DNA of 64,000 bases from contig NZ_JACBZN010000001.1 in the NCBI RefSeq assembly GCF_013408555.1, forward strand, positions 2,728,001 to 2,792,000. The letters run 5' to 3'. This stretch comes from Aeromicrobium tamlense. GTDB taxonomy: Bacteria > Actinomycetota > Actinomycetes > Propionibacteriales > Nocardioidaceae. Shown here piece by piece: positions 1-64,000 of this stretch (positions are counted from its first letter, which is position 1; every line of letters starts with the position of its first letter). Below the pieces are notes generated by a model. The model saw nothing but the letters and a program-made list of their open reading frames with translations, was not told where the DNA came from and did no database searches. A program made the translations under genes and the position numbers.

Positions 1-683
1 TGGTACAGCGGGAGGTCGTTGTAGACGACGTCGTCCTCGTTGAGGATCCGGCGACCGATCCACGTGTACCCGTTGACCCAGCGGTGCGACTGCAGGACGC
101 CCTTCGACGGCCCCGTGGTCCCCGACGTGTAGATGATGTTGGCCGGGTCGTTGAACGCCAGGGTGACGTCAGGACGCTTCGCCTCCCCCAGCAGGTCGGC
201 GAAGACATGAGGCCAGGCCCGCGACGATCCCTGCGCCGGCACGACGATCACCGTCGGGTCGACCGTCAGCTCGCCCTTGATGTCCTCGACTGCCGGGACG
301 AGGTCCTCGTCGACGATCAGCAGGGCGGGACGCGTGTCGTTGAGCTGGTAGGCCAGGAGCTCGCCCCGGTAGAGGTAGTTGACGGGCGCGTAGACGGCGG
401 CGGCCTTCCAGAGCCCGTACATCGACGCGGCGGCGACCATCGCGTTGGTGGAGAGCACGCTCACCCGGGTTCCCCGGTCCACCGCGAATCGCTCCGCCAG
501 GTTTCCGGCGATCGCGTCGGTGCGAGCGCCGAACTGGGCGTAGGTCAGCTCCTCGCCCGTCTCGCCGTACGTGATCGCGATGCGGTCGGGTCGCACCCCC
601 ACGTGGTGGTCCAGCGCTTCCACGGCCGTCGCGAAGTCGTACTCCAGCAGCTTCTCGAGGTCTTGGGACCTGATGGCATCCAA
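1..683 (-). CDS. Acyl-CoA synthetase (AMP-forming), N-terminal part, cut by window edge
   Basis: About 227 N-terminal residues of a class I adenylate-forming enzyme, which activates a carboxylic acid with ATP and CoA. The Ser/Thr/Gly-rich ATP-binding motif IIYTSGTTGPSKGV is visible near the cut end, so the C-terminal half lies outside the window. I place the start at a TTG (681-683) that directly follows an in-frame TAG; a strong ribosome site GGAAGGAG lies 8 bases upstream. The gene reads away from the TetR and carboxylase genes, and its promoter region carries the operator at 730-751, so it probably shares their regulator and supplies acyl-CoA to the carboxylase (inference). The substrate cannot be told from sequence. 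Confidence 0.9.
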   Translation of the reverse strand, partial: MDAIRSQDLEKLLEYDFATAVEALDHHVGVRPDRIAITYGETGEELTYAQFGARTDAIAGNLAERFAVDRGTRVSVLSTNAMVAAASMYGLWKAAAVYAPVNYLYRGELLAYQLNDTRPALLIVDEDLVPAVEDIKGELTVDPTVIVVPAQGSSRAWPHVFADLLGEAKRPDVTLAFNDPANIIYTSGTTGPSKGVLQSHRWVNGYTWIGRRILNEDDVVYNDLPLY

Positions 684-729
684 CTACCTCACTCCTTCCC
701 GCGCGCCGAGCGTCCTCGTCGGCGCTGTC

Positions 730-751
730 TACCTGAGCGACCGCTCAGGTA
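730..751. promoter_or_regulatory. TetR-type operator, copy 1
   Basis: An inverted repeat with 10-base arms (TACCTGAGCG / CGCTCAGGTA) separated by two bases. It overlaps the expected transcription start of the leftward acyl-CoA synthetase: a candidate promoter on the minus strand is TTGCGT (781-786), 18-base spacer, TACGAT (757-762). A related site lies at 1581-1600, on the other side of the TetR gene. Together they look like binding sites of the TetR protein encoded at 882-1511. Confidence 0.7.
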
Positions 752-881
752 GTGGGATCGTATGTGACGTCTCTCACGCAACGCAAGAAGAAGTTGAGAT
801 TAGTTTCAAGTGCCGCCCGCGCAGACACGGGCACGACACCGCGAGCGGCGACTCGCGGCGAGGAGTGGGTGCCAGTCGGCG

Positions 882-1511
882 TCAGCCGGCGGCGAACGCC
901 GCGTCGATCACCTCAGGAGAGGCGTTCAGCATGCGCAGCCCCAGCAGCGCGAAGTGGTCGCCGATCTCCTCCGGCGTCCACCGCCCGTCCGGGCGGTACC
1001 AGCGCGCGACGTCGACGCACAGGGAGAACAGGGCGGTGACCGTCATGTCGATCTGGGGACTCTCGAACAGCTCCAGCTCCACGCCGCGGTCGATGATCGC
1101 CCGCACCAGGCCCACCATGGCCCGCCGCACCGCGGCCACCTCCGCGAAGTGCTGGGGACTCAGCGAATCCAGCTCGTTCGCCAGCACGTGCGAGACGAAC
1201 TGCTCGCGTGCGTGACCAGCGCTCAGCGCGCGCATCACTCCGACGAACTGCGCACCCGGACCGGTCTGGGTGGCCAGGACGCGCTGCATCCCGTGCAGCG
1301 CGCTCTCGTGCCCCTCCTTGGCGATGAGGAAGAGCAGCTCCTCCTTGGAGCGGTGGTGGGCGTACAGGGCCGAGGCGCTGATGCCGGCCCGCTCGGCGAT
1401 GCCACGCGTCGATGCGCCTCCGAAGCCGTGCTGGGCGAACTCGGCCCGCGCGGCGTCGAGGAGGCGCGCCCGCGTCCGATCGCCCCGGGGACGCTGCTTC
1501 CGCTCTGCCAT
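882..1511 (-). CDS. TetR/AcrR family transcriptional regulator
   Basis: A 209-residue protein of normal TetR length. The N-terminal helix-turn-helix is clear at about residues 10-60 (RARLLDAARAEFAQHGF, then GISASALYAHHRSKEELL). The C-terminal ligand domain is less conserved. The start ATG has AAGGAG 10 bases upstream. The gene lies between an acyl-CoA synthetase and an acyl-CoA carboxylase operon, each with a matching palindromic operator. It is therefore probably a local repressor that responds to an acyl-CoA or related ligand (inference). A TAGGAT box near 1563-1568 on the minus strand is a possible -10 element, which would place its promoter next to operator copy 2 and suggest autoregulation. 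Confidence 0.92.
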   Translation of the reverse strand: MAERKQRPRGDRTRARLLDAARAEFAQHGFGGASTRGIAERAGISASALYAHHRSKEELLFLIAKEGHESALHGMQRVLATQTGPGAQFVGVMRALSAGHAREQFVSHVLANELDSLSPQHFAEVAAVRRAMVGLVRAIIDRGVELELFESPQIDMTVTALFSLCVDVARWYRPDGRWTPEEIGDHFALLGLRMLNASPEVIDAAFAAG

Positions 1512-1580
1512 GCCTCAGCCACTCCTTCGCAGTCGTCGCCGTTGACGCGGCGCGGTGGTTCATCCTATCGTCGCGAACGT

Positions 1581-1600
1581 AACCGATCGATCGCTCAGTT
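1581..1600. promoter_or_regulatory. TetR-type operator, copy 2
   Basis: This site lies in the divergent gap between the TetR gene and the carboxyltransferase gene. Read on the minus strand it begins AACTGAGCGATCG. It matches operator copy 1 at 16 of 20 positions, although its right arm is less symmetric. Its position allows control of both divergent genes. Confidence 0.65.
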
Positions 1601-1640
1601 AGCTATGCCCGTTCCATGGCGCTGGGGAAGGAACTCTCGC

Positions 1641-3197
1641 GTGACAACATCTCTCGGACACGACGAGGTCCACCGCCGCCGCGCGCTCGCGCTGCGGCTC
1701 GGAGGCGTCGACCAGGTGGCTCGCCAGCACGCCCAGGGCAAGCTGACCGCCCGCGAGCGCATCGACCTGCTCGCCGACCTCGGCTCACTGCGAGAGTTCG
1801 GCATCCTCACCGGACGCTCCGAGTACTCCCCCGAGGGCGAGCTGCGTGACTTCGTCCCGAAGGGCCAGGTCGACGGGATCGTCGAGATCGAGGCCCGCCC
1901 TGCCGTCGTGAGCGCCGGAGACTTCACGGTTCGCGGCGGCGCGGGCGGAGTCGATGCGGTGGGCTTCGGGCGCGAGCCGCTGCCGGCGGAGCGCGCGCTG
2001 GAGATGGGAGTTCCGCTCATCCGGCTCCTCGACGCGAGCGGAGGCAGCGTCAAGAGCTTTCTGGACCTGGGCCGCACCTACCCCCCGGACGGCAACACCT
2101 TCGTCGCGCCCGAGGTGGAGCTGCTCCAGCTCGCACCGGTCGTGTCAGCGGTGATGGGGCCGGTCGCCGGGCTGCCCGCGGTCGCCGCGTGCCTCGGCCA
2201 CTTCAACGTCATGGTCAAGGAGACCTCGCAGCTGTTCCCCGGCGGGCCTCCGGTGGTGAAGGCCGCGCTCGGCCTGGACATCACCAAGGAGGAGCTCGGT
2301 GGCTGGCGCGTCCACGTCCACGAGAGCGGGTCGGTGAACAACGTGGCGGTGGACGAGCACGACGCCCTGGCTCAGGTCCGCGCGTTCCTGTCGTACCTGC
2401 CGACCAACGTGCACACGATGCCGCCGCGATCGGCACCACGCGGGCCCGGTACCGATCCGGACACCCTGCGCGACGTGATCCCCGAGGACGCCAGGACCCC
2501 CTTCGACCCTCGCGCCGTGATCGATGCGGTCGTCGACGAGGCGACGTTCTTCGAGCTGTCGCCCGCCTACGGTGGCTCACGGGTGACCGGGCTGGCCCGC
2601 GTCGACGGCTTTCCCGTGGGGATCATGGCGAACGACCCCGCGGTGCTCGGCGGGTCCACGGACACCGCTGCCGCGATGAAGACGATTCGGCTGATTCAGA
2701 TCTGCGACCAGTTCCACCTTCCCCTGGTCTCCCTCGCCGACGAGCCCGGCGTCCTGGTCGGCCCCGACTCGGAGCGCGCCGGGATCGAAGCGGCCGGCGC
2801 CCGCCTGGTGTGGTCCGTGTGCCGGAGCCGCATGCCCTGGATGACCGTCGTCATGGGCCGACTGTTCGGCGTCGGCGGACAGACGCACCACCGCGCCTCC
2901 GGGATGTTCCGCCGCATCGCCTGGCCCACCGCACAGTGGGGCTCCATGCACATCAGCGGCGGCACGTACGCCGCGTTCCGCAGCCAGATCGAGTCCGCAC
3001 CGGACCCGGAGGCCGAGCAGGCGCGCATCGAGGCGCAGCTGCGGGCGGTGACGTCACCGTTCCGTACCGCCGAGGCCACCGGCCAGGACATCGTCGACCC
3101 GGCGGAGACCCGCGACCTCGTCGTGCAGTTCGTCCGTGACGCGCAGCTGCCGCTGGCTCGCCAGCTCGGGCCCTCCCCCACCCCGTTCCTCCCCTGA
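1641..3197 (+). CDS. Acyl-CoA carboxylase, carboxyltransferase (beta) subunit
   Basis: A 518-residue biotin-dependent carboxyltransferase, which moves CO2 from carboxybiotin to an acyl-CoA. Size and sequence fit the propionyl-/methylcrotonyl-CoA carboxylase beta family, with two crotonase-like halves. Visible landmarks are the N-terminal GKLTARERIDLL, the glycine-rich GGAGGVDAVGFG, and in the second half GIMANDPAVLGGSTD followed by GVGGQTHHRASG. The open frame runs far upstream, but I use GTG 1641 because GGGGAAGGAA lies just before it and the family homology begins there. The biotin carboxylase subunit follows after 23 bases. The acyl-CoA used is not clear; a short or branched acyl-CoA is likely. 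Confidence 0.9.
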   Translation: MTTSLGHDEVHRRRALALRLGGVDQVARQHAQGKLTARERIDLLADLGSLREFGILTGRSEYSPEGELRDFVPKGQVDGIVEIEARPAVVSAGDFTVRGGAGGVDAVGFGREPLPAERALEMGVPLIRLLDASGGSVKSFLDLGRTYPPDGNTFVAPEVELLQLAPVVSAVMGPVAGLPAVAACLGHFNVMVKETSQLFPGGPPVVKAALGLDITKEELGGWRVHVHESGSVNNVAVDEHDALAQVRAFLSYLPTNVHTMPPRSAPRGPGTDPDTLRDVIPEDARTPFDPRAVIDAVVDEATFFELSPAYGGSRVTGLARVDGFPVGIMANDPAVLGGSTDTAAAMKTIRLIQICDQFHLPLVSLADEPGVLVGPDSERAGIEAAGARLVWSVCRSRMPWMTVVMGRLFGVGGQTHHRASGMFRRIAWPTAQWGSMHISGGTYAAFRSQIESAPDPEAEQARIEAQLRAVTSPFRTAEATGQDIVDPAETRDLVVQFVRDAQLPLARQLGPSPTPFLP

Positions 3198-3220
3198 ACC
3201 GCGACCGGAGAGCACACCGC

Positions 3221-4867
3221 ATGAAGAAGGTACTGATCGCCAATCGTGGCGAGATCGCCATCCGGATCATCCGCGCCTGCCGCGACCTCGGGCTGGCGTC
3301 CGTCGCGCTGCACACGGCCGAGGACGCCGGCGCCGCGTACGTGTCGCTCGCCGACGAGGCCATGCCGCTTCCGGGCCGCAGCACCGCCCATGCCTATCTG
3401 GACATCGACGAGATCCTCGCCGCCGCGCTGGCGTCCGGGGCGGACGCCATTCACCCCGGCTACGGCTTCCTCTCCGAGAGCGCCGAGTTCGCCCGTCGCG
3501 TCGCAGGAGCGGGTCTGACCTGGGTCGGACCGCCCGAGCGAGCCATCGACCTCCTCGCGGACAAGGCCTCCGCGCGCAACATCGCCTCCGAGGCGGGTGC
3601 CCGGCTGATCCCCGGCAGCGGCGGTCCTGTCGAGACGGTCGAGGACGTCCGTGCCTTCGTCGCCGAGCACGGCCTCCCGGTGGTGATCAAGGCCGTGCTG
3701 GGCGGAGGCGGACGCGGCCAGCGGGTGGTGACGTCCATCGACCAGGTCGCTGAGGCGTGGCAGTCCGCACGGCGGGAGGCCGAGGTCGCCTTCGGCTCCA
3801 ACCCGTGCATGGTCGAGCGGCACCTGAGCCACGTCCGCCACGTGGAGACCCAGTGCCTCGTCGACCGGAACGGCACCGTCCGGATCGTCAGCACCCGCGA
3901 CTGCTCACTCCAGCGTCGCAGTCAGAAGCTCGTCGAGGAGGCGCCCGCGCCACTGCTCGACAGCGCGCAGGTGCGCCACCTGTGCGACGTGTCCACCGCC
4001 ATCCTGCAGGCGGTCGGCTACGTCGGCGCGGCCACCTGCGAGTTCCTCCTGGACGAGAGCGGAGATCTCTACTTCCTCGAGGTCAACACCCGACTCCAGG
4101 TCGAGCACAGCGTCACCGAGGAGGCCACGGGCGAGGACCTGGTCGCCGCTCAGCTGCGGATCGCCGATGACGAGCTGGTCCAGCCGGGCGCCGTCGAGGC
4201 CGATCGTCACGCGATCGAGTTCCGGATCAACGCCGAGGACCCGGGACGGGACTTCCTCCCGATCCCCGGGATGGTGCGCTCGCTCTCGATTCCCCAGGGT
4301 CCGGGGGTTCGCTGGGACGGCGGCGTGACGGCCGGCGAACGCGTCACCACGAACTTCGACTCGCTCATCGGCAAGCTGATCGTCACGGGCCCCGACCGGG
4401 CGACCGCCCTGGCGCGCGCACGCCGCGCACTCGCCGAGCTCTCCGTCGACGGCATCGCGACGGTGACCGACTTCCACCGTGGCATCGTCGAGCACCCAGA
4501 CTTCGCCGAGCTGCCGCTGGGCGTGCACACCCGATGGATCGAGCAGGACTGCGACCTCCAGCTCGACGCCTACGCCCCGAGCGTCGCCGATGCCGAGACC
4601 TCCTCCGGTCGCCGAGGCGAGGTTCGCTCCGGCGCGACGAGACGGGCCCTCGAGGGTGACGTCGTCTCGCCCCTCACCGCCACCGTGCTCCAGGTCCGCG
4701 TCGAACCCGGCTCCGTCGTCTCGGAGGGCGACGTCGTCGCCGTGGTGGAGGCGATGAAGATGGAGCAGTCGATCCGCACGACCACCGGCGGGACCGTCTC
4801 GGCCGTGCACGTCGCCGCGGGCGACGGCGTCACGACAGGTCAGGCCGTCGTGAGCATCGACGCATGA
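3221..4867 (+). CDS. Acyl-CoA carboxylase alpha subunit (biotin carboxylase + BCCP)
   Basis: A 548-residue protein. The N-terminal biotin carboxylase (about residues 1-445) starts KKVLIANRGEIAIRIIRACR and has the ATP-grasp glycine loop GGGGRGQRV and the active-site stretch EVNTRLQVEHSVTEE. The C-terminal biotinyl domain (about 475-548) has EAMKMEQ, with biotin on Lys513. The linker between the domains is short, so the protein is smaller than typical methylcrotonyl-CoA carboxylase alpha subunits (about 650) and nearer to the shorter actinobacterial AccA-type subunits. GGAGAG precedes the ATG. It forms the holoenzyme with the beta subunit just upstream and overlaps the next gene by 4 bases (ATGA). 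Confidence 0.93.
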   Translation: MKKVLIANRGEIAIRIIRACRDLGLASVALHTAEDAGAAYVSLADEAMPLPGRSTAHAYLDIDEILAAALASGADAIHPGYGFLSESAEFARRVAGAGLTWVGPPERAIDLLADKASARNIASEAGARLIPGSGGPVETVEDVRAFVAEHGLPVVIKAVLGGGGRGQRVVTSIDQVAEAWQSARREAEVAFGSNPCMVERHLSHVRHVETQCLVDRNGTVRIVSTRDCSLQRRSQKLVEEAPAPLLDSAQVRHLCDVSTAILQAVGYVGAATCEFLLDESGDLYFLEVNTRLQVEHSVTEEATGEDLVAAQLRIADDELVQPGAVEADRHAIEFRINAEDPGRDFLPIPGMVRSLSIPQGPGVRWDGGVTAGERVTTNFDSLIGKLIVTGPDRATALARARRALAELSVDGIATVTDFHRGIVEHPDFAELPLGVHTRWIEQDCDLQLDAYAPSVADAETSSGRRGEVRSGATRRALEGDVVSPLTATVLQVRVEPGSVVSEGDVVAVVEAMKMEQSIRTTTGGTVSAVHVAAGDGVTTGQAVVSIDA

Positions 4868-5283
4868 CGACCCTCCGCGAGGCGTCCCACCCCTTCGTCG
4901 TCGCACTCGACGCCCTGGCCACGGCCGCGGAGACCGGCGACGAAGCCGCCTTCACGCGCCTGTTCTCGACCGACGCGACCATCTGGCAGAGCACGGTGGG
5001 CCACGGGATGCGCGTCCCGGATCTCGTCCGGGTCCTGCGGGCGCTCGACCGCACGGTCGGGGGCCGCCGCTACCTCGACCGCCGCGTCGACGTCCTCGAG
5101 CGTGGCGCCGTCGAGCAGCACGTCCTCGAGGGGACTCGCCTGAGCGACGGCGCACGCGTCCGACTCACGGCGTGCGTGGTCGTCAGGTTCGACGAGGACG
5201 GCTTGATCTGCGACCTGCGCGAGTACCTCGACTCCGCGGAGACTGCGGCTTTCACGGCGCCACCGACGAGCCTGCGCAGCTAG
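4864..5283 (+). CDS. SnoaL/NTF2-like protein
   Basis: A 139-residue protein with the pattern of the NTF2-like fold: an N-terminal helix pair with FTRLFSTDATIWQS, then alternating strands ending FDEDGLICDLREYLD. Family members are small cyclases, isomerases, or non-catalytic ligand-binding proteins. The start codon overlaps the stop of the carboxylase alpha gene (ATGA), so the two are translationally coupled, and a strong terminator follows. The coupling suggests work on the carboxylase product or substrate (inference). The exact reaction is unknown. Confidence 0.75.
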   Translation: MTTLREASHPFVVALDALATAAETGDEAAFTRLFSTDATIWQSTVGHGMRVPDLVRVLRALDRTVGGRRYLDRRVDVLERGAVEQHVLEGTRLSDGARVRLTACVVVRFDEDGLICDLREYLDSAETAAFTAPPTSLRS

Positions 5284-5288
5284 ACAGA

Positions 5289-5326
5289 GGACGGCCCCAG
5301 GATCTCCCTCGATCCTGGGGCCGTCC
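5289..5326. terminator. Bidirectional terminator hairpin
   Basis: A perfect 16-base-pair stem (arms 5289-5304 and 5311-5326) with the 6-base loop TCCCTC, between the stop of the rightward SnoaL-like gene and the stop of the leftward nuclease gene. There is no long T-run on either side, as is usual at high GC. It can end transcription from both convergent units. Confidence 0.85.
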
Positions 5327-5342
5327 GGCCTGTCCCCCTGCC

Positions 5343-8300
5343 TCAGCGCACCCGCAGCACGAATGCGCGGCTGGCGGGCGACGTCAGCGACGAGCCGCCG
5401 TACTTCGCCACCAGGCGCACCGAGGACCTCTGACGCGGCAGCGTGACCGTGGCCTTGCCGCCCTTGACCTTCGCGGAGCCGATCACCTTCGAGCCGCGGT
5501 AGATCCGCACCGTGCCCGACTTCTCGGTGAAGCCCGGGGTCCTGACCGTGACGCGCACCTTCGCGCGCGTGCGGTCGGTGACCTTGCCGTTCAGCACCTT
5601 CGCGGCAACCGTGGCCTGGGCCTTCGCGATCGTGACCCGGACGCTGGTCTCGCTCGGGTCGACGTCGCGGCTGCCGCCGTAGAAGACCCGCACCGTCGTG
5701 GTGCCCGGACGCAGTGCGGTGCCGGGCACGCGGATCGTGGCCGTGCCGTCGCGCATGATCGCCGAGGCGATGATGCGGCCGTCGACCGTCGCGTACGTCA
5801 GGCCGCTGGCACCCGGGGCGCCCGTGACGGCGATCGCCGTCGGCTTGCCGTAGGTGCCGCGCGCCGCCTTGGCGGTCAGCGTGGACACGGCGCGCACGTC
5901 GACGGCGACCTTCGCGGTCGAGTCGGCGTAGCGGCCCTCGCCGGCGAAGTCGACGTCGAGCACGTGACGGCCGGCGCGCAGCGTGTCGGCCGGGACCGTC
6001 ACCGTGGCGGTACCACCGGAGACCTCGGCCGTGCCCAGCACCTCGTCGCCGAGCGAGACCGTGACCGTGCCGCGCGGCGAGCCCACGGCCGAGCCGACCG
6101 TGACGGCGACGTCGAACGGCTCGTCGGCCCACACGACCTTGGGCACGTCCGCCGAGGTCGTGGTGGCGACCTCGGCCGCCGCACCCGGGTCGAAGCCGAC
6201 GATCACGGGGTCGTGGTCGCTGGCGCGGTACGGGGTCGACGCGTCGAACAGGCTCGTCACGTTGTTGTTGAAGCGGCTGTACTCACGGCCGATCGACTCG
6301 GGCGCGTTGATCGTCCACACGTCGGCGCCGGTGACCCGCGCGAACGCGGCCGAGGACGCGAACACGTGGTCGAGCGAGCCGTGCATGCCCTCGAACTGGT
6401 AGGTCTCCTCGTTCGTCAGGCGCTGGTCGACGTTGACGAACCCGGCGTCCTCGATGATCGCGAGCGGGTCCTCCTTGGCGTAGGAGTTGAAGTCGCCGAG
6501 CAGGAAGACGCGGTCGGTGTCGGTCTGCTCCTCCAGCGAGGCCACGAAGTCGACGAGCGCCTCGGCCTGGCCCACGCGAGCGCGGTTGGACGCGCCCTGG
6601 CCGTCGCCCTGGTCGGCGTTCACCCCCTCGCCCGAGCCCTTGGACTTGAAGTGGTTGACGATCGCCAGGAAGTCCTGGCCGGCGTCGCCGTCGACCGGAC
6701 GGAACTCCTGCGCCAGCGGGGCGCGGGCGTTGGAGAACGCGGGCGAGTCGAGGATGACCGACGGACCGACCGGCTCGACCACGTCGCGCTGGTAGATGAA
6801 CGCGGTGCGGATGACGTCGCGGCCCGAGGTCGGGATCGCGGCCGGCGACAGCACGGGTGCCCAGCGCTCGGTGCCGGCGTCGGCGTTGAGCGCGGCGACG
6901 AGGGTCTTGAGGGCCTCGTCACGGTCGGCGCCACCGAGCGAGCCGGTGTCCTCGATCTCCTCGAGCGACAGCACGTCGGCGTCGAGCGTGTTGATCGCCT
7001 TCACGATCTTGGCCTGCTGACGCGCCAGGCTGGCGTCGTCGGCCGCACCGCGGGGGCCGTTGTTCGTGCACTCGTTGACCGTGATGCGGTTGCCGTCGCG
7101 GTCGGTGTACCAGGTGCACGTGCCGCGGCCCGAGGCCACCCAGTCCTCGCCCGTGGTGGTGAAGTAGTTCAGCACGTTGAACGAGGCGAGCTTGACCGCG
7201 CCGCCGACGTCCTTCGGCGCCGGCTCGCGCGTGCTCTCCGACGAGATCGTGGCCGGCTCGTCACCGGCGGCGAACGGCTGCGTGGGCTGGAGCTTCCAGG
7301 TGCTGTTGCGCCAGTCCATGATCATCGGATCGTCGATCGTCACCTTCGCGCCCGTGCGGACCTCGTTGCCGGGCGTGAGCCACGGACCCGGGATCGCGCG
7401 GTTGGCGCCCGACGTGAAGTTGATGCTCTTGCCGTCGTCGATGCTGATCGCGCGCGCGGCGTTCTGCGCGACGAGCGCGTCGTACGCCGAGGTGCGCGGG
7501 CGGACCTCGTTGGTCGGCTGCGGCAGCACGGTGTCACCGGCCGCCAGGCCGATCTCGCCGAACGTGTTCGTGCCGTAGTTGTTCGTCAGCGTGTAGGTGC
7601 CCGAGGTGGCGTCGACGAGCATGCCCTCGAGCGCCTCCCGCTGGCCCGGGCTCATCGGGAACGTGACCGGGGTCGGGGTGACCGTGCCGGGCGTCGTCGC
7701 GTCCTGCCACGACACCGCGGTGACCTGCGTCAGGCCGTTGAACTCCGAGACGGTGCCGGTGACGTCGATCGTGTCGCCGAGCTCGACCGACTGCGCGAAC
7801 GTGGTGGACGCGCCGAAGACGAAGAGGCCGTGCGAGGCCGGGCCCGCCGTGCCGCCGGTGCCGGGTGTCTGGATGTAGGCGCCGTTGAAGCCGCCCGAGG
7901 CGTAGTGGCCGGTGACGACTCCGGTCGTGCGGACCGTCCTGCCGACCAGAGGGCTGGCCGCGCCGGTGCCCTGGATCTCGGCGATGGTCGCGTCCAGCAC
8001 CGGCGGAGGCGCCACGTCGCACGCCGTGCCGCATGCCACGGGGCTCGGAGGCGTCTGCTTCGTGAAGTCGGCACCGTTCTGATCGGTGTCGACCCCGCCC
8101 GTGCGCGCCAGGGACTCGCCGACGGCGGGGTCGAGCGGTGCCGGGGCCGTGCCCTCGAAGGTGTTGGTGCTGCCGTAGCCCACCAGGTCCACCAGGGTCG
8201 CGTCGGCGAGGACGGCGCTCGGCTGGCCCGTCAGGGCGGTCTCCGACCTGACCAGCGCGATGGTGCCCGACGCGCCCGCGGGGTTGATCGACCCGGTGAC

Positions 8301-8660
8301 GTCGGGGGCCGGGAGGTCGGCGCCGGCGGCCGTGCTGTTGCCCTGTCCTGCCACCAGGAACGAGCCACCGGGCTGCACCTCGTGAGAGCCCAGCGGCGTC
8401 ACTCCGGTGAACGCGGTCGTTCCGCCGGAGGACCGGTACTGGACCGACCAGCCGGAGACGTCGATCGCGGCCGCGGTCGGGTTGCGCAGCTCGATGAACT
8501 TGAGCTTGTAGGGCGCGCCGGCCGAGCCTCCGTCGACGTAGACCTCGTTGATGACGAGGCCGGAGCCGTCGGGCGCGGCGGTGGCCGCGGACGGCACCGC
8601 CACGGCCGCACCGGCCGCGACGGCGAGCGCGGTGAGTCCGCGCAGGACAGGACGAGACAT
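5343..8660 (-). CDS. Secreted ExeM/NucH-type nuclease with lamin-tail and Ig-like domains
   Basis: A 1105-residue exported protein. A signal peptide (residues 1-29) ends ATAA before PDG. A lamin-tail domain follows at about 30-150 (LVINEVYVDGG), then an OB-fold-like region at about 210-360. The endonuclease/exonuclease/phosphatase domain at about 500-830 carries LASFNVLNYF, LSLEEIEDTG, NHFKSKGS, LGDFNSYAKEDP, LDHVFAS and the terminal ASDHDPVIVGF, so the catalytic set appears complete. About 270 C-terminal residues form Ig-like repeats. There is no anchor signal, so the protein is probably released or loosely wall-bound. GAGGGGA precedes the ATG. It probably degrades extracellular DNA; the nucleotidase gene directly upstream could use the products. 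Confidence 0.9.
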   Translation of the reverse strand: MSRPVLRGLTALAVAAGAAVAVPSAATAAPDGSGLVINEVYVDGGSAGAPYKLKFIELRNPTAAAIDVSGWSVQYRSSGGTTAFTGVTPLGSHEVQPGGSFLVAGQGNSTAAGADLPAPDVTGSINPAGASGTIALVRSETALTGQPSAVLADATLVDLVGYGSTNTFEGTAPAPLDPAVGESLARTGGVDTDQNGADFTKQTPPSPVACGTACDVAPPPVLDATIAEIQGTGAASPLVGRTVRTTGVVTGHYASGGFNGAYIQTPGTGGTAGPASHGLFVFGASTTFAQSVELGDTIDVTGTVSEFNGLTQVTAVSWQDATTPGTVTPTPVTFPMSPGQREALEGMLVDATSGTYTLTNNYGTNTFGEIGLAAGDTVLPQPTNEVRPRTSAYDALVAQNAARAISIDDGKSINFTSGANRAIPGPWLTPGNEVRTGAKVTIDDPMIMDWRNSTWKLQPTQPFAAGDEPATISSESTREPAPKDVGGAVKLASFNVLNYFTTTGEDWVASGRGTCTWYTDRDGNRITVNECTNNGPRGAADDASLARQQAKIVKAINTLDADVLSLEEIEDTGSLGGADRDEALKTLVAALNADAGTERWAPVLSPAAIPTSGRDVIRTAFIYQRDVVEPVGPSVILDSPAFSNARAPLAQEFRPVDGDAGQDFLAIVNHFKSKGSGEGVNADQGDGQGASNRARVGQAEALVDFVASLEEQTDTDRVFLLGDFNSYAKEDPLAIIEDAGFVNVDQRLTNEETYQFEGMHGSLDHVFASSAAFARVTGADVWTINAPESIGREYSRFNNNVTSLFDASTPYRASDHDPVIVGFDPGAAAEVATTTSADVPKVVWADEPFDVAVTVGSAVGSPRGTVTVSLGDEVLGTAEVSGGTATVTVPADTLRAGRHVLDVDFAGEGRYADSTAKVAVDVRAVSTLTAKAARGTYGKPTAIAVTGAPGASGLTYATVDGRIIASAIMRDGTATIRVPGTALRPGTTTVRVFYGGSRDVDPSETSVRVTIAKAQATVAAKVLNGKVTDRTRAKVRVTVRTPGFTEKSGTVRIYRGSKVIGSAKVKGGKATVTLPRQRSSVRLVAKYGGSSLTSPASRAFVLRVR

Positions 8661-8696
8661 CAGGATTCCCCTCGAGATGGGTGCAGGTGGGAGTGG

Positions 8697-8728
8697 GCCG
8701 GGGCGGCCTGCACGCAGGCCGCCCCGGC
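8697..8728 (-). terminator. GC-rich hairpin between nucleotidase and nuclease genes
   Basis: Perfect 15-base arms (8697-8711 and 8714-8728) separated by two bases, lying between the stop of the leftward 5'-nucleotidase gene and the start of the leftward nuclease gene. It is a likely terminator or attenuator that separates or tunes the two genes. It has no T-run. Confidence 0.7.
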
Positions 8729-8736
8729 TCGGTTCA

Positions 8737-11577
8737 CTACTTGACGACCGTGGTCTTCACGGAGGTCTTGGACGCGTTCGCGACGGAGCTGCCCTTGTAG
8801 AAGACCCGCAGCGTGGCCTTGCCGCGCGGGAGCTTCGACAGCTTCACGCGGGCCACGCCGTTCTTCACCTGCGCCTTGCCCACGACCTTCGTGCCGCGCT
8901 TGACCACGACCGTGCCGGTCGGGGTGAAGCCCCGGCCCGAGACGCGCGCCTTCAGGACCGCGTTCTTGGCCGAGACCTTCTTCGCGACGACGGCGCGCAC
9001 CGAGGTGTTCGCCTTCGTCACCTTGACCGTCACCGTGGCGTCGGCCGGCTCGTACGAGGCGCTGCCGTTGAAGAACAGGCCGTAGGTGTGCGAGCCCGGC
9101 TTGAGCGCGGTGCCGCCGAAGCGGAACGTGCCCTTGCCGTCGGAGAGGAAGGCGGTGCCGACCTGCATGCCCAGCTGGTTGGCGACGTAGACGATGCCGG
9201 TGGTGCCGGGGGCGGCCGACATCGTGATGGTCGCGCCGGTGCCGTACGGCGTGGTCGAGCCCTTCGCGGTGAACGGCGTCTCGCCCTTGATGACCTCGAC
9301 CGAGACGGTGCCCTCGGACGGGGCCACGGTGGAGGAGCCGTCGAACGAGACGGTCAGCGTGCGCTGGCCGAGTCGCAGGTCGGCGGCGTGGACGTCCACG
9401 GTGCCCTCGCCGTCGGTGACGGTGCCGGCACCGACGATGTGGTCGCCCTCGAGGATCCGGACCGGACCGTCGACGTCGACACCGGCCGCCGCGGCGACCT
9501 CGACCGAGACGTCGAAGACGTCGCCCTTGGTGACCTGGGCCGGGGCCGTGGCGGTCGTCGTGGACGCGGCCTTCTCGACCGACAGCGGGATCGTGGCGAC
9601 GGTGCCGCTGGGCGCCGCCGTCGCGCGGATCGTGCCGCCCTCGATCGCGCCGGCCGGGACCGTGAACGTGAACGTGCCGGAGGCGCCGTTCGTGACCGCC
9701 TGGGTGCCGAGGTCGAGCGACTGGTCGTCGCCGTACTCGAGGACCGCGCTGACCGAGGTGTTCGCCGGGCTGCCCAGCGACGTGAGGTTCAGCTTCGGCA
9801 GCGAGAACGAGGCGCTGTCGCCGACCTCGTAGGAGTCCGCGAGACCCGTGACGGCGACCGAGCGGCGACCGAAGTCGGGCGCGACCGGGGAGTTGTCGCC
9901 GAGGTAGTCGATCCAGCCCTCGTAGTCGACGACGCCGGTGTCGACCCACGTGCCCTCCTTGAAGGCGCGGAAGTTGTCGCCACCGGTGCCCAGGAAGGAC
10001 GGGACGATGACCTTGTAGGACTTCGCCGGGTCGATCAGCTGGTCGTCGATCCAGATGCTGGTGACGCGATCGCCCTCGTCGCGGGTGGCGTCGTAGGTGT
10101 AGCGGACGTTGTCCGACACGCCCAGCTGCTGGTACGGACGGCTCGGCACGTTGCCGTTCGCGTCACGCTGCCACTGCTGCTCGAAGACCTTCTTCAGCGA
10201 GGCGCCCGTGAGGGTGACCGTGTAGAGGTTGTTGGTGAACGGCAGGACCGCGTTGGCCTCGGCGAACGTCACCGAGCCGTCGGTGTTGTTCGGGCCTCCG
10301 GTGGTGGTGTTGCCGGCGTAGAACAGCTCGTCGCGCAGGCCACCGGGGTTGTTGAGGGCCAGGTCGGCGGGCGCCGGCGTGCTCTTGGACTGCTCGAGCA
10401 TCGCGTCGGGGACCAGGTTGCCGATCGTCGACTCGCTGGCGCGGTCGTCGCGGCCCGTCTTCGGGGCGGCCGGGTTCGACGGCGTGTAGACGCCGTTGAC
10501 GTAGCTGCCGCCGGTGTAGGCCGTGGTGATGTCGGCCGAGATGTCGGCGACCTTCTCGTTGCCGATCGTGGCGGCGTACGCGAGCGCGCTGTCGACGATC
10601 TGCTGGACCTGGGCGACGCGCGGCGACGCCAGGTTGGCGGTCGCGGCCCGCGCGACGTTCTCCACGGTGTGCGCGGCGACGTCGCCGGTGTCGGGATCGA
10701 CCGACAGGGTGACCTTGCCGATGTTGTCGCCGTAGCTGCCGGTCTGCAGGACCGGGCGCGTCTTGCCGGCCGCGCCGGGCACCGGGGCGTCCCAGGCGTA
10801 GACCTTGTGCGTGTGGCCGGTGAAGATCGCGTCCACCGAGGCGTCGGTGCCGTTCACGATGTCGGCGAAGGCGCCGCCGTGGGCGACCTCCTCGGCCAGC
10901 GACGAGCCGTCGGGCGTGCCCGCGCCGGCTCCCTCGTGGTACGCCGCGACGATGACGTCGGGACGATCGGCCTCGGGCAGCGCCTCGAGACGGTCGACCT
11001 CGGTGTTGACCGCTGCGACGGGGTCGGTGAACTCGAGGTCCGAGATGCCCGAGGGGGTCACCAGCGTGGGGGTCTCCTGCGTGACAGCGCCGATGACGGC
11101 GACCTTCAGGCCGGCGCGCTCGAACGTCTCCGAGGCGGGCAGCGCGGCCGAGCCGTCGGACTTGAGCCGGACGTTGGCGCCCAGGTACGGGAAGTCGGCC
11201 CGGTCGGTGACGCGACCCGTGAGATCGGCGAAGCCGCGGTCGAACTCGTGGTTGCCCACGGCGGACACGTCGAGGTCGAGCGCGTTCAACACGTCGATCG
11301 TGGGCGCGTCCTGCTGGGTGGCCGACGCGAACGGCGACGCGCCGATGTTGTCACCGACGGACAGGAAGAGCGTGTTGGCGGCGCCCTCCGTGTCGCGGAT
11401 GCTCTCCACGGTCGTGGCGAACTTGGTGGTGTTCGCGTCGATGCGGCCGTGGAAGTCGTTGATGTCGACGAAGGTGATGTCGACCGGGTCGGCGGCACTC
11501 GCCGACGGGGCCACCACGATCGGCGCACTGAGCAGCGCTCCGATCGCGACGACCGAGAGGGAACGTCGGGACTTCAA
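8737..11577 (-). CDS. Secreted 5'-nucleotidase/metallophosphatase with Ig-like repeats
   Basis: A 946-residue exported protein of the UshA/5'-nucleotidase family, which removes phosphate from nucleotides outside the cell. The signal peptide is residues 1-28 (cleavage near ASA/AD). The metallophosphatase domain shows DINDFHGRI, SVGDNIGASPF, VGNHEFDRG and FTGHTHKVYAWD, the usual two-metal ligands. A C-terminal nucleotide-binding domain follows (LALNNPGGLRDELFY; LGTGGDNFRAF). About 320 C-terminal residues are Ig-like modules, the last resembling the last module of the nuclease downstream. The start ATG follows AAAGGA. It probably works with the nuclease to recover phosphate and nucleosides from extracellular DNA. 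Confidence 0.92.
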   Translation of the reverse strand: MKSRRSLSVVAIGALLSAPIVVAPSASAADPVDITFVDINDFHGRIDANTTKFATTVESIRDTEGAANTLFLSVGDNIGASPFASATQQDAPTIDVLNALDLDVSAVGNHEFDRGFADLTGRVTDRADFPYLGANVRLKSDGSAALPASETFERAGLKVAVIGAVTQETPTLVTPSGISDLEFTDPVAAVNTEVDRLEALPEADRPDVIVAAYHEGAGAGTPDGSSLAEEVAHGGAFADIVNGTDASVDAIFTGHTHKVYAWDAPVPGAAGKTRPVLQTGSYGDNIGKVTLSVDPDTGDVAAHTVENVARAATANLASPRVAQVQQIVDSALAYAATIGNEKVADISADITTAYTGGSYVNGVYTPSNPAAPKTGRDDRASESTIGNLVPDAMLEQSKSTPAPADLALNNPGGLRDELFYAGNTTTGGPNNTDGSVTFAEANAVLPFTNNLYTVTLTGASLKKVFEQQWQRDANGNVPSRPYQQLGVSDNVRYTYDATRDEGDRVTSIWIDDQLIDPAKSYKVIVPSFLGTGGDNFRAFKEGTWVDTGVVDYEGWIDYLGDNSPVAPDFGRRSVAVTGLADSYEVGDSASFSLPKLNLTSLGSPANTSVSAVLEYGDDQSLDLGTQAVTNGASGTFTFTVPAGAIEGGTIRATAAPSGTVATIPLSVEKAASTTTATAPAQVTKGDVFDVSVEVAAAAGVDVDGPVRILEGDHIVGAGTVTDGEGTVDVHAADLRLGQRTLTVSFDGSSTVAPSEGTVSVEVIKGETPFTAKGSTTPYGTGATITMSAAPGTTGIVYVANQLGMQVGTAFLSDGKGTFRFGGTALKPGSHTYGLFFNGSASYEPADATVTVKVTKANTSVRAVVAKKVSAKNAVLKARVSGRGFTPTGTVVVKRGTKVVGKAQVKNGVARVKLSKLPRGKATLRVFYKGSSVANASKTSVKTTVVK

Positions 11578-11701
11578 GATCTTGGTCCTTTGTCGCAGGG
11601 AACACGGGTCGCCACACCGTAACCCTGAGAATCACCCAAGAGACCTGCCGAAGCATGTCTTTTTGGTTAAGACCCGGCAAAAGGTCGGGGCGCCGCGCGG
11701 A

Positions 11702-12091
11702 CTAGAGGGCGATCGTCGCCTGGAGTCGGCACGGGCCGTCGGGCGCGGCCACGATCGGGTCGATCGCGAACGGCACCGTGGCGCCGGCCTTGACCCGGTC
11801 GAGCTCGACCACGCGCGCCGGTCCGGTCTGCTGACCGATGAAGGCGGTGACCCGGTAGTCGCGCACCTGCTTGCCCGTGTTCTTGAGCGTGCCCTGCACC
11901 TTCCAGCGCCCCTTGGCGTTCTGGCGGCACGTGAACGTGGTGATCGCGAGCGGGTCGACCGTGCCCTGGGCCTCGGTCCCCACCTGACCCGGAGCGGTCG
12001 ACGTGGCGTCGGTCTTCGGGGCGGCCGAGCCGTCGCTCGCACCGCAGCCGGCCACCGCCAGGACGAGCACCACCGAGACCCACGCACGCAT
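11702..12091 (-). CDS. Small lipoprotein, FxLYD-like
   Basis: A 129-residue protein with a lipoprotein signal: a short hydrophobic stretch ends in the lipobox LAVAGC, so Cys16 would be lipidated. After a Thr/Ala-rich linker, a single beta-rich domain reads GRWKVQGTLKNTGKQVRDYRV, then VKAGATVPFAID, which recalls FxLYD-type domains often found in bacterial lipoproteins. Two cysteines in the domain may pair. The function is unknown. It is transcribed alone and leftward, 124 bases before the 5'-nucleotidase start. Confidence 0.75.
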   Translation of the reverse strand: MRAWVSVVLVLAVAGCGASDGSAAPKTDATSTAPGQVGTEAQGTVDPLAITTFTCRQNAKGRWKVQGTLKNTGKQVRDYRVTAFIGQQTGPARVVELDRVKAGATVPFAIDPIVAAPDGPCRLQATIAL

Positions 12092-12190
12092 GGGTCCATC
12101 CCATCACGCGGGCCCCATGCGCCCGCGGAGGCGCACCCCGGTGGCCGGTACGATCGAAGCTGAGGAATCCATCATCTTTCAGGAGGTCGA

Positions 12191-13048
12191 GTGTCCATCG
12201 AACGCATCGGAGTCGTCGGAGGCGGCCTCATGGGGTCCGGCATCGCGGAGGTCAACGCCCGCGCCGGCCTGTCGGTCGTCGTCGTCGAGGTGACCGAGGA
12301 CGCGGCCACCGCCGCGCACGGTCGCATCGAGTCGTCCCTGCAGCGCGCCGTCGACCGCGGCAAGCTCTCGGAGACCGACCGTGACGCCGCGCTCGACGCC
12401 ATCAACGTCACCACCGACCTGAACGCGCTGGCCGACCGCCAGCTCGTGGTCGAGGCGGCGAGCGAGAAGGAGTCGGTCAAGCTCGACCTGTTCACGCGGA
12501 TCGGGCAGATCCTGCAGGACCCGGACGCGATCCTGGCGTCCAACACGTCGTCGATCCCGATCGTGAAGCTCGGCGCCGCCTCGGGTCGCGCCGACCGGGT
12601 CATGGGCGTGCACTTCTTCAACCCCGCGCCCGTCATGAAGCTCGTCGAGCTGATCCCGTCGCTGACCACCTCGGACAAGACGCTCGACCGCATGCGCGGC
12701 TACGTCTCCGAGACGCTCGGCAAGCAGCCGATCGACGCGACCGACCGCGCGGGCTTCATCGTGAACTCGCTGCTCGTGCCGTACCTGCTGTCGGCGATCC
12801 GGATGTACGAGGCCGGGTACGCCTCGGCGAAGGACATCGACAACGGCATGGTGCTGGGCTGCGGCCACCCGATGGGGCCGCTCGCGCTGAGCGACCTCAT
12901 CGGACTGGACACCATCAAGGCGATCGGCGAGTCGATGTACGAGGAGTTCAAGGAGCCCCTCTACTCGCCGCCGCCGCTGCTCGACCGCATGGTCGACGCT
13001 GGCCTGCTGGGCAAGAAGTCGGGCCAGGGCTTCTACCCCTACCCCTGA
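12191..13048 (+). CDS. fadB2: 3-hydroxybutyryl-CoA dehydrogenase
   Basis: A 285-residue NAD(P)-dependent dehydrogenase that interconverts 3-hydroxyacyl-CoA and 3-ketoacyl-CoA, with the same length as the mycobacterial FadB2 type. The N-terminal Rossmann motif is GVVGGGLMGSGIAE. The catalytic His is in GVHFFNPAPVMKLVE and the C-terminal domain has CGHPMGPLALSDLIGLD. The GTG start has a perfect AGGAGG site 4-9 bases upstream. It is a single gene, convergent with the thioesterase gene. It acts in short-chain beta-oxidation or in polyhydroxybutyrate/butyrate metabolism. Confidence 0.92.
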   Translation: MSIERIGVVGGGLMGSGIAEVNARAGLSVVVVEVTEDAATAAHGRIESSLQRAVDRGKLSETDRDAALDAINVTTDLNALADRQLVVEAASEKESVKLDLFTRIGQILQDPDAILASNTSSIPIVKLGAASGRADRVMGVHFFNPAPVMKLVELIPSLTTSDKTLDRMRGYVSETLGKQPIDATDRAGFIVNSLLVPYLLSAIRMYEAGYASAKDIDNGMVLGCGHPMGPLALSDLIGLDTIKAIGESMYEEFKEPLYSPPPLLDRMVDAGLLGKKSGQGFYPYP

Positions 13049-13055
13049 GCCGCGG

Positions 13056-13676
13056 TCAGTCCGTCGTGCGCTTCCCGAGCCCCTGCTCGGGAAGCAGGCG
13101 CAGGAAGAGGCCCTCGGCCTCGGCGCACACGACGTCGCCGTGGCGCAGCTCGCCGCGCAGGAACCACTTGCGGCCCTCGACGCGGTCGATCCACACGACG
13201 GCCTCCAGCTCGGTGTCGATCGGCGTGAGGGCGCGGTAGCTGGTGTTGAGGTAGGCGGTCCGCGTGATGCCGCCGGCATTCAGCGACGCGAGGATGCCGA
13301 GCACCTCGTCGAACAGCAGCGTCACGGCGCCGCCGTGCACGGCCATGCCGCCGCCCATGAACCAGCGGCCGAACCGCACCGTGCCCTCGACGCGGTCGCG
13401 CGTGCGGGAGGTCACCAGGAGCTCGGGCAGCATCGCGTGTCCGCGCACCGGCAGCTCGGCGACGCGTCCGTTGACCTGGTGCTGCTCGTCGGTGGCGAGC
13501 GGCTCGAGGCGCTTGCGCCAGCCGGCGAGGTCGGCGGCGAGCCCGTCGATCGACTCGCGGTCCATCGGCATCGAGGCGAGCGCGTCCTGGACGCCGTGCA
13601 GGTGCTCGACCAGCTCGCCGTAGGCCCGCACGTCGTCGGCGGCGAAGTCGCCCTTGAACATCTCTTCCCAGCTCAC
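13056..13676 (-). CDS. PaaI-family acyl-CoA thioesterase (hotdog fold)
   Basis: About 206 residues. The C-terminal half is a hotdog thioesterase domain with GRWFMGGGMAVHGGAVTLLFDE and TAYLNTSYRALTPID, typical of the PaaI/YdiI group that hydrolyses acyl-CoAs. The N-terminal part (to about residue 75) is helical and unassigned. The frame is open to a TTG at 13694. I prefer GTG 13674-13676 because a -10-like TAGCCT (13684-13689) lies exactly 7 bases before it, the spacing of leaderless transcripts here. It is convergent with fadB2. Confidence 0.85.
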   Translation of the reverse strand: MSWEEMFKGDFAADDVRAYGELVEHLHGVQDALASMPMDRESIDGLAADLAGWRKRLEPLATDEQHQVNGRVAELPVRGHAMLPELLVTSRTRDRVEGTVRFGRWFMGGGMAVHGGAVTLLFDEVLGILASLNAGGITRTAYLNTSYRALTPIDTELEAVVWIDRVEGRKWFLRGELRHGDVVCAEAEGLFLRLLPEQGLGKRTTD

Positions 13677-13706
13677 CCGAGCGAGGCTATCCAAGCGCTC
13701 GTCGCG

Positions 13707-14528
13707 TCAGCCGAGGGCACCCATGATCACGGCGACGCGCGAGACCGCCTCGGGACCCACCCGGCAGCAGCCGCCGACCCACGCGGCTCCGGCCTCGACC
13801 CACGCGGGCACCAGACCGACGTCGTACGTGCTGGTGCCGACCCACTGCTGCGCCTCGGCGTCCCAGACCTCGCCCGCGTTGGGGTAGACGACGCCCGGCT
13901 TGCCCGTGGCCGCGGCGGCCCGCAGCGCAGGGCCGACGTCGGCGGGTGCACAGCAGTTCACGCCGACGGCCACCACGCTGTCCACGGCTGCCGGGATCGC
14001 GAACGCGGCGTCGAGCCGCTGGCCGGCGCACGTGCGATCACCGACGATCGAGTAGGAGAACCACGCCGCGTGGTCGTACTCCGCGAGCAGCCGTGCCAGC
14101 ACTTCGGCCTCGTCGGTGTCGGGGATCGTCTCGACGGCGATCACATCTGGTCCGGCGGCCAGGAGGGCCTCGAGGCGCGGCCGGTGCACCTCCTCCAACT
14201 CCCGCGCGGTGAGTCCGTAGCGACCGCGGTACTCCGACCCGTCGGCGCGCAGCGCCCCGAACGGACCCAGCGAACCGGCGACCAGGCGGCCCTCGACGTC
14301 GCCGGCGGCCTCACGGGCCAGCTCGACGCTCAGCCGGATGAGGCCGGGGTCGCTCGCCTGGTAGCTGGCGGAGGTCGCCACGTCGGCCCCGGCCTCGAAG
14401 TAGGCGCGGTGCACCGCGACGATCTCGTCGGGCGACGTGCGCAGCACCCGCGCGGTCCACTCGCCGCCGGACAGGTCGTTCCCCCGGTCCTCCAGGGCGT
14501 TGGACAGTCCACCGTCGAGCACGTGCAT
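13707..14528 (-). CDS. mmuM: Homocysteine S-methyltransferase
   Basis: A 273-residue protein of the S-methylmethionine:homocysteine methyltransferase family, which makes methionine. The zinc-binding cysteines are present: Cys192/193 (VGVNCC) and Cys254/255 (VGGCCR). Other family marks are LDGGLSN, the active-site ETIPD, and ATSASYQAS. The open frame extends far upstream but the family begins at ATG 14526-14528. No ribosome site is seen; a CATACT box 6 bases upstream suggests a leaderless mRNA. It diverges from the acyl-CoA synthetase gene. Confidence 0.9.
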   Translation of the reverse strand: MHVLDGGLSNALEDRGNDLSGGEWTARVLRTSPDEIVAVHRAYFEAGADVATSASYQASDPGLIRLSVELAREAAGDVEGRLVAGSLGPFGALRADGSEYRGRYGLTARELEEVHRPRLEALLAAGPDVIAVETIPDTDEAEVLARLLAEYDHAAWFSYSIVGDRTCAGQRLDAAFAIPAAVDSVVAVGVNCCAPADVGPALRAAAATGKPGVVYPNAGEVWDAEAQQWVGTSTYDVGLVPAWVEAGAAWVGGCCRVGPEAVSRVAVIMGALG

Positions 14529-14666
14529 CCGGCCAGTATGCCGTTCGCCGGGAGGGCCCGACCGCTGGTCGATCGGTCCGGGCCCGAGGTGCACGAGGCG
14601 AGCGGGAGTCGCCACAATGGCAGCGTGACGTGACCCACACGCACCGTTCGACCCGCCGGAGGCCTC

Positions 14667-16190
<1,524 letters not shown>

Positions 16191-16209
16191 CCGGATCTCG
16201 ACACCCGGG

Positions 16210-18996
16210 TCAGCCGGTGTTGCGCAGGCCGTTGGCGATGCCGTTGACGGTCTGCAGCAGCGCGGCGCGCATGTCCTCGTCGACGGCGTCGGGGTCCTCG
16301 CGGTAGCGGGCCAGCAGGTCGACCTGGGCGAACGAGATCGGCTGGAGGTACGCGTCGCGCACCTCCAGCGTGCGGCGCAGCGCGGGCTGGTCGTCGAGCA
16401 CGTGCCGCTCGCCGGTGACGCGCAGCACCTCCTCCACGGTGACCGCGTGCTCGGCGCGGATGCGGTCGAAGATCGGTCGCAGGTCCGCCGGGACGAGGGT
16501 GTTCACGTAGTGCCCCGCGACGTCGAGGTCGGTCTTGGCCAGCGTCATCTCCACGTTCGAGATGAACGTGCGGAAGAAGTGCCACTTCTCGAGCATCTCG
16601 GCGAGCACGTCGGCCTGGCCGACGAGCCGCGCGGCGCGCAGGCCGCTGCCGACGCCGAACCAGCCCGGCACGATCTGGCGACTCTGGGTCCAGCCGAACA
16701 CCCACGGGATCGCCCGGAGGCCGTCGATGCCGCCGCCCGTCTCGGGCCGGCGCGACGGGCGCGAGCCGATGTTGAGGTCGCCGAGCTGGTCGACCGGGGT
16801 CGAGGCCAGGAAGTACTCGAACAGCCCCGGCGCGTCGATCAGCTTGCGGTAGGACTCGTAGGCCGCGTCGCTGACCTGCGTCATCGTGTCGTCCCACTGC
16901 TGCATCGACTCGGCGGGCGTGCGGGCCTGCAGGTGCAGGGTGGACGCCTCGAGCACGGCCGCGAACGACAGCTCGAGGTTCTCGTGGCCCAGGCGCGGCA
17001 GCGAGTACTTGTCGCTGATGACCTCGCCCTGCTCGGTGAACTTGATGTCGCCGGTGAGCACGCCGTACGGCTGGGCGAGGATCGCGTCGTAGGTGGGTCC
17101 GCCGCCACGGCCGACGGTGCCGCCACGGCCGTGGAACAGCCGCAGCGTGACACCGTGCTTCTGCGCCACGTCGCGCAGCGCGCGCTGGGCGCGGTGCAGC
17201 TCCCACTGCGAGGTGGTGATGCCACCGGCCTTGTTCGAGTCCGAGTAGCCGAGCATGACCTCCTGCGTGTCGTCGCGCAACCGCACGAGCGAGCGGTAGT
17301 GGTCGTCGGACAGCAGCTCGTCGAGGACGTCGCCGGCGCGACGGATCTCGTCGACCGTCTCCAGCAGCGGGACGAAGCCGAGCCGCGCGAAGGGCGGCGT
17401 CTCGTCGCTGCCGACGAGGTCGACCAGGCCGGCCTGCCGGGCCAGCACGACCGGCGCGAGGAGGTCGTCCCCGCCGAGCGTCATCGACACGATGTAGGAC
17501 TCGATGACGTCCTCGCCGAAGGTCTCCTTCAGCTCGCGCACCGCGGTGAAGACCCCGTATGTGCGCGCGCCCCACTCGTCGAGGGCGGGCGGATCGGCCG
17601 ACAGCGGCCGCAGTCGGCCCAGCTCGCGCGACAGCAGCGCGAAACGCTCGCCGCGGTCGAGCTCGGCGTAGGGCGTCTCGGACTCGTCGAGGCGGTCGTA
17701 CAGGATGCCGAGCGCGTGGTGGTGGGCCTCGGCGTGCTCGCGAATGTCCATCGTGGCCAGGTGCAGCCCCACCGAGGAGATCGCGCGGATCGCGCGCGCC
17801 AGCATGCGGTCGGCGATGAGCTCGCCGCCGTTCGCGCGCAGCGACGCGTCGACGACGCGCAGGTCGGCCAGCAGCTCGTCGCGGTTGGCATAGTCGCGTC
17901 CGGGCACGTGGGGCGTGCCGTCGGCGACGCGCGCCGCCGAGTTCGCGACCTTGAGCTTCACGCACGACAGCTTGAGCCGGTAGGGCTCGTGGGCGTTCAC
18001 GAGCAGCAGTCGCGGGTCGAGGTCGGGCAGGGCCGTGAGGTCGGCCTGCAGCGACTTCGTCAGCTCGGCGCTGACCTCGACGAGCTCGTCGGACGACGAC
18101 AGCTCGCGGATCAGCAGGTCGAGGTTGGTGTCGACGATGCGCGTGGCGATGCGGTTCTGCAGCCGCAGGATGTCGAGGGTGACCTGCGGGGTCACGTTGG
18201 GGTTGCCGTCGCGGTCGCCGCCGATCCACGTGCCGAACGACAGAGGACGGTGCGCGGGATCGAGGACGATGTCGTGCTCGGCCAGCCGGTCGGCGAGGTC
18301 GGTGCCGATGTCGGGCAGCGCCTCCTCGAGGATCTGCTGGAGGAAGAACACGAGGTGCCGCGCCTCGTCCACGGGCGTGGGCCGCGTGCGGCGGACGGCG
18401 TCGGTCTGCCAGATGAGGTCGATCAGCTGCGCCAGGTCGCGGTCCTGCGCGGTGCGTCGACGCGTGCCCGGCTCGGCGGAGTCGAGCAGGATGTCGGCGA
18501 TGCGACGCAGCTTGGTCAGCACCGTGCGGCGGCTGACCTCGGTGGGGTGCGCGGTGAAGATCGCACGCACGTCGATCCGCTCGATGCCCTCGCGCAGCGC
18601 GTCGACGCCCTGCTCGGCGACGATGTCCTCGATCGCGCGGGCGAGCCAGCCGCCGTCGTCGGGCCGCGACTCGATCCCGCGCACGCGCGCGACCTGCTCG
18701 GCCACGTTGGCGAGATTGAAGTAGACGCTGAACGCCCGCACGAGCTTGCCCACCGTGGCGGCGTCGAGGTCGGACAGCAGGGCGCGGATCCGGGTGGCGG
18801 CCTCGTGCCGCTCGTCGGCGTCGTCGGAGTCCTCGATGATCTTGCCCTGCGCGCGGACCAGCTCGACCTGCTCGAAGAGGTGCTCGCCCTCGAGGCGGCG
18901 CAGGGTCTGGCCCAGCAGGTCGCCCACGCGGCGCACGTCGTGGCGCAGTGAGTCGTCCTTGGAACGGGCGATGGCGTCGAACTCGGAGTCGGTCAC
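16210..18996 (-). CDS. ppc: Phosphoenolpyruvate carboxylase
   Basis: A 928-residue enzyme that adds bicarbonate to PEP to give oxaloacetate (anaplerosis). The first catalytic His is in [14 protein letters not shown] (His150). The second signature is [19 protein letters not shown], followed by [19 protein letters not shown]. The C-terminus NGLRNTG is the usual PEPC ending and helps form the active site. The GTG start has GAGGGGAG upstream, and a TAGGCT -10 box lies at 19046-19051. Length is normal and the gene is intact. Confidence 0.96.
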
Positions 18997-19077
18997 GGGG
19001 CTCCCCTCGGCTGACGGATGTCGTGGGGCGCCGTTGCCCGCGTCCAGCCTAGCCAGTTCGGTGGTGGTGCGCGGCGC

Positions 19078-19362
19078 TCAGCGCGTGTGGTGGACGACCG
19101 CGTCGACGAGGTCGCGCCACGGGCCGTCGACCTGCCGCTCGGGCAGGGTCGCCTCGCGATCGTTGGCCCGGACCTCGTAGACGAATCCGTCGGGGTGGCC
19201 GTCGTCCGGAGTGGCGTCCCACGGGCACGCCTCGACCAGCGGCCACCAGACCTGGGCCTCATCCTCGCTGGTGGCCTCGACCTCCCACTGCCGGCGCAGG
19301 CCGGCGAAGCCGCCGGTGCGGGTCACCCGGACGACGAGGAGGGGCTGGTCGATTCCATCCAT
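19078..19362 (-). CDS. Emfourin-like inhibitor of the adjacent M4 protease
   Basis: About 94 residues with the pattern of protealysin inhibitor emfourin: an early LLVVRVTRTGGFAG, then RQWEVEATSEDEAQVWWPLVEA and PDGFVYEVRANDREATLPER. It begins inside the 3' end of the M4 protease gene, overlapping by 40 bases in another frame, so the two are one transcript and probably translationally linked. Emfourins bind and block protealysin-like M4 proteases, commonly from the same operon. A longer GTG start at 19380 is possible. Assignment rests on size, sequence pattern and gene order. Confidence 0.8.
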   Translation of the reverse strand: MDGIDQPLLVVRVTRTGGFAGLRRQWEVEATSEDEAQVWWPLVEACPWDATPDDGHPDGFVYEVRANDREATLPERQVDGPWRDLVDAVVHHTR

Positions 19363-20366
19363 ACCCCCACAGACTGCCACGCGTCGCGCACCACGTCAGC
19401 CGCGTCGTGGTTCTCGGCGACCGCGACCGTGGCACGCGCGAACTCCTCGAACGTGGCGCGCGGCGAGAGGTCACCCAGCAGCGTCTCGTACCAGATCCGG
19501 CCGGCCACCTCCCAGGCGTGGCCGCCGAGCCCGGTGGCCACGAGGTGGAACGCCTTGTTGGGGATGCCCGAGTTCAGGTGGACGCCGCCGTTGTCCTGCC
19601 GGGTCTCGACGAAGTCGTCCATGTGGGCGGGCTGCGGGTCCTTGCCGAGGACGTCGTCGTCGTAGGCCGTGCCCGGCGCGCTCATCGACCGCAGCGCGCG
19701 ACCCTCGACGGCGTCGGTGAACAGGCCCTCGCCGATGAGCCACGAGGCCTCGTCGGCGGTCTGGCCCGCGGCGCGCTGCTCGACGAGCGCGCCGAAGACG
19801 TCGGCGACGGACTCGTTGAGGGCGCCGGACTGGTCGCGGTAGACCAGACCGACGGTGTACTCGACGAGACCGTGCGCGAGCTCGTGGCCGATCACCGAGA
19901 GCGACGCGGTGAAGCGGCCGAAGATCTCGCCGTCGCCGTCGCCGAACACCATCTGCGAGCCGTCCCAGAAGGCGTTGTCGTACGCGTTGCCGTAGTGCAC
20001 GGTGCCCAGCAGCGGCAGTCCGGCGTCGTCGATCGACTGCCGGGCGTAGACCGCGCGGAGGAGGTCGTCGGTGGCGCCGAAGCCGTCGTAGGCCTCGTCG
20101 GCCGCGACGTCGCCCGTGGGCGGGTCGCCCTCGTCGCGCACGACCTCGCCCGGCAGCTCGGTGCCGTTCCGCGCGTCGTGCACCGTGCGGCGCAGCGGCA
20201 CGGTGGTGGCCGGCGGCCGGGCCGACGGGTGCGCGTGCCCGCCGTGCTCGGGACGCTCGGCGAGCGCGGCCTGGGCTGCCTGGGCCGCCGTGGCGTAGCG
20301 GTCGTCCTCGAGGCCGGCGATGTGGCGAAGAAGGTAGGGCGGGACGATCCCCCGAATCGTGTCCAT
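19323..20366 (-). CDS. Protealysin-like M4 metalloprotease
   Basis: A 347-residue zinc protease of the thermolysin (M4) family. The zinc motif is IGHELAHGLVEYT, the third ligand Glu is in GALNESVADVFG, and the catalytic His is in NGGVHLNSGIPN. It lacks both a signal peptide and the long propeptide of thermolysin. Instead it starts MDTIRGIVPPYLLRHIA, the short propeptide motif of the protealysin subfamily. I use ATG 20364-20366 because that motif begins there. It probably stays in the cytosol or leaves by a non-classical route. The emfourin-like gene overlaps its 3' end. Confidence 0.9.
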   Translation of the reverse strand: MDTIRGIVPPYLLRHIAGLEDDRYATAAQAAQAALAERPEHGGHAHPSARPPATTVPLRRTVHDARNGTELPGEVVRDEGDPPTGDVAADEAYDGFGATDDLLRAVYARQSIDDAGLPLLGTVHYGNAYDNAFWDGSQMVFGDGDGEIFGRFTASLSVIGHELAHGLVEYTVGLVYRDQSGALNESVADVFGALVEQRAAGQTADEASWLIGEGLFTDAVEGRALRSMSAPGTAYDDDVLGKDPQPAHMDDFVETRQDNGGVHLNSGIPNKAFHLVATGLGGHAWEVAGRIWYETLLGDLSPRATFEEFARATVAVAENHDAADVVRDAWQSVGVWMESTSPSSSSG

Positions 20367-20500
20367 GTCCCGACCGTAGACGTCGGCACCGACATCGCGC
20401 GCGCCGACGACTGCCACGTGAGACCGGCGTGGCCGACCGGCTGCCCGGACTGGCCGATCGGCCGAGGCGGCCGTCTTCGTCGCCCGGTTAGCGTGCCGTC

Positions 20501-21157
20501 ATGGCCACCTGGACCCTGCGCGACCGCGGCCGCGACCTCGCCGTGCGCGACGACGGGACCGGTGGCCTCGTGCTGTCGCTCGACGGCGTCGAGGTCGACG
20601 AGGCCACGGTCGGACGGCTCGGCGACCACGAGTTCGAGCTCGACCGGATCGCCGGCCGCCACCAGAAGGTCAAGGCCGAGCGAGGGGTCGGCGCGACGCT
20701 GTCGAAGGTCGTGCTGGTGGAGTCCGGCCACGGCGACCTGCCCGTCACCGTGCCGTTCGTGCCACCGGAGGGCACCCGCGCCCGCCGCCTGCACGACCTG
20801 CGCGAGGCCCACCCGAAGGCCTGGGCGGCCCGGCACGTCGTGTTCAGCGTCGTCGGACTGCTCGGCATCGGCGCCCTCGTGTCGGCCCTGCTCGGCCGCC
20901 TCGTTCCGGCGATCGACTGGTCGTGGCTGCCCGACGCGCCGGACGTGAACCTGCCCGAGGTCGGCTTCGAGTTCTCGTTCCCGAGCTGGCTGCGGTACCT
21001 CAACCCGTTCTTCTGGCTCGGCCGCGTCACGCCCGACTGGCTGGCCGACCTGCCGTGGGGCGTGATCATCTCCCTGCTCGTGGCGTGCAGCCTCGCGTGG
21101 GGCGAGTACCGCAAGCAGCAGGACCGCAAGGAGCGCGAGGAGCGCACCGACGACTGA
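20501..21157 (+). CDS. Membrane protein of unknown function (two TM segments)
   Basis: 218 residues. About 105 N-terminal residues form a soluble, strand-rich domain (WTLRDRGRDLAVRDDGTGG). A first membrane segment follows near 111-135 (VVFSVVGLLGIGALVSALLG), then an aromatic, proline-rich loop (SFPSWLRYLNPFFWLGRV), a second segment near 185-203 (VIISLLVACSLAWG) and a charged C-terminal tail. I do not recognise the family. TAGCGT at 20489-20494 lies 6 bases before the ATG, so the mRNA is probably leaderless. It diverges from the M4 protease and converges on the next membrane protein gene. Confidence 0.7.
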   Translation: MATWTLRDRGRDLAVRDDGTGGLVLSLDGVEVDEATVGRLGDHEFELDRIAGRHQKVKAERGVGATLSKVVLVESGHGDLPVTVPFVPPEGTRARRLHDLREAHPKAWAARHVVFSVVGLLGIGALVSALLGRLVPAIDWSWLPDAPDVNLPEVGFEFSFPSWLRYLNPFFWLGRVTPDWLADLPWGVIISLLVACSLAWGEYRKQQDRKEREERTDD

Positions 21158-21163
21158 GGCGTC

Positions 21164-21994
21164 TCAGGACGGGTCGCGGCCCTCGGCCCGGCGCTCCTGC
21201 TCGGCCTCGTGCCGGACGGTCCGGATCCCCTTGGCCCACTGCGGCAGGTCGGCGCGGCGCACGTGGTCGGGCACCTGGCGGCTGAGCACGAACCGCGTGA
21301 GCGCGATGCCCACCACGACCATCGTGATGCCGAGCAGCCAGCCCAGGCCGGTGCGCCCCTCGTTCGACAGCCACACGATCGCGGTGGGCACGGCGAACGT
21401 CAGCATGAGGATCACCGACAGCACCCGGGCGCCGGCGGCGTTCGCGGCCGCGTGCGCGGGGCTCGTGTCCATCATGTTCGCCTCGACGAACTCCGCCGGG
21501 CGGAAGAACGCGAACCACGGCAGGACCACGAACACGACGAGTCCGAGGCCCGCCAGCATCGGCATGAAGGTGTTGGCCAGGACGACCAGCGCGGCGTCCG
21601 ACCAGATGCCGCCACCACCGCGCGATGCATCGAACCAGTAGTGCCAGCCGTCGGGGCGGCGAACCGCCTCGATCGTGTCCTCGACGCCGGGCCGGTACCG
21701 GACGAGGACGGCGGTCAGACCCACCACCGGGCCCATGATGAGCGGCAGGACGAGCGTCCGGCCGAGCGCGACGAGGGGACGCGGCCCGTCGAACCGCACC
21801 CACATCGTCTCCAGCACGGCCCACGACACGGGGATGACCGAGCCGAACATCAGCAGGTAGCCCAGCGGACTGTCGCCGTCGACGTCGGCGGCCACGTCAT
21901 CGATGACGATCCACTGCACGACGGCCACGGCGACCACGAGCAGCCACGGGACCGGGGTGAACAGGATCCGCCGCCACGGGCTCTTCGCGCGCAT
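21164..21994 (-). CDS. Multi-pass membrane protein of unknown function
   Basis: 276 residues with about six hydrophobic segments, for example PWLLVVAVAVVQWIVI, LLMFGSVIPVSWAVL, VLPLIMGPVVGLTAVLV, ANTFMPMLAGLGLVVFVVLPW, VLSVILMLTFAVPTAIV and GWLLGITMVVVGIALT, and a polar C-terminal tail. I do not recognise the family; an ABC-2-like permease or a simple membrane protein are both possible. The ATG at 21992-21994 follows TAGGCT by 7 bases (leaderless); an upstream in-frame extension is not needed. It converges on the two-TM protein with 6 bases between stops. Confidence 0.7.
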   Translation of the reverse strand: MRAKSPWRRILFTPVPWLLVVAVAVVQWIVIDDVAADVDGDSPLGYLLMFGSVIPVSWAVLETMWVRFDGPRPLVALGRTLVLPLIMGPVVGLTAVLVRYRPGVEDTIEAVRRPDGWHYWFDASRGGGGIWSDAALVVLANTFMPMLAGLGLVVFVVLPWFAFFRPAEFVEANMMDTSPAHAAANAAGARVLSVILMLTFAVPTAIVWLSNEGRTGLGWLLGITMVVVGIALTRFVLSRQVPDHVRRADLPQWAKGIRTVRHEAEQERRAEGRDPS

Positions 21995-22087
21995 GCGCTC
22001 GAGCCTAGGGGCGGCGCGGCGGCCCCGCCTCGGCGAGTGGCGCACACCGGGGTCGCGGGTCGGCGGGGCAGGGCGGAGGTGGCGGGG

Positions 22088-22462
22088 TCAGCGCTGGCGG
22101 CGCCAGACGGTGACCTGGCGGTCGCCGTAGAGCGCGGGGAGGTTCTGTGGGGCGCGCGCCTGGGCCAGCTCGGCCTGCAGCTCGGCGACCTTCGCCTGCA
22201 GCGCGGTCACCTGGTTCTCCAGCGCGATGACGCGCTTCACGCCCTCGAGCCCGAGGCCCTCGGCGGTCAGCTGGGCCACCATCCGCAGCAGCTCGATGTC
22301 GCGCAGCGAGTAGCGACGGCCGCCGCCGGACGTGCGACCGGCCTCGACGAGGCCGATCCGGTCGTACGTGCGCAGGGTCTGCGGGTGCAGGCCCGACAGC
22401 TCCGCGGCGATGCTGATGACGAAGACCTTGGCCTCCGGTCCCGGCGGGACGAATTCATTCAT
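22088..22462 (-). CDS. hspR: Heat-shock repressor HspR (MerR family)
   Basis: A 124-residue MerR-type regulator. The winged helix is at about residues 13-80 ([25 protein letters not shown] written in two parts: [25 protein letters not shown]), with [15 protein letters not shown], followed by a coiled-coil segment ([19 protein letters not shown]). HspR binds HAIR operators with DnaK as co-repressor and switches off the dnaK operon. It is the last gene of that operon, overlapping dnaJ by 4 bases (ATGA), which gives a feedback loop. Confidence 0.95.
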
Positions 22463-23565
22463 GAGGTACTCCCGATCCTTGCGGCACGGTAGGCCTCGAT
22501 CGCGGCCAGCTCGTCGGCCGACGGCTCGTGCGGCACCTGCACCTCGACGGTGACGAGCAGGTCGCCGCGGGTGCCGTCGCGGCGGGTGCCGCCCTTGCCG
22601 CGCGCCCGGAACGTGCGGCCGTTGGGGGTGCCGGCGGGCACCTTGAGCTTGACCGGTGGACCGTCGATCGTGGGAGCGCTGACCTCGCCGCCGAGCACCG
22701 CGTCGTCGAACGACAGCGGCACCGTGACCGTGAGGTCGTCGCCCTTGCGCCCGAAGCGCTCGTCACCCTCGACGTGGACCACGAGGAAGAGGTCGCCGGC
22801 GGGTGCGCCGGTGTCGCCCTTCGCGCCCTTGCCGCGGATCTTGATTCGCTGGCCGTCCTTGACGCCCGCGGGCACCTTGACGTTGATCGTGCGGCTCGAC
22901 GGCGCGCGGCCCGAGCCCGCGCACACCTCGCACGGGTGCTCCACGATGAGCCCGCGACCGCGGCACTGGCGGCACGGCTCGGTCATCGCGAACACGCCAC
23001 CCGAGGCGCTGGTCTGCATGCCGCTGCCCTGGCAGTTGCCGCACACCTTCGGCACGGTTCCGGGCTTGGCCCCGGTGCCGTGGCACATCGAGCAGGGCTC
23101 GTCGCTGGTGAGCCGCAGCGGGATCGTGGCGCCCTCCACCGCCTGGCGGAAGGTGATCGTGGCCTCGGTCTCGAGGTCGTCGCCCCGGCGCGGCTGCGCC
23201 TGGCGGCGCCGTCCGCCGCGAGCCCCGCCGCCGCCGAAGATGCCGCCCAGGATGTCGCCGAGGTCGAAGTCGACGCCCCCGCCGTACGAGCCGCCCCCGG
23301 GCGGCGGGAAGCCACCCTTGAACTGCCCGAACAGCGAGCGCTGCTCGTCGTACTGCTTGCGCTTCTCGGCGTTCCCGACGACCCCGTACGCCTCCGAGAT
23401 CGCCTTGAAGCGCTCCTCGGCCTGGGCGTTGCCGGGGTTGGAGTCGGGGTGGTGGTCCCGCGCCAGCTTGCGGTACGCCTTCTTGATCTCGTCGGCCGAG
23501 GCATCCTTCTTGACGCCCAGGACCGCGTAGAAGTCCTTCGACGCCCAGTCAGTCGGTGCGCTCAT
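22459..23565 (-). CDS. dnaJ: Chaperone DnaJ (Hsp40)
   Basis: A 368-residue type I J-protein. The J-domain (about 8-75) contains the HPD motif ([10 protein letters not shown]). A Gly/Phe-rich region follows ([15 protein letters not shown]). The zinc region has all four CxxCxGxG repeats: [24 protein letters not shown] and CEVCAGSG. Two C-terminal substrate domains complete it. It delivers unfolded proteins to DnaK and stimulates its ATPase. It lies between grpE and hspR, overlapping hspR by 4 bases. Confidence 0.96.
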
Positions 23566-23594
23566 TCACCCCTCCTCCCTCGTCGTGCTCTCGT

Positions 23595-24163
23595 TCAGTC
23601 CTCGGTAGTCGGCTGCTCGGTGGCCGCCGCGGCGGCACCCGGGTCGACGACCCCCACCACGGCGGGCCGCAGGACGCGGTCGCCGACGCGGTAGCCGGTG
23701 CGCATGACCTGCGCGATGCTCTGCACCTCGACCTCGGGGTCCTCGCCCGCGTGGAAGACGGCCTCGTGCAGGTTCGGGTCGAACGGCTCGCCGACCGCCC
23801 CGAACGACTCGAGGTCGAACTTGCCCAGGGCACCACGCAGCTGGTCGGCGACGGCCCTGAAGCCGCCCGTCAGCTCGCCGTGCTCCTCGGCGCGACCGAG
23901 GTCGTCGAGCACGGTCAGCAGCTCGGCCAGGACCTTCTGCTTGCCGGTCTCGACCGCGCGGACGCGGTCGTCCTCGACGCGGCGCTTGTAGTTGATGAAC
24001 TCTGCCTGCTTGCGCTGGAGGTCGTTCGTGAGCTCGGCGACCTTCGCCTCGAGGTCGGCGACGGCGTCGGGCGCGGGCTGCGTCTCGGCGGCCGGCTCCG
24101 TCTCGGCGCCGCCGACGGGCGCCTCCCCTTCAGGGGAGGTCGCCTCGTCGAACGGCTGCTCGG

Positions 24164-24167
<4 letters not shown>
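23595..24167 (-). CDS. grpE: Nucleotide exchange factor GrpE
   Basis: 190 residues. An acidic, low-complexity N-terminus (about 1-40) is followed by a long coiled coil ([32 protein letters not shown]) and the beta-domain ([28 protein letters not shown]). GrpE releases ADP from DnaK. The GTG start overlaps the dnaK stop (GTGA, 24164-24167). A GC-rich hairpin lies in its first codons at 24122-24139. Confidence 0.95.
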
Positions 24168-26002
<1,835 letters not shown>

Positions 26003-26045
26003 GGTTCCTCCTGGATTCGCAGATGATCTGTCTGGTGAGCTCTGC

Positions 26046-26089
26046 CTTGAAGACTGTGGGTCAAAAGACTTGAGTCATACGTTATCAAC
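26046..26089 (-). promoter_or_regulatory. HAIR-like HspR operators upstream of dnaK
   Basis: HspR sites follow CTTGAGT-N7-ACTCAAG. Here a full left half CTTGAGT is at 26069-26075, with a partial right half TATCAAC 7 bases on (26083-26089). A second, weaker copy has CTTGAAG at 26046-26052 and GTCAAAA 7 bases on. They lie 44-87 bases upstream of the dnaK start codon. Both are imperfect, so the exact bound site needs a footprint. Confidence 0.7.
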
Positions 26090-26180
26090 TTCGTTCAAGG
26101 CCCCGGCATTCCCCCCGGGGCCCGCAAGACCAGACCCTGGTCTGACGAATGGATCACACCGCGCGCCTAGGCTCTGCCTC

Positions 26181-27377
26181 ATGGACGAGATCGCGCCCGC
26201 GCCCGGGCGACCGTGGCGCCTGGGTCCGCGCGCGACCCGCCTGTTCGACGTCGCGCTGGCCTCGGCGCTCGTCCTGGCGTCCTTCCCGATGAGCGTGCTC
26301 GCGACCGGCCAGAACGCATGGGCGCTCGGTCTGTCCCTGCTCCAGACGGTCCCGCTGTACTGGCGGCGCAGCCGTCCCGTGACCGTGTTCGTCGCGGTCG
26401 CCGGTGCGAGCGTGCTGCAGGCGGGGACCTACGACCTGCCCGTCTGGGGTCAGGTGGCCTTCCCGGTCGCGCTGTACTCGCTCGCCCGGTTCGGGTCGGC
26501 GACGGCGGGACGCATCGGCCTGCTCGTGGGGCTCTGCGGCGCCGCGGTGGCCTCGTGGGTGTGGACCTCCGCCCAGTTCGCCGCCTATCCCCCGGGCCTG
26601 GACTACATCGACTACGACATGGGTCTGCGCGACCTGTCGCCGTACTTCTTCCTCATCACCGCGATCGTGCTGGCCGCGTGGGCGCTCGGCAGCCAGGCGC
26701 GCATCCGCCGGGCGTACGAGGCCAACCTCGTGGCGCAGGGCCGCCAGCTCGCCGCGGAGGCCGAGCAGCGCGCCGTGCTGGCCGCCGCCGAGGAGCGCAC
26801 GCGGATCGCCCGCGAGATGCACGACGTCGTCGCGCACGGACTCTCCGTGGTGATCGTGCAGGCCGACGGTGCGCGGTACGCGGCGCAGAAGGACCCGCAG
26901 GTGGCGGTGGAGACGCTGGCCACGGTGGCGTCGGTGGGTCGCGACGCCCTCACCGAGATGCGTCGCCTGCTCGGCCTGCTGCGCGGCACCGAGGACCCCG
27001 CGCTCGCCCCGCAGCCGCGCCTGGAGGACATCCCGTCGCTCGTCACCGCCGACGACCGGGTCGACCTCCACCTGCCCGATCCGATGCCGCAGGTGCCCGA
27101 CGGCGTCGCCCTCACGGCCTACCGGCTCGTGCAGGAGTCGCTCACCAACGTCCGCAAGCACGCGGGCCCACAGGCGCGCGCCACGGTGCGGCTCGCGGCC
27201 GGCGCGGGCGGCCTCGACGTCGAGGTGGTCGACGACGGCCGCGGCGGGGCGAACGACGGCACCGGCGGTCTCGGCCTGCTCGGCATGCGCGAGCGCGTGG
27301 AGGTCCACGACGGCACCCTCGAGGTCGGGCCCGCGCCCGGTGGCGGATGGGCCGTGCGTGCGAGGATCCCCACGTGA
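26181..27377 (+). CDS. Sensor histidine kinase (NarL/LiaS-like, HisKA_3)
   Basis: 398 residues. Five or six N-terminal membrane segments (about 20-170) have almost no outside domain, as in intramembrane-sensing kinases of envelope stress or antibiotics. A short coiled coil follows, then the H-box RTRIAREMHDVVAHGLSVV with phospho-acceptor His214. The ATPase domain has ESLTNVRKHA and GTGGLGLLGMRERV. The ATG at 26181 has TAGGCT 7 bases upstream (leaderless); the open frame reaches further but without homology. It overlaps the response regulator gene by 4 bases (GTGA). Confidence 0.92.
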   Translation: MDEIAPAPGRPWRLGPRATRLFDVALASALVLASFPMSVLATGQNAWALGLSLLQTVPLYWRRSRPVTVFVAVAGASVLQAGTYDLPVWGQVAFPVALYSLARFGSATAGRIGLLVGLCGAAVASWVWTSAQFAAYPPGLDYIDYDMGLRDLSPYFFLITAIVLAAWALGSQARIRRAYEANLVAQGRQLAAEAEQRAVLAAAEERTRIAREMHDVVAHGLSVVIVQADGARYAAQKDPQVAVETLATVASVGRDALTEMRRLLGLLRGTEDPALAPQPRLEDIPSLVTADDRVDLHLPDPMPQVPDGVALTAYRLVQESLTNVRKHAGPQARATVRLAAGAGGLDVEVVDDGRGGANDGTGGLGLLGMRERVEVHDGTLEVGPAPGGGWAVRARIPT

Positions 27378-28042
27378 CCGCCCCGATCCGCGTCGCCCTC
27401 GTGGACGACCAGCAGATGGTGCGCGCGGGCTTCCGGATGCTGGTCGACAGCCAGGACGACCTCATGGTCGTGGGCGAGGCCGGCGACGGCGAGGAGGCGC
27501 TGCGGCTGCTGGCCGAGGTCGAGGCCGACGTCGTGCTCATGGACGTGCGCATGCCGCGGCTCGACGGCGTCGAGGCCACGCGGCGGCTCGCGCCCGGCGA
27601 CGAGGGTCCGCGCGTCATCGTGCTCACCACGTTCGACCTCGACGAGTACGCATTCGCGGCGCTCCGGGCGGGCGCCTCGGCGTTCCTGCTGAAGGACGCC
27701 GCGCCACCCGACCTCCTGGCCGCGATCCGCGCCGTGCACGCCGGCGACGCCGTGGTGGCACCCTCCACCACCCGCCGCCTGCTCGACCACTTCCTCGCCG
27801 CACCCACCGCGCCTCGTGCGTCCGGTGCCGCCGCCGACCGGCGCCTGGAGTCGGTCACCGAGCGCGAGCGTGAGGTCCTCGGCCTCATCGCGCGCGGCCT
27901 CAGCAACCCCGAGATCGCGGCCGACCTCGTCGTCTCGGAGGCCACCGTGAAGACGCACGTGAGCCGGCTGCTGGCCAAGACGGGCTCGCGCGACCGCGTG
28001 CACCTCGTGCTGCTGGCCTTCGAGGCCGGCCTCGTCGACTGA
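27374..28042 (+). CDS. LuxR/NarL-type response regulator
   Basis: 222 residues. The receiver domain (about 5-120) has the acidic pair in VALVDDQQMV, phospho-acceptor Asp57 (VVLMDVRMPRLDGVEA) and Lys in FLLKDAA. The LuxR helix-turn-helix is at about 155-215 (ESVTEREREVLGLIARGLSN and SEATVKTHVSRLLAKTG). Start GTG 27374 overlaps the kinase stop. It is partner of the kinase and probably controls the ABC exporter genes that follow. Confidence 0.95.
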   Translation: MTAPIRVALVDDQQMVRAGFRMLVDSQDDLMVVGEAGDGEEALRLLAEVEADVVLMDVRMPRLDGVEATRRLAPGDEGPRVIVLTTFDLDEYAFAALRAGASAFLLKDAAPPDLLAAIRAVHAGDAVVAPSTTRRLLDHFLAAPTAPRASGAAADRRLESVTEREREVLGLIARGLSNPEIAADLVVSEATVKTHVSRLLAKTGSRDRVHLVLLAFEAGLVD

Positions 28043-28068
28043 CCGTGCGGGGTCTCCCGTCATACCGT

Positions 28069-28091
28069 GGGCGGACGCCGAAGATCCGCCC
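28069..28091 (+). terminator. Short hairpin after the two-component operon
   Basis: A 7-base-pair stem (GGGCGGA / TCCGCCC) with a 9-base loop, 27 bases after the response regulator stop and upstream of the exporter promoter. It is a weak terminator candidate with no T-run. Confidence 0.4.
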
Positions 28092-28135
28092 CTGAGGCGA
28101 CGACCGGGAGGGCCTGCGAAAAATAGCGTCGGGGC

Positions 28136-28912
28136 ATGACTTCGACCTCCTTCTCCGGCACCGCGTCGCAGCGCGGCGTCCTGCCCGCCGCCTCCGTTCG
28201 CGGCCTCACCAAGACCTACGGCCACGGCGACACCACCGTGCACGCGCTGCGCTCGGTCGACCTCGACCTCCCGCCCGGCCGCTTCACCGCGATCATGGGC
28301 CCGTCCGGCTCGGGCAAGTCGACGCTGATGCACTGCCTCGCCGGCCTCGACCGCCCCACCGAGGGCACCGTCTCGATCGCGGGCACCGAGCTGACGACCC
28401 TCGACGACGACCGGCTCACCCACTTCCGCCGCGACCACCTCGGCTTCGTGTTCCAGGCGTTCAACCTGCTGCCGATGCTGACCGCGCGGCAGAACATCAT
28501 GCTGCCGTTCGAGCTGGCCGGCCGCCGCCTCGAGCCCGGCACGGCCGAGCGCATCGATCAGGTCATCGACGTGCTCGGGCTGCGCGACCGGCTGGACCAC
28601 CGTCCCGGAGAGCTCTCCGGCGGCCAGCAGCAGCGCGTCGCGATCGCCCGAGCCCTCGCCGCGGACGCCGACGTCGTGTTCGCCGACGAGCCCACCGGCA
28701 ACCTCGACAGCACGGCGTCGTCCGAGGTGCTGGCCTACCTGCGCCGCAGCGTGATCGAGCTCGGCCACACGGTCGTCATGGTCACGCACGAGCTCGACGC
28801 CGCGGCGTACGCCGACGACGTGGTCGTGCTGGCCGACGGACGCGTCCGCGCCCACCTGGTCACGCCGACCCGCGACGCCATCGCGCGCGCCCTCGAGGGC
28901 GGTGCCCGATGA
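28136..28912 (+). CDS. ABC transporter ATP-binding protein (LolD/MacB type)
   Basis: A 258-residue ATPase. Walker A is [13 protein letters not shown], the Q-loop [16 protein letters not shown], signature [15 protein letters not shown], Walker [14 protein letters not shown] and H-loop [11 protein letters not shown]. The LPMLTA stretch and gene partner fit the MacB/LolD/FtsE group of export or mechanotransmission ABC systems. TAGCGT at 28124-28129 lies 6 bases before the ATG (leaderless). It overlaps the permease gene by 4 bases (ATGA). Confidence 0.94.
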
Positions 28913-31332
28913 GGACCGTCCTGCTCGCCTCGCTGCGCACCCACACGCGCCGCTACGTCTCGGCGCTCGTGGCCGTGTCGATCGCGGTGGCGTTCGTCGT
29001 GGTCATCGACGCGATCGGCTCGGGCGCGCGCAGCGGCGTCGCCGCCAGCGTCGAGGCCGCCTACCCGGCGGCCGACCTCGTCGTCGGCGAGGAGTACGGC
29101 GTCGCCGAGGCCGACCCCGCGAAGGCGCTCGAGGTCGCGGAGCGGCGCGGCGACCGCGCGACCGTGATCGCCTCCCTCTGGACCACCGTCGCCGGGCCGG
29201 ACGGCTCGCTGGGCGACGACGTCCAGGTCGGCACCGTGTCCACCGAGCCCGACCTGCGCTCGCAGGACGTCGCCCGGGGTCGCGCCCCGACCGGCGACGG
29301 CGAGGCGCTCGTCGCCGAGGACACCGCGAAGACGCACGACCTGAAGATCGGCGACCTCCTCACGGTCGGTGTCGGGAACGACGCGACCGACGTCGCCATC
29401 GTCGGCCTCACGCGGGCCTCCTCCTACCTCGACGCGGACGTCGACATCACGTGGCCCGCGATGGCGGGTCTCGGCATGGCCATCCCCGATGCGGTCGCGT
29501 ACGACGTGCGCGACGGCGACGTGGCGGGCGCGACCGAGGCGCTGACCGCCGCGGTCGACTCGACCGTGCAGACCCGCGACGAGTACGTGGCCGCCCGCAT
29601 CGTCATGCTCAACCAGGGCGTCGACGTGCTGTCGTACCTGCTGCTGCTCTTCGCGGCGGTCGCCGGCTTCGTCGCCGTGCTCGTCATCGCGAACACCTTC
29701 ACGATCCTGTTCGCCCAGCGCAGTCGCGACTTCGCCCTGCTGCGCTGCGTCGGCGCGACCGGCCGGCAGGTGCTGCGGTCGGTGCGGGTGGAGGCCTTCG
29801 TCCTGGCCCTCGCCGGCGGTGTCGCCGGCGTGGTGACCGGTGTCGTCCTGGGCCGCGGGCTGGGCTGGGTGATCCGCGCGTGGGCCGGTGAGGCGGCGTT
29901 CGGTCCGGTCTCGCACTCCCCCGTCTGGCTGGGCGCCGCCTTCATCGGCGGCGTGCTGGCCACGGTCGTCGCCGCCTGGTGGCCCACCCGCTCGGTCGTG
30001 CGCGTCAGCCCGCTTGCGGCCCTGCGGCCCTCGGGTGAGGTCACCGCGCGCACCGCTGCGGGGCGCGTCCGGATCGCGCTGGGCCTCGTCGCCGTGGCGG
30101 CCGGCTGCGCCGCCCTGGCCCTGGCGATCGCGTCGGGCAACATGGTGCCGCTCATCCTCGGCGGCATGACCTCCTTCGTCGGCGTGCTGCTGCTCGGACC
30201 GCTGATCGTGCCCGCGCTGCTGCGCCTGCTCGGCCGGGTCGGCCGCACGGGCGGCCCGCTGCGCGTCGCGTCGGCGAACGCCGTGCGGAACCCACGACGC
30301 AGCGCCGCCACCACGGCGTCGCTGCTCGTCGGCGTCACCCTCGCGACGGCGATCCTCTCGGGCATGGCGAGCGCCCGCCAGGCGGTCACGGCCGAGATGG
30401 ACGGCGAGTACCCGGTGGACATCGCGCTGAGCGGGACCCTCCCGGTCGACGCGGTGCGCTCGGTGGGCCAGGTCGACGGCGTCGACGAGGTCCGTGCCGT
30501 GGACGGGGCCGAGGTCGCCTCGAGCGCCGGCCGGCTCACGATCATCGCCCCCTCGGCCGACGACCGAGAGGTCACCCGCGACCGCGAGGCCACCCGCGTG
30601 GCCGACGACGAGATCCTCCTGCCGACCGTGGTGGCGCAGGACTTCGCCGAGGGCATCCCCGACGAGCTCACCCTGCGCACCCGCGAGGGCGAGGTCACCC
30701 TGGCGACGCAGCTCGTCGGGTCGAAGTGGGGTCGCGCCGCGATCGTGCCCCCCGCGGTCCTGGCGCAGCTGACGACGGACGCGGAGCCTCGCGTGCTGTG
30801 GGTCCTGGCGGACGACGGCGCCGACGCCGAGGAGCTCGGTGGCACCCTCGGCGCCCTCACCCGCGGAGGCGACGTGCAGGTCGACAACAACCTGGAGGAC
30901 CAGCAGTGGGTCGCGCAGCAGCTCGACGTGCTGGTGTGGGCGGTGCTGGGCCTGCTCGGCGTGGGCATCCTCATCGCGCTCGTCGGCATCGCGAACACCG
31001 TGGGCCTGTCGATCCTCGAGCGCTCGCGCGAGCACGCCCTGATGCGTGCGCTCGGCCTCACCCGCCGCGGCCTGCGCCGGATGCTGGCCGCCGAGGGCAT
31101 GCTGCTGTCGGTCGTGGCGGCGCTGCTGGGCACCGTGCTGGGCGTGACCTACGCGTGGTTCGGGGTCGAGACCATCGTGGTGCCGGTGTTGGGGTCGGGC
31201 GGCCTCGTCATCCCGTGGATCCAGCTCGGTGTCGTGCTGGTCGTGGCGGCGCTGGCCGGTCTGGCGGCCTCCACGCTGCCGGCCCGCCGCGGCGCCCGGG
31301 TCACCCCGGCCGAGGGCCTCACCCTCGACTGA
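28909..31332 (+). CDS. ABC transporter permease (FtsX/MacB type)
   Basis: An 807-residue permease with two FtsX-like halves. An N-terminal membrane segment (residues about 18-38), a large outside domain (about 40-235), then three segments near 240-365, a linker with WWPTRSVVRVSPLAALRP, two more segments near 390-440, a second outside domain and a final three-segment FtsX unit (VGIANTVGLSILERSREHAL; RALGLTRRGLRRM). This layout matches large exporters for antimicrobial peptides or lipids found next to LiaRS/BceRS-like systems. It ends at the palindrome cluster 31340-31415. Confidence 0.93.
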   Translation: MRTVLLASLRTHTRRYVSALVAVSIAVAFVVVIDAIGSGARSGVAASVEAAYPAADLVVGEEYGVAEADPAKALEVAERRGDRATVIASLWTTVAGPDGSLGDDVQVGTVSTEPDLRSQDVARGRAPTGDGEALVAEDTAKTHDLKIGDLLTVGVGNDATDVAIVGLTRASSYLDADVDITWPAMAGLGMAIPDAVAYDVRDGDVAGATEALTAAVDSTVQTRDEYVAARIVMLNQGVDVLSYLLLLFAAVAGFVAVLVIANTFTILFAQRSRDFALLRCVGATGRQVLRSVRVEAFVLALAGGVAGVVTGVVLGRGLGWVIRAWAGEAAFGPVSHSPVWLGAAFIGGVLATVVAAWWPTRSVVRVSPLAALRPSGEVTARTAAGRVRIALGLVAVAAGCAALALAIASGNMVPLILGGMTSFVGVLLLGPLIVPALLRLLGRVGRTGGPLRVASANAVRNPRRSAATTASLLVGVTLATAILSGMASARQAVTAEMDGEYPVDIALSGTLPVDAVRSVGQVDGVDEVRAVDGAEVASSAGRLTIIAPSADDREVTRDREATRVADDEILLPTVVAQDFAEGIPDELTLRTREGEVTLATQLVGSKWGRAAIVPPAVLAQLTTDAEPRVLWVLADDGADAEELGGTLGALTRGGDVQVDNNLEDQQWVAQQLDVLVWAVLGLLGVGILIALVGIANTVGLSILERSREHALMRALGLTRRGLRRMLAAEGMLLSVVAALLGTVLGVTYAWFGVETIVVPVLGSGGLVIPWIQLGVVLVVAALAGLAASTLPARRGARVTPAEGLTLD

Positions 31333-31339
31333 CCACGTC

Positions 31340-31415
31340 CGCCACTCCCGCCCTTCGGCGAGTGGCGCGGAACGGCCCGCCACTCGCCGAGTGGCGGGCG
31401 TTCCTGCGCCACTCG
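31340..31415. repeat. Nested CGCCACTCG palindrome cluster (REP-like)
   Basis: Five copies of GCCACTC(G) or its complement alternate here: near 31341, 31360, 31379, 31389 and 31409. The centre (31375-31399) is a palindrome with perfect 12-base arms around one C. Outer arms at 31359-31374 and 31399-31415 also pair. It follows the permease stop by 8 bases and may serve as a terminator or mRNA stabiliser. A single copy of the same core (CGGCGAGTGGCGC) is at 22031-22043. Confidence 0.75.
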
Positions 31416-31430
31416 CGGTCACGCGGAGGG

Positions 31431-31449
31431 TATTGACGGGCCGTCAATA
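31431..31449. promoter_or_regulatory. Palindromic operator upstream of TetR/monooxygenase operon
   Basis: A perfect inverted repeat with 9-base arms (TATTGACGG / CCGTCAATA) around one base, ending 17 bases before the TetR ATG and running into a TAGCGT box (31448-31453) that could be the -10 element. It is probably the autoregulatory site of the TetR protein. Confidence 0.75.
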
Positions 31450-31466
31450 GCGTGGACACTGATCCC

Positions 31467-32045
31467 ATGCCGACCCCCACGGCCCGCACCCGGCTCGCCC
31501 CCGACTCCCGGCGCCGATCGATCCTCGACGCCGCCGCGATCCTCTACGCCGAGCGTCCCTACGACCAGGTCTCGACCACCGAGCTGGCGCGCTCGGCCGG
31601 CGTGACCCGCGGCCTCGTGCACCACTACTTCGGCAGCAGGCGCGCCGTGTTCCTGGCCGTCATGCGCGAGTCGGTGATGATGCCGGAGGCCGCGCTGCCC
31701 GACCTCTCCGACCTGCCACTGGCCGAGCGGGTGAGCCGCACGATCGACTGGATCCTCGACGCCGCGGGCACCTACGGACAGGCGTGGGTCGCGGCATCGG
31801 GGGCGGCGAACCTGCACGGCCCCTCCGACGTCCAGGCGATCGTCGACGAGGCCGACGACCGGGCCGCCCGGCTCGTCCTCGACGCCCTCGCACTGGCCGA
31901 CGACCCGGTCCTGCGCGCGCGACTGCGTCCCGTCGCCGCCTACGTCAAGGCGCTGTGCCGGGAGTGGCTCGAGCACGGCACCCTCTCCCGCGAGGACGTC
32001 CACGCCGACGTGTGCGCCGCGGTGCTGAAGGTCGTCGCTCCATGA
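31467..32045 (+). CDS. TetR family transcriptional regulator
   Basis: 192 residues from ATG 31467 (a GTG at 31452 in frame is possible but lies inside the promoter). The helix-turn-helix is at about 17-65 (RRSILDAAAILYAERPYDQV; SAGVTRGLVHHYFGSRRAVFLAV). A palindromic operator lies directly upstream. Its stop overlaps the monooxygenase start (ATGA), so repressor and enzyme are coupled. The ligand is unknown, plausibly a ketone or other monooxygenase substrate (inference). Confidence 0.9.
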   Translation: MPTPTARTRLAPDSRRRSILDAAAILYAERPYDQVSTTELARSAGVTRGLVHHYFGSRRAVFLAVMRESVMMPEAALPDLSDLPLAERVSRTIDWILDAAGTYGQAWVAASGAANLHGPSDVQAIVDEADDRAARLVLDALALADDPVLRARLRPVAAYVKALCREWLEHGTLSREDVHADVCAAVLKVVAP

Positions 32046-33457
32046 CGTCGATCGGGATCATCGGCACCGGCTTCGGCGGCATCGCGACCGCCGTCGAGCT
32101 GCTCACCCACGGCTACGACGACGTGCGGCTGTGGGAGCGAGCCGACGACCTGGGCGGCGTGTGGCGCGACAACACCTACCCCGGCTCGGGCTGCGACGTG
32201 CCCGCCCCGCTCTACTCCTTCTCCTTCGCACCGAGCGACCGCTGGACCCGCCGCTATCCCACGCAGACGGAGATCCTGGCGTACCTGCACCGGGTCGCCG
32301 GCCGCTACGGCATCACGCCGCGGTGCCGGTTCGGCGTCCGCGTCGTGGCCGCGCGGTGGCACGACGACCGATGGGAGGTCACGTTCGGCGACGGCACGAC
32401 CGAGTCGGTCGACGTCCTCGTCAGCGCCGTCGGTCAGCTGTCCGAGCCGAGCGCGCCCGACGTCGCGGGCTGGGAGTCGTTCGCCGGCCCCGTGCTGCAC
32501 GCGGGCTCGTGGGATGCCTCCGTCGACCTCGCAGGCCGGCGCGTCGCCGTCGTCGGCACCGGCGCCTCGGCGATCCAGCTGGTGCCCCGACTGGCCGAGG
32601 TCGCGAGCGAGCTCGTCGTGCTGCAGAGGTCCGCCCAGCACGTGCTGCCGAAGCTCGACGGCGCGTACCCGGCCTGGTACCGCGACCTCGCCGCGCGGGA
32701 GCGTCGTCCGATCGACTGGATCACCCAGCAGTTCTCGCGCGGGCTCGACCCGTCCTCGGCGGTGGCGCGGCTGATCGACCGGATCGCCTCCACCCACCGG
32801 CGCGTGCAGGTGCGCGACCCCGGGCTGCGCCGCGACCTCACGCCGCGGCACCAGGTCGGCTGCAAGCGGATCCTGTTCTCCAACGACTACTACCCGGCGC
32901 TCACGCGCGAGCACGTCCGCCTCGTCCCGCACGAGATGACCGAGGTCCGCCCCGACGCCGTCCGCACCGCCGACGGCACGTGGCACGCGGTCGACGCGAT
33001 CTGCTTCGCCACCGGCTTCGACACGCAGGAGTTCCTGCGCGGCATCGAGGTCACCGGCCCGGGCGGCGACCTGCACGAGGTCTGGTCGGGCGGCGCCCGC
33101 GCCCACCTCGGCATCCACGTGCCGGGCTTCCCGAACCTCTTCCTGGCCTACGGACCGAACACGAACCTCGGCGGCGGCTCGATCATCACGATGCTCGAGG
33201 CGCAGGCCCGTCACGTCCGCGCGGTCCTCGACCGGGCGCGTGACCGCGGCGCGAGCCGGGTGGAGGCGCGACCCGAGGCCGAGCAGCGCTGGGACGACCG
33301 GGTGCAGCACGAGCTCGCCCACTCGGCGTGGGCGTCCTGCACGAGCTGGTACCGGCACCCCGAGACCGGCCGGATCACCTCGAACTGGCCCGGCGGCACG
33401 CACGCCTACGAGCGGGTCGTGGAGCACGTCCGCGACGACGACTTCGCCTGGGCGTGA
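32042..33457 (+). CDS. Flavin monooxygenase, Baeyer-Villiger type
   Basis: A 471-residue FAD/NADPH enzyme. The FAD loop is IGIIGTGFGGIAT, followed by LWERADDLGGVWRDNTYPG. The Baeyer-Villiger fingerprint FxGxxxHxxxW is met exactly by FAGPVLHAGSW (near residue 152). The second dinucleotide loop is VAVVGTGASAIQLV. Such enzymes insert oxygen next to a ketone, giving an ester or lactone. It starts with ATG 32042, overlapping the TetR stop. It is slightly shorter than many family members (about 490-540). Substrate unknown. Confidence 0.92.
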   Translation: MTSIGIIGTGFGGIATAVELLTHGYDDVRLWERADDLGGVWRDNTYPGSGCDVPAPLYSFSFAPSDRWTRRYPTQTEILAYLHRVAGRYGITPRCRFGVRVVAARWHDDRWEVTFGDGTTESVDVLVSAVGQLSEPSAPDVAGWESFAGPVLHAGSWDASVDLAGRRVAVVGTGASAIQLVPRLAEVASELVVLQRSAQHVLPKLDGAYPAWYRDLAARERRPIDWITQQFSRGLDPSSAVARLIDRIASTHRRVQVRDPGLRRDLTPRHQVGCKRILFSNDYYPALTREHVRLVPHEMTEVRPDAVRTADGTWHAVDAICFATGFDTQEFLRGIEVTGPGGDLHEVWSGGARAHLGIHVPGFPNLFLAYGPNTNLGGGSIITMLEAQARHVRAVLDRARDRGASRVEARPEAEQRWDDRVQHELAHSAWASCTSWYRHPETGRITSNWPGGTHAYERVVEHVRDDDFAWA

Positions 33458-33508
33458 GGGCCCTCACCCGGCGGCGATCTCCTTGATCCGGCCCGGGACA
33501 ATGGGGCC

Positions 33509-33955
33509 ATGTCCCCCCGCCGCCTGTTCCGCACCGTCGCCGTCGCCGAGGCCGTCACCTGGGCCCTGCTGCTGACGGGCATGTTCCTCAAGTACGTCAC
33601 CGAGACGACCGAGCTGGGGGTGCGGATCGGCGGCATGGTGCACGGCGTCGTGTTCGTGGCGTACGTGGTCACCGCCGTCGTCGTCGCGATCGACGCGCAG
33701 TGGAGCCTGAAGCGCACGGCGCTGGGCCTGCTGGCCGCGATCCCGCCGTTCTTCACGATCTGGTTCGACCTCGCCAGCGAGCGTCAGGGCGCGCTGCCCG
33801 AGCGCTGGCGCCTCGCCACCTCCGAGCCCACGGGCGCGCTCGACCGCCTCGTCGCGTGGCTCGTGCGCAAGCCCCTCCAGGGCCTGGCCGTCGGCGTCGT
33901 CGCCGTGGCCGCCCTCACCGGCGCCGCCCTCCTGGTCGGCCCGCCCACCAGTTGA
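33509..33955 (+). CDS. DUF3817 membrane protein
   Basis: 148 residues with three main hydrophobic segments (about 8-28, 40-66 and 73-90) and a final segment near the C-terminus (LAVGVVAVAALTGAALLVG). The opening FRTVAVAEAVTWALLLTGMF and the GMVHGVVFVAYVV segment are typical of DUF3817 proteins, often called integral membrane proteins; function unknown. GACAAT lies 6 bases before the ATG (leaderless). It ends 6 bases before the long hairpin 33961-34031. Confidence 0.85.
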   Translation: MSPRRLFRTVAVAEAVTWALLLTGMFLKYVTETTELGVRIGGMVHGVVFVAYVVTAVVVAIDAQWSLKRTALGLLAAIPPFFTIWFDLASERQGALPERWRLATSEPTGALDRLVAWLVRKPLQGLAVGVVAVAALTGAALLVGPPTS

Positions 33956-33960
33956 CGTCC

Positions 33961-34031
33961 CCGGAAACGACGAAGGATGATGCATTCGGCCCCGCTGAGG
34001 GGCCCAAATGCATCATCCTTCGTCGTTCCGG
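33961..34031. terminator. Long hairpin between convergent genes
   Basis: Two 33-base arms (33961-33993 and 33999-34031) with a 5-base loop. They pair almost fully; the differences are one extra A on the left arm and small changes next to the GGCCCC at the loop. It fills the whole gap between the DUF3817 stop and the permease stop. Likely a bidirectional terminator; its length is unusual for that role. Confidence 0.8.
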
Positions 34032-34032
34032 C

Positions 34033-35472
34033 TCAGGTGAGCGCGCGCGTGATCGGGTCGATCGCGAAGTAGATGACGAACAGCACGGCGATGATCCACA
34101 GCAGGACGTGGACCTCGCGGATCTTGCCCATCACGACCTTCAGCACGACGTAGGCCAGGAAGCCCGCGCCGATGCCGGCGGTGATCGAGTACGTGAACGG
34201 CATGAACGCGATCGTCAGGAAGGCCGGGATCGCGATCTCGGGATCCTTCCAGTCGATCTCGGTCACCTGGGTCATCATCAGGAAGCCCACCAGCACGAGC
34301 GCGGCCACGGCGGCCTCGTTCGGGATGACCTGCACGATCGGCGTGAAGATCGTCGCGAGCAGGAAGCACAGACCGGTGATCACGCTGGCCAGGCCCGTGC
34401 GGGCGCCGTCGGCCACGCCGGCCGTGGACTCCACGTAGGACGTGTTGCTCGAGATGCCCGCGGCGCCGCCGACCGCGGCTGCGACCGAGTCGACGATGAG
34501 GATGCGCTGCGAGCCCTCGGGCGCGCCGTCCTCGTCGTTCAGGCCGGCCTCGGCGCCGACGGCCGTCATGGTGCCCATCGTGTCGAAGAAGTCGGCGAGC
34601 ATGAGCGTGAACACCAGCAGCACGGCCGCGACGACGCCCACGCGCTCGAACGAGCCGAGCAGGTTGAACGAGCCGAGCAGCGACAGGTCGGGCTTCTCGA
34701 CGATGTCCTTCGGGAAGGCCGGGACGTTGAGGTTCCAGCCCTTCGACGTCGGGTCGCCGTTCGAGCCCGGGGTGTCGGTGATGGCCTGCACGATGATCGC
34801 GAGCACCGTGGTGGCGGCGATGCCGATGAGGATCGCGCCGGGCACGCGGCGCGTGTGCAGGCTGATCATCAGCAGCAGGCCGATGCAGAACACCAGCACG
34901 GGCCAGCCCGAGAGCTCGCCGCCGATGCCCATGCCGATGGGCGGCGCGGCGTTGCCGGTGGCGCGCACGAAGCCCGCGTCGATGAGGCCGATCAGCGTCA
35001 GGAACAGGCCGATGCCCACCGCGATGGCGGTCTTGAGCTGGCCCGGGACGGCGTCGAACACGGCCTTGCGGAAGCCGGTGAGCACGAGGACCAGGATCAC
35101 GATGCCCTCGAGCACGACCAGGCCCATGGCATCGGCCCACGTCATCTGCGACGCCACCGAGAACGCGACGAACGCGTTGAGGCCCAGTCCGGTCGCCAGC
35201 GCGATCGGGAAGTTGGCCACGACGCCCATGAGGATCGTGAGGACGCCGGCGACGAGCGCGGTGCAGGCCGCGATGGTCGCGAAGCCCGAGCCCGGCTCGG
35301 ACCCGCCGCCGAGGAAGTTCCCGTCCACGTCGGCGACGCCGCTGAGGATGATGGGGTTGAGGACGATGATGTAGGCCATCGTCAAGAAGGTCACGACACC
35401 GCCGCGAACCTCCTGGCCGATCGATGAGCCACGCTGAGAGACCTTGAAGAAGCGGTCGATGGAAGTCACCAC
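34033..35472 (-). CDS. NCS2/AzgA-like purine (guanine/hypoxanthine) permease
   Basis: About 479 residues with 12 or more membrane segments. It belongs to the AzgA/PbuG branch of NCS2 transporters, which import hypoxanthine, guanine or adenine with protons. Visible marks are EVRGGVVTFLTMAYIIVLNP, ATGLGLNAFVAF, FTLMLADFFDTMGTMTAVG and SSNTSYVESTAGVADGARTG. The start is unclear: GTG 35472 has CAGAAT 8 bases upstream, and the next codon, GTG 35469, is equally good; TTG 35490 is the longest option. Confidence 0.92.
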   Translation of the reverse strand: MVTSIDRFFKVSQRGSSIGQEVRGGVVTFLTMAYIIVLNPIILSGVADVDGNFLGGGSEPGSGFATIAACTALVAGVLTILMGVVANFPIALATGLGLNAFVAFSVASQMTWADAMGLVVLEGIVILVLVLTGFRKAVFDAVPGQLKTAIAVGIGLFLTLIGLIDAGFVRATGNAAPPIGMGIGGELSGWPVLVFCIGLLLMISLHTRRVPGAILIGIAATTVLAIIVQAITDTPGSNGDPTSKGWNLNVPAFPKDIVEKPDLSLLGSFNLLGSFERVGVVAAVLLVFTLMLADFFDTMGTMTAVGAEAGLNDEDGAPEGSQRILIVDSVAAAVGGAAGISSNTSYVESTAGVADGARTGLASVITGLCFLLATIFTPIVQVIPNEAAVAALVLVGFLMMTQVTEIDWKDPEIAIPAFLTIAFMPFTYSITAGIGAGFLAYVVLKVVMGKIREVHVLLWIIAVLFVIYFAIDPITRALT

Positions 35473-35585
35473 GGACCGCCATTCTGCCAAGCGTCCGTAG
35501 GGCTGGGCACGGCGGGCTCTTCGCGGGCTCTCAGGAAACGGACAGGTACGCTCGGCAGACTGGCCCGGCGAGCCTCTCCGACGAA

Positions 35586-36542
35586 ATGAGAACCATGCGG
35601 AACCTGAAGACCCTGCCCGCCGTCCTGCTGCTGTCCGCGGTGACCCTCGCGGCCTGCGGCTCCGGCGACGACGACGAGAAGTCGAGCCAGGAGAACTGCA
35701 CCGACTACTCCTCCGGCGCCACGAGCGACGCCGTGAAGGTCTCGGGCGAGTTCGGCGAGACGGGCCCGAAGGCGACGTTCACCGCCCCGCTCACCGCGAA
35801 GGCCGACGAGCTGCAGCGCACCGTGGTCGACGACGGCAAGGGCGACGACACCGCCGAGGGCGACCAGGTCGAGGCGATCATCAGCGTCTTCAACGGCCGC
35901 ACCGGCAAGCAGGCCCTCAGCGAGGCCGCCACGCTGACGGTCGGCGACGAGAACACCTTCGAGGCGTTCCGTGCCGGCATCGAGTGCGTCCCCACCGGCT
36001 CGCGCGTCGTCACGTCGGTGCTGGCGTCCGACGTCTACGGCGCCGAGGGCTACGCCGACCTCGACATCAAGGCCACCGACTCGCTGATCATCGTCACCGA
36101 CGTCGTCGACGTCCGCGAGGAGGTCAAGGCCAAGGCGTGGGAGAAGGACGTCCCCGAGGTCTCCCTGAAGGGCGACGAGCCCACCGTCACGCTGCCGAAG
36201 ACCGATCCGCCGAAGGACGTGCTCTACAAGGTCCTCGAGAAGGGCGACGGCGACACCGTCAAGGCGGGCGACTCCATCACCGTCAACTACCAGGGCCGCA
36301 CCTGGGAGGACGACGGCAAGATCTTCCAGCAGACGTTCGGCAAGGACGGCCAGCCCGCGCAGCTGTCCACCGACCAGGTCGTCCAGGGCTTCAAGGCCGG
36401 CGTCGTGGGCCGCAAGGTCGGCGACACCGTGCTGATCACCATCCCGGCCGAGTACGGCTACGGCACCGAGGCCTCCGAGGGCAACGAGCTCGGCGGCAAG
36501 ACGCTGCTGTTCGTCGTCGAGATCGTCTCGATCGACTCCTGA
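35586..36542 (+). CDS. FKBP-type peptidyl-prolyl isomerase lipoprotein
   Basis: 318 residues from the first ATG (the second, at 35595, is also possible). The lipoprotein signal ends in LAAC, then Asp/Ser-rich residues. The C-terminal 115 residues are a full FKBP domain (KVLEKGDGDTVKAGDSITVN; VVQGFKAGVVGRKVGDTVLI; PAEYGYGTEA). Residues about 50-170 follow the same order of strands (VVDDGKGDDTAEGDQVEAII; FEAFRAGIECVPTGSRVV) and look like a degenerate first FKBP domain. It would help fold exported proteins on the outer face of the membrane. Confidence 0.9.
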   Translation: MRTMRNLKTLPAVLLLSAVTLAACGSGDDDEKSSQENCTDYSSGATSDAVKVSGEFGETGPKATFTAPLTAKADELQRTVVDDGKGDDTAEGDQVEAIISVFNGRTGKQALSEAATLTVGDENTFEAFRAGIECVPTGSRVVTSVLASDVYGAEGYADLDIKATDSLIIVTDVVDVREEVKAKAWEKDVPEVSLKGDEPTVTLPKTDPPKDVLYKVLEKGDGDTVKAGDSITVNYQGRTWEDDGKIFQQTFGKDGQPAQLSTDQVVQGFKAGVVGRKVGDTVLITIPAEYGYGTEASEGNELGGKTLLFVVEIVSIDS

Positions 36543-36545
36543 CCG

Positions 36546-37151
36546 TCAGAACGTGCCCTCGGGCGCGGTGACCGTGCGACCGGCGTCGCGGTGGACCTCC
36601 GCCGCGGCGCCGATCCGCTCCAGCAGGGCCGACCACCACGCCTCGTCCCGCTCGGTGCGGGCCTCGTCCCACGTGTCGCCCTGCCCGTCGATCCCCTCGC
36701 GCAGGATCTCGAGGTGGCCGGCGTGCTGTGCGGTCTCCGAGACGAGGTGCACGAGCAGCCGCTCGAAGGTCGTCGACGGCTCGGACCACCACGGCACGGT
36801 GACCGGAGCGTCGGGCGCGAGCGCGGCCGCGGCCCGCTCGGTGTGCTCGCCCACGGCCACGTAGAGGTCGATGACGTCCTGCGCCGACTCGTCCGCGGTC
36901 AGCCAGAGGTCGGAGTTGTCCTCCTCCCCCGTCGTGGTCTCCCACGGCGTGCCGAGGTCGCTGGGGAAGCCGGCGCACGACGCGACGTACTCCAGCTCGA
37001 CGATCGCCAGGTGCTTGACCAGGCCCAGCAGGTTCGTGCCCGTGGGCGTCAGCGGCCGGCGGGCGTCGTACTCGTCCACCCCGTGCACGGCCCGCAGCAC
37101 CGCACGGTGGCCGCGCCGCAGGTACTCGAGGCTGATCGCGTTGGCGGTCAC
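36546..37151 (-). CDS. DinB-family (DUF664-like) protein
   Basis: A 201-residue predicted four-helix DinB-like protein. It begins VTANAISLEYLRRGHRAVLR and includes TNLLGLVKHLAIVELEY and LLVHLVSETAQHAGHLEILRE, where the His residues match the usual metal site of the fold. Related actinobacterial enzymes use mycothiol or bacillithiol as cofactor. GTG 37149-37151 overlaps the stop of the related upstream gene (GTGA), so the pair is coupled. The exact activity is unknown. Confidence 0.85.
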   Translation of the reverse strand: MTANAISLEYLRRGHRAVLRAVHGVDEYDARRPLTPTGTNLLGLVKHLAIVELEYVASCAGFPSDLGTPWETTTGEEDNSDLWLTADESAQDVIDLYVAVGEHTERAAAALAPDAPVTVPWWSEPSTTFERLLVHLVSETAQHAGHLEILREGIDGQGDTWDEARTERDEAWWSALLERIGAAAEVHRDAGRTVTAPEGTF

Positions 37152-37717
37152 CGGGCCGACCGCCACTGGGGATCGCGGCCGAGGAAGCCCATCAGTCGCG
37201 TCACCCCGTCGCTGTCGGGCGGCACGGGAACCGCCGGTCCGTACTGGCCCGAGTCGCGCAGGATCTGCTCGTGCAGGCTCATCCCCTGCAGCAGGTGCTC
37301 GCACTCCTGCGCGTCGAGGCCCGACGGGACGCCGGCCGACTCGGCCAGGTCCCACGTGTGCATGAGCACGTCGGTCGTGTAGAGCCGGTCGACGACGCCG
37401 CCGAGCGGCTCGGTGCCCAGGTGCGGGTGCGTGAAGTCCGCCTCCGCGGCGTCCGACGCGAGCAGCTGCTGGATCTCGGCCGCGTGCGCCCGCCAGGTGC
37501 CGGCGGGGTCGTCCCCGTCGACCGGACGGCTCAGGTCGACGCCGCCGGAGGCGAGGAAGCCCTGCGACCACGTCACGAGGTGCTCGACGACGTCGCGTGC
37601 GCGCCACTCGGGCACGGGCGTCGGCGCGTCCCAGTCGTCCACCTGCTCGACGACGGCGGTGAAGCCCTCCACGATGCGCGCATGACGCTCGGCGAGGGGC
37701 TGCGAGGGTGCGGACAC
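37148..37717 (-). CDS. TIGR03086-like / mycothiol-dependent maleylpyruvate isomerase-type protein
   Basis: A 189-residue DinB-superfamily protein with the maleylpyruvate-isomerase N-terminal pattern: PLAERHARIVEGFTAVVEQV, DVVEHLVTWSQGFL, and TTDVLMHTWDLAESAG. The His residues in VVEHLVTW and LMHTWDLA are the probable metal ligands. GTG 37715-37717 has AGGAGG upstream; the longer frame is not supported. It overlaps the DUF664-like gene. The two probably form an operon for thiol-dependent chemistry or detoxification (inference). Confidence 0.85.
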   Translation of the reverse strand: MSAPSQPLAERHARIVEGFTAVVEQVDDWDAPTPVPEWRARDVVEHLVTWSQGFLASGGVDLSRPVDGDDPAGTWRAHAAEIQQLLASDAAEADFTHPHLGTEPLGGVVDRLYTTDVLMHTWDLAESAGVPSGLDAQECEHLLQGMSLHEQILRDSGQYGPAVPVPPDSDGVTRLMGFLGRDPQWRSAR

Positions 37718-37827
37718 GGGTCCTCCTGCGGTGGGCGGCACGGGGCTCCAGTCGACCGGCCGAACCCCGGCGGCGTCAAGGGTGGGCGCCGCTTGTCGAT
37801 CGCCGGCGAACACGAGACGGTGGCACG

Positions 37828-39210
37828 GTGACCGCACTGCACGACCTCGACGCCCACGACCTCGCCGCGACCATCGCCTCGGGCGAGGTCTCGTGCGTCG
37901 AGGTCACCCGCCACTTCCTCGAACGGGCCCAGGACGACCACCTCGGCGCCTTCGTGACCCTCACCCCCGAGCGCGCGCTGGCCCGCGCGGCCGCGCTCGA
38001 CGCCCTCGAGGAGCGCCCGCCGTTCGCGGGCGTGCCGACGGCCTTCAAGGACCTGACGGCGACCGAGGGCGTCCGCACGACGATGGGGTCGCGGCTCATG
38101 GCCGACCAGGTGCCCGACCACTCCGCCGACCTCGTCGGCCTCGTCGAGGACGCCGGCTTCGTCAGCCTGGGCAAGACGAACACCCCGGAGTTCGGCCTGA
38201 GCTCGTACACCGACAACGACGTCGTCGGTCCGACCGGCACGCCCGCGGACCCGTCGCGGAACGCGGGCGGCTCGAGCGGTGGCGCGGCCGCGGCGGTCGG
38301 TGCGCGGCTGCTCCCGCTCGCGCCCGGCAGCGACGGCGGCGGCTCGATCCGGATCCCCGCGTCGTGCTGCGGGATCCTCGGCTTCAAGCCGTCGCGCGGG
38401 CGTGTGGGCGCCGGCCCCGACTCCCCCACGTGGAACGGGCTGGCCACCGACGGCGTCCTGGCCCGCTCGGTGCGCGACGTGGCCGCCGTGCTCGACCTCC
38501 TCGCCCGGCCGATGCCCGGCTCGTCCCGGGTGTGGCCCGCACCGGCCGTGCCGTTCGCGGAAGAGGTCCGACGCGAGACCGGCCGGCTGCGCATCGCGAC
38601 CTGGACCGACCCCTACCTCGACTTCGCCGAGCCCTCCCCCGGCTCGGTCGCCGCCGTCGCCGCGGCGCGCGAGGCACTCGCCTCGCTCGGGCACGAGGTC
38701 GTGGAGATCGCGAACCCCTGGCCCGCCGAGCTGGAGCCGCAGTTCAACGTGGTCTGGTCCGCCGGGATGGCGTCCGTGCCGCTGCCGCCCGAGGCGATCG
38801 GCAGCCTGCGTCCGACGACGCGGTACTGGTACGAGCGGGGCGGCCAGGCCTCAGCGCCCGCGCTGGCCGCCGCGATGGGCTTCCTCGAGCTGACGACCGC
38901 GCGGGTCAACGCCGCACTGGCCTCGTTCGACCTGTTCCTCACGCCCACGCTGGCCCTGCCGCCGCAGCCGCACGCGTGGTTCACCGAGTCGGGCGACCCG
39001 GCCGAGGACCACCGGCGCGAGCTGCTCTTCACGCCCTACACGGCGCTGATGAACATGAGCGGCCAGCCCGCCGCGAGCGTGCCCGGCTTCGCGCACGAGG
39101 GCCTCCCGGTAGGCGTGATGCTCGCCGGGCACGTCGGCGCCGACGCGCTCGTCCTCCGCGCGTCCCGAGATTTGCTCCAGAATCGACGTTTCAACCCGCT
39201 TGAAAGGTAG
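37828..39210 (+). CDS. Amidase (amidase signature family)
   Basis: A 460-residue amidase-signature hydrolase. The catalytic triad is visible as Lys74 (TAFKDLTATEG), a Ser in NAGGSSGGAAAAV (149/150) and the nucleophile Ser173 (GSDGGGSIRIPAS). The GTG start at 37828 is chosen because homology begins there. The last 17 residues (after DALVL) are encoded by the repeat hairpin at 39157-39230, which seems to have replaced the natural C-terminal end. The triad is intact, so activity is likely kept. Substrate unknown. Confidence 0.9.
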   Translation: MTALHDLDAHDLAATIASGEVSCVEVTRHFLERAQDDHLGAFVTLTPERALARAAALDALEERPPFAGVPTAFKDLTATEGVRTTMGSRLMADQVPDHSADLVGLVEDAGFVSLGKTNTPEFGLSSYTDNDVVGPTGTPADPSRNAGGSSGGAAAAVGARLLPLAPGSDGGGSIRIPASCCGILGFKPSRGRVGAGPDSPTWNGLATDGVLARSVRDVAAVLDLLARPMPGSSRVWPAPAVPFAEEVRRETGRLRIATWTDPYLDFAEPSPGSVAAVAAAREALASLGHEVVEIANPWPAELEPQFNVVWSAGMASVPLPPEAIGSLRPTTRYWYERGGQASAPALAAAMGFLELTTARVNAALASFDLFLTPTLALPPQPHAWFTESGDPAEDHRRELLFTPYTALMNMSGQPAASVPGFAHEGLPVGVMLAGHVGADALVLRASRDLLQNRRFNPLER

Positions 39211-39230
39211 GAATTGGAGCAGATCTCGCG
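39157..39230. repeat. Hairpin repeat element, copy A
   Basis: A 74-base imperfect palindrome that matches copy B (45296-45370) in order and length. The outer stem pairs CGAGATTTGCTCCA with TGGAGCAGATCTCG (one U-G pair). An inner stem pairs ACGTTTCAA with TTGAAAGGT. It covers the final 18 codons of the amidase, including its TAG, and ends 8 bases before the methionine aminopeptidase stop. It is probably also a bidirectional terminator. Confidence 0.8.
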
Positions 39231-39238
39231 AAGGGCGG

Positions 39239-40009
39239 TCAGCCGCGGGCGGTCATGACGATCGGGTCGCCGTCGGTGATCGCGATGGTGTGCTCGCTGT
39301 GGGCGCCGCGGGAGCCGTCGACGCTGCGGATGGTCCAGCCGTCCTCGTCCATGCGGATCTCGTCGGTGGCCGCCAGCAGCCACGGCTCGATCGCGATGAC
39401 GAGGCCCGGCTTGAGCGGGAAGCCTCGACCGGCGGTGCCGTCGTTCGAGATGTGGGGGTCGCCGTGCATCGTGCGGCCGACGCCGTGCCCGCCGAACTGG
39501 GTGTTGACCGAGTAGCCGTACTCGCGCGCGGTCTCGCCGATGGTCGCGCTGATGTCACCGATCTTGTTGCCGGGACGGGCGACCTCGATGGCACGGGCCA
39601 GGGCGACCTCGGTGGCCTCGATCAGGCGCAGGTCCTCGTCGCGCGGCGTGCCCACCACGACGCTGAGTGCCGAGTCGCACACCCAGCCGTCGACGCTCAC
39701 CGCGAAGTCGAAGCTGACCAGGTCGCCGTCGCGCAGCCTGTACTTGTGCGGCAGGCCGTGCAGCACCGCGTCGTTGACGCTCGTGCACAGCACCTTGCCG
39801 AACGGGCCGCGCCCGAACGAGGGCGCGTAGTCGATGTAGCAGGACTCGGCGCCGCGGTCCTTGATCATCCGGTGCGCGAGGGCGTCGAGCTCGATCAGGT
39901 CGACGCCGACGTCGGCCGTCTCGGCCAGGGTCGTCAGGACCTCGGCGACGAAGCGGCCGGCGGGCCGCATGTCGTCGAGTTGAGTGGGGCTCAGGAGCTC
40001 GATCGCCAT
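39239..40009 (-). CDS. map: Methionine aminopeptidase, type I
   Basis: A 256-residue enzyme that removes the initiator Met. The metal-binding set is visible: Asp in LVSFDFAVSVDGW and VCDSALSVVV, His in GGHGVGRTMHGDP, Glu in LVIAIEPWL and the last Glu in GAHSEHTIAI. There is no N-terminal zinc extension. TAGGCT (40016-40021) lies 6 bases before the ATG, so the mRNA is leaderless. It converges on the amidase across repeat A. Confidence 0.95.
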   Translation of the reverse strand: MAIELLSPTQLDDMRPAGRFVAEVLTTLAETADVGVDLIELDALAHRMIKDRGAESCYIDYAPSFGRGPFGKVLCTSVNDAVLHGLPHKYRLRDGDLVSFDFAVSVDGWVCDSALSVVVGTPRDEDLRLIEATEVALARAIEVARPGNKIGDISATIGETAREYGYSVNTQFGGHGVGRTMHGDPHISNDGTAGRGFPLKPGLVIAIEPWLLAATDEIRMDEDGWTIRSVDGSRGAHSEHTIAITDGDPIVMTARG

Positions 40010-40031
40010 GCGGCCAGCCTACGGAGTCGCG

Positions 40032-41888
40032 TCAGCGGCGGACCTTCAAGGTGGCCGTGTACGTGCCCGAGAGGACGCCCGGGCCGACGAGGCCGCCGCG
40101 ACGCTCGGACGCGCCCTTGGACTTGCCGACCTTCCAGGCCCAGCCGGCGGCGACCACACCGCGGTCGGCCGGGATCAGCGCGTCGAGCTGCGCCACGAGC
40201 TCGGAGAAGCTCGAGGGGCCATCCTCCTCGTCGTCGAAGCCGGGGCACCAGATCTCGCCGTCCTCGTCGATCTCGCAGTCGTCCATCGACGGCTGCGCGA
40301 GCGCGGAGTAGGCGATCTTGGCGCGACCCTTGGCGTTCTTGCCGATCACGAACTTCTTCGCGGGGCCGGTGCGCGTGCCCTGGGGGCGGCCGTTCACGTA
40401 CTCGCGGTAGACGGGGCGCACGGTGACGCCGCGGCCGGCCTTGACGCTGCTGCCGTGCGCCTTGACCCACTTCCCGCCGACCCAGCGCTGCGCGCCGGCG
40501 AAGCGGTAGTCCACGGCCTTCGCGCTGCGCAGCGTGAGGTGCGAGGTGATGCGGGTGATCGTGACGTCGGCGAGGTCGGTGCCCAGCAGGGTCGCGACGT
40601 CGCTGCCGACGCTGCCGGCCAGCTGGTCGCCGAGCTCGCCGCGGTCGGCGTAGACCTGCACGTTGGCGACGCTGCCCGTGCGACCGCCGCGCAGGCGGTA
40701 GTCGATGCGCCACACGTGACGCGCGGTGCCGATCCCGAGGTTGTCGAGCGTGTCGACGGCGGCGTACGCGGGCGCGTAGCCGGCGGCGAAGGCCGCGAGG
40801 TCGGGGTTGACGACCGTGCCGCCGTACGTGCCGATGCGCTGGCCGGAGGGGTTGTAGACGTGGGTCGTGACCGGGAAGCCCTTGATGACGCCGAGCTCGC
40901 CGCGGATCGCCGCGTAGCCGTCGTGCGTGATCGTGCCGATCTGCTGGCCGACCCGCGAGACCTGCTTGTACGAGCCGACCAGGCCGGTCGAGGAGGGGAC
41001 GATGAGCGCCGTGTCGGCGTTGTGGATCGACAGCGAGGTCTCGCCGGCGAAGTCCATCGGGTGACCGAACGCCCACACGGTGTTGCCGCAGATCGCGGTC
41101 ACGGTGCCGACGCCGCCGGAGAACAGGTCGCCGGTGGAGTAGCCCACGGCGATGTTGCCGCCGGGCACGAGCGGCTCGGCGATGCGCGAGGGCGACGCGA
41201 CCGAGGCGAATCCGCCGGCTCGGGCCGAGCGAGCGGCGGCCGACGAGCCCGGAACGCGCGCCAGGGTGCGGTTGGCCAGGGCGTTGGTCTTGGTGCCGCC
41301 CGCGACGACCTTGCGGGTCTTCAGCAGCGGGAGGGTCTCTCCGGCGAGGCGCTTCTCGGTGGCCCGCGAGGCGCCCGCGAGCGAGGACCGCGTGATGGAC
41401 ACGCGCGACGGGGCGAGGCGGTCGACGCCCGACTTCTTCATGAAGTCGGCGGGGGTGACGCCCGCGATCGGGAGGTTGTCGGCGTTGAGGCCGTACGCGA
41501 CGGCGCCGATCAGGCGCCCGTCCTGCGCGTAGACGGGCGAGCCCGACATGCCCGACCAGATGCCCGCCGCGGGATTGCCGGTGTCGATGCCGGCGCCCGA
41601 GAGCTCGAACAGCAGCATGTCGACGCCCTGGCCGAGCGCGTCCTCGAGGTGACCGACGTACTCGCCGGTGAACTCGACGGGCTGCGTGCCCTTGACGACC
41701 GTGAGGCCGGTCACCGGCTCGCCCTCGGCGAACGCGGTGGCCTCGTCCTGCGTGACCATCGGCTGGCTGCCGTCGGAGCAGAAGGCCGCGGGCGCCGCGA
41801 CGGCGGGCGTGGCGGGGGCGACCAGCGCGGTCGCGGCCACGCCGCTGAGCGCGGCGGCGGACAGCCAGCGCAGGATGGGACGGTTCAT
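40032..41888 (-). CDS. Secreted SpoIVB-like (S55) serine protease
   Basis: 618 residues. A signal peptide ends near ATPAVAAPA (about residue 33). The N-terminal domain carries GIWSGMSGSPVYAQDGRLIG, the catalytic-serine motif of the SpoIVB peptidase family (Ser117). A second conserved block reads ICGNTVWAFGHPMDFAGE. The C-terminal 150 residues are unassigned, with an acidic Cys-containing segment (DDCEIDEDGEIWCPGFDDEE). SpoIVB acts in sporulation in Bacillus; homologues in non-sporulating actinobacteria have unclear targets. ATG 41886-41888 follows GGGGGT; an upstream in-frame start is less likely. Confidence 0.85.
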   Translation of the reverse strand: MNRPILRWLSAAALSGVAATALVAPATPAVAAPAAFCSDGSQPMVTQDEATAFAEGEPVTGLTVVKGTQPVEFTGEYVGHLEDALGQGVDMLLFELSGAGIDTGNPAAGIWSGMSGSPVYAQDGRLIGAVAYGLNADNLPIAGVTPADFMKKSGVDRLAPSRVSITRSSLAGASRATEKRLAGETLPLLKTRKVVAGGTKTNALANRTLARVPGSSAAARSARAGGFASVASPSRIAEPLVPGGNIAVGYSTGDLFSGGVGTVTAICGNTVWAFGHPMDFAGETSLSIHNADTALIVPSSTGLVGSYKQVSRVGQQIGTITHDGYAAIRGELGVIKGFPVTTHVYNPSGQRIGTYGGTVVNPDLAAFAAGYAPAYAAVDTLDNLGIGTARHVWRIDYRLRGGRTGSVANVQVYADRGELGDQLAGSVGSDVATLLGTDLADVTITRITSHLTLRSAKAVDYRFAGAQRWVGGKWVKAHGSSVKAGRGVTVRPVYREYVNGRPQGTRTGPAKKFVIGKNAKGRAKIAYSALAQPSMDDCEIDEDGEIWCPGFDDEEDGPSSFSELVAQLDALIPADRGVVAAGWAWKVGKSKGASERRGGLVGPGVLSGTYTATLKVRR

Positions 41889-41964
41889 CGAGTACCCCCG
41901 AGAGTCGGACATGAGTCACCGGATCGTATCGGGTGAGAGCCGACTCCCGGGGGTGATACGAGAA

Positions 41965-42753
41965 TCAGCCTCCGAGCGACGTCCGGAATCGCTGCATGCC
42001 CGACAGCCAGTGATCGGTGTCCTGCGCCTTGCGGGCGTACATCGTGCCGACCGACTCGTGCGGCAGCGCGAGGAAGCGGCCCTCGTCGATCGCCTCGAGC
42101 AGCACCCGCGCGGCCTCCTGCGGCGCGAGCGTCTCGCCGGCGGCCGCGACCGACCCGTGGGCCAGTCGCGCGTCGGGCTCGGTGGCGGTCTCGCCCGCCT
42201 CGGCCATCGGCGTCGCGACCCCCATGGGGCACAGCGCGGCCACCTGGACGCCTCGGTCGCCGTAGGTCGCGGCGAGCCACTCCGCGAAGCCCACCGCGGC
42301 GCGCTTGGACACCGAGTAGGTCGGCGAGCCCAGCTGGGTCAGCAGGCCCGCGGCGGACGCGGTGACCGCGAAGACGCCGGGCGACTCCACGCTCCACCGC
42401 GGCACGAGAGCCCGAGCGGCGCGCACGTGTGCCATGACGTTGACGTCGAGCGACAGCGACCAGTCGAACTCGTCGGCGTCGAGGCCGAAGCCTCGGAAGA
42501 TGCCCGCGTTGGCGACGAAGACGTCGACCCCGCCGAGCTCGGCGTCGGCCTGCTCGATGAGGGCCGCGACGCCCGCCTCGGAGGCGACGTCACCGGCGAA
42601 CCACGGCTGCCCGAGGCGCTCTCCGGCCTCGGCGACGCGCTGCTCGTCGAGGTCGGCCAGGAGCACGCGGTCGCCGCGCTCGACGAGCGCCTCCGCGATC
42701 GCCAGGCCGATGCCGCCCGCAGCACCGGTGACGACACACCTGCGCGCGCTCAT
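41965..42753 (-). CDS. Short-chain dehydrogenase/reductase
   Basis: A 262-residue classical SDR. The NAD(P) loop is VVTGAAGGIGLAIAEAL, followed by FVANAGIF and the active-site YSVSKRA (Tyr-x-x-x-Lys), with Ser in AVTASAAGLL. It probably oxidises a hydroxyacyl-CoA or alcohol in the same pathway as its neighbours. The ATG overlaps the stop of the acyl-CoA dehydrogenase gene (ATGA). It is the last gene of a three-gene operon. Confidence 0.93.
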   Translation of the reverse strand: MSARRCVVTGAAGGIGLAIAEALVERGDRVLLADLDEQRVAEAGERLGQPWFAGDVASEAGVAALIEQADAELGGVDVFVANAGIFRGFGLDADEFDWSLSLDVNVMAHVRAARALVPRWSVESPGVFAVTASAAGLLTQLGSPTYSVSKRAAVGFAEWLAATYGDRGVQVAALCPMGVATPMAEAGETATEPDARLAHGSVAAAGETLAPQEAARVLLEAIDEGRFLALPHESVGTMYARKAQDTDHWLSGMQRFRTSLGG

Positions 42754-43970
42754 CGGACACCCTGACGCTTGAGCTCGGCCTTGGCGAGCGAGTTCTTGTG
42801 GACCTCGTCCGGACCGTCGGCGAACCGCAGCGTGCGGATGCCGGCGTACATCTCGGCCAGCGGGAAGTCCTGGCTCAGACCGCCGCCACCGTGCGTCTGG
42901 ATCGCCTTGTCGAGGATCCACTGCACCGTGCGGGGCGTGGCGATCTTGATCGCCTGGATCTCGGTGTGGGCGCCCTTGTTGCCCACCGTGTCCATCAGCC
43001 AGGCGGTCTTGAGCACCAGCAGGCGCAGCTGCTCGAGGCGCACGCGCGACTCGGCGATCCAGTCGCGGATGACGCCCTGGTCGGCCAGCGGCTTGCCGAA
43101 CGCGGTGCGGTCCTGCGCGCGCTGGCACATGAGCTCGATCGCGCGCTCGGCGATGCCGATCGACCGCATGCAGTGGTGGATGCGGCCGGGCCCGAGGCGC
43201 GCCTGGGCGATCGCGAAGCCGTCGCCCTCGCCCGCGATGAGGTTCGTCACCGGGACGCGCACGTCGGTGAACCGCAGCTCGGCGTGGCCGCCGTGGTCGC
43301 GGTCGTGGTAGCCGAACACGTGCATCCCGCGCACGATCTCGAGGCCGGGGGTGTCCCGCGGCACGAGGATCTGCGACTGCTGGCGGTGCCGTGCCGCCGT
43401 GGGATCGGTCTTGCCCATGACGATGAAGACCTTGGCGTTCGGGTTCATCGCCCCGGTGATCCACCACTTGCGGCCGTTGATGACGTACTCGTCGCCGTCG
43501 CGCACGATCGAGGTCTCGATGTTCGTCGCGTCGCTCGAGGCCACGTCGGGCTCGGTCATCGCGAACGCCGAGCGGATCTCGCCGGCCAGCAGCGGCTCGA
43601 GCCACTGCTTCTTCTGCTCCTCGGTGCCGAACTCGTTCAGCACCTCCATGTTGCCGGTGTCCGGCGCGGCGCAGTTCGTCGCCGGCGGGGCCAGCTGGAT
43701 GCTGCGGCCCTGGATCTCGGCCAGCGGGGCGTACTGCAGGTTGGTCAGGCCTGCGCCGCCCTCACCGGGCAGGAACAGGTTCCACAGGCCCCGCTTCTTC
43801 GCCTCCGTCTTGAGGTCCTCGACGACCGGCGGGATCGACCAGTCGTCGTTCCGGTAGTTGGCCTCGATCTGCTCGTGCGCGAGCGGCTCGGCCGGGTGGA
43901 CGACCTCGTCCATGAAGGACTGCATCTGCGCGATGAGGTCCTGGGTCCTCTCGTCGAAGGCGAAGTGCAT
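42750..43970 (-). CDS. Acyl-CoA dehydrogenase (FadE type)
   Basis: A 406-residue FAD enzyme that makes the 2,3-double bond in acyl-CoAs. The N-terminus (MHFAFDERTQDLIAQMQSFM) and the block WLEPLLAGEIRSAFAMTEPD, followed by VINGRKWWITGAM, are typical of the larger FadE/ACAD10-like group. The C-terminus has IQTHGGGGLSQDFPLAEMYA. Three bases separate it from the MaoC gene upstream, and it overlaps the SDR gene downstream. Substrate length unclear. Confidence 0.94.
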   Translation of the reverse strand: MHFAFDERTQDLIAQMQSFMDEVVHPAEPLAHEQIEANYRNDDWSIPPVVEDLKTEAKKRGLWNLFLPGEGGAGLTNLQYAPLAEIQGRSIQLAPPATNCAAPDTGNMEVLNEFGTEEQKKQWLEPLLAGEIRSAFAMTEPDVASSDATNIETSIVRDGDEYVINGRKWWITGAMNPNAKVFIVMGKTDPTAARHRQQSQILVPRDTPGLEIVRGMHVFGYHDRDHGGHAELRFTDVRVPVTNLIAGEGDGFAIAQARLGPGRIHHCMRSIGIAERAIELMCQRAQDRTAFGKPLADQGVIRDWIAESRVRLEQLRLLVLKTAWLMDTVGNKGAHTEIQAIKIATPRTVQWILDKAIQTHGGGGLSQDFPLAEMYAGIRTLRFADGPDEVHKNSLAKAELKRQGVR

Positions 43971-43973
43971 GGC

Positions 43974-44432
43974 TCAGGCCTCGGCCATCACGTAGACGAC
44001 CTCGGCGATGCACGCCGGCTTCTCGACGCCCTCGATCTCGACGACGACGCTGACGATGGCCTGCGTGCCGATCTTGATGTCCTGCGTCTCCTTGAGGGTG
44101 GCCGTGGCGCGCACCTTGGAGTCGACCGGCACGGGGTGCGGGAAGCGCACCTTGTTCGCGCCGTAGTTGACGCCCATGACGACGCTCTTGACCGAGTAGA
44201 TCTGCTCGGTGAACACCGGCAGCAGGCTCAGGGTGAGGTAGCCGTGGGCGATCGGCTTGCCGAACGGGCCCTTCGCGGCGGCGTCGGGATCGACGTGGAT
44301 CCACTGGTGGTCGCCGGTGGCGTCGGCGAAGAGGTTGATCTTGTCCTGGGTCACGGTGACCCACTCGCTGGTGCCCAGCTCCTGGCCGGCGGCGGCCTTG
44401 AAGTCGGCGAGGGTCTCGAACTCACGGGTCAT
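43974..44432 (-). CDS. MaoC-family (R)-specific enoyl-CoA hydratase
   Basis: A 152-residue single hotdog protein. The hydratase motif is DATGDHQWIHVDPDAA followed by GPFGKPIAHGYLTLSLLP, with Asp and His in the usual catalytic places. It hydrates 2-enoyl-CoA, the product of the acyl-CoA dehydrogenase encoded next. I use ATG 44430-44432, which has GGAGA upstream. The operator at 44449-44466 sits directly in front. Confidence 0.93.
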   Translation of the reverse strand: MTREFETLADFKAAAGQELGTSEWVTVTQDKINLFADATGDHQWIHVDPDAAAKGPFGKPIAHGYLTLSLLPVFTEQIYSVKSVVMGVNYGANKVRFPHPVPVDSKVRATATLKETQDIKIGTQAIVSVVVEIEGVEKPACIAEVVYVMAEA

Positions 44433-44448
44433 CGGGGTCTCCTGGATC

Positions 44449-44466
44449 ACTAAGCGCTTGCTTAGT
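44449..44466. promoter_or_regulatory. TetR/FadR-type operator of the MaoC-FadE-SDR operon
   Basis: A palindrome with 7-base arms ACTAAGC / GCTTAGT and a 4-base centre, 17 bases before the MaoC start. TAAGC-N4-GCTTA sites are typical of TetR-family regulators of fatty-acid genes. Its regulator is not encoded next to it. It differs from the CTGAGCG sites at 730 and 1581. Confidence 0.75.
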
Positions 44467-44577
44467 CAGCACCGTATCGTGCGTCCTCGGTCACGGGCAA
44501 TGGGACCGGCGACCTCGCGCGTCCGGGTTCCGGCGACTCGATTGTCCGGTGGCCGCCCAGGTGTGACACTCAGTTGC

Positions 44578-45291
44578 ATGAACGCCCCCGCCGGCCCGCC
44601 GCGCCGCGAGCGCCCCGAACTGCGGCCGACCCCGCAGCTGCGGCCGCTGCGACTCGTGGCGAGCGTGCTGACGGTCGTCCTCGTCGTGGGCCTGGGCTGG
44701 GCCGCCTGGACCTACATCGGCACCAACGTCGTCGCGAAGCAGCGCCAGGGCGACATGGCCGTGGCACTGGCCGACGACTGGAAGGGCAACCGCAAGGGCG
44801 ACGCCACCCGCGACGAGATCCGCATGGGGCAGGTGTTCGCGGTGCTGCGCGTGCCGCGCCTGGGCGAGGACTTCGAGGTCCCCGTGGTCGCCGGCATCGA
44901 CGACACCGCGCTGACCTCGGGCGTGGGCTGGTTCACCGACACGCAGCGGCCCGGCCAGCCGGGCAACTTCGCCGTGGCCGGCCACCGCGTGACGAACGGC
45001 CAGCCGTTCAAGGACTTCCCCGACCTGCGCGCCGGCGACCTGGTCGAGGTCGAGACCCGCACGCACGTCTACACCTACGAGCTGCGCAACTCCGGCACGG
45101 ACACGATCGTCGACTTCACCGACATCTGGGTCGTCCAGCCCGTGCCCGAGGAGGCCAGGGAGTCGAGGACCCAGAAGTCCCGGGCCCGCCCCTCCGAGTC
45201 ACTGCTGACCCTCACGACGTGCTCGGAGATCTTCCACACCGACGACCGCTCGGTGGTCTTCGGCGAGCTGGTCAGGACCGAGCACGTCTGA
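44578..45291 (+). CDS. Class E sortase
   Basis: A 237-residue transpeptidase that attaches proteins to the cell wall. A single N-terminal membrane anchor is at about 24-48 (LRLVASVLTVVLVVGLGWAA). The catalytic residues are His136 (FAVAGHRVT), Cys215 (TLTTCSEIF) and Arg224 (TDDRSVVFG). Class E sortases of actinobacteria prefer LAxTG signals; such a signal (LAATG) is in the protein at 59913-61799, and LPATG in that at 56009-56998. GACACT is 7 bases before the ATG (leaderless). Confidence 0.92.
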   Translation: MNAPAGPPRRERPELRPTPQLRPLRLVASVLTVVLVVGLGWAAWTYIGTNVVAKQRQGDMAVALADDWKGNRKGDATRDEIRMGQVFAVLRVPRLGEDFEVPVVAGIDDTALTSGVGWFTDTQRPGQPGNFAVAGHRVTNGQPFKDFPDLRAGDLVEVETRTHVYTYELRNSGTDTIVDFTDIWVVQPVPEEARESRTQKSRARPSESLLTLTTCSEIFHTDDRSVVFGELVRTEHV

Positions 45292-45295
45292 CCCG

Positions 45296-45370
45296 CGCGC
45301 GTCCCGAGATGTGCTCCATTTTCCACGTCTCAGGTGGGCTGAAACGTAGAAGAAGGAGCACATCTCGGGG
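45296..45370. repeat. Hairpin repeat element, copy B
   Basis: A 75-base palindrome homologous to copy A (39157-39230). The outer stem CCCGAGATGTGCTCC / GGAGCACATCTCGGG is perfect (15 pairs). The inner stem pairs most of TTTTCCACGTCTCAG with CTGAAACGTAGAAGAA. It starts 4 bases after the sortase stop and ends 7 bases before the stop of the leftward mce operon, so it can terminate both. Confidence 0.8.
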
Positions 45371-45377
45371 CAGGCGG

Positions 45378-45875
45378 TCAGCTGGTGGTGAGGTCGTCGA
45401 CGAGCCAGTCGCCGTCGACCTTCTTCATGGAGATCACGACCGAGAGGGCCGCGGGCGAGCCGGGCTTGCCGGCGATCGTGCGGTTCTGGTCGACGAACGC
45501 GAGCAGGCGCACCTTCGAGGTCGAGCACTCCTGCCCGCACTCGAGCGCCGCGATCGTGCGGACCGTCGCGATGACGTCGATCTGGCGCTGCTGGGCGGTG
45601 GAGACCAGTTGCGGCGTCAGCTCGGAGTACTGGTCGGCGAACGACTCGGTCATCACCTCGGTGGCCTCGTCGAGGTCGTCGGCTATCGACGCGTGGCGGT
45701 AGCCGAGCATCCGCGGGATGGCGTCGGTGGCCGCGGCCGCGGCGTCGTCGCGGGCGTCCTGCTGGTCCTGCGCCGAGGCCTCGGCGCGCTGCACGACGAG
45801 GACGGACACGAGGGCGAACACCACGGCCACGACGGCGAGGGCGACCAGCACGGCGCGACGGGACGGGCGGGTCAT
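45378..45875 (-). CDS. Mce-associated membrane protein 2
   Basis: 165 residues. One N-terminal membrane segment (about 8-30) is followed by a helical stretch and an NTF2-like outside domain that ends SVVISMKKVDGDWLVDDLTTS, the usual ending of Mce-associated proteins. ATG 45873-45875 has GGAGGAGG upstream and overlaps the stop of the previous gene (ATGA). Last gene of the mce operon; such proteins are thought to support the Mce complex, with no enzymatic role known. Confidence 0.85.
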   Translation of the reverse strand: MTRPSRRAVLVALAVVAVVFALVSVLVVQRAEASAQDQQDARDDAAAAATDAIPRMLGYRHASIADDLDEATEVMTESFADQYSELTPQLVSTAQQRQIDVIATVRTIAALECGQECSTSKVRLLAFVDQNRTIAGKPGSPAALSVVISMKKVDGDWLVDDLTTS

Positions 45876-46405
45876 CGGCCCTCCTCCTGCGACTCGGGCG
45901 CCTCGGTGGGCGCGGTCTCGACCGCGACGTTGGCGAAGTTGTCGACGAGCCACGTGTCGCCCTCGCGGACGAGCGAGACGCGCCAGCGCAAACGTGGCTG
46001 GCCGTACTGCACGCTCTCGGGCGCGGTGGTGACCGTGATGGCGGCCAGCGCCTCGGCGCTGTCCCCGTCGATGCTGTCGATCGCGACCTGCTCGACCTTG
46101 CCCTTCGAGACGATCTTCGTGTCGGCGAACCGCGACAGCAGGTCCTGCGTGGAGAGCTCGAACTGCTCGGCGAGGTCGTCGGTGAGCAGCGGCGTGACCT
46201 TCTCGACGTAGGGGTCGAGGTCGGCCACGTCGTAGGTGTTGATCGAGGTCGCGAACCGCTCGGTGGCGGCGCGGACGTCCTGGCGCGCGGCCGTGTCGGC
46301 CGACGCCGGGACCTGCGGACCCCGCGCCAGCAGCCAGGCACCCGCCGCCACGGCGACGAGAGCCACCACCACGAGGGCCGCCGTCACGAGGCGACCGCGA
46401 CTCAC
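45872..46405 (-). CDS. Mce-associated membrane protein 1
   Basis: About 177 residues with an N-terminal membrane segment (VTAALVVVALVAVAAGAWLL) and an outside domain ending RVSLVREGDTWLVDNFANV, the same end pattern as the next gene. I choose GTG 46405, which overlaps the mceF stop (GTGA); an ATG at 46435 in frame is possible. The C-terminus is Glu/Thr-rich. Confidence 0.82.
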   Translation of the reverse strand: MSRGRLVTAALVVVALVAVAAGAWLLARGPQVPASADTAARQDVRAATERFATSINTYDVADLDPYVEKVTPLLTDDLAEQFELSTQDLLSRFADTKIVSKGKVEQVAIDSIDGDSAEALAAITVTTAPESVQYGQPRLRWRVSLVREGDTWLVDNFANVAVETAPTEAPESQEEGR

Positions 46406-47676
46406 CGGGCGACCGCCGGACCGAGCATCATCCACTTCCAGGACTCCTCACCGAGATCGAGGGCCTGCGGGATCGTCGCGGCCTCGTCGTTCGACGCGAG
46501 CGTCCGCGTCGCCACATCGTACGTGCCGAGCACCGTGCCGGCGCCGGATTCCGAGGAGGACGAGGACGACGTGGCGCCCCCTCCCCCGGACTTGCCGCCG
46601 CGCGGCGTGGCCTTCGAGCACGTCCACGAGCGGTTCCACTTCTCGACCGTGCGGTCGTAGGGCGTGCGCTGGCGGGCGTCGGGCTTGTAGCCCGGCAGGC
46701 AGGGCTCGTTCGCGGGCTGCAGCGACAGGCTCAGCCGGGCCGCGTACTGGCCCGTGCGCGAGTCCTTCGTGATGATCGAGTACGCGCTCTCGATGCCGTA
46801 CGGCGCGATCACCAGCACGCCGCGGACTCCGTCGAGCCGGGTGGCCACGACCTTGTTCACGGTGATGGCGTCGTCGAGCAGCGCGGCGATGTCGTCGGCG
46901 TTCTCGTCGATCAGGGCGCGCAGGGACTTCGCCGCCGGTGCGCCGGAGTCGATCACGGTGCGCAGGTCGGCGTCGGAGCTGCGCACGGCCGTGGTGAGCC
47001 GGCTCAGGTTCCGCGCGAACGCCCGGATGTCGCTCTGGGAGTCCACCTGCGTGCGCAGCACGGTGTTGGAGCTGCGGATCAGCGCCGCGGTGACCTCGTA
47101 CTTCTGGTCGGCCTCGGTGATGAACGAGCTGGACGTGTCGATGATCGTGCTGAGGTCCTGCGAGGAGCCCTCGAACGCCGTGCCGAGCTCGGTGATGACC
47201 GTGCTGAGGTCGTCGGCGTCCACCGAGGACAGCAGCGCGCTGACGTTCGTGAGCAGGGTGCGGGTGTCGATCGGCACCTGCGTGCGCTCGCGCGCGATCA
47301 CGTCGTCGGCCTCGAGGAAGGGGCCTCGGTCGGTGCGCGGCTGGAAGTCGAGGAACTGCTCGCCGACGGCCGAGCGGTTGGCCACGACGACGTCGGAGTC
47401 AGCGGGGATCTCGGGCGCGTCGCCGTCGATCCGGACCTCGACCTTCACGCCGTCGCCGTCGAGCCACATGTCGGTGACCCGACCGACGCTCACGCCCCGA
47501 TAGGTGACGTCGGCGGTCGTGAAGATGCCGCCGGACTCGGCCATCTGCACCGTGACCTTGTAGCCGCTGCCGAACAGGCGGTCGACGTGCGCGTAGTTCG
47601 CGCCGATGTAGGTCATCAGCACGAGGGTGCCGGCGAGGAAGAGCGCGAGCTGCACGCGGACCTTGCGGGTGATCAC
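46402..47676 (-). CDS. mceF: Mce family protein, F position
   Basis: 424 residues. A membrane segment (about 8-27) is followed by the MCE/MlaD domain (YKVTVQMAESGGIFTTADVT; YRGVSVGRVTDMWL) and a long helical region to about residue 300. The C-terminal part has two Cys (EPCLPGYK; WTCSKA) and a Gly/Ser-rich stretch (GGGGATSSSSSSESGAG). The sixth Mce protein of the hexameric lipid channel. It overlaps mceE by 4 bases. Confidence 0.92.
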   Translation of the reverse strand: MITRKVRVQLALFLAGTLVLMTYIGANYAHVDRLFGSGYKVTVQMAESGGIFTTADVTYRGVSVGRVTDMWLDGDGVKVEVRIDGDAPEIPADSDVVVANRSAVGEQFLDFQPRTDRGPFLEADDVIARERTQVPIDTRTLLTNVSALLSSVDADDLSTVITELGTAFEGSSQDLSTIIDTSSSFITEADQKYEVTAALIRSSNTVLRTQVDSQSDIRAFARNLSRLTTAVRSSDADLRTVIDSGAPAAKSLRALIDENADDIAALLDDAITVNKVVATRLDGVRGVLVIAPYGIESAYSIITKDSRTGQYAARLSLSLQPANEPCLPGYKPDARQRTPYDRTVEKWNRSWTCSKATPRGGKSGGGGATSSSSSSESGAGTVLGTYDVATRTLASNDEAATIPQALDLGEESWKWMMLGPAVAR

Positions 47677-48779
47677 GGCGCCACCACCGACTTCGCCAGC
47701 ACGCCCGACACGTCGTCCTCGCGCAGGGCTTCCTTCAGCGCCTGCCGCTCGGCGTCGGTCATCAGCCCGACCGTGGTCGAGAAGTCGGTGTTGAAGTCCA
47801 GCGACACGTTGAGGAAGTCGCCCATCTGGTACTTCTTCGCCTCCTGCGGCGTCTCACCGAGCAGCGAGTCCGGGAACGGGAAGGTGGGCAGCACCTCGAG
47901 CGAGGTGATGAGCGCGTCGCCGGCCGAGCCGAGGTTGTCCAGGATCGGCGCGAGCGCGCGCAGGTCGGCCGTGACCGCGGTCTTGCTCTTGACGATCACG
48001 TCCGTTCCCACGGCGCCGAGCTCGGACAGCGCGTCGAGCATCTTGACGAGGTTGGCCCGCTGCTGGTTGACCGTGGTGAGCGCGGCCGGCAGGTCGTCGA
48101 GTGCGGCGTCGATCGCCTGCTTCTGCTCGTTCGTGCTCTTCGCGAGCCGGTCGATCTGCTCGATCGCGGCCACGATGTCCTCGCGCGAGTCGTCGGCGAC
48201 CTCGAGGAACTCGTCGAGTCGACGCACCAAGGTGCGCATGTCCGACTCGCGGCCCTTGAACGCGGTGCCCAGCTCGCGGCTGATGACCTGGGCCTTGCCG
48301 AGCGCTCCGCCGTTGAGCACGAGCGAGACCGACGCCAGCACGGCCTCGATCTCGGGCGCGTTGCCGGTGCGCGCCAGCGGGATCAGGTCGCCGTCGCCGA
48401 GGCGTCCGACCTCGCCGCCACCCTCCTCCGGGGGCGCGAGGGACACGAACTTCTCGCCGAGGATCGAGGTCTGGCGGATCGACGCGACGGCCTGGTCGGG
48501 CAGCACGACGTCTCCGTTGACCTTGACCGTGACCTTCGCCTTCCAGCCGTCGAGCTCGACCTTCGTGACGCGGCCGACGGACACGTCGTTGACCTTGACG
48601 GCGCTCTGCGGGACGAGGTCGAGCACGTCGGCGAACTCGATCGTGACCGAGTAGGGATCGTCGCCGAGGTCGGCTCCACCCGGGAGCGGCAGGTCGCCGA
48701 CGCTGGAGACGCAGCCCGAGACGAGGGCCAGCGACCCCACGACGCCCACGAGGGCGACCCGGGTCCGGATCGTGCGCAT
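47673..48779 (-). CDS. mceE: Mce family lipoprotein, E position
   Basis: 368 residues with a lipoprotein signal ending LALVSGC, the hallmark of the MceE (LprK-like) position. The MCE domain follows (YSVTIEFADVLDLVPQSAVK; VNDVSVGRVTKVEL), then a helical domain (ALGKAQVISRELGTAFKGRE). The ATG (48777-48779) shares one base with the mceD stop (TGATG). It anchors the Mce assembly by lipid. Confidence 0.92.
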   Translation of the reverse strand: MRTIRTRVALVGVVGSLALVSGCVSSVGDLPLPGGADLGDDPYSVTIEFADVLDLVPQSAVKVNDVSVGRVTKVELDGWKAKVTVKVNGDVVLPDQAVASIRQTSILGEKFVSLAPPEEGGGEVGRLGDGDLIPLARTGNAPEIEAVLASVSLVLNGGALGKAQVISRELGTAFKGRESDMRTLVRRLDEFLEVADDSREDIVAAIEQIDRLAKSTNEQKQAIDAALDDLPAALTTVNQQRANLVKMLDALSELGAVGTDVIVKSKTAVTADLRALAPILDNLGSAGDALITSLEVLPTFPFPDSLLGETPQEAKKYQMGDFLNVSLDFNTDFSTTVGLMTDAERQALKEALREDDVSGVLAKSVVAP

Positions 48780-49987
48780 CACGCCACCCCCATCAGGTAG
48801 GAGAGGGACTCCTCGGTGGAGGAGCCGGCCGGCGGGGCCTGGGCCGCGGGGGCGGCGTCGGCATCGCTGCCGGTCGCCTTCGCCTGGTCGGCGAGGAAGC
48901 CGACGAGCTGGCCCACGGCGTCGCAGGCCTCCTTGTACTTGGCGTCCTCCTGCGTGCTCAGGGAGCAGTAGGCCGACACGTAGAAGCTCTCGGTGAGGAC
49001 GGTCATCCCGCGCGAGGTGGAGCCCTTGATCGAGCCGCGGGCGTCGAGGGTGCCCGTGGTGGGGTTGTAGGCCATCGCGAGGTTCGACAGCGCCTTCGGG
49101 CCCTGGTCGAGGATCTTCGCCAGGTCCTTGCGCTGCTCGGCGAGGTTCTTCGTGACGTCGCTGAGCCCGGAGACGTTGCGGCGCAGGACGCTGCGGTTCT
49201 CCTCCACGTAGCCCTGGACCTGCTGCAGGGCCCCGGCCAGCTCGCGCACGGCGAGCTGGAGGTCGTCGCCCTCGGCGGCCAGGATGCCCGAGACGTCCTC
49301 GAGGCTGGAGTTGAAGCGGCGCACGCTGGAGTCGTTGGCCTCGAGCGCGGAGACGAACCGCTCGATCTGCTCGATCGAGGTGAAGAACTCGTCCTTCGTG
49401 CCGTCGACCGTGGTGCCCAGCTTCGCCAGCGCCTCGATGCTCTCGCGGATCTCGGCACCCTTGCCGTCGAGACTGTCGGCCGTGCTGGAGACGAGCTCGC
49501 TGACGGCGCCGTCCTCGTTCAGCCCGTCGGGGCCGAGCGTGGTGGCGACGTCGTCCAGCGCGGCGAACGTCTCGTCGAGCTCGGTGGGCGTGCCCGTGCG
49601 CGACTGGTCGAGGTGCGAGCCGTCGCGCAGCGTGGGGCCGCCGGTGTAGGCCGGCGCCAGCTGGACGAAGCGGTCGCCGACCACCGACGGCGACACGATG
49701 AGCGCCTTCGCGTCGGCGGGGACGTCGTACGCGGCGTCCCACGAGATCAGCGCCCGCACGGTCTGGCCGCGCGGCGTGATCTTCTCGACCGTGCCCACGT
49801 CGACGCCCAGGATGCGCACCTTCGAGCCTTCGTAGAGCGACACCGTGCGGTCGAAGTCGACCGTGACCGTGTTCGTGCCCGATCGCGTCACCGCGGCGAC
49901 GGCGGCCGCGCCGACCAGGACCAGGCACAGCAGGGCCGCGCCGATGGCGACGGCGGGGCGGGAGAGACTCCGGAGACGCTCGCTCAT
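48779..49987 (-). CDS. mceD: Mce family protein, D position
   Basis: 402 residues. Membrane segment at about 10-32 (AVAIGAALLCLVLVGAAAVA), MCE domain (TVTVDFDRTVSLYEGSKVRI; LGVDVGTVEKITPRG), long helical region, and an Ala/Pro-rich C-terminal tail (ADAAPAAQAPPAGSSTEES). ATG 49987 has GGGAGGG 8 bases upstream; a GTG at 49993 overlapping the mceC stop is less well placed. Confidence 0.92.
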   Translation of the reverse strand: MSERLRSLSRPAVAIGAALLCLVLVGAAAVAAVTRSGTNTVTVDFDRTVSLYEGSKVRILGVDVGTVEKITPRGQTVRALISWDAAYDVPADAKALIVSPSVVGDRFVQLAPAYTGGPTLRDGSHLDQSRTGTPTELDETFAALDDVATTLGPDGLNEDGAVSELVSSTADSLDGKGAEIRESIEALAKLGTTVDGTKDEFFTSIEQIERFVSALEANDSSVRRFNSSLEDVSGILAAEGDDLQLAVRELAGALQQVQGYVEENRSVLRRNVSGLSDVTKNLAEQRKDLAKILDQGPKALSNLAMAYNPTTGTLDARGSIKGSTSRGMTVLTESFYVSAYCSLSTQEDAKYKEACDAVGQLVGFLADQAKATGSDADAAPAAQAPPAGSSTEESLSYLMGVA

Positions 49988-49989
49988 GC

Positions 49990-50979
49990 TCACAGCCCTC
50001 CCGGCACGCCGAGGATGCTCAGCAGGTTGTAGATGTACGAGTCCAGCCACGGGCCGCTCGAGCCGTTGTTGGCGACCATCGCGTAGTAGGCCGGCAGCTG
50101 GTCGATCGCGGCGTCGATGTTCTTCTCGTTCTTCCTCAGGACGTCGACCACCCCGGCCAGGCGCGTGAGCGCGGGCTTGAGATCCCCGCGGGTGTCGGTG
50201 ACGAGCGTCTCGATCTCGTTGGACATGCGCGTCACGTTGACCAGCACGGCGTGGATCGCGTCGCGGCGGCTGCTCAGGGCGTCGAACAGCACCGAGCCGT
50301 CCTCGAAGAGCTTGACGAACTCCGTGTTCCGGTCGGCCAGCACCGCCGAGATGCCGTCGACGTTCTTCAGCAGCGTCTCGAGCTCCTCGTCGCGCTTGGC
50401 CAGCGTGTTCGACAGGGCCGTGACGCCGGTGACGGCGCTGCGGAACTCCTCGGGCGTCTTGGACGCGACGTCGTTGATGGTCTCGAGCGCCTGCGCCAGC
50501 TGCTCCTGGTCGACCTCCTGCGTGGTCTCGGTGAGGCCCGAGAACGCCTGGACGATGTCGTAGGGAGCCTTCGTGCGCGAGGCCGGGATGACGGCGCCCT
50601 TCGCGAGGGTGCCGGAGCCGTCGGGCTCGAGGCTGACGTACATCGTGCCGAGCAGCGACTTGATGCGGATCGAGGCGCCGGTCTGCGTGCCGAGCCGGTC
50701 GCGGTCGGACTTCACCCGGAAGACGACGCACACCTTGTCGCCGTGCAGCTGCAGGTCGGAGACCTCGCCGACGCGCACGCCGGCGAGGCGGACGTCGTCG
50801 CCCTTCTTGAGGCCGCCGACCTCGGTGAACTCCGCGGCGTACTTCGCGCCGCCGCCGACGATGGGCAGGCTCGCGGCCTGGCTGGCGCCGAACAGCATCG
50901 CGGCGATGATGGCCAGCGAGATCGCGCCCACGACCACGGGGTTGCGCTCGCGGATCGGCTTCATGTCCTTCAGCGGCAT
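49990..50979 (-). CDS. mceC: Mce family protein, C position
   Basis: 329 residues. Membrane segment at about 14-36 (NPVVVGAISLAIIAAMLFGA), then the MCE domain (YAAEFTEVGGLKKGDDVRLA; GVRVGEVSDLQLHGD) and a helical domain. It ends YNLLSILGVPGGL without a long tail. ATG 50977-50979 lies inside the last codons of mceB (10-base overlap) after GGGGTGA. Confidence 0.92.
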   Translation of the reverse strand: MPLKDMKPIRERNPVVVGAISLAIIAAMLFGASQAASLPIVGGGAKYAAEFTEVGGLKKGDDVRLAGVRVGEVSDLQLHGDKVCVVFRVKSDRDRLGTQTGASIRIKSLLGTMYVSLEPDGSGTLAKGAVIPASRTKAPYDIVQAFSGLTETTQEVDQEQLAQALETINDVASKTPEEFRSAVTGVTALSNTLAKRDEELETLLKNVDGISAVLADRNTEFVKLFEDGSVLFDALSSRRDAIHAVLVNVTRMSNEIETLVTDTRGDLKPALTRLAGVVDVLRKNEKNIDAAIDQLPAYYAMVANNGSSGPWLDSYIYNLLSILGVPGGL

Positions 50980-52055
50980 CGACTCACCCCTGCTCCGGTC
51001 ACGGTGACGCGCTTCGTGGTCTTGAACGGACGCGCCTGCTCCCATCCCGGCACACCGTTCAACGACGGCACCTTCCCGTTGACCCCGATGTCGCAGACGA
51101 AGAAGTTGAAGAACGAGCCGTACTGGCCCGTGCGGCCGATCCGGTCGATCTTGATCGGCAGGATCTGCAGCGTGCGGTCGAGATCGCGCCGCGCCTGCTT
51201 CGTGCCGATCTTCGAGGTGAGCTGGCGCAGCTCCTTGATGTCGGCGGTGATCGCGGGGCCCGTGTCCTCGAGCAGGCCGGCCGTCTCGCCGGTGAGCACC
51301 GAGATGTCGTCGAGCGAGCCGGTGAGCACGTCGCGGTCGTCCTTCAGGCCGGTGATGAGCTGCTGGAGGGTGGAGATCGCCGAGGACAGCTCGGTGTCGC
51401 GCTCGTTGAACGAAGTCAGCACGACCGTGAGGTTCTCGATGACCGAGCCGATGAGCTCGTCGCGGTCGGCGAGGGTCTGGGTCAGCGAGGCGGTGTGCGA
51501 CAGCAGCGACTCGACGGTGCCGCTCTCGCCCTGGAACACCTGGATCAGCTCGTAGGCGAGCTGGTTGGTGTCCTCCGGCGACAGCGCCTCGAACAGGGGC
51601 TTGAAGCCGCCGAACAGGTCGGTCAGGTCGAGCGCCGGCGTGGTGCGGTCGAGCCCGATCGTCTCGCCCTCCTTCAGTCGTCCGGGCGCCCCGTCGGCGC
51701 CCTCGCTGAGGGAGATGTAGCGCTGACCGATCATGTTGCGGTAGCGCAGCGTGGCTTGGGTGGACTGCGTCAGGTCGATGTCGGAGTCGACGCTGAAGGT
51801 GACCTCGGCGCTGGTGCCGGAGTGCACCTTCACCTCCGAGACGTTGCCGACGCGCACGCCCGCGATGCGCACGTCGTCGCCCTTCACGAGGCTCGTCACG
51901 TCGCTGAACACCGCCTTGTAGGTGACCGTGCGCTCGAACGACGTGTTGCCGATGACGGCGACGAGCAGCGCGGTCATCAGGCCGGTGATGACCAGGAAGG
52001 CCATGAGCTTCGCGAACGCGGAGGCCGTCTGGCGGTCCATGCCGGTGCGGGCCAT
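50970..52055 (-). CDS. mceB: Mce family protein, B position
   Basis: 361 residues. Membrane segment at about 16-36 (LMAFLVITGLMTALLVAVIG), MCE domain (YKAVFSDVTSLVKGDDVRIA; GVRVGNVSEVKVHSG) and a long helical domain (LLSHTASLTQTLADRDELIG). The C-terminus carries two cysteines (FFVCDIGVNG and SRCR). The ATG shares one base with the mceA stop. Confidence 0.92.
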   Translation of the reverse strand: MARTGMDRQTASAFAKLMAFLVITGLMTALLVAVIGNTSFERTVTYKAVFSDVTSLVKGDDVRIAGVRVGNVSEVKVHSGTSAEVTFSVDSDIDLTQSTQATLRYRNMIGQRYISLSEGADGAPGRLKEGETIGLDRTTPALDLTDLFGGFKPLFEALSPEDTNQLAYELIQVFQGESGTVESLLSHTASLTQTLADRDELIGSVIENLTVVLTSFNERDTELSSAISTLQQLITGLKDDRDVLTGSLDDISVLTGETAGLLEDTGPAITADIKELRQLTSKIGTKQARRDLDRTLQILPIKIDRIGRTGQYGSFFNFFVCDIGVNGKVPSLNGVPGWEQARPFKTTKRVTVTGAGVSRCR

Positions 52056-53365
52056 CAGAGCGTCACCTCCGCTCCACGCAGGACGGGACCGAACAGCGGC
52101 CGGGCCACGTCGGGAACGTCAGTGGGGTCGACGCCGAGGGCCGTGGCGACGATCGCGTCGATCTGCTCGGCCTCGGCGTCGGTGCCGGCCGGGCTGGCCA
52201 CCGAGGGCGCGACGAGCGGCGAGCGCTTGCCGAGGTCGCCGCCGATGCCGAACTGCTGCAGCAGGGTGTCGCTCATGCCGGGCGCGGGGCGCTTCGCCGT
52301 GTAGGCGGTGCGCGGCAGCGTGGCGCAGCTGGGCGCGAGCGCTCCGGACTTCCCGGCCGTGGGCAGCTCGTAGGCGTCGTCGGCGTCGTAGTCACGCGAG
52401 GAGCGCGGGGCGAACTCGATCGACGCGTGCGCCCGGTGGTTGCGGAACGCCCCGTCGATCGCGGGCTTGAGACGGTCGATGCCCTTGAGGACGCACTCGA
52501 GCGTGGGCGAGTACTGCGCCAGCAGCTCGAGCGTGGGCCGGGAGTCGCGCGAGAGCGTGATGAAGTCGTCGCCCGAGCGCTGGGCCAGCTTCTCGGCCGA
52601 GGTCGCGAACGCGGCGGTCTCGACGAAGAGGGTCTGGAGCTGGGCCCGACGTGCGGTGAGCGTGTTGCCGGTGACCACCGCGTTGCGCAGCGTGGTGCCG
52701 ATCTCGGGCATGACGTCGGCGTAGGTCTTCGCGGTGTCGCCGAGCAGCGTGACGTCCTCGACGAACTTCGGCGCCAGCGGCGTGATCTTCTGCAGGTAGC
52801 CCGACAGCGTCTCGAGGGTCTGGCCGACCTTCTCGCCCTGGCCCGACAGCGCGTCGGACAGCGCCGTGAGGACGTAGGAGAGGTCCTCGGGGTTGAGCGC
52901 CGTCAGCAGCGGGTCGAGGTCGGCCAGCAGGGTCTCGACCTCGGACGGCAGCGCGGCCTGGGTGATCTCGTCGCCGGCCTGGATCGGGGTGCCGGCCGAC
53001 TGCGCCACGGGCTGGAGGTCGATGAACTTCTCGCCGAACAGGGTCTTGGGCACGACGAACGCCTGGACGTCGGACGGGATGACCTGCTGCTGGTCGGCGT
53101 CGAGGCGCAGGTGGATGACGGCCTGGCCCTCCTCGGAGGTGATCTCGTCGACGCGGCCGACGATCACGCCGCGCAGCTTCACGTCGGCGTTCGGGTTGAG
53201 CTGCAGGCCGACGCCGTTGCTGCGGATCAGGACGGGGATGTCGGAGGAGAACGCCTTCGTGAACACCGCGTACGTCAGCAGCACCGAACCGACGATGAGC
53301 GCGACCATGGCGACGCCCAGGCTGCGGACGACGGCGGGGCGGTCGAGGGTGGACACGCGCGCCAT
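52055..53365 (-). CDS. mceA: Mce family protein, A position
   Basis: 436 residues, the longest Mce here. Membrane segment at about 12-36 (VVRSLGVAMVALIVGSVLLT), MCE domain (IRSNGVGLQLNPNADVKLRG; VIVGRVDEITSEEG), helical domain (SEVETLLADLDPLLTALNPE) and a tail of about 110 residues. The ATG shares one base with the upstream permease stop (TGATG). First of the six Mce genes. Confidence 0.92.
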   Translation of the reverse strand: MARVSTLDRPAVVRSLGVAMVALIVGSVLLTYAVFTKAFSSDIPVLIRSNGVGLQLNPNADVKLRGVIVGRVDEITSEEGQAVIHLRLDADQQQVIPSDVQAFVVPKTLFGEKFIDLQPVAQSAGTPIQAGDEITQAALPSEVETLLADLDPLLTALNPEDLSYVLTALSDALSGQGEKVGQTLETLSGYLQKITPLAPKFVEDVTLLGDTAKTYADVMPEIGTTLRNAVVTGNTLTARRAQLQTLFVETAAFATSAEKLAQRSGDDFITLSRDSRPTLELLAQYSPTLECVLKGIDRLKPAIDGAFRNHRAHASIEFAPRSSRDYDADDAYELPTAGKSGALAPSCATLPRTAYTAKRPAPGMSDTLLQQFGIGGDLGKRSPLVAPSVASPAGTDAEAEQIDAIVATALGVDPTDVPDVARPLFGPVLRGAEVTL

Positions 53366-54192
53366 CAGCCGGCCAGCCTGACGGTCGTGGTGGTGCCCCA
53401 GATGGCCATCGACATCATGAGGTCGGCGACGTTGATGACGACGATCGACGTGCGCACCGCGCGACCCACGGCCACGCCGACGCCCACCGGGCCGCCGCTG
53501 GCGTAGTAGCCGTAGTAGCAGTGGATGAGGATCACCAGCACGGCGAACACGAGCACCTTGAAGAACGACCAGAGGACGTCCTCGGGTGGCAGGAACAGGT
53601 CGAAGTAGTGGTCGTACGTGCCACTGCTCTGCCCGTAGATCGCCGTGATCGTCAGCCGCGTGGCGAGGTAGGACGACATCAGGCCCACCATGTAGAGCGG
53701 GATGATCGCGATCATGCCGGCCAGCACGCGCGTGGTGACCAGGTACGGCAATGACGGGATCGCCATGACCTCGAGTGCGTCGACCTCCTCGGAGATCCGC
53801 ATCGCGCCGAGCTGGGCCGTGAACCCGCAGCCGACCGTGGCGGCCAGCGCGATGCCGGCCACGAGCGGCGCGATCTCGCGGGTGTTGAAGTAGGCCGAGA
53901 AGAAGCCCGCGAACGCGCTGGTGCCCAGCTGCTCGAGAGCGCTGTGGCCCTGCATGCCGACCTCGACGCCGGTGAAGAACGACATCGTGAAGATGACGCC
54001 GACGGTGCCGCCGATGACGGCGAGCGAGCCGCGCCCGAACGTGACCTCGGACAGCAGCCGCAGGATCTCGCGCGGGTACCGCGTGATGACGCGCGGCATC
54101 CACGCGATCGTGCGCAGGTAGAACGCGAGCTGCAGGCCGAGGTCGTCGAGGATCCCCAGGGGGCGGCGCACGGCGGTCGTCAGGCTGGCCAC
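53365..54192 (-). CDS. yrbEB: MlaE/YrbE permease, B position
   Basis: A 275-residue permease of the MlaE family with about five membrane segments. The conserved block GCGFTAQLGAMRISEEVDAL (EQhL-like cytoplasmic loop that contacts the ATPase) and the segment NTREIAPLVAGIALAAT are clear. The GTG start lies one base after the stop of yrbEA. With yrbEA it forms the membrane core of the Mce importer. Confidence 0.93.
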   Translation of the reverse strand: MASLTTAVRRPLGILDDLGLQLAFYLRTIAWMPRVITRYPREILRLLSEVTFGRGSLAVIGGTVGVIFTMSFFTGVEVGMQGHSALEQLGTSAFAGFFSAYFNTREIAPLVAGIALAATVGCGFTAQLGAMRISEEVDALEVMAIPSLPYLVTTRVLAGMIAIIPLYMVGLMSSYLATRLTITAIYGQSSGTYDHYFDLFLPPEDVLWSFFKVLVFAVLVILIHCYYGYYASGGPVGVGVAVGRAVRTSIVVINVADLMMSMAIWGTTTTVRLAG

Positions 54193-54193
54193 G

Positions 54194-54973
54194 TCACAAC
54201 GCCTTCGCCGGGACGAGCTGGAAGTACAGGGCGCTCATCACGAAGTTCGCCAGGAAGAGCAGCAGGAAGGTGATGACGACCGACTCCATGACCGCTTGGC
54301 CGACACCCTGCGGGCCGCCGTCGGCGTGCATGCCCATGTAGGTGGAGACGATCGCGGCGATGAGGCCGAAGACGAGCGCCTTCGCCATGCCCTGGTAGAG
54401 GTCGGGCGTCTGCGCGAGCGCGGTGAACGACGCGAGGTAGGCGCCGGGGGTGCCGCCCTGCATCATCACGTTGAAGATGTAGCCGCCCAGCACGCCGACC
54501 ACGCTGACCAGCCCGTTGAGGAAGACCGCGACGAGCATGCAGGCCAGCACGCGCGGCACGACGAGACGCTGGATCGGGTCGATGCCCAGCACCATCATCG
54601 CGTCGAGCTCCTCGCGGATCTTGCGCGCGCCGAGGTCGGCCGCGATGGCCGAGCCGCCGGCGCCGGCCACGAGCAGCGCGGTCGCGATCGGCGCGGCCTC
54701 GCGCAGCACCGCGAGCACCGCGGCCGAGCCGACGAACGACTGCGCGCCGAACTGCTGGACGAGGCTGCCGGTCTGCAGCGCCACGACGGCGCCGAACGGG
54801 ATCGCCACGAGCGCGATCGGGATGATCGTGACCGACGCGATGAACCACGCCTGCTGGATGAACTCGCGCAGCTGGAACGGACGCTGGAAGACGGCGAGCA
54901 GCACGTCGGCGCCGAACGCGAAGAGCCGGCCCGCGGTGGCCAACGGCGCGGTGACGCGCTCGCCGAGGCTCAT
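54194..54973 (-). CDS. yrbEA: MlaE/YrbE permease, A position
   Basis: A 259-residue MlaE-family permease. VLREAAPIATALLVAGAGGS and the coupling loop AADLGARKIREELDAMMVLG are clear, followed by the DPIQRLVVPRVLAC block. The ATG overlaps the ATPase stop (ATGA). It pairs with yrbEB. Confidence 0.93.
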   Translation of the reverse strand: MSLGERVTAPLATAGRLFAFGADVLLAVFQRPFQLREFIQQAWFIASVTIIPIALVAIPFGAVVALQTGSLVQQFGAQSFVGSAAVLAVLREAAPIATALLVAGAGGSAIAADLGARKIREELDAMMVLGIDPIQRLVVPRVLACMLVAVFLNGLVSVVGVLGGYIFNVMMQGGTPGAYLASFTALAQTPDLYQGMAKALVFGLIAAIVSTYMGMHADGGPQGVGQAVMESVVITFLLLFLANFVMSALYFQLVPAKAL

Positions 54974-55950
54974 CGGGCACCGCCGATCGACTGGGGCGAC
55001 GGCGCCGAGAAGCCCGAGCCGTCGTTCAGGAAGGAGCCCGGCGGGGGCACGACGCCGTGGGCCGCGCACCATGCGCCCGGCTCGGCCTGGGTGGCGCGGG
55101 GGCGGCCGTCGGACGGGAACAGCTGCAGCGGGATCGGCGGCAGCGGCGGCAGGGTGCTGTGGTCCTCGGCCGCGAGCTCGTCGGCGTCCTTCTCCTCGCT
55201 CATGCCGATCGGGCCGACCGTCTGGGCGTTGAGGAACTGGCGCACGGCCGGCTCCTCGCTGGAGAGCAGCATCTCGCGCGGGCCGAACATCGACAGGTGC
55301 CGGTGGTAGAGCAGGCCGATGTTGTCGGGCACGGTGCGCGCGGTGTTGATGTCGTGCGTGACGATGAGGAAGGTGGCCTCGGTCTGGGCGTTCAGGTCGA
55401 CCATCAGCTGGTTGATGAAGGCGGTGCGGACCGGGTCGAGGCCCGAGTCGGGCTCGTCGAACAGGATGATCTCGGGCTCGAGCACGAGCGCGCGGGCGAG
55501 ACCGGCGCGCTTGCGCATGCCGCCGGAGATCTCGCCGGGCAGCTTCGTCTCGGCACCGACCAGGCCGACCATCGACATCTTCTCCATGACGATGTCGCGG
55601 ATCTCGGTCTCGTTCTTGCGGGTGTGCTCGCGCAGCGGGAAGGCCACGTTGTCGAACAGGGTCATCGAGCCGAACATCGCGCCGTCCTGGAACAGCACGC
55701 CGAACAGCTTGCGGATCTCGTAGAGGTCGCGCTCGCTGCACGTGGCGAGGTCGGTGCCCTCGATGAGGATGTGGCCCTCGTCGGGCTTGATGAGGCCGAT
55801 CAGGGCCTTGAGGAAGACGGACTTGCCCGTGCCCGAGGGGCCCAGCATCACGCTGATCTGCCCGGCGGGCAGCGTCAGCGAGACGTCGCGCCAGATCGTC
55901 TGGCTGCCGAAGGCCTTGGTCAGCCCTTCGACGCGAACTTCGACACCCAT
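54970..55950 (-). CDS. Mce/Mla ABC transporter ATPase (MceG/Mkl-like)
   Basis: A 326-residue ATPase. Walker A is LGPSGTGKSVFLKAL, the Q-loop GVLFQDGAMFGSMTLFDNVA, the signature ISGGMRKRAGLARAL (MlaF/Mkl type) and Walker B IILFDEPDSGLDPVR. A C-terminal extension (about 245-326) is Pro-rich (STLPPLPPIPLQLFPSDG). The ATG has AAGGAG upstream. It is the first gene of the mce operon, whereas mycobacteria encode this ATPase apart from their mce operons. It powers lipid import. Confidence 0.94.
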   Translation of the reverse strand: MGVEVRVEGLTKAFGSQTIWRDVSLTLPAGQISVMLGPSGTGKSVFLKALIGLIKPDEGHILIEGTDLATCSERDLYEIRKLFGVLFQDGAMFGSMTLFDNVAFPLREHTRKNETEIRDIVMEKMSMVGLVGAETKLPGEISGGMRKRAGLARALVLEPEIILFDEPDSGLDPVRTAFINQLMVDLNAQTEATFLIVTHDINTARTVPDNIGLLYHRHLSMFGPREMLLSSEEPAVRQFLNAQTVGPIGMSEEKDADELAAEDHSTLPPLPPIPLQLFPSDGRPRATQAEPGAWCAAHGVVPPPGSFLNDGSGFSAPSPQSIGGAR

Positions 55951-56008
55951 CTGGGCTCCTTCACAGGGGGACGGAACCCGCGGGGCGGGTACCTGGAGGA
56001 ACTGGTGG

Positions 56009-56998
56009 TCAGCGGCCGGTGCGCCGCAGCCTCACAGCGAGGCCGATCCGCAGCGCCACCAGTACGGCGAGCGCGGCGCCCAGGAGCGGACCGAACGAGG
56101 AGCCGGTGGCCGGCAGCGCCTTGGTCTCGGCCGAGGCGGAGGCGACCGCGGCATCGTCGCCGGACCCGTTCTCGTCGAATGCGTAGTCGTCGTCGACGGC
56201 GGTCTCCTCGTCGGGGGTGACGGGCTCGATGACCTCGGGGTCCTCGCCGTCGCCGGTTCCACCACCGCCGCCGCCACCGCCACCGCCGTCATCCTCGGCG
56301 GGCGGGAGCGGGCACTCGACCGCGGTGCAGCCGGCGCCGATCGGGATCGTGCCGATCACCCGGGCCGCGGCGTTGTCGCTCTGGCGGACGCACTTGAGCT
56401 CGGCCTCCGAGACCGAGCCGAGCACCGGCGGGTCCATGACCGAGTCGAGGAAGAAGGTCTTGGGCATCTGGACGTAGATGAGGCCGTTCTCGGCCGTCGA
56501 CGGCACGTCGATCGCGGCGACCGTGCCCGCGGCCGGGATCGTGAGCTCGGCGCCCGTCCGGATCTGCACCCAGTCGGCCTGGAGTCCGCTGACGGGCTCG
56601 TTGCGGGTCTCGAGGACCTCGCCGCCCGGGGCCACGGCCTGCAGGACGACGTCGGAGCGCGAGGTGCCGCGCACCCGGCGGACCTCCATCTTCGTGTAGA
56701 GGTGGTCGACCAGGTCACGCGAGAGGATCAGGCTCAGCGTGGTGTCGGTGGCGGGCACCGTCGCCCCCGCCTGGACGCTGTCCGGAAGGTCGGTCTCGGC
56801 GGTCACGTAGAACTGGTAGTGACCCTCGAGCGTGGAGTTGATGATCGGGTTGGTGGCCTGGCACTCGTAGCCCACGCGCTCGACGCCGGCGGGAGCCGCG
56901 CTGGCCGCCGGGGCGAGCTGGGTGACGCCTGCGCCCACGAGCGCCGTCGCGATCGCGAACCGAAGTCCTCGACGTGCAGCTGCGGCGCTCTGGCGCAT
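56009..56998 (-). CDS. Cell-wall-anchored DUF6801-like protein (LPATG)
   Basis: 329 residues. Signal peptide to about residue 35 (LAPAASAAPA). One domain (about 38-225) begins GYECQATNPIINSTLEGHYQ and ends LKCVRQSDNAAARVIGTIPI; it matches the order of motifs in the two domains of the protein at 59913-61799. A Gly-run and an acidic linker follow, then a sorting signal LPATG, a membrane segment and RRTGR. It is therefore a likely sortase substrate. ATG 56998 has GAGGAG upstream; promoter TTGCGT (57088-57093), 18 bases, TACAGT (57064-57069). Confidence 0.85.
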   Translation of the reverse strand: MRQSAAAARRGLRFAIATALVGAGVTQLAPAASAAPAGVERVGYECQATNPIINSTLEGHYQFYVTAETDLPDSVQAGATVPATDTTLSLILSRDLVDHLYTKMEVRRVRGTSRSDVVLQAVAPGGEVLETRNEPVSGLQADWVQIRTGAELTIPAAGTVAAIDVPSTAENGLIYVQMPKTFFLDSVMDPPVLGSVSEAELKCVRQSDNAAARVIGTIPIGAGCTAVECPLPPAEDDGGGGGGGGGGTGDGEDPEVIEPVTPDEETAVDDDYAFDENGSGDDAAVASASAETKALPATGSSFGPLLGAALAVLVALRIGLAVRLRRTGR

Positions 56999-57063
56999 GG
57001 GCTCTCCTCGCTTCAGGTCCACGGTCGTGGGTGTAAACGCCCGTTATGCGGGCAGTGCCGACG

Positions 57064-57093
57064 ACTGTAACCTGAAGTTGCACTGTGACGCAA
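57064..57093 (-). promoter_or_regulatory. Promoter of the LPATG surface protein gene
   Basis: On the minus strand, -35 TTGCGT (57088-57093), an 18-base spacer and -10 TACAGT (57064-57069). Transcription would start near 57057, about 60 bases before the ATG. The sequence GTTAC at the -10 region recurs in the spacer of the other surface-protein promoter (61860-61888). Confidence 0.55.
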
Positions 57094-57115
57094 GACACCT
57101 TTCAACGGTGGTGCG

Positions 57116-57790
57116 TCAGAGGCCCATGAGACGCATCCCCGCCGGCACGAGAGCTAGGATCACGGCTCCGACGAGGACGCCGACATCGGCACGGGACCAC
57201 GTGGCGGCCTCGGCCCACGTGCGACGGTGCGCGGTCGCGAAGCCGCGCGCGTCCATCGCGATCGACGTGCGCGTCGCCTCGCGGATCGTGTGCACGAGCA
57301 GCGCGAACGCCATCGACCACGGCCGCACCTTGAGCCCCCGGGCCCGGCGCGTCCGCTCCAGGTCGTGCCACGTGCGCCACGAGCCGCTGACCCGCTGGAG
57401 CGCCGCCGACAGGGCGGCGGCGAAGCGCCCCGGCACCTTGAGGCTCTGGGCCAGGTAGTCCCCCAGCCGCGCGACGTCGACGTAGCCCACCGCCACCGCT
57501 CCGGGCCACGCCAGCACGAACGTGCGCAGGCCGGCGACGAGGGCGACCTCGGCGTCGCGACCGCCCAGCAGCCACGTGGACCAAGCGACGCTCGCCATCG
57601 GGATCAGCACGAGCAGCAGGCAGACTGCCGGGTACTTCCACGACGGCACCGTGAGGACCGCGGCGAGCACCCAGAGCGACACCGCGACGACCGCGATCGG
57701 CAGCGTGCGGATCGCGGGCGAGCCGAGGGCAGCCGCGACGCCGATCCCGATCAGGACCAGCGGGTTGAGGCGCGTGAGCAGGCCGGTCAC
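57116..57790 (-). CDS. ykoC: HMP/thiamine ECF-type transporter, membrane T component
   Basis: A 224-residue EcfT-like protein with about five membrane segments. The coupling motif ARG appears in DLERTRRARGLKVRPW and again in SIAMDARGFATAHRR. It links the ATPase to the substrate-binding subunit. GTG 57788-57790 overlaps the ATPase stop (GTGA). Third gene of the TPP-riboswitch operon. Confidence 0.9.
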   Translation of the reverse strand: MTGLLTRLNPLVLIGIGVAAALGSPAIRTLPIAVVAVSLWVLAAVLTVPSWKYPAVCLLLVLIPMASVAWSTWLLGGRDAEVALVAGLRTFVLAWPGAVAVGYVDVARLGDYLAQSLKVPGRFAAALSAALQRVSGSWRTWHDLERTRRARGLKVRPWSMAFALLVHTIREATRTSIAMDARGFATAHRRTWAEAATWSRADVGVLVGAVILALVPAGMRLMGL

Positions 57791-59136
57791 GCCACCACCT
57801 CCCCGGCGCGCAGCAGGACCTCGCGGTCGCGCGGCAGGTCGGGGTCGTGGGTGGCGACCGCGACCGTCACGCCGTGGCGCGCGGCCGAGCCGAGCCAGCC
57901 GGCCACGAGCGCCCAGGCGTCGCGGTCCTGGCCCACCGTGGGCTCGTCGGCGAGCAGCAGTCCGGGACGGTGCGCCGCGGAGGCGGCCAGTGCCAGCCTG
58001 CGCTGCTCGCCGCCTGAGAGCCGGTAGGGGTGGTCGTCGCCGCGCCCGGCGAGGCCGACGGCCTCCAGCAGCGCCTCGACGTCGACCGCGCGGCCGAGCG
58101 CGCGCGGCGTGGCCTCCAGCTCGTCGCGGACCGTGGTGGCGACGAAGCCGAGCTCGGGGTCCTGGGGACACCAGCCCAGCCCGCGCGGCGCGTCGACGAC
58201 CCCCGAGACCGGCTCGATGAGACCGCCCAGGACCAGCAGAGCCGTGGACTTCCCGGCGCCGCTCGGCCCGACGAGCGCGGTGAGGGTAGCCGGCTCGAGC
58301 GCGAGCGTCAGCCCCGAGACCGCGCGCGTACGCTCCGAGCCACGCAGGCCCCGGGTCACCTGGTCGACGACGAGGTCGGTGACGCGCACGTGCGCAGGCT
58401 CCACCGGAGCCAGCAGCTCGCCGGGGACCTCCAGGGGAACGGGGGCGGGGCGCCCGGGCATCCACAGCGCGTCCGGCACGGCCGCGGTGCGGAACTGCGC
58501 GACCGAGCCGTCGAAGACCAGGCGACCGGCGTCCAGCACGACCACGCGGTCGACGTGGTCGAGCCACGGCTCGAAGCGGTGCTCGACCACCACGAGCGAG
58601 CGGTCGCCGACGACCGCCAGGACGGCGTCGCGGACGACCTCGACCAGCGCGGGGTCGAGCATCGAGGTCGGCTCGTCGAGGAGCAGCAGGTCGGGCTCGG
58701 TGGCCAGTGCGCCGGCAAGCGCGAGCCGGTGCCGCTCACCGCCGGACAGCGCACTGGTGAAGCGGTCGCGGTCGTACGGCAGCCCCACGGCGTCGAGCGC
58801 CGCGTCGACCCGCCGCCAGATCTCGTCGCGCGGCAGGCCGAGGTTCTCGGGACCGAACGCGACGTCGCGCCCGACGCGGTCGGCGACGATCGAGGCCGAC
58901 GGGTTCTGCGTGACCATGCCGATCCGCCCGTCGACCTCGACCGACCCGGACGCGTCCCCCACGAGCGTCGATCCCAGCGCACCGGCGACGGCGTGGAGCG
59001 CCGTGGACTTTCCGCTGCCGCTGGGGCCGACGAGCAGCACCCGCTCGCCCCGCTCGATCCTCAGGTCGAGCCGGTCGAGGGCGGGCCGCCGCCCGTGGAG
59101 GGGCGTCCAGGTGAAGTCGCGGAACGCGATCGTCAC
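57787..59136 (-). CDS. ykoD: HMP/thiamine ECF-type transporter, double ATPase
   Basis: 449 residues with two fused ABC ATPase domains. Domain 1 has [14 protein letters not shown], signature LSGGERHRLALAGAL and LLLLDEPTSMLDP. Domain 2 has GPSGAGKSTALLVL, signature LSGGEQRRLALAASA and LLLADEPTVGQD. The fused form is the YkoD type, acting alone instead of a EcfA1/A2 pair. It lies between ykoE (3-base gap) and ykoC (overlap). Confidence 0.92.
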   Translation of the reverse strand: MTIAFRDFTWTPLHGRRPALDRLDLRIERGERVLLVGPSGSGKSTALHAVAGALGSTLVGDASGSVEVDGRIGMVTQNPSASIVADRVGRDVAFGPENLGLPRDEIWRRVDAALDAVGLPYDRDRFTSALSGGERHRLALAGALATEPDLLLLDEPTSMLDPALVEVVRDAVLAVVGDRSLVVVEHRFEPWLDHVDRVVVLDAGRLVFDGSVAQFRTAAVPDALWMPGRPAPVPLEVPGELLAPVEPAHVRVTDLVVDQVTRGLRGSERTRAVSGLTLALEPATLTALVGPSGAGKSTALLVLGGLIEPVSGVVDAPRGLGWCPQDPELGFVATTVRDELEATPRALGRAVDVEALLEAVGLAGRGDDHPYRLSGGEQRRLALAASAAHRPGLLLADEPTVGQDRDAWALVAGWLGSAARHGVTVAVATHDPDLPRDREVLLRAGEVVA

Positions 59137-59139
59137 GCG

Positions 59140-59739
59140 CTACGGCCGCCCGGAGGGAAAGGAGTCCAGGGCGCCCGCCTTCGCCAGCGACCGCACGAGC
59201 AGCCAGCCGCCGAAGCCGGCGATGACGACGCCGGAGGTGGCGAGGAAGCCCAGGTGCAGCAGGCGCCACTGCAGGTCCCAGTCGGGGAAGTAGTACTTCC
59301 ACTCGTAGAACGCCTCGAGCACGCCCGACAGGGCGCCGCCCAGGACCGCGGTCAGCAGGTCGAAGCGGCGGTAGAGGAACAGCGCGAAGATCAGCTCGGC
59401 GCCGAGCCCCTGCACGACGCCCGAGATCAGGACGGTGCTCCCCCAGGACGTGCCGCCCAGGACCAGCATCGACACGAGCGCGGCGATGAACTCGGTGGCG
59501 AACGCGGCGCCGGGCTTGCGGACGATGAGGCCGCCGACGACGCCGGCGATGAGCCACATGCCGCCCAGGAGGGCGGCCGCGGGCTTGAAGCCGACCGCGG
59601 CACCGAGGTCGATGACGTCGTAGAACTTCCCCCAGCCCCAGAAGACGACGCCGAAGGCGACGCCGAGCATCGCGATCGTGACGAGGTCGATCGTGCGGTA
59701 GCGGGTGGGACGAGTCGTGGAGGTGACGGCAGAATTCAT
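59140..59739 (-). CDS. ykoE: HMP/thiamine ECF-type transporter, substrate-binding S component
   Basis: A 199-residue membrane protein with about five or six segments (TIDLVTIAMLGVAFGVVFWG; FATEFIAALVSMLVLGGTSW). It matches YkoE, which binds the thiamine precursor hydroxymethylpyrimidine or thiamine. The assignment is supported by the TPP riboswitch in its leader. ATG 59737-59739 has AGGGAG upstream; the longer frame reads into the riboswitch and is not coding. Confidence 0.93.
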   Translation of the reverse strand: MNSAVTSTTRPTRYRTIDLVTIAMLGVAFGVVFWGWGKFYDVIDLGAAVGFKPAAALLGGMWLIAGVVGGLIVRKPGAAFATEFIAALVSMLVLGGTSWGSTVLISGVVQGLGAELIFALFLYRRFDLLTAVLGGALSGVLEAFYEWKYYFPDWDLQWRLLHLGFLATSGVVIAGFGGWLLVRSLAKAGALDSFPSGRP

Positions 59740-59745
59740 GATGAC

Positions 59746-59836
59746 TCCCTTCGCCGGTGCTAACCGGAGCAGGTTCAAGGGTCTGCGGCTGTTCCGCACT
59801 CTCAGCGCCCTCTGCATGGCGCTCCCCTGTCGTGGT
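59746..59836 (-). promoter_or_regulatory. TPP (THI-box) riboswitch
   Basis: The minus-strand leader shows the TPP aptamer in order: AGGGGAGCGCC, GCGCTGAGAG, ACCCTTGAACCTG, CCGGTTAGCACCGGCG and AAGGGAG. The last block overlaps the ribosome site of ykoE, so the mechanism is probably translational: with TPP bound, AAGGGAG is held in stem P1. Confidence 0.95.
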
Positions 59837-59912
59837 GCTGCCAGCCTAGCCCGCACGGGCCGGGCACGGCAGCGGGGGCGGACCCGAGGATCCGCCCCCG
59901 CTCACTCCTGCG

Positions 59913-61799
59913 TCAGCTGCGACGCGTGCGGCGGCGCAGCACCAGGGCCGCTCCTCCGGCGAGCACCAGGACGCCGCCGAGCAGCGCGGCGCTCACGGCC
60001 GGACCGCCGGTCGCGGCGAGGTAGCCGTCGCTGACCCAGTCGTCGTCGGTCGTGTCGGCCGCGGCGTCGGCGGGCAGGATCTCGACCGGGACCGAGGCGA
60101 TCACCTCGCCGCGGCTAAGCACCACGACGTCGTGCGAGCCGGCGGGCGCGTTGGTCGGGATGCGCACCGACACCTCGCCCGAGGTGGGCACCACCTTCGT
60201 GCCCATCGGGATCGGGTCGGAGCGCAGCTCGAACTCGAGCTCCTTGCCGATCCAGTTCGACCCGAAGGCGAAGGTGATGGTGTCGCCGGGCGACAGCACG
60301 TCGTCGCTCAGCAGCTCCACCGCGTCGGGGTCCTCGTCGTCGCCCGGGCCGGTCGTCGGAGCCGTGGTGGGCTCACCCGTGGGCTCGGTCGTCGGCTGCG
60401 TGGTCGGCGCGGTCGTCGGCTGGCTGGTGGGACCCGTGGTGGGCTCCGGCTCGGCGTCGCCGACCGGGATCGAGCCCAGGCCGAGCTCGTCCGGGCCCGC
60501 GCAGGTCAGGTTCGACGGGACGGTCGAACCGTCGGCCTTGTGGATCGTGGCCTGGATCGTGAACGCCTCGGGCATGCCCAGGCGGACCGAGGTCTCGGCG
60601 TACTCCGGGACCGTGATCTCGGGGACCGTGCCGGTGGCGGGGATCAGCCAGGGCTCGTCGGCGACCTGCGGGATCGGCGTGCGCGCCGACTTCAGGTCCT
60701 GGATCGCGACGGTCTGGGTCTGGCCGCCCGTGGTCAGGGTGATCGACGAGTCCGTCGAGCCGCCCTCGGCCTCACGGCCCTGGAGCAGCATCGCGGTGGA
60801 CTGCCGCAGCAGCTCGGGCAGGGTCAGGGTGATGTCGACGCCGCGCGAGGAGATGACGTCGCCGACCTGGACCCGCGACGGGATCGTGGTCTCGGCCAGG
60901 ACGCCGATCGCGTGCGAGCCGAGGTCGAGTCCGCCGGCCGTGACGCGGCACGTGTAGTCGAAGCGCTTCGACAGGTCGACGTCGTCCGCCGGCGGATCGG
61001 TCGGGGTCGTGGTGGGAGTAGTCGTCGGCTCGCTCGTCGGCTCCGTCGTCGGCTCGCTCGTCGGCTCCGTCGTCGGCTCGCTCGTCGGCTCCGTCGTCGG
61101 CTCGCTCGTCGGCTCCGTCGTCGGCTCGGAGGTCGGGCCGGTGGTCGGCTCGCTGCCCGCGGTGACCGCGATCGTGCCGAGCGACAGGTCGCCGGGGCCC
61201 GCGCAGGTCAGGGTCGACGGGACGGTCGAGTCGTCGGCCTTGTAGATGGTGGCGGCGATCGAGAAGGTGCTCGGCATGCCCAGGACGACCGAGCCGGTCG
61301 CCGTGGCCGGGGTCGTGATCTCGGGGACCGTGCCCGACGCCGGGATCGTCCACGGCTCGTTCGCCGTCTGCGGGATGGGCGTGCGCGGCGACCCGAGGTT
61401 CGGGATCGGGACGCTCGTGGTCTCGCCGCCCGTCGTCAGGGTGACGGCCGAGTCGGTGGACTCGCCGTCGGCCTCGCGGCCCTGCAGCAGCATGGCCGTG
61501 GACTGACGCAGCAGCTCGGGCATCGTGAGCGTGATGTTCACCGTGCGCGGCGCGATCACCTCGCCCGGGGAGACCGACTCGGGCGCCGTGGTCGACGCGA
61601 GGACGCCGATCACGTGCTCGCCGAGGTTCAGCCCGCCGGCCGTCACCTGGCACGTGTAGTCGAAGGACTTCTCCAGCTCCACGTCGGCGGCCGAGGCGGG
61701 CGAGACGAGCCCGACTCCGACCACGGCCGCGGCGGCCAGGGCGGCCGCCGACGAGCCTGCGGCGACGAGGCGCTGGGATGTTCGGGACGTGCGGATCAC
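59913..61799 (-). CDS. Cell-wall-anchored protein with two DUF6801-like domains (LAATG)
   Basis: 628 residues. Signal peptide to about residue 37 (VGLVSPASAA). Domain 1 (about 40-205; SFDYTCQVTAGGLNLGEHVI) and domain 2 (about 275-440; RFDYTCRVTAGGLDLGSHAI) are about 60 percent alike by eye. Between them is a Thr-Glu-Pro-Ser stretch coded by a 24-base tandem repeat; a second TTxPT stretch follows domain 2, then an Ig-like module. The end LAATG plus membrane segment and RRRTRRS is a class E sortase signal. GTG start; GGAGGAAGG lies 9 bases upstream. Confidence 0.88.
   Translation of the reverse strand: MIRTSRTSQRLVAAGSSAAALAAAAVVGVGLVSPASAADVELEKSFDYTCQVTAGGLNLGEHVIGVLASTTAPESVSPGEVIAPRTVNITLTMPELLRQSTAMLLQGREADGESTDSAVTLTTGGETTSVPIPNLGSPRTPIPQTANEPWTIPASGTVPEITTPATATGSVVLGMPSTFSIAATIYKADDSTVPSTLTCAGPGDLSLGTIAVTAGSEPTTGPTSEPTTEPTSEPTTEPTSEPTTEPTSEPTTEPTSEPTTTPTTTPTDPPADDVDLSKRFDYTCRVTAGGLDLGSHAIGVLAETTIPSRVQVGDVISSRGVDITLTLPELLRQSTAMLLQGREAEGGSTDSSITLTTGGQTQTVAIQDLKSARTPIPQVADEPWLIPATGTVPEITVPEYAETSVRLGMPEAFTIQATIHKADGSTVPSNLTCAGPDELGLGSIPVGDAEPEPTTGPTSQPTTAPTTQPTTEPTGEPTTAPTTGPGDDEDPDAVELLSDDVLSPGDTITFAFGSNWIGKELEFELRSDPIPMGTKVVPTSGEVSVRIPTNAPAGSHDVVVLSRGEVIASVPVEILPADAAADTTDDDWVSDGYLAATGGPAVSAALLGGVLVLAGGAALVLRRRTRRS
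61021..61128 (-). repeat. 24-base tandem repeat, 4.5 copies, coding
   Basis: Four exact copies of a 24-base unit (61021-61116) plus a half copy, inside the surface protein at 59913-61799. Each unit codes for TEPTSEPT-type octapeptides, an extended, probably glycosylated or flexible spacer. Copy number is likely to vary between strains. Confidence 0.9.
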
Positions 61800-61859
61800 G
61801 GGCGAGCCTTCCTCCGGCAGACCCGTCCCCTGAGACGGACGGGCCTTGTGATGTGGCTC

Positions 61860-61888
61860 ACCCTAAGTGCTGTAACTCCCAGTGACAA
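61860..61888 (-). promoter_or_regulatory. Promoter of the LAATG surface protein gene
   Basis: On the minus strand, -35 TTGTCA (61883-61888), a 17-base spacer and -10 TAGGGT (61860-61865), near the sigma-70 consensus for actinobacteria. The transcript would start near 61853, about 54 bases before the GTG. It diverges from the Nudix-like gene, whose own -10 box is at 61933-61938. Confidence 0.65.
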
Positions 61889-61944
61889 CCCGTGTTCACG
61901 TCCGCGTCCGCTGCCGACAGCCAGGGATCCACCACAATGGGCGC

Positions 61945-62490
61945 ATGCCCTCCGTGCGCACCCCCGACCCGAACCCCGGCTGGCTCTCCGACTTCCAGCT
62001 CGAGGAGACCCGGTCCCGCGTCCCGATCCTCTACGTCGAGGCGATCCCGGTCCGACTGGACAGCCTCGGCCAGGTCGAGCAGGTCGGCCTGCTGCTGCGC
62101 GGCTCCCCCACCACCGGCACGATGGCGCGCTCGTTCGTCTCCGGTCGCGTGCTGCACGGCGAGCCGATCCGCTCCGCCCTGATGCGCAACCTCGAGAAGG
62201 ACCTCGGCCCCACGGCGTTCCCGCAGCTGCCGGCCGACATCGTGCCCTTCACGGTCGCCGAGTACTTCCCGATCCCCGGCGTCACGCCGCTGTACGACGC
62301 GCGCCAGCACGCCGTCGCGCTGGCCTACGTCGTGGCGGTCACCGGCGAGTGCGACCCGCGCCAGGACGCGCTCGAGCTCTCGTGGCTGACTCCGCAGGAG
62401 GCGTTCAGCCCCGCGATCCTCGACGAGCTCGAGGGTGGCCGCGGCGTGCTGCTGCAGCAGGCGCTGGCGCACGTGGGCGCTCTCGGATGA
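61945..62490 (+). CDS. Nudix-like protein (DUF4916) with altered Nudix box
   Basis: 181 residues. The fold pattern and the GWLSDFQLEE opening fit DUF4916/Nudix. The expected Nudix box is present by spacing (Gly67, Glu73, Arg81, Gly88) but reads RNLEKDLG in place of REUxEExG, so the metal-binding Glu residues are replaced by Asn, Lys and Asp. It may be non-catalytic, for example a ligand sensor. ATG 61945 follows CACAAT by 6 bases (leaderless); the longer frame is not supported. Confidence 0.8.
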   Translation: MPSVRTPDPNPGWLSDFQLEETRSRVPILYVEAIPVRLDSLGQVEQVGLLLRGSPTTGTMARSFVSGRVLHGEPIRSALMRNLEKDLGPTAFPQLPADIVPFTVAEYFPIPGVTPLYDARQHAVALAYVVAVTGECDPRQDALELSWLTPQEAFSPAILDELEGGRGVLLQQALAHVGALG

Positions 62491-62503
62491 CCCGCGCGCG
62501 GAG

Positions 62504-63670
62504 GTGACGCGCCGCCCGAGCCCCTGGCTCATGCTGGTCGCGGCGATGATCGCGCAGGTCACCGCGACCGCCGTGGTCAGCACGCCGCTGCTGCTGATCC
62601 CGCACCTGCACCTCGACGAGGGCGTCCCCCTCGTCGCCACCGGCGCGCTCGCCGCCGCCCCGACCGTCGGCACCCTGCTCACCCTCGTGGCGTGGGGCGC
62701 GATCGTCGATCGCGTGGGCGAGCGGATCGCGCTGACGTCCGGCCTCGCCCTGCTCGTCGTGGGCAGCGCGGTGGCCTGGTCCGGCGCCCGCGCCGACGAC
62801 GTGGTCGTGCTCGCGCTCGGCTTCGGCCTGTGCGGCGTGGCCGCGGGCAGCTCCAACTCCGCCAGCGGCCGGCTCGTCGTCGGCTGGTTCCCCGCGCATC
62901 GCCGCGGTCTCGCGATGGGCATCCGCCAGACGGGTCTTCCCCTCGGCGTCGGCGTGGCCGCCCTCGTCGTCCCCGCCGGCGTGCAGTCGTGGGGCGTCGC
63001 GCCGATCGTGCTGGGCTGCCTCGTCGTCTCGGCGGTCGCCACCGTGTTCATCGCGCTCACCGTCGTGGACCCGCCGGCGCTCGCGACGGAGGGCACGGAC
63101 CCCCGCGCCAACCCCTACCGCGGCGACCGGCGCCTCGTGCGGATCCACGGAGCCTCGGCGCTGCTCGTCATCCCGCAGTACGCGGTGTGGACCTTCATGC
63201 TGCTGTGGCTCATCGACCAGCACGGCTGGAGCCCGGCCGCGGCCGGGGCGCTCTACGCGGTCTCGCAGGTGCTCGGCGCGGGCGGTCGCATCGCCGCGGG
63301 CTGGTGGTCCGACCGCGTCGGCGATCGCCTCGGCCCCATGCGGCAGGTGGCGGTGGCGGCCACCGTCTCCATGCTGGCGCTGGCCGTGCTCGAGGGATCG
63401 CCCGTCGCGATCACCCTGATGGTCGCCGCCATGGTGATCACGGTCGTCGACAACGGCCTGGCGTTCACCGCCGTGGCCGAGATCGCCGGACCGCGGTGGT
63501 CGGGGCGCGCGTTCGGCATCCAGAACACGGGCCAGTACCTGACCGCGGCGGCGGTGCCGCCCGTCGTCGGCGCGATCGTCGAGCTCGCGGGCTACGGCTG
63601 GGCCTTCGCGGCGGTCGCGGTCTTCCCGCTGGCGGCCATCGCCTGCGTACCCGTTGCTACTCGCAGGTAA
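62504..63670 (+). CDS. MFS transporter
   Basis: 388 residues with 12 predicted membrane segments. The loop motif between segments 2 and 3 is WGAIVDRVGERIALTSGLAL, close to the MFS signature GxxxDRxGRR, and RHRRGLAMGIRQTG lies between segments 4 and 5 (HRRGLAMGIRQTGLPLGVGV). It probably exchanges a small anion or drug; the substrate is unclear. The start is uncertain: GTG 62504 is 13 bases after the Nudix stop; ATG 62531 is an option. Confidence 0.88.
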   Translation: MTRRPSPWLMLVAAMIAQVTATAVVSTPLLLIPHLHLDEGVPLVATGALAAAPTVGTLLTLVAWGAIVDRVGERIALTSGLALLVVGSAVAWSGARADDVVVLALGFGLCGVAAGSSNSASGRLVVGWFPAHRRGLAMGIRQTGLPLGVGVAALVVPAGVQSWGVAPIVLGCLVVSAVATVFIALTVVDPPALATEGTDPRANPYRGDRRLVRIHGASALLVIPQYAVWTFMLLWLIDQHGWSPAAAGALYAVSQVLGAGGRIAAGWWSDRVGDRLGPMRQVAVAATVSMLALAVLEGSPVAITLMVAAMVITVVDNGLAFTAVAEIAGPRWSGRAFGIQNTGQYLTAAAVPPVVGAIVELAGYGWAFAAVAVFPLAAIACVPVATRR

Positions 63671-63764
63671 CATCATCGTACGCCTTTGGCTGGCCTAACT
63701 GAGCAGCGCTCTCCGCCGCAGATTAGGGTCAGCACCAACTGCTTGAACCGCGAGAGGAATCGGC

Positions 63765-64000
63765 ATGGAACCGATCAACATCATCGCCGGAGTGATCACG
63801 CTGGTCTCGACGGCGTTGGCGGTGTACTACCTGGCGCCCGGGATCAAGCGGATGCTCGGGGTCATCCGCGCCGGAACGCCGGCCTACGGTCGCACCGACA
63901 ACCCGGCGAGCCGCACGAAGAACATGCTGGTCGAGACCCTCGGCCACACGCGCATGCTCCAGTGGCACTGGGTCGGCCTCCTGCACTGGGCCGTCTTCTT
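63765..64000 (+). CDS. Probable Fe-S oxidoreductase (heterodisulfide-reductase-like), N-terminal part
   Basis: The first 78 residues of a protein cut by the right edge. An N-terminal membrane segment (INIIAGVITLVSTALAVYYL) is followed by KRMLGVIRAGTPAYGR and TKNMLVETLGHTRMLQWHWV, which recall the membrane domain at the start of large actinobacterial Fe-S proteins that take electrons from ETF in beta-oxidation (FadF-like). The cysteine clusters would lie outside the window, so this is tentative. GAGAGGA precedes the ATG. Confidence 0.6.
   Translation, partial: MEPINIIAGVITLVSTALAVYYLAPGIKRMLGVIRAGTPAYGRTDNPASRTKNMLVETLGHTRMLQWHWVGLLHWAVF

Follow-up and report, generated by a model that had tools for sequence, protein, structure and literature searches.

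In the genome of Aeromicrobium tamlense, which is assembled as a single contig of 3.37 Mb, the last 40 nucleotides of a metalloprotease gene are also the first of a gene for a small protein of an inhibitor family. This raises the question of whether the overlap ties synthesis of the inhibitor to that of the enzyme, as the preliminary description of the locus had proposed, and what such a pair may do in the cell. The locus was examined within a stretch of 64,000 nucleotides of the contig (the window), to which all positions refer. The pair comprises:

20366..19323, minus strand: protealysin-like M4 metalloprotease gene (ATG at 20366, stop at 19323; 347 aa)
19362..19078, minus strand: emfourin-type inhibitor gene (ATG at 19362, stop at 19078; 94 aa)
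19323..19362, minus strand: overlap of the two genes (40 nt; same length in seven Aeromicrobium species)

Both Peptidase_M4 and Peptidase_M4_C were above their Pfam cut-offs in the protease, and phmmer aligned its residues 3-335, the propeptide motif among them, to the precursor of protealysin (2vqx) at an E-value of 2.9e-111, in agreement with the M4 protease of protealysin type described earlier. The zinc-binding and catalytic motifs are intact (HELAH at 161-165, Glu185 as the third ligand and the catalytic His263 of DNGGVH). A short propeptide with the PPYLL motif, also described earlier, was recovered in the alignment to 2vqx from residue 3, with the PLN_propep match falling under its cut-off (16.7 versus 28.1 bits). 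The two proteins share a PPY-L propeptide, and the R-G-I-V of the window protease ahead of PPYLL resembles the RS-VI autoprocessing site, which in Serratia protealysin lies upstream of the PPL motif (PMC6778150, available portion). They differ at the other end, where the window protease has a 12-residue C-terminal tail past the VGV end that is nearly all encoded by the overlap. The nearest named record was a protease of Aeromicrobium flavum at 86% identity, in a comparison that may omit records very close to it, and in G000 the window protease had one match, itself.

Residues 1-45 of the protease lack a hydrophobic stretch (best 12-residue Kyte-Doolittle mean, 0.88), and hence no signal peptide is apparent, as had been noted. 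The label 'cytosolic' given to the protease at the same time has that absence as its one basis, and an intracellular location is predicted only to that extent.

The emfourin-like identity of the second gene product was borne out by a match of the 94-aa protein to PF20242 (Emfourin) at 41.7 bits against a cut-off of 27 (E 1.6e-10). PDB searches with the single inhibitor sequence returned no emfourin match, and the relationship was found only via a profile of 16 inhibitors, for which emfourin 6zyg, at E 9.3e-9, was the sole PDB match within a limit of E 10. The GG and D motifs are invariant across these 16 aligned members. The window inhibitor thus shares with M4in (6zyg) and PF20242 the profile match and both motifs, but is 94 aa long as compared with a 113-residue chain, and the match in fold is modest. 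A Foldseek search with the inhibitor model gave no significant match (best E 0.19), and VIA-align of the AF2 model with 6zyg gave a Z of 4.6 and an rmsd of 5.8 over 74 aligned residues. In the same comparison, Mago nashi entries (Z up to 6.9, a middling value; rmsd about 3) outranked the NMR emfourin entry 6zyg.

The coordinates, the 40-nt overlap and the different frame of the emfourin-like gene on the same strand had been described exactly. The overlap encodes the tail of the protease (...STSPSSSSG-stop) together with the start of the inhibitor, MDGIDQPLLVVRV, which runs into strand beta-1, and the TGA stop codon of the protease is embedded in GTGA. Counted from the stop codon of the protease, the inhibitor has three candidate starts, namely GTG at -55, ATG at -37 and GTG at -1. 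The last of these, a GTGA start-stop with the protease stop, is the sole later start ahead of the conserved RTGG, and its use would delete residues 9-12 of beta-1 (9-17 in the inhibitor model). The inhibitors of the larger group among the other Aeromicrobium loci, 10 in number, start with MD(E/D)LPFVI (ATG in eight, GTG in two), mostly preceded by an AGGAGG-like site. The same place is occupied in the overlap genes by MD..(H/D)QPLLVVRV(I/T)RTGG in 6/7 and by MEHAADPVLVVRVIRTGG in the seventh, L121; MDELPFVI..VRSGGFAGLRREW of the other genes is the counterpart of MDELHQPLLVVRVIRTGGFAGLRRQW in L118. As GTG at -1 would cut into beta-1 and the ATG matches the mostly Shine-Dalgarno-led start of the other genes, ATG 19362 is the best candidate for the inhibitor start as judged by sequence and model, and the overlap does not depend on the choice of start.

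Overlap in Aeromicrobium and its origin

A search of 49 Aeromicrobium genomes with the protease identified a close homologue (E 6.2e-109 or better) in 19, and an emfourin gene lies directly downstream on the same strand in 19/19. The latter count was obtained with our own inhibitor profile, to which 16 of the 19 were new. Given that PF20242 detects the inhibitor in only 7/49 of these genomes as against 19/19 for the profile, the Pfam tallies of emfourin in the family (at least 33/149 genomes) and the class (at least 119/393) are lower bounds.

The 40-nt overlap is found, unchanged in length, in seven genomes (G000, G088, G056, G121, G077, G037 and G149). The same overlap in seven species with proteases 74-100% identical to that of the window is more than chance would give. 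The other 12 loci include 11 with spaced genes and one (L130) with a 4-nt ATGA overlap. Read in the protease frame, the first codons of the inhibitor give the protease tail W(M/T).STSPSSS(S/Y)G in six of the overlap loci and WSTQPTRSSSSG in L121. Among the seven, 14/36 columns of the overlap are variable, as are 22/72 of the following inhibitor stretch and 73/150 of the preceding protease stretch, and the overlap varies too little to prove on which of the two frames selection acts.

In a quick tree of 111/124 protease rows (duplicates were removed beforehand; two fragments and 11 distant rows were left out), the seven overlap loci form one clade (SH-aLRT 99) within a 40-row clade (99) of otherwise split pairs. 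The tree carries SH-aLRT support only, 33 of its 108 inner branches are open, and some branches are long. Because the overlap clade is nested in a clade of split arrangements, a single origin of the overlap is most likely, through loss of the spacer in a split pair. Its birth by frameshift of a fused gene is not favoured, given the same position in the split-pair clade (99/99).

Translation starts and a predicted coupling

The following features lie ahead of the two starts:

20373..20378, minus strand: TACGGT, a predicted -10 promoter element for a leaderless mRNA, its first T 12 positions ahead of the protease ATG (-12)
19363..19382, minus strand: 20 nt before the inhibitor ATG, with no clear Shine-Dalgarno site (duplex energy -3.5 kcal/mol)

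In 7/7 overlap loci, TAC(G/C)GT precedes the protease start, with the first T at -12; in L119 and L121 the box fits an ATG located 12 and 7 codons, respectively, before VPP, and L121 has another ATG without a box. TANNNT is present at -12 in 8/11 evaluable other Aeromicrobium loci and at -13 in one more, while two have a Shine-Dalgarno site (-8.5) instead; one further locus is truncated. By comparison, TANNNT occurs at -12 of only 4/3468 ATG/GTG positions of the window. Boxes of the TANNNT type about 12 bp before the start are reported to mark leaderless genes, which are frequent in Actinobacteria and average 19.2% of genes in those where such boxes were found (PMC3160421, available portion). 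The 7/7 occurrence at -12 therefore predicts a leaderless mRNA, from which the protease would be made. Outside Aeromicrobium, the box was found at -11 to -13 in 7/91 evaluable loci, with 23 further loci that lack a recognisable propeptide motif left unjudged. Hence, a leaderless protease start does not appear to be general beyond the genus.

The inhibitor start was assessed by the pairing energy of the 16 nt ahead of it with the 16S tail. This energy is -3.5 kcal/mol in three of the overlap loci and -5.8 in the other four, whereas the remaining 12 Aeromicrobium loci range from -6.6 to -14.8 kcal/mol, with 10 at or below -10. At 3000 random window positions the median is -3.0, the 25th percentile -5.3 and the 10th percentile -6.6, so the weak anti-Shine-Dalgarno match in 4/7 overlap loci falls between the 10th and 25th percentiles, and ribosomes may initiate independently there. 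The overlap clade is without a clear ribosome-binding site for the inhibitor, though -5.8 is not nothing. The absence of a clear site from 7/7 overlap loci, against strong sites in 10/12 other Aeromicrobium loci, supports translational coupling, in which synthesis of the inhibitor in this clade would depend on ribosomes that have translated the protease. RNA hairpins over the inhibitor start were no better than those of shuffled sequences (z 1.26 and 0.84), and RNA structure at the nested start is not supported as a coupling device. The earlier claim that the overlap ties inhibitor to protease synthesis thus gained indirect support from the missing Shine-Dalgarno sites and none from the predicted folds.

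Gene anatomy, family membership, conservation, the lack of a Shine-Dalgarno site and the TANNNT box at -12 were all computed in the window and its relatives. The probable overall explanation is an operon of protealysin and emfourin that follows the known pln-m4in type, with a leaderless protease mRNA, a coupled nested inhibitor gene and a double lock. The mRNA would begin at the protease ATG and give rise to an intracellular metalloprotease locked by its propeptide. On ending the protease, ribosomes would then initiate again at the nested ATG of the inhibitor, or reach it by slipping some 40 nt back, and, with no clear ribosome-binding site there, protease synthesis would bring inhibitor synthesis along. 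Emfourin would fill the active site 1:1 as the second lock, and the protease would act only once the inhibitor is outrun or lost, as in stress or lysis. By homology, the window pair would be a doubly locked intracellular protease; inhibition in Aeromicrobium, the leaderless transcript, the coupling and the trigger are what we infer.

Two other explanations concern the overlap itself. It may be neutral, a by-product of an intergenic deletion of about 50 nt (estimated by eye), with the inhibitor translated independently at an adequate rate and no regulatory meaning attached. Spaced Aeromicrobium loci do contain a stretch seemingly missing from the overlap loci, nucleotide variation within the overlap is unremarkable, and overlap lengths in prokaryotes are reported to be fat-tailed, such that one exceeding the modal 4 bp needs no special cause (PMC2174442, available portion). 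However, the same source ties same-strand overlaps, which tend to be short, to translational coupling, and in these loci the Shine-Dalgarno site was lost along with the spacer, yet the inhibitor is intact and the length of the overlap is unchanged in seven species. A neutral overlap is therefore considered possible but doubtful; as the rest of the system would be as in the coupled double-lock explanation, the odds of the two overlap. The other explanation, a programmed frameshift in the overlap that yields a fused protease-inhibitor protein like the natural fusions of related genera, could draw on the existence of those homologues and on an inhibitor frame that is open as far back as -70, counted from the protease stop. 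It was rejected as highly improbable, since no canonical slippery heptamer was seen by eye, the G run is lost in one overlap locus (GTGGGTGT in L116), and the overlap clade sits in the split part of the tree. The coupled double-lock operon remains the preferred explanation.

Fused and unlinked relatives

Relatives beyond Aeromicrobium bear on what the inhibitor is for. Of the 80 loci found in a protease-only search, 66 are protealysin-like, with a tblastn E-value of 1e-72 or better, and the other 14 are distant M4 loci. Emfourin is adjacent to or fused with the protease in 63/66 of the former and 0/14 of the latter; the misses are L047 (at a contig end), L084 and L090, and L091 was counted through the refined profile only. 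In 17 of the 63 emfourin-bearing loci, protease and emfourin domain form a single polypeptide, with emfourin on the C-terminal side. With loci from the emfourin search of the family added, the set includes 37 fused, 62 split and seven overlap rows. One fused form, that of Micropruina glycogenica (L049), is on a complete chromosome. Six of the 37 fused proteins were tested against Pfam, and each of the six combined M4, M4_C and Emfourin; in the fused protein of L093, Emfourin was just below cut-off (25.5 versus 27 bits).

The 37 fusion linkers, with the last five residues excluded, consist of P/A/G/T/S/E/D to 85% and of L/I/V/F/M/Y/W to 7.6%. They thus contain few of the hydrophobic residues favoured at P1' by protealysin-like proteases (PMC6778150), though ordinary linkers may look alike. 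In the model of the L049 fusion (pLDDT 87.3, pTM 0.75), both domains are confident and the linker is loose, with scores that do not give docking; its protease domain matched 2vqx at a Z of 47.7. On the quick tree, the label 'fused' requires five changes, at least two of which are forced by well-supported branches. One split pair, L020 (G028), is nested among fused forms and may be a fission of a fused gene.

In a class-wide sample of newly fetched loci (L135-L163), 26/29 have a protealysin-like protease adjacent to or fused with emfourin, the fused ones being L142 and L152. The remaining three (L149, L151 and L153 of genomes G385, G413 and G207) belong to one genus and have the protease and emfourin on different contigs, with no emfourin within 1.5 kb of the protease loci. 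Three genomes of this genus were examined, two more emfourin-positive genomes being left out, and the unlinked emfourin and protease loci are L149, L151 and L153 together with L164-L166. As relatives carry the pair spaced, fused or unlinked, the overlap is not needed for the partnership, and the unlinked genomes show that it does not require linkage either. These fused and unlinked forms are more surprising than the overlap. A literature search mostly without subscription papers turned up no account of protease-emfourin fusions or of the 40-nt overlap, which is no proof of novelty.

Two loci were of separate note. In Nocardioides sp. Root140 (L090:2968-5112), the protealysin-like protease without emfourin has C-terminal repeated VVYR..DGHLHEL-like units in a region that looks propeller-like by eye and has no Pfam match. 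In L028:286-1770 (G052, 77% complete), HATPase_c_2 and an emfourin domain share one open frame, which may be real or an assembly artefact, and no protealysin-like protease was found within the locus.

The neighbourhood of the pair in the window was also considered:

16210..18996, minus strand: phosphoenolpyruvate carboxylase gene (PF00311), next downstream, a conserved neighbour outside the system
20501-21157, plus strand: divergent gene for a 218-aa protein with no Pfam match
22088-26002, minus strand: gene for a MerR-type regulator after genes resembling dnaK, grpE and dnaJ

The phosphoenolpyruvate carboxylase gene follows the pair in 6/7 overlap loci and was absent from the 1.5-kb flank of L121. 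In 4/7 of them, the window included, the 218-aa protein or one homologous to it is encoded upstream of the protease. The genes at 22088-26002, which we take from their sequences to be dnaK, grpE and dnaJ, are presumably a heat-shock operon.

A different role has been proposed for the Serratia pair on the grounds that protealysin cleaves FtsZ and RecA and that the operon layout resembles effector-immunity loci (PMC9505478, available portion). The protease would be delivered into competitors, and emfourin would guard the producer and its kin. The occurrence of emfourin encoded apart from the protease is in keeping with this role, as an immunity gene could be so placed. However, the window protease is without an apparent signal peptide, and no delivery protein was found among the five neighbouring proteins scanned (phosphoenolpyruvate carboxylase, an AMP-binding enzyme, the MerR regulator and two with no Pfam match), a scan confined to the neighbours. 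The fusions (17/63) argue against effector-immunity as a general role, since the inhibitor would travel with the enzyme, a poor fit unless the linker is cut. Delivery is considered improbable, and the fusions argue for an emfourin that would regulate its own protease rather than serve only as immunity against a delivered effector.

If emfourin is such a regulator, it may mainly set the ratio of lock to protease, a proposal made tentatively and considered rather unlikely as a whole. Lineages would fix this ratio by separate genes, by a Shine-Dalgarno-led second gene behind a leaderless protease gene, by a nested gene without a Shine-Dalgarno site, or by fusion behind a Pro/Ala/Gly-rich linker. 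In Aeromicrobium with Shine-Dalgarno-led inhibitor genes, conditions favouring leaderless translation would raise the protease above the inhibitor and thereby activate the enzyme; this switch would have been lost in the overlap clade, and the fused forms would be self-locked. With regard to the purpose of emfourin, the fusions and the coupled- and uncoupled-looking loci are test cases for a built-in regulator of an intracellular protease, and structural studies of M4 protease inhibition would find ready-made covalent complexes in the fusions.

Comparison with known systems

The closest known system is pln-m4in of Serratia proteamaculans, in which protease and inhibitor are encoded in one operon and emfourin and protealysin form a 1:1 complex in the active site region (PMC9505478). 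Protealysin accumulates in the Serratia cell as an inactive precursor (PMC6778150), it cuts its substrates only without emfourin, and deletion of m4in has a phenotype (PMC9505478). The Aeromicrobium locus resembles pln-m4in in having the same two families in one operon, with the inhibitor gene next downstream on the same strand, and the Serratia protease is an intracellular precursor (PMC9505478, PMC6778150). It differs in the lack of a clear Shine-Dalgarno site for the inhibitor, the predicted leaderless protease mRNA and the actinobacterial host; the 40-nt overlap was read from the Aeromicrobium genes alone.

The pair had also been likened to a toxin-antitoxin system with the inhibitor second. 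As in toxin-antitoxin and effector-immunity loci, a potentially harmful enzyme and a stoichiometric inhibitor share an operon, whereas here the enzyme has its own propeptide lock and the inhibitor can be fused to the enzyme in relatives. The likeness is a loose one, a protease and its inhibitor in one operon being the known layout of pln-m4in (PMC9505478). The system as such is already known, and the overlap is a conserved new variant of it in Aeromicrobium.
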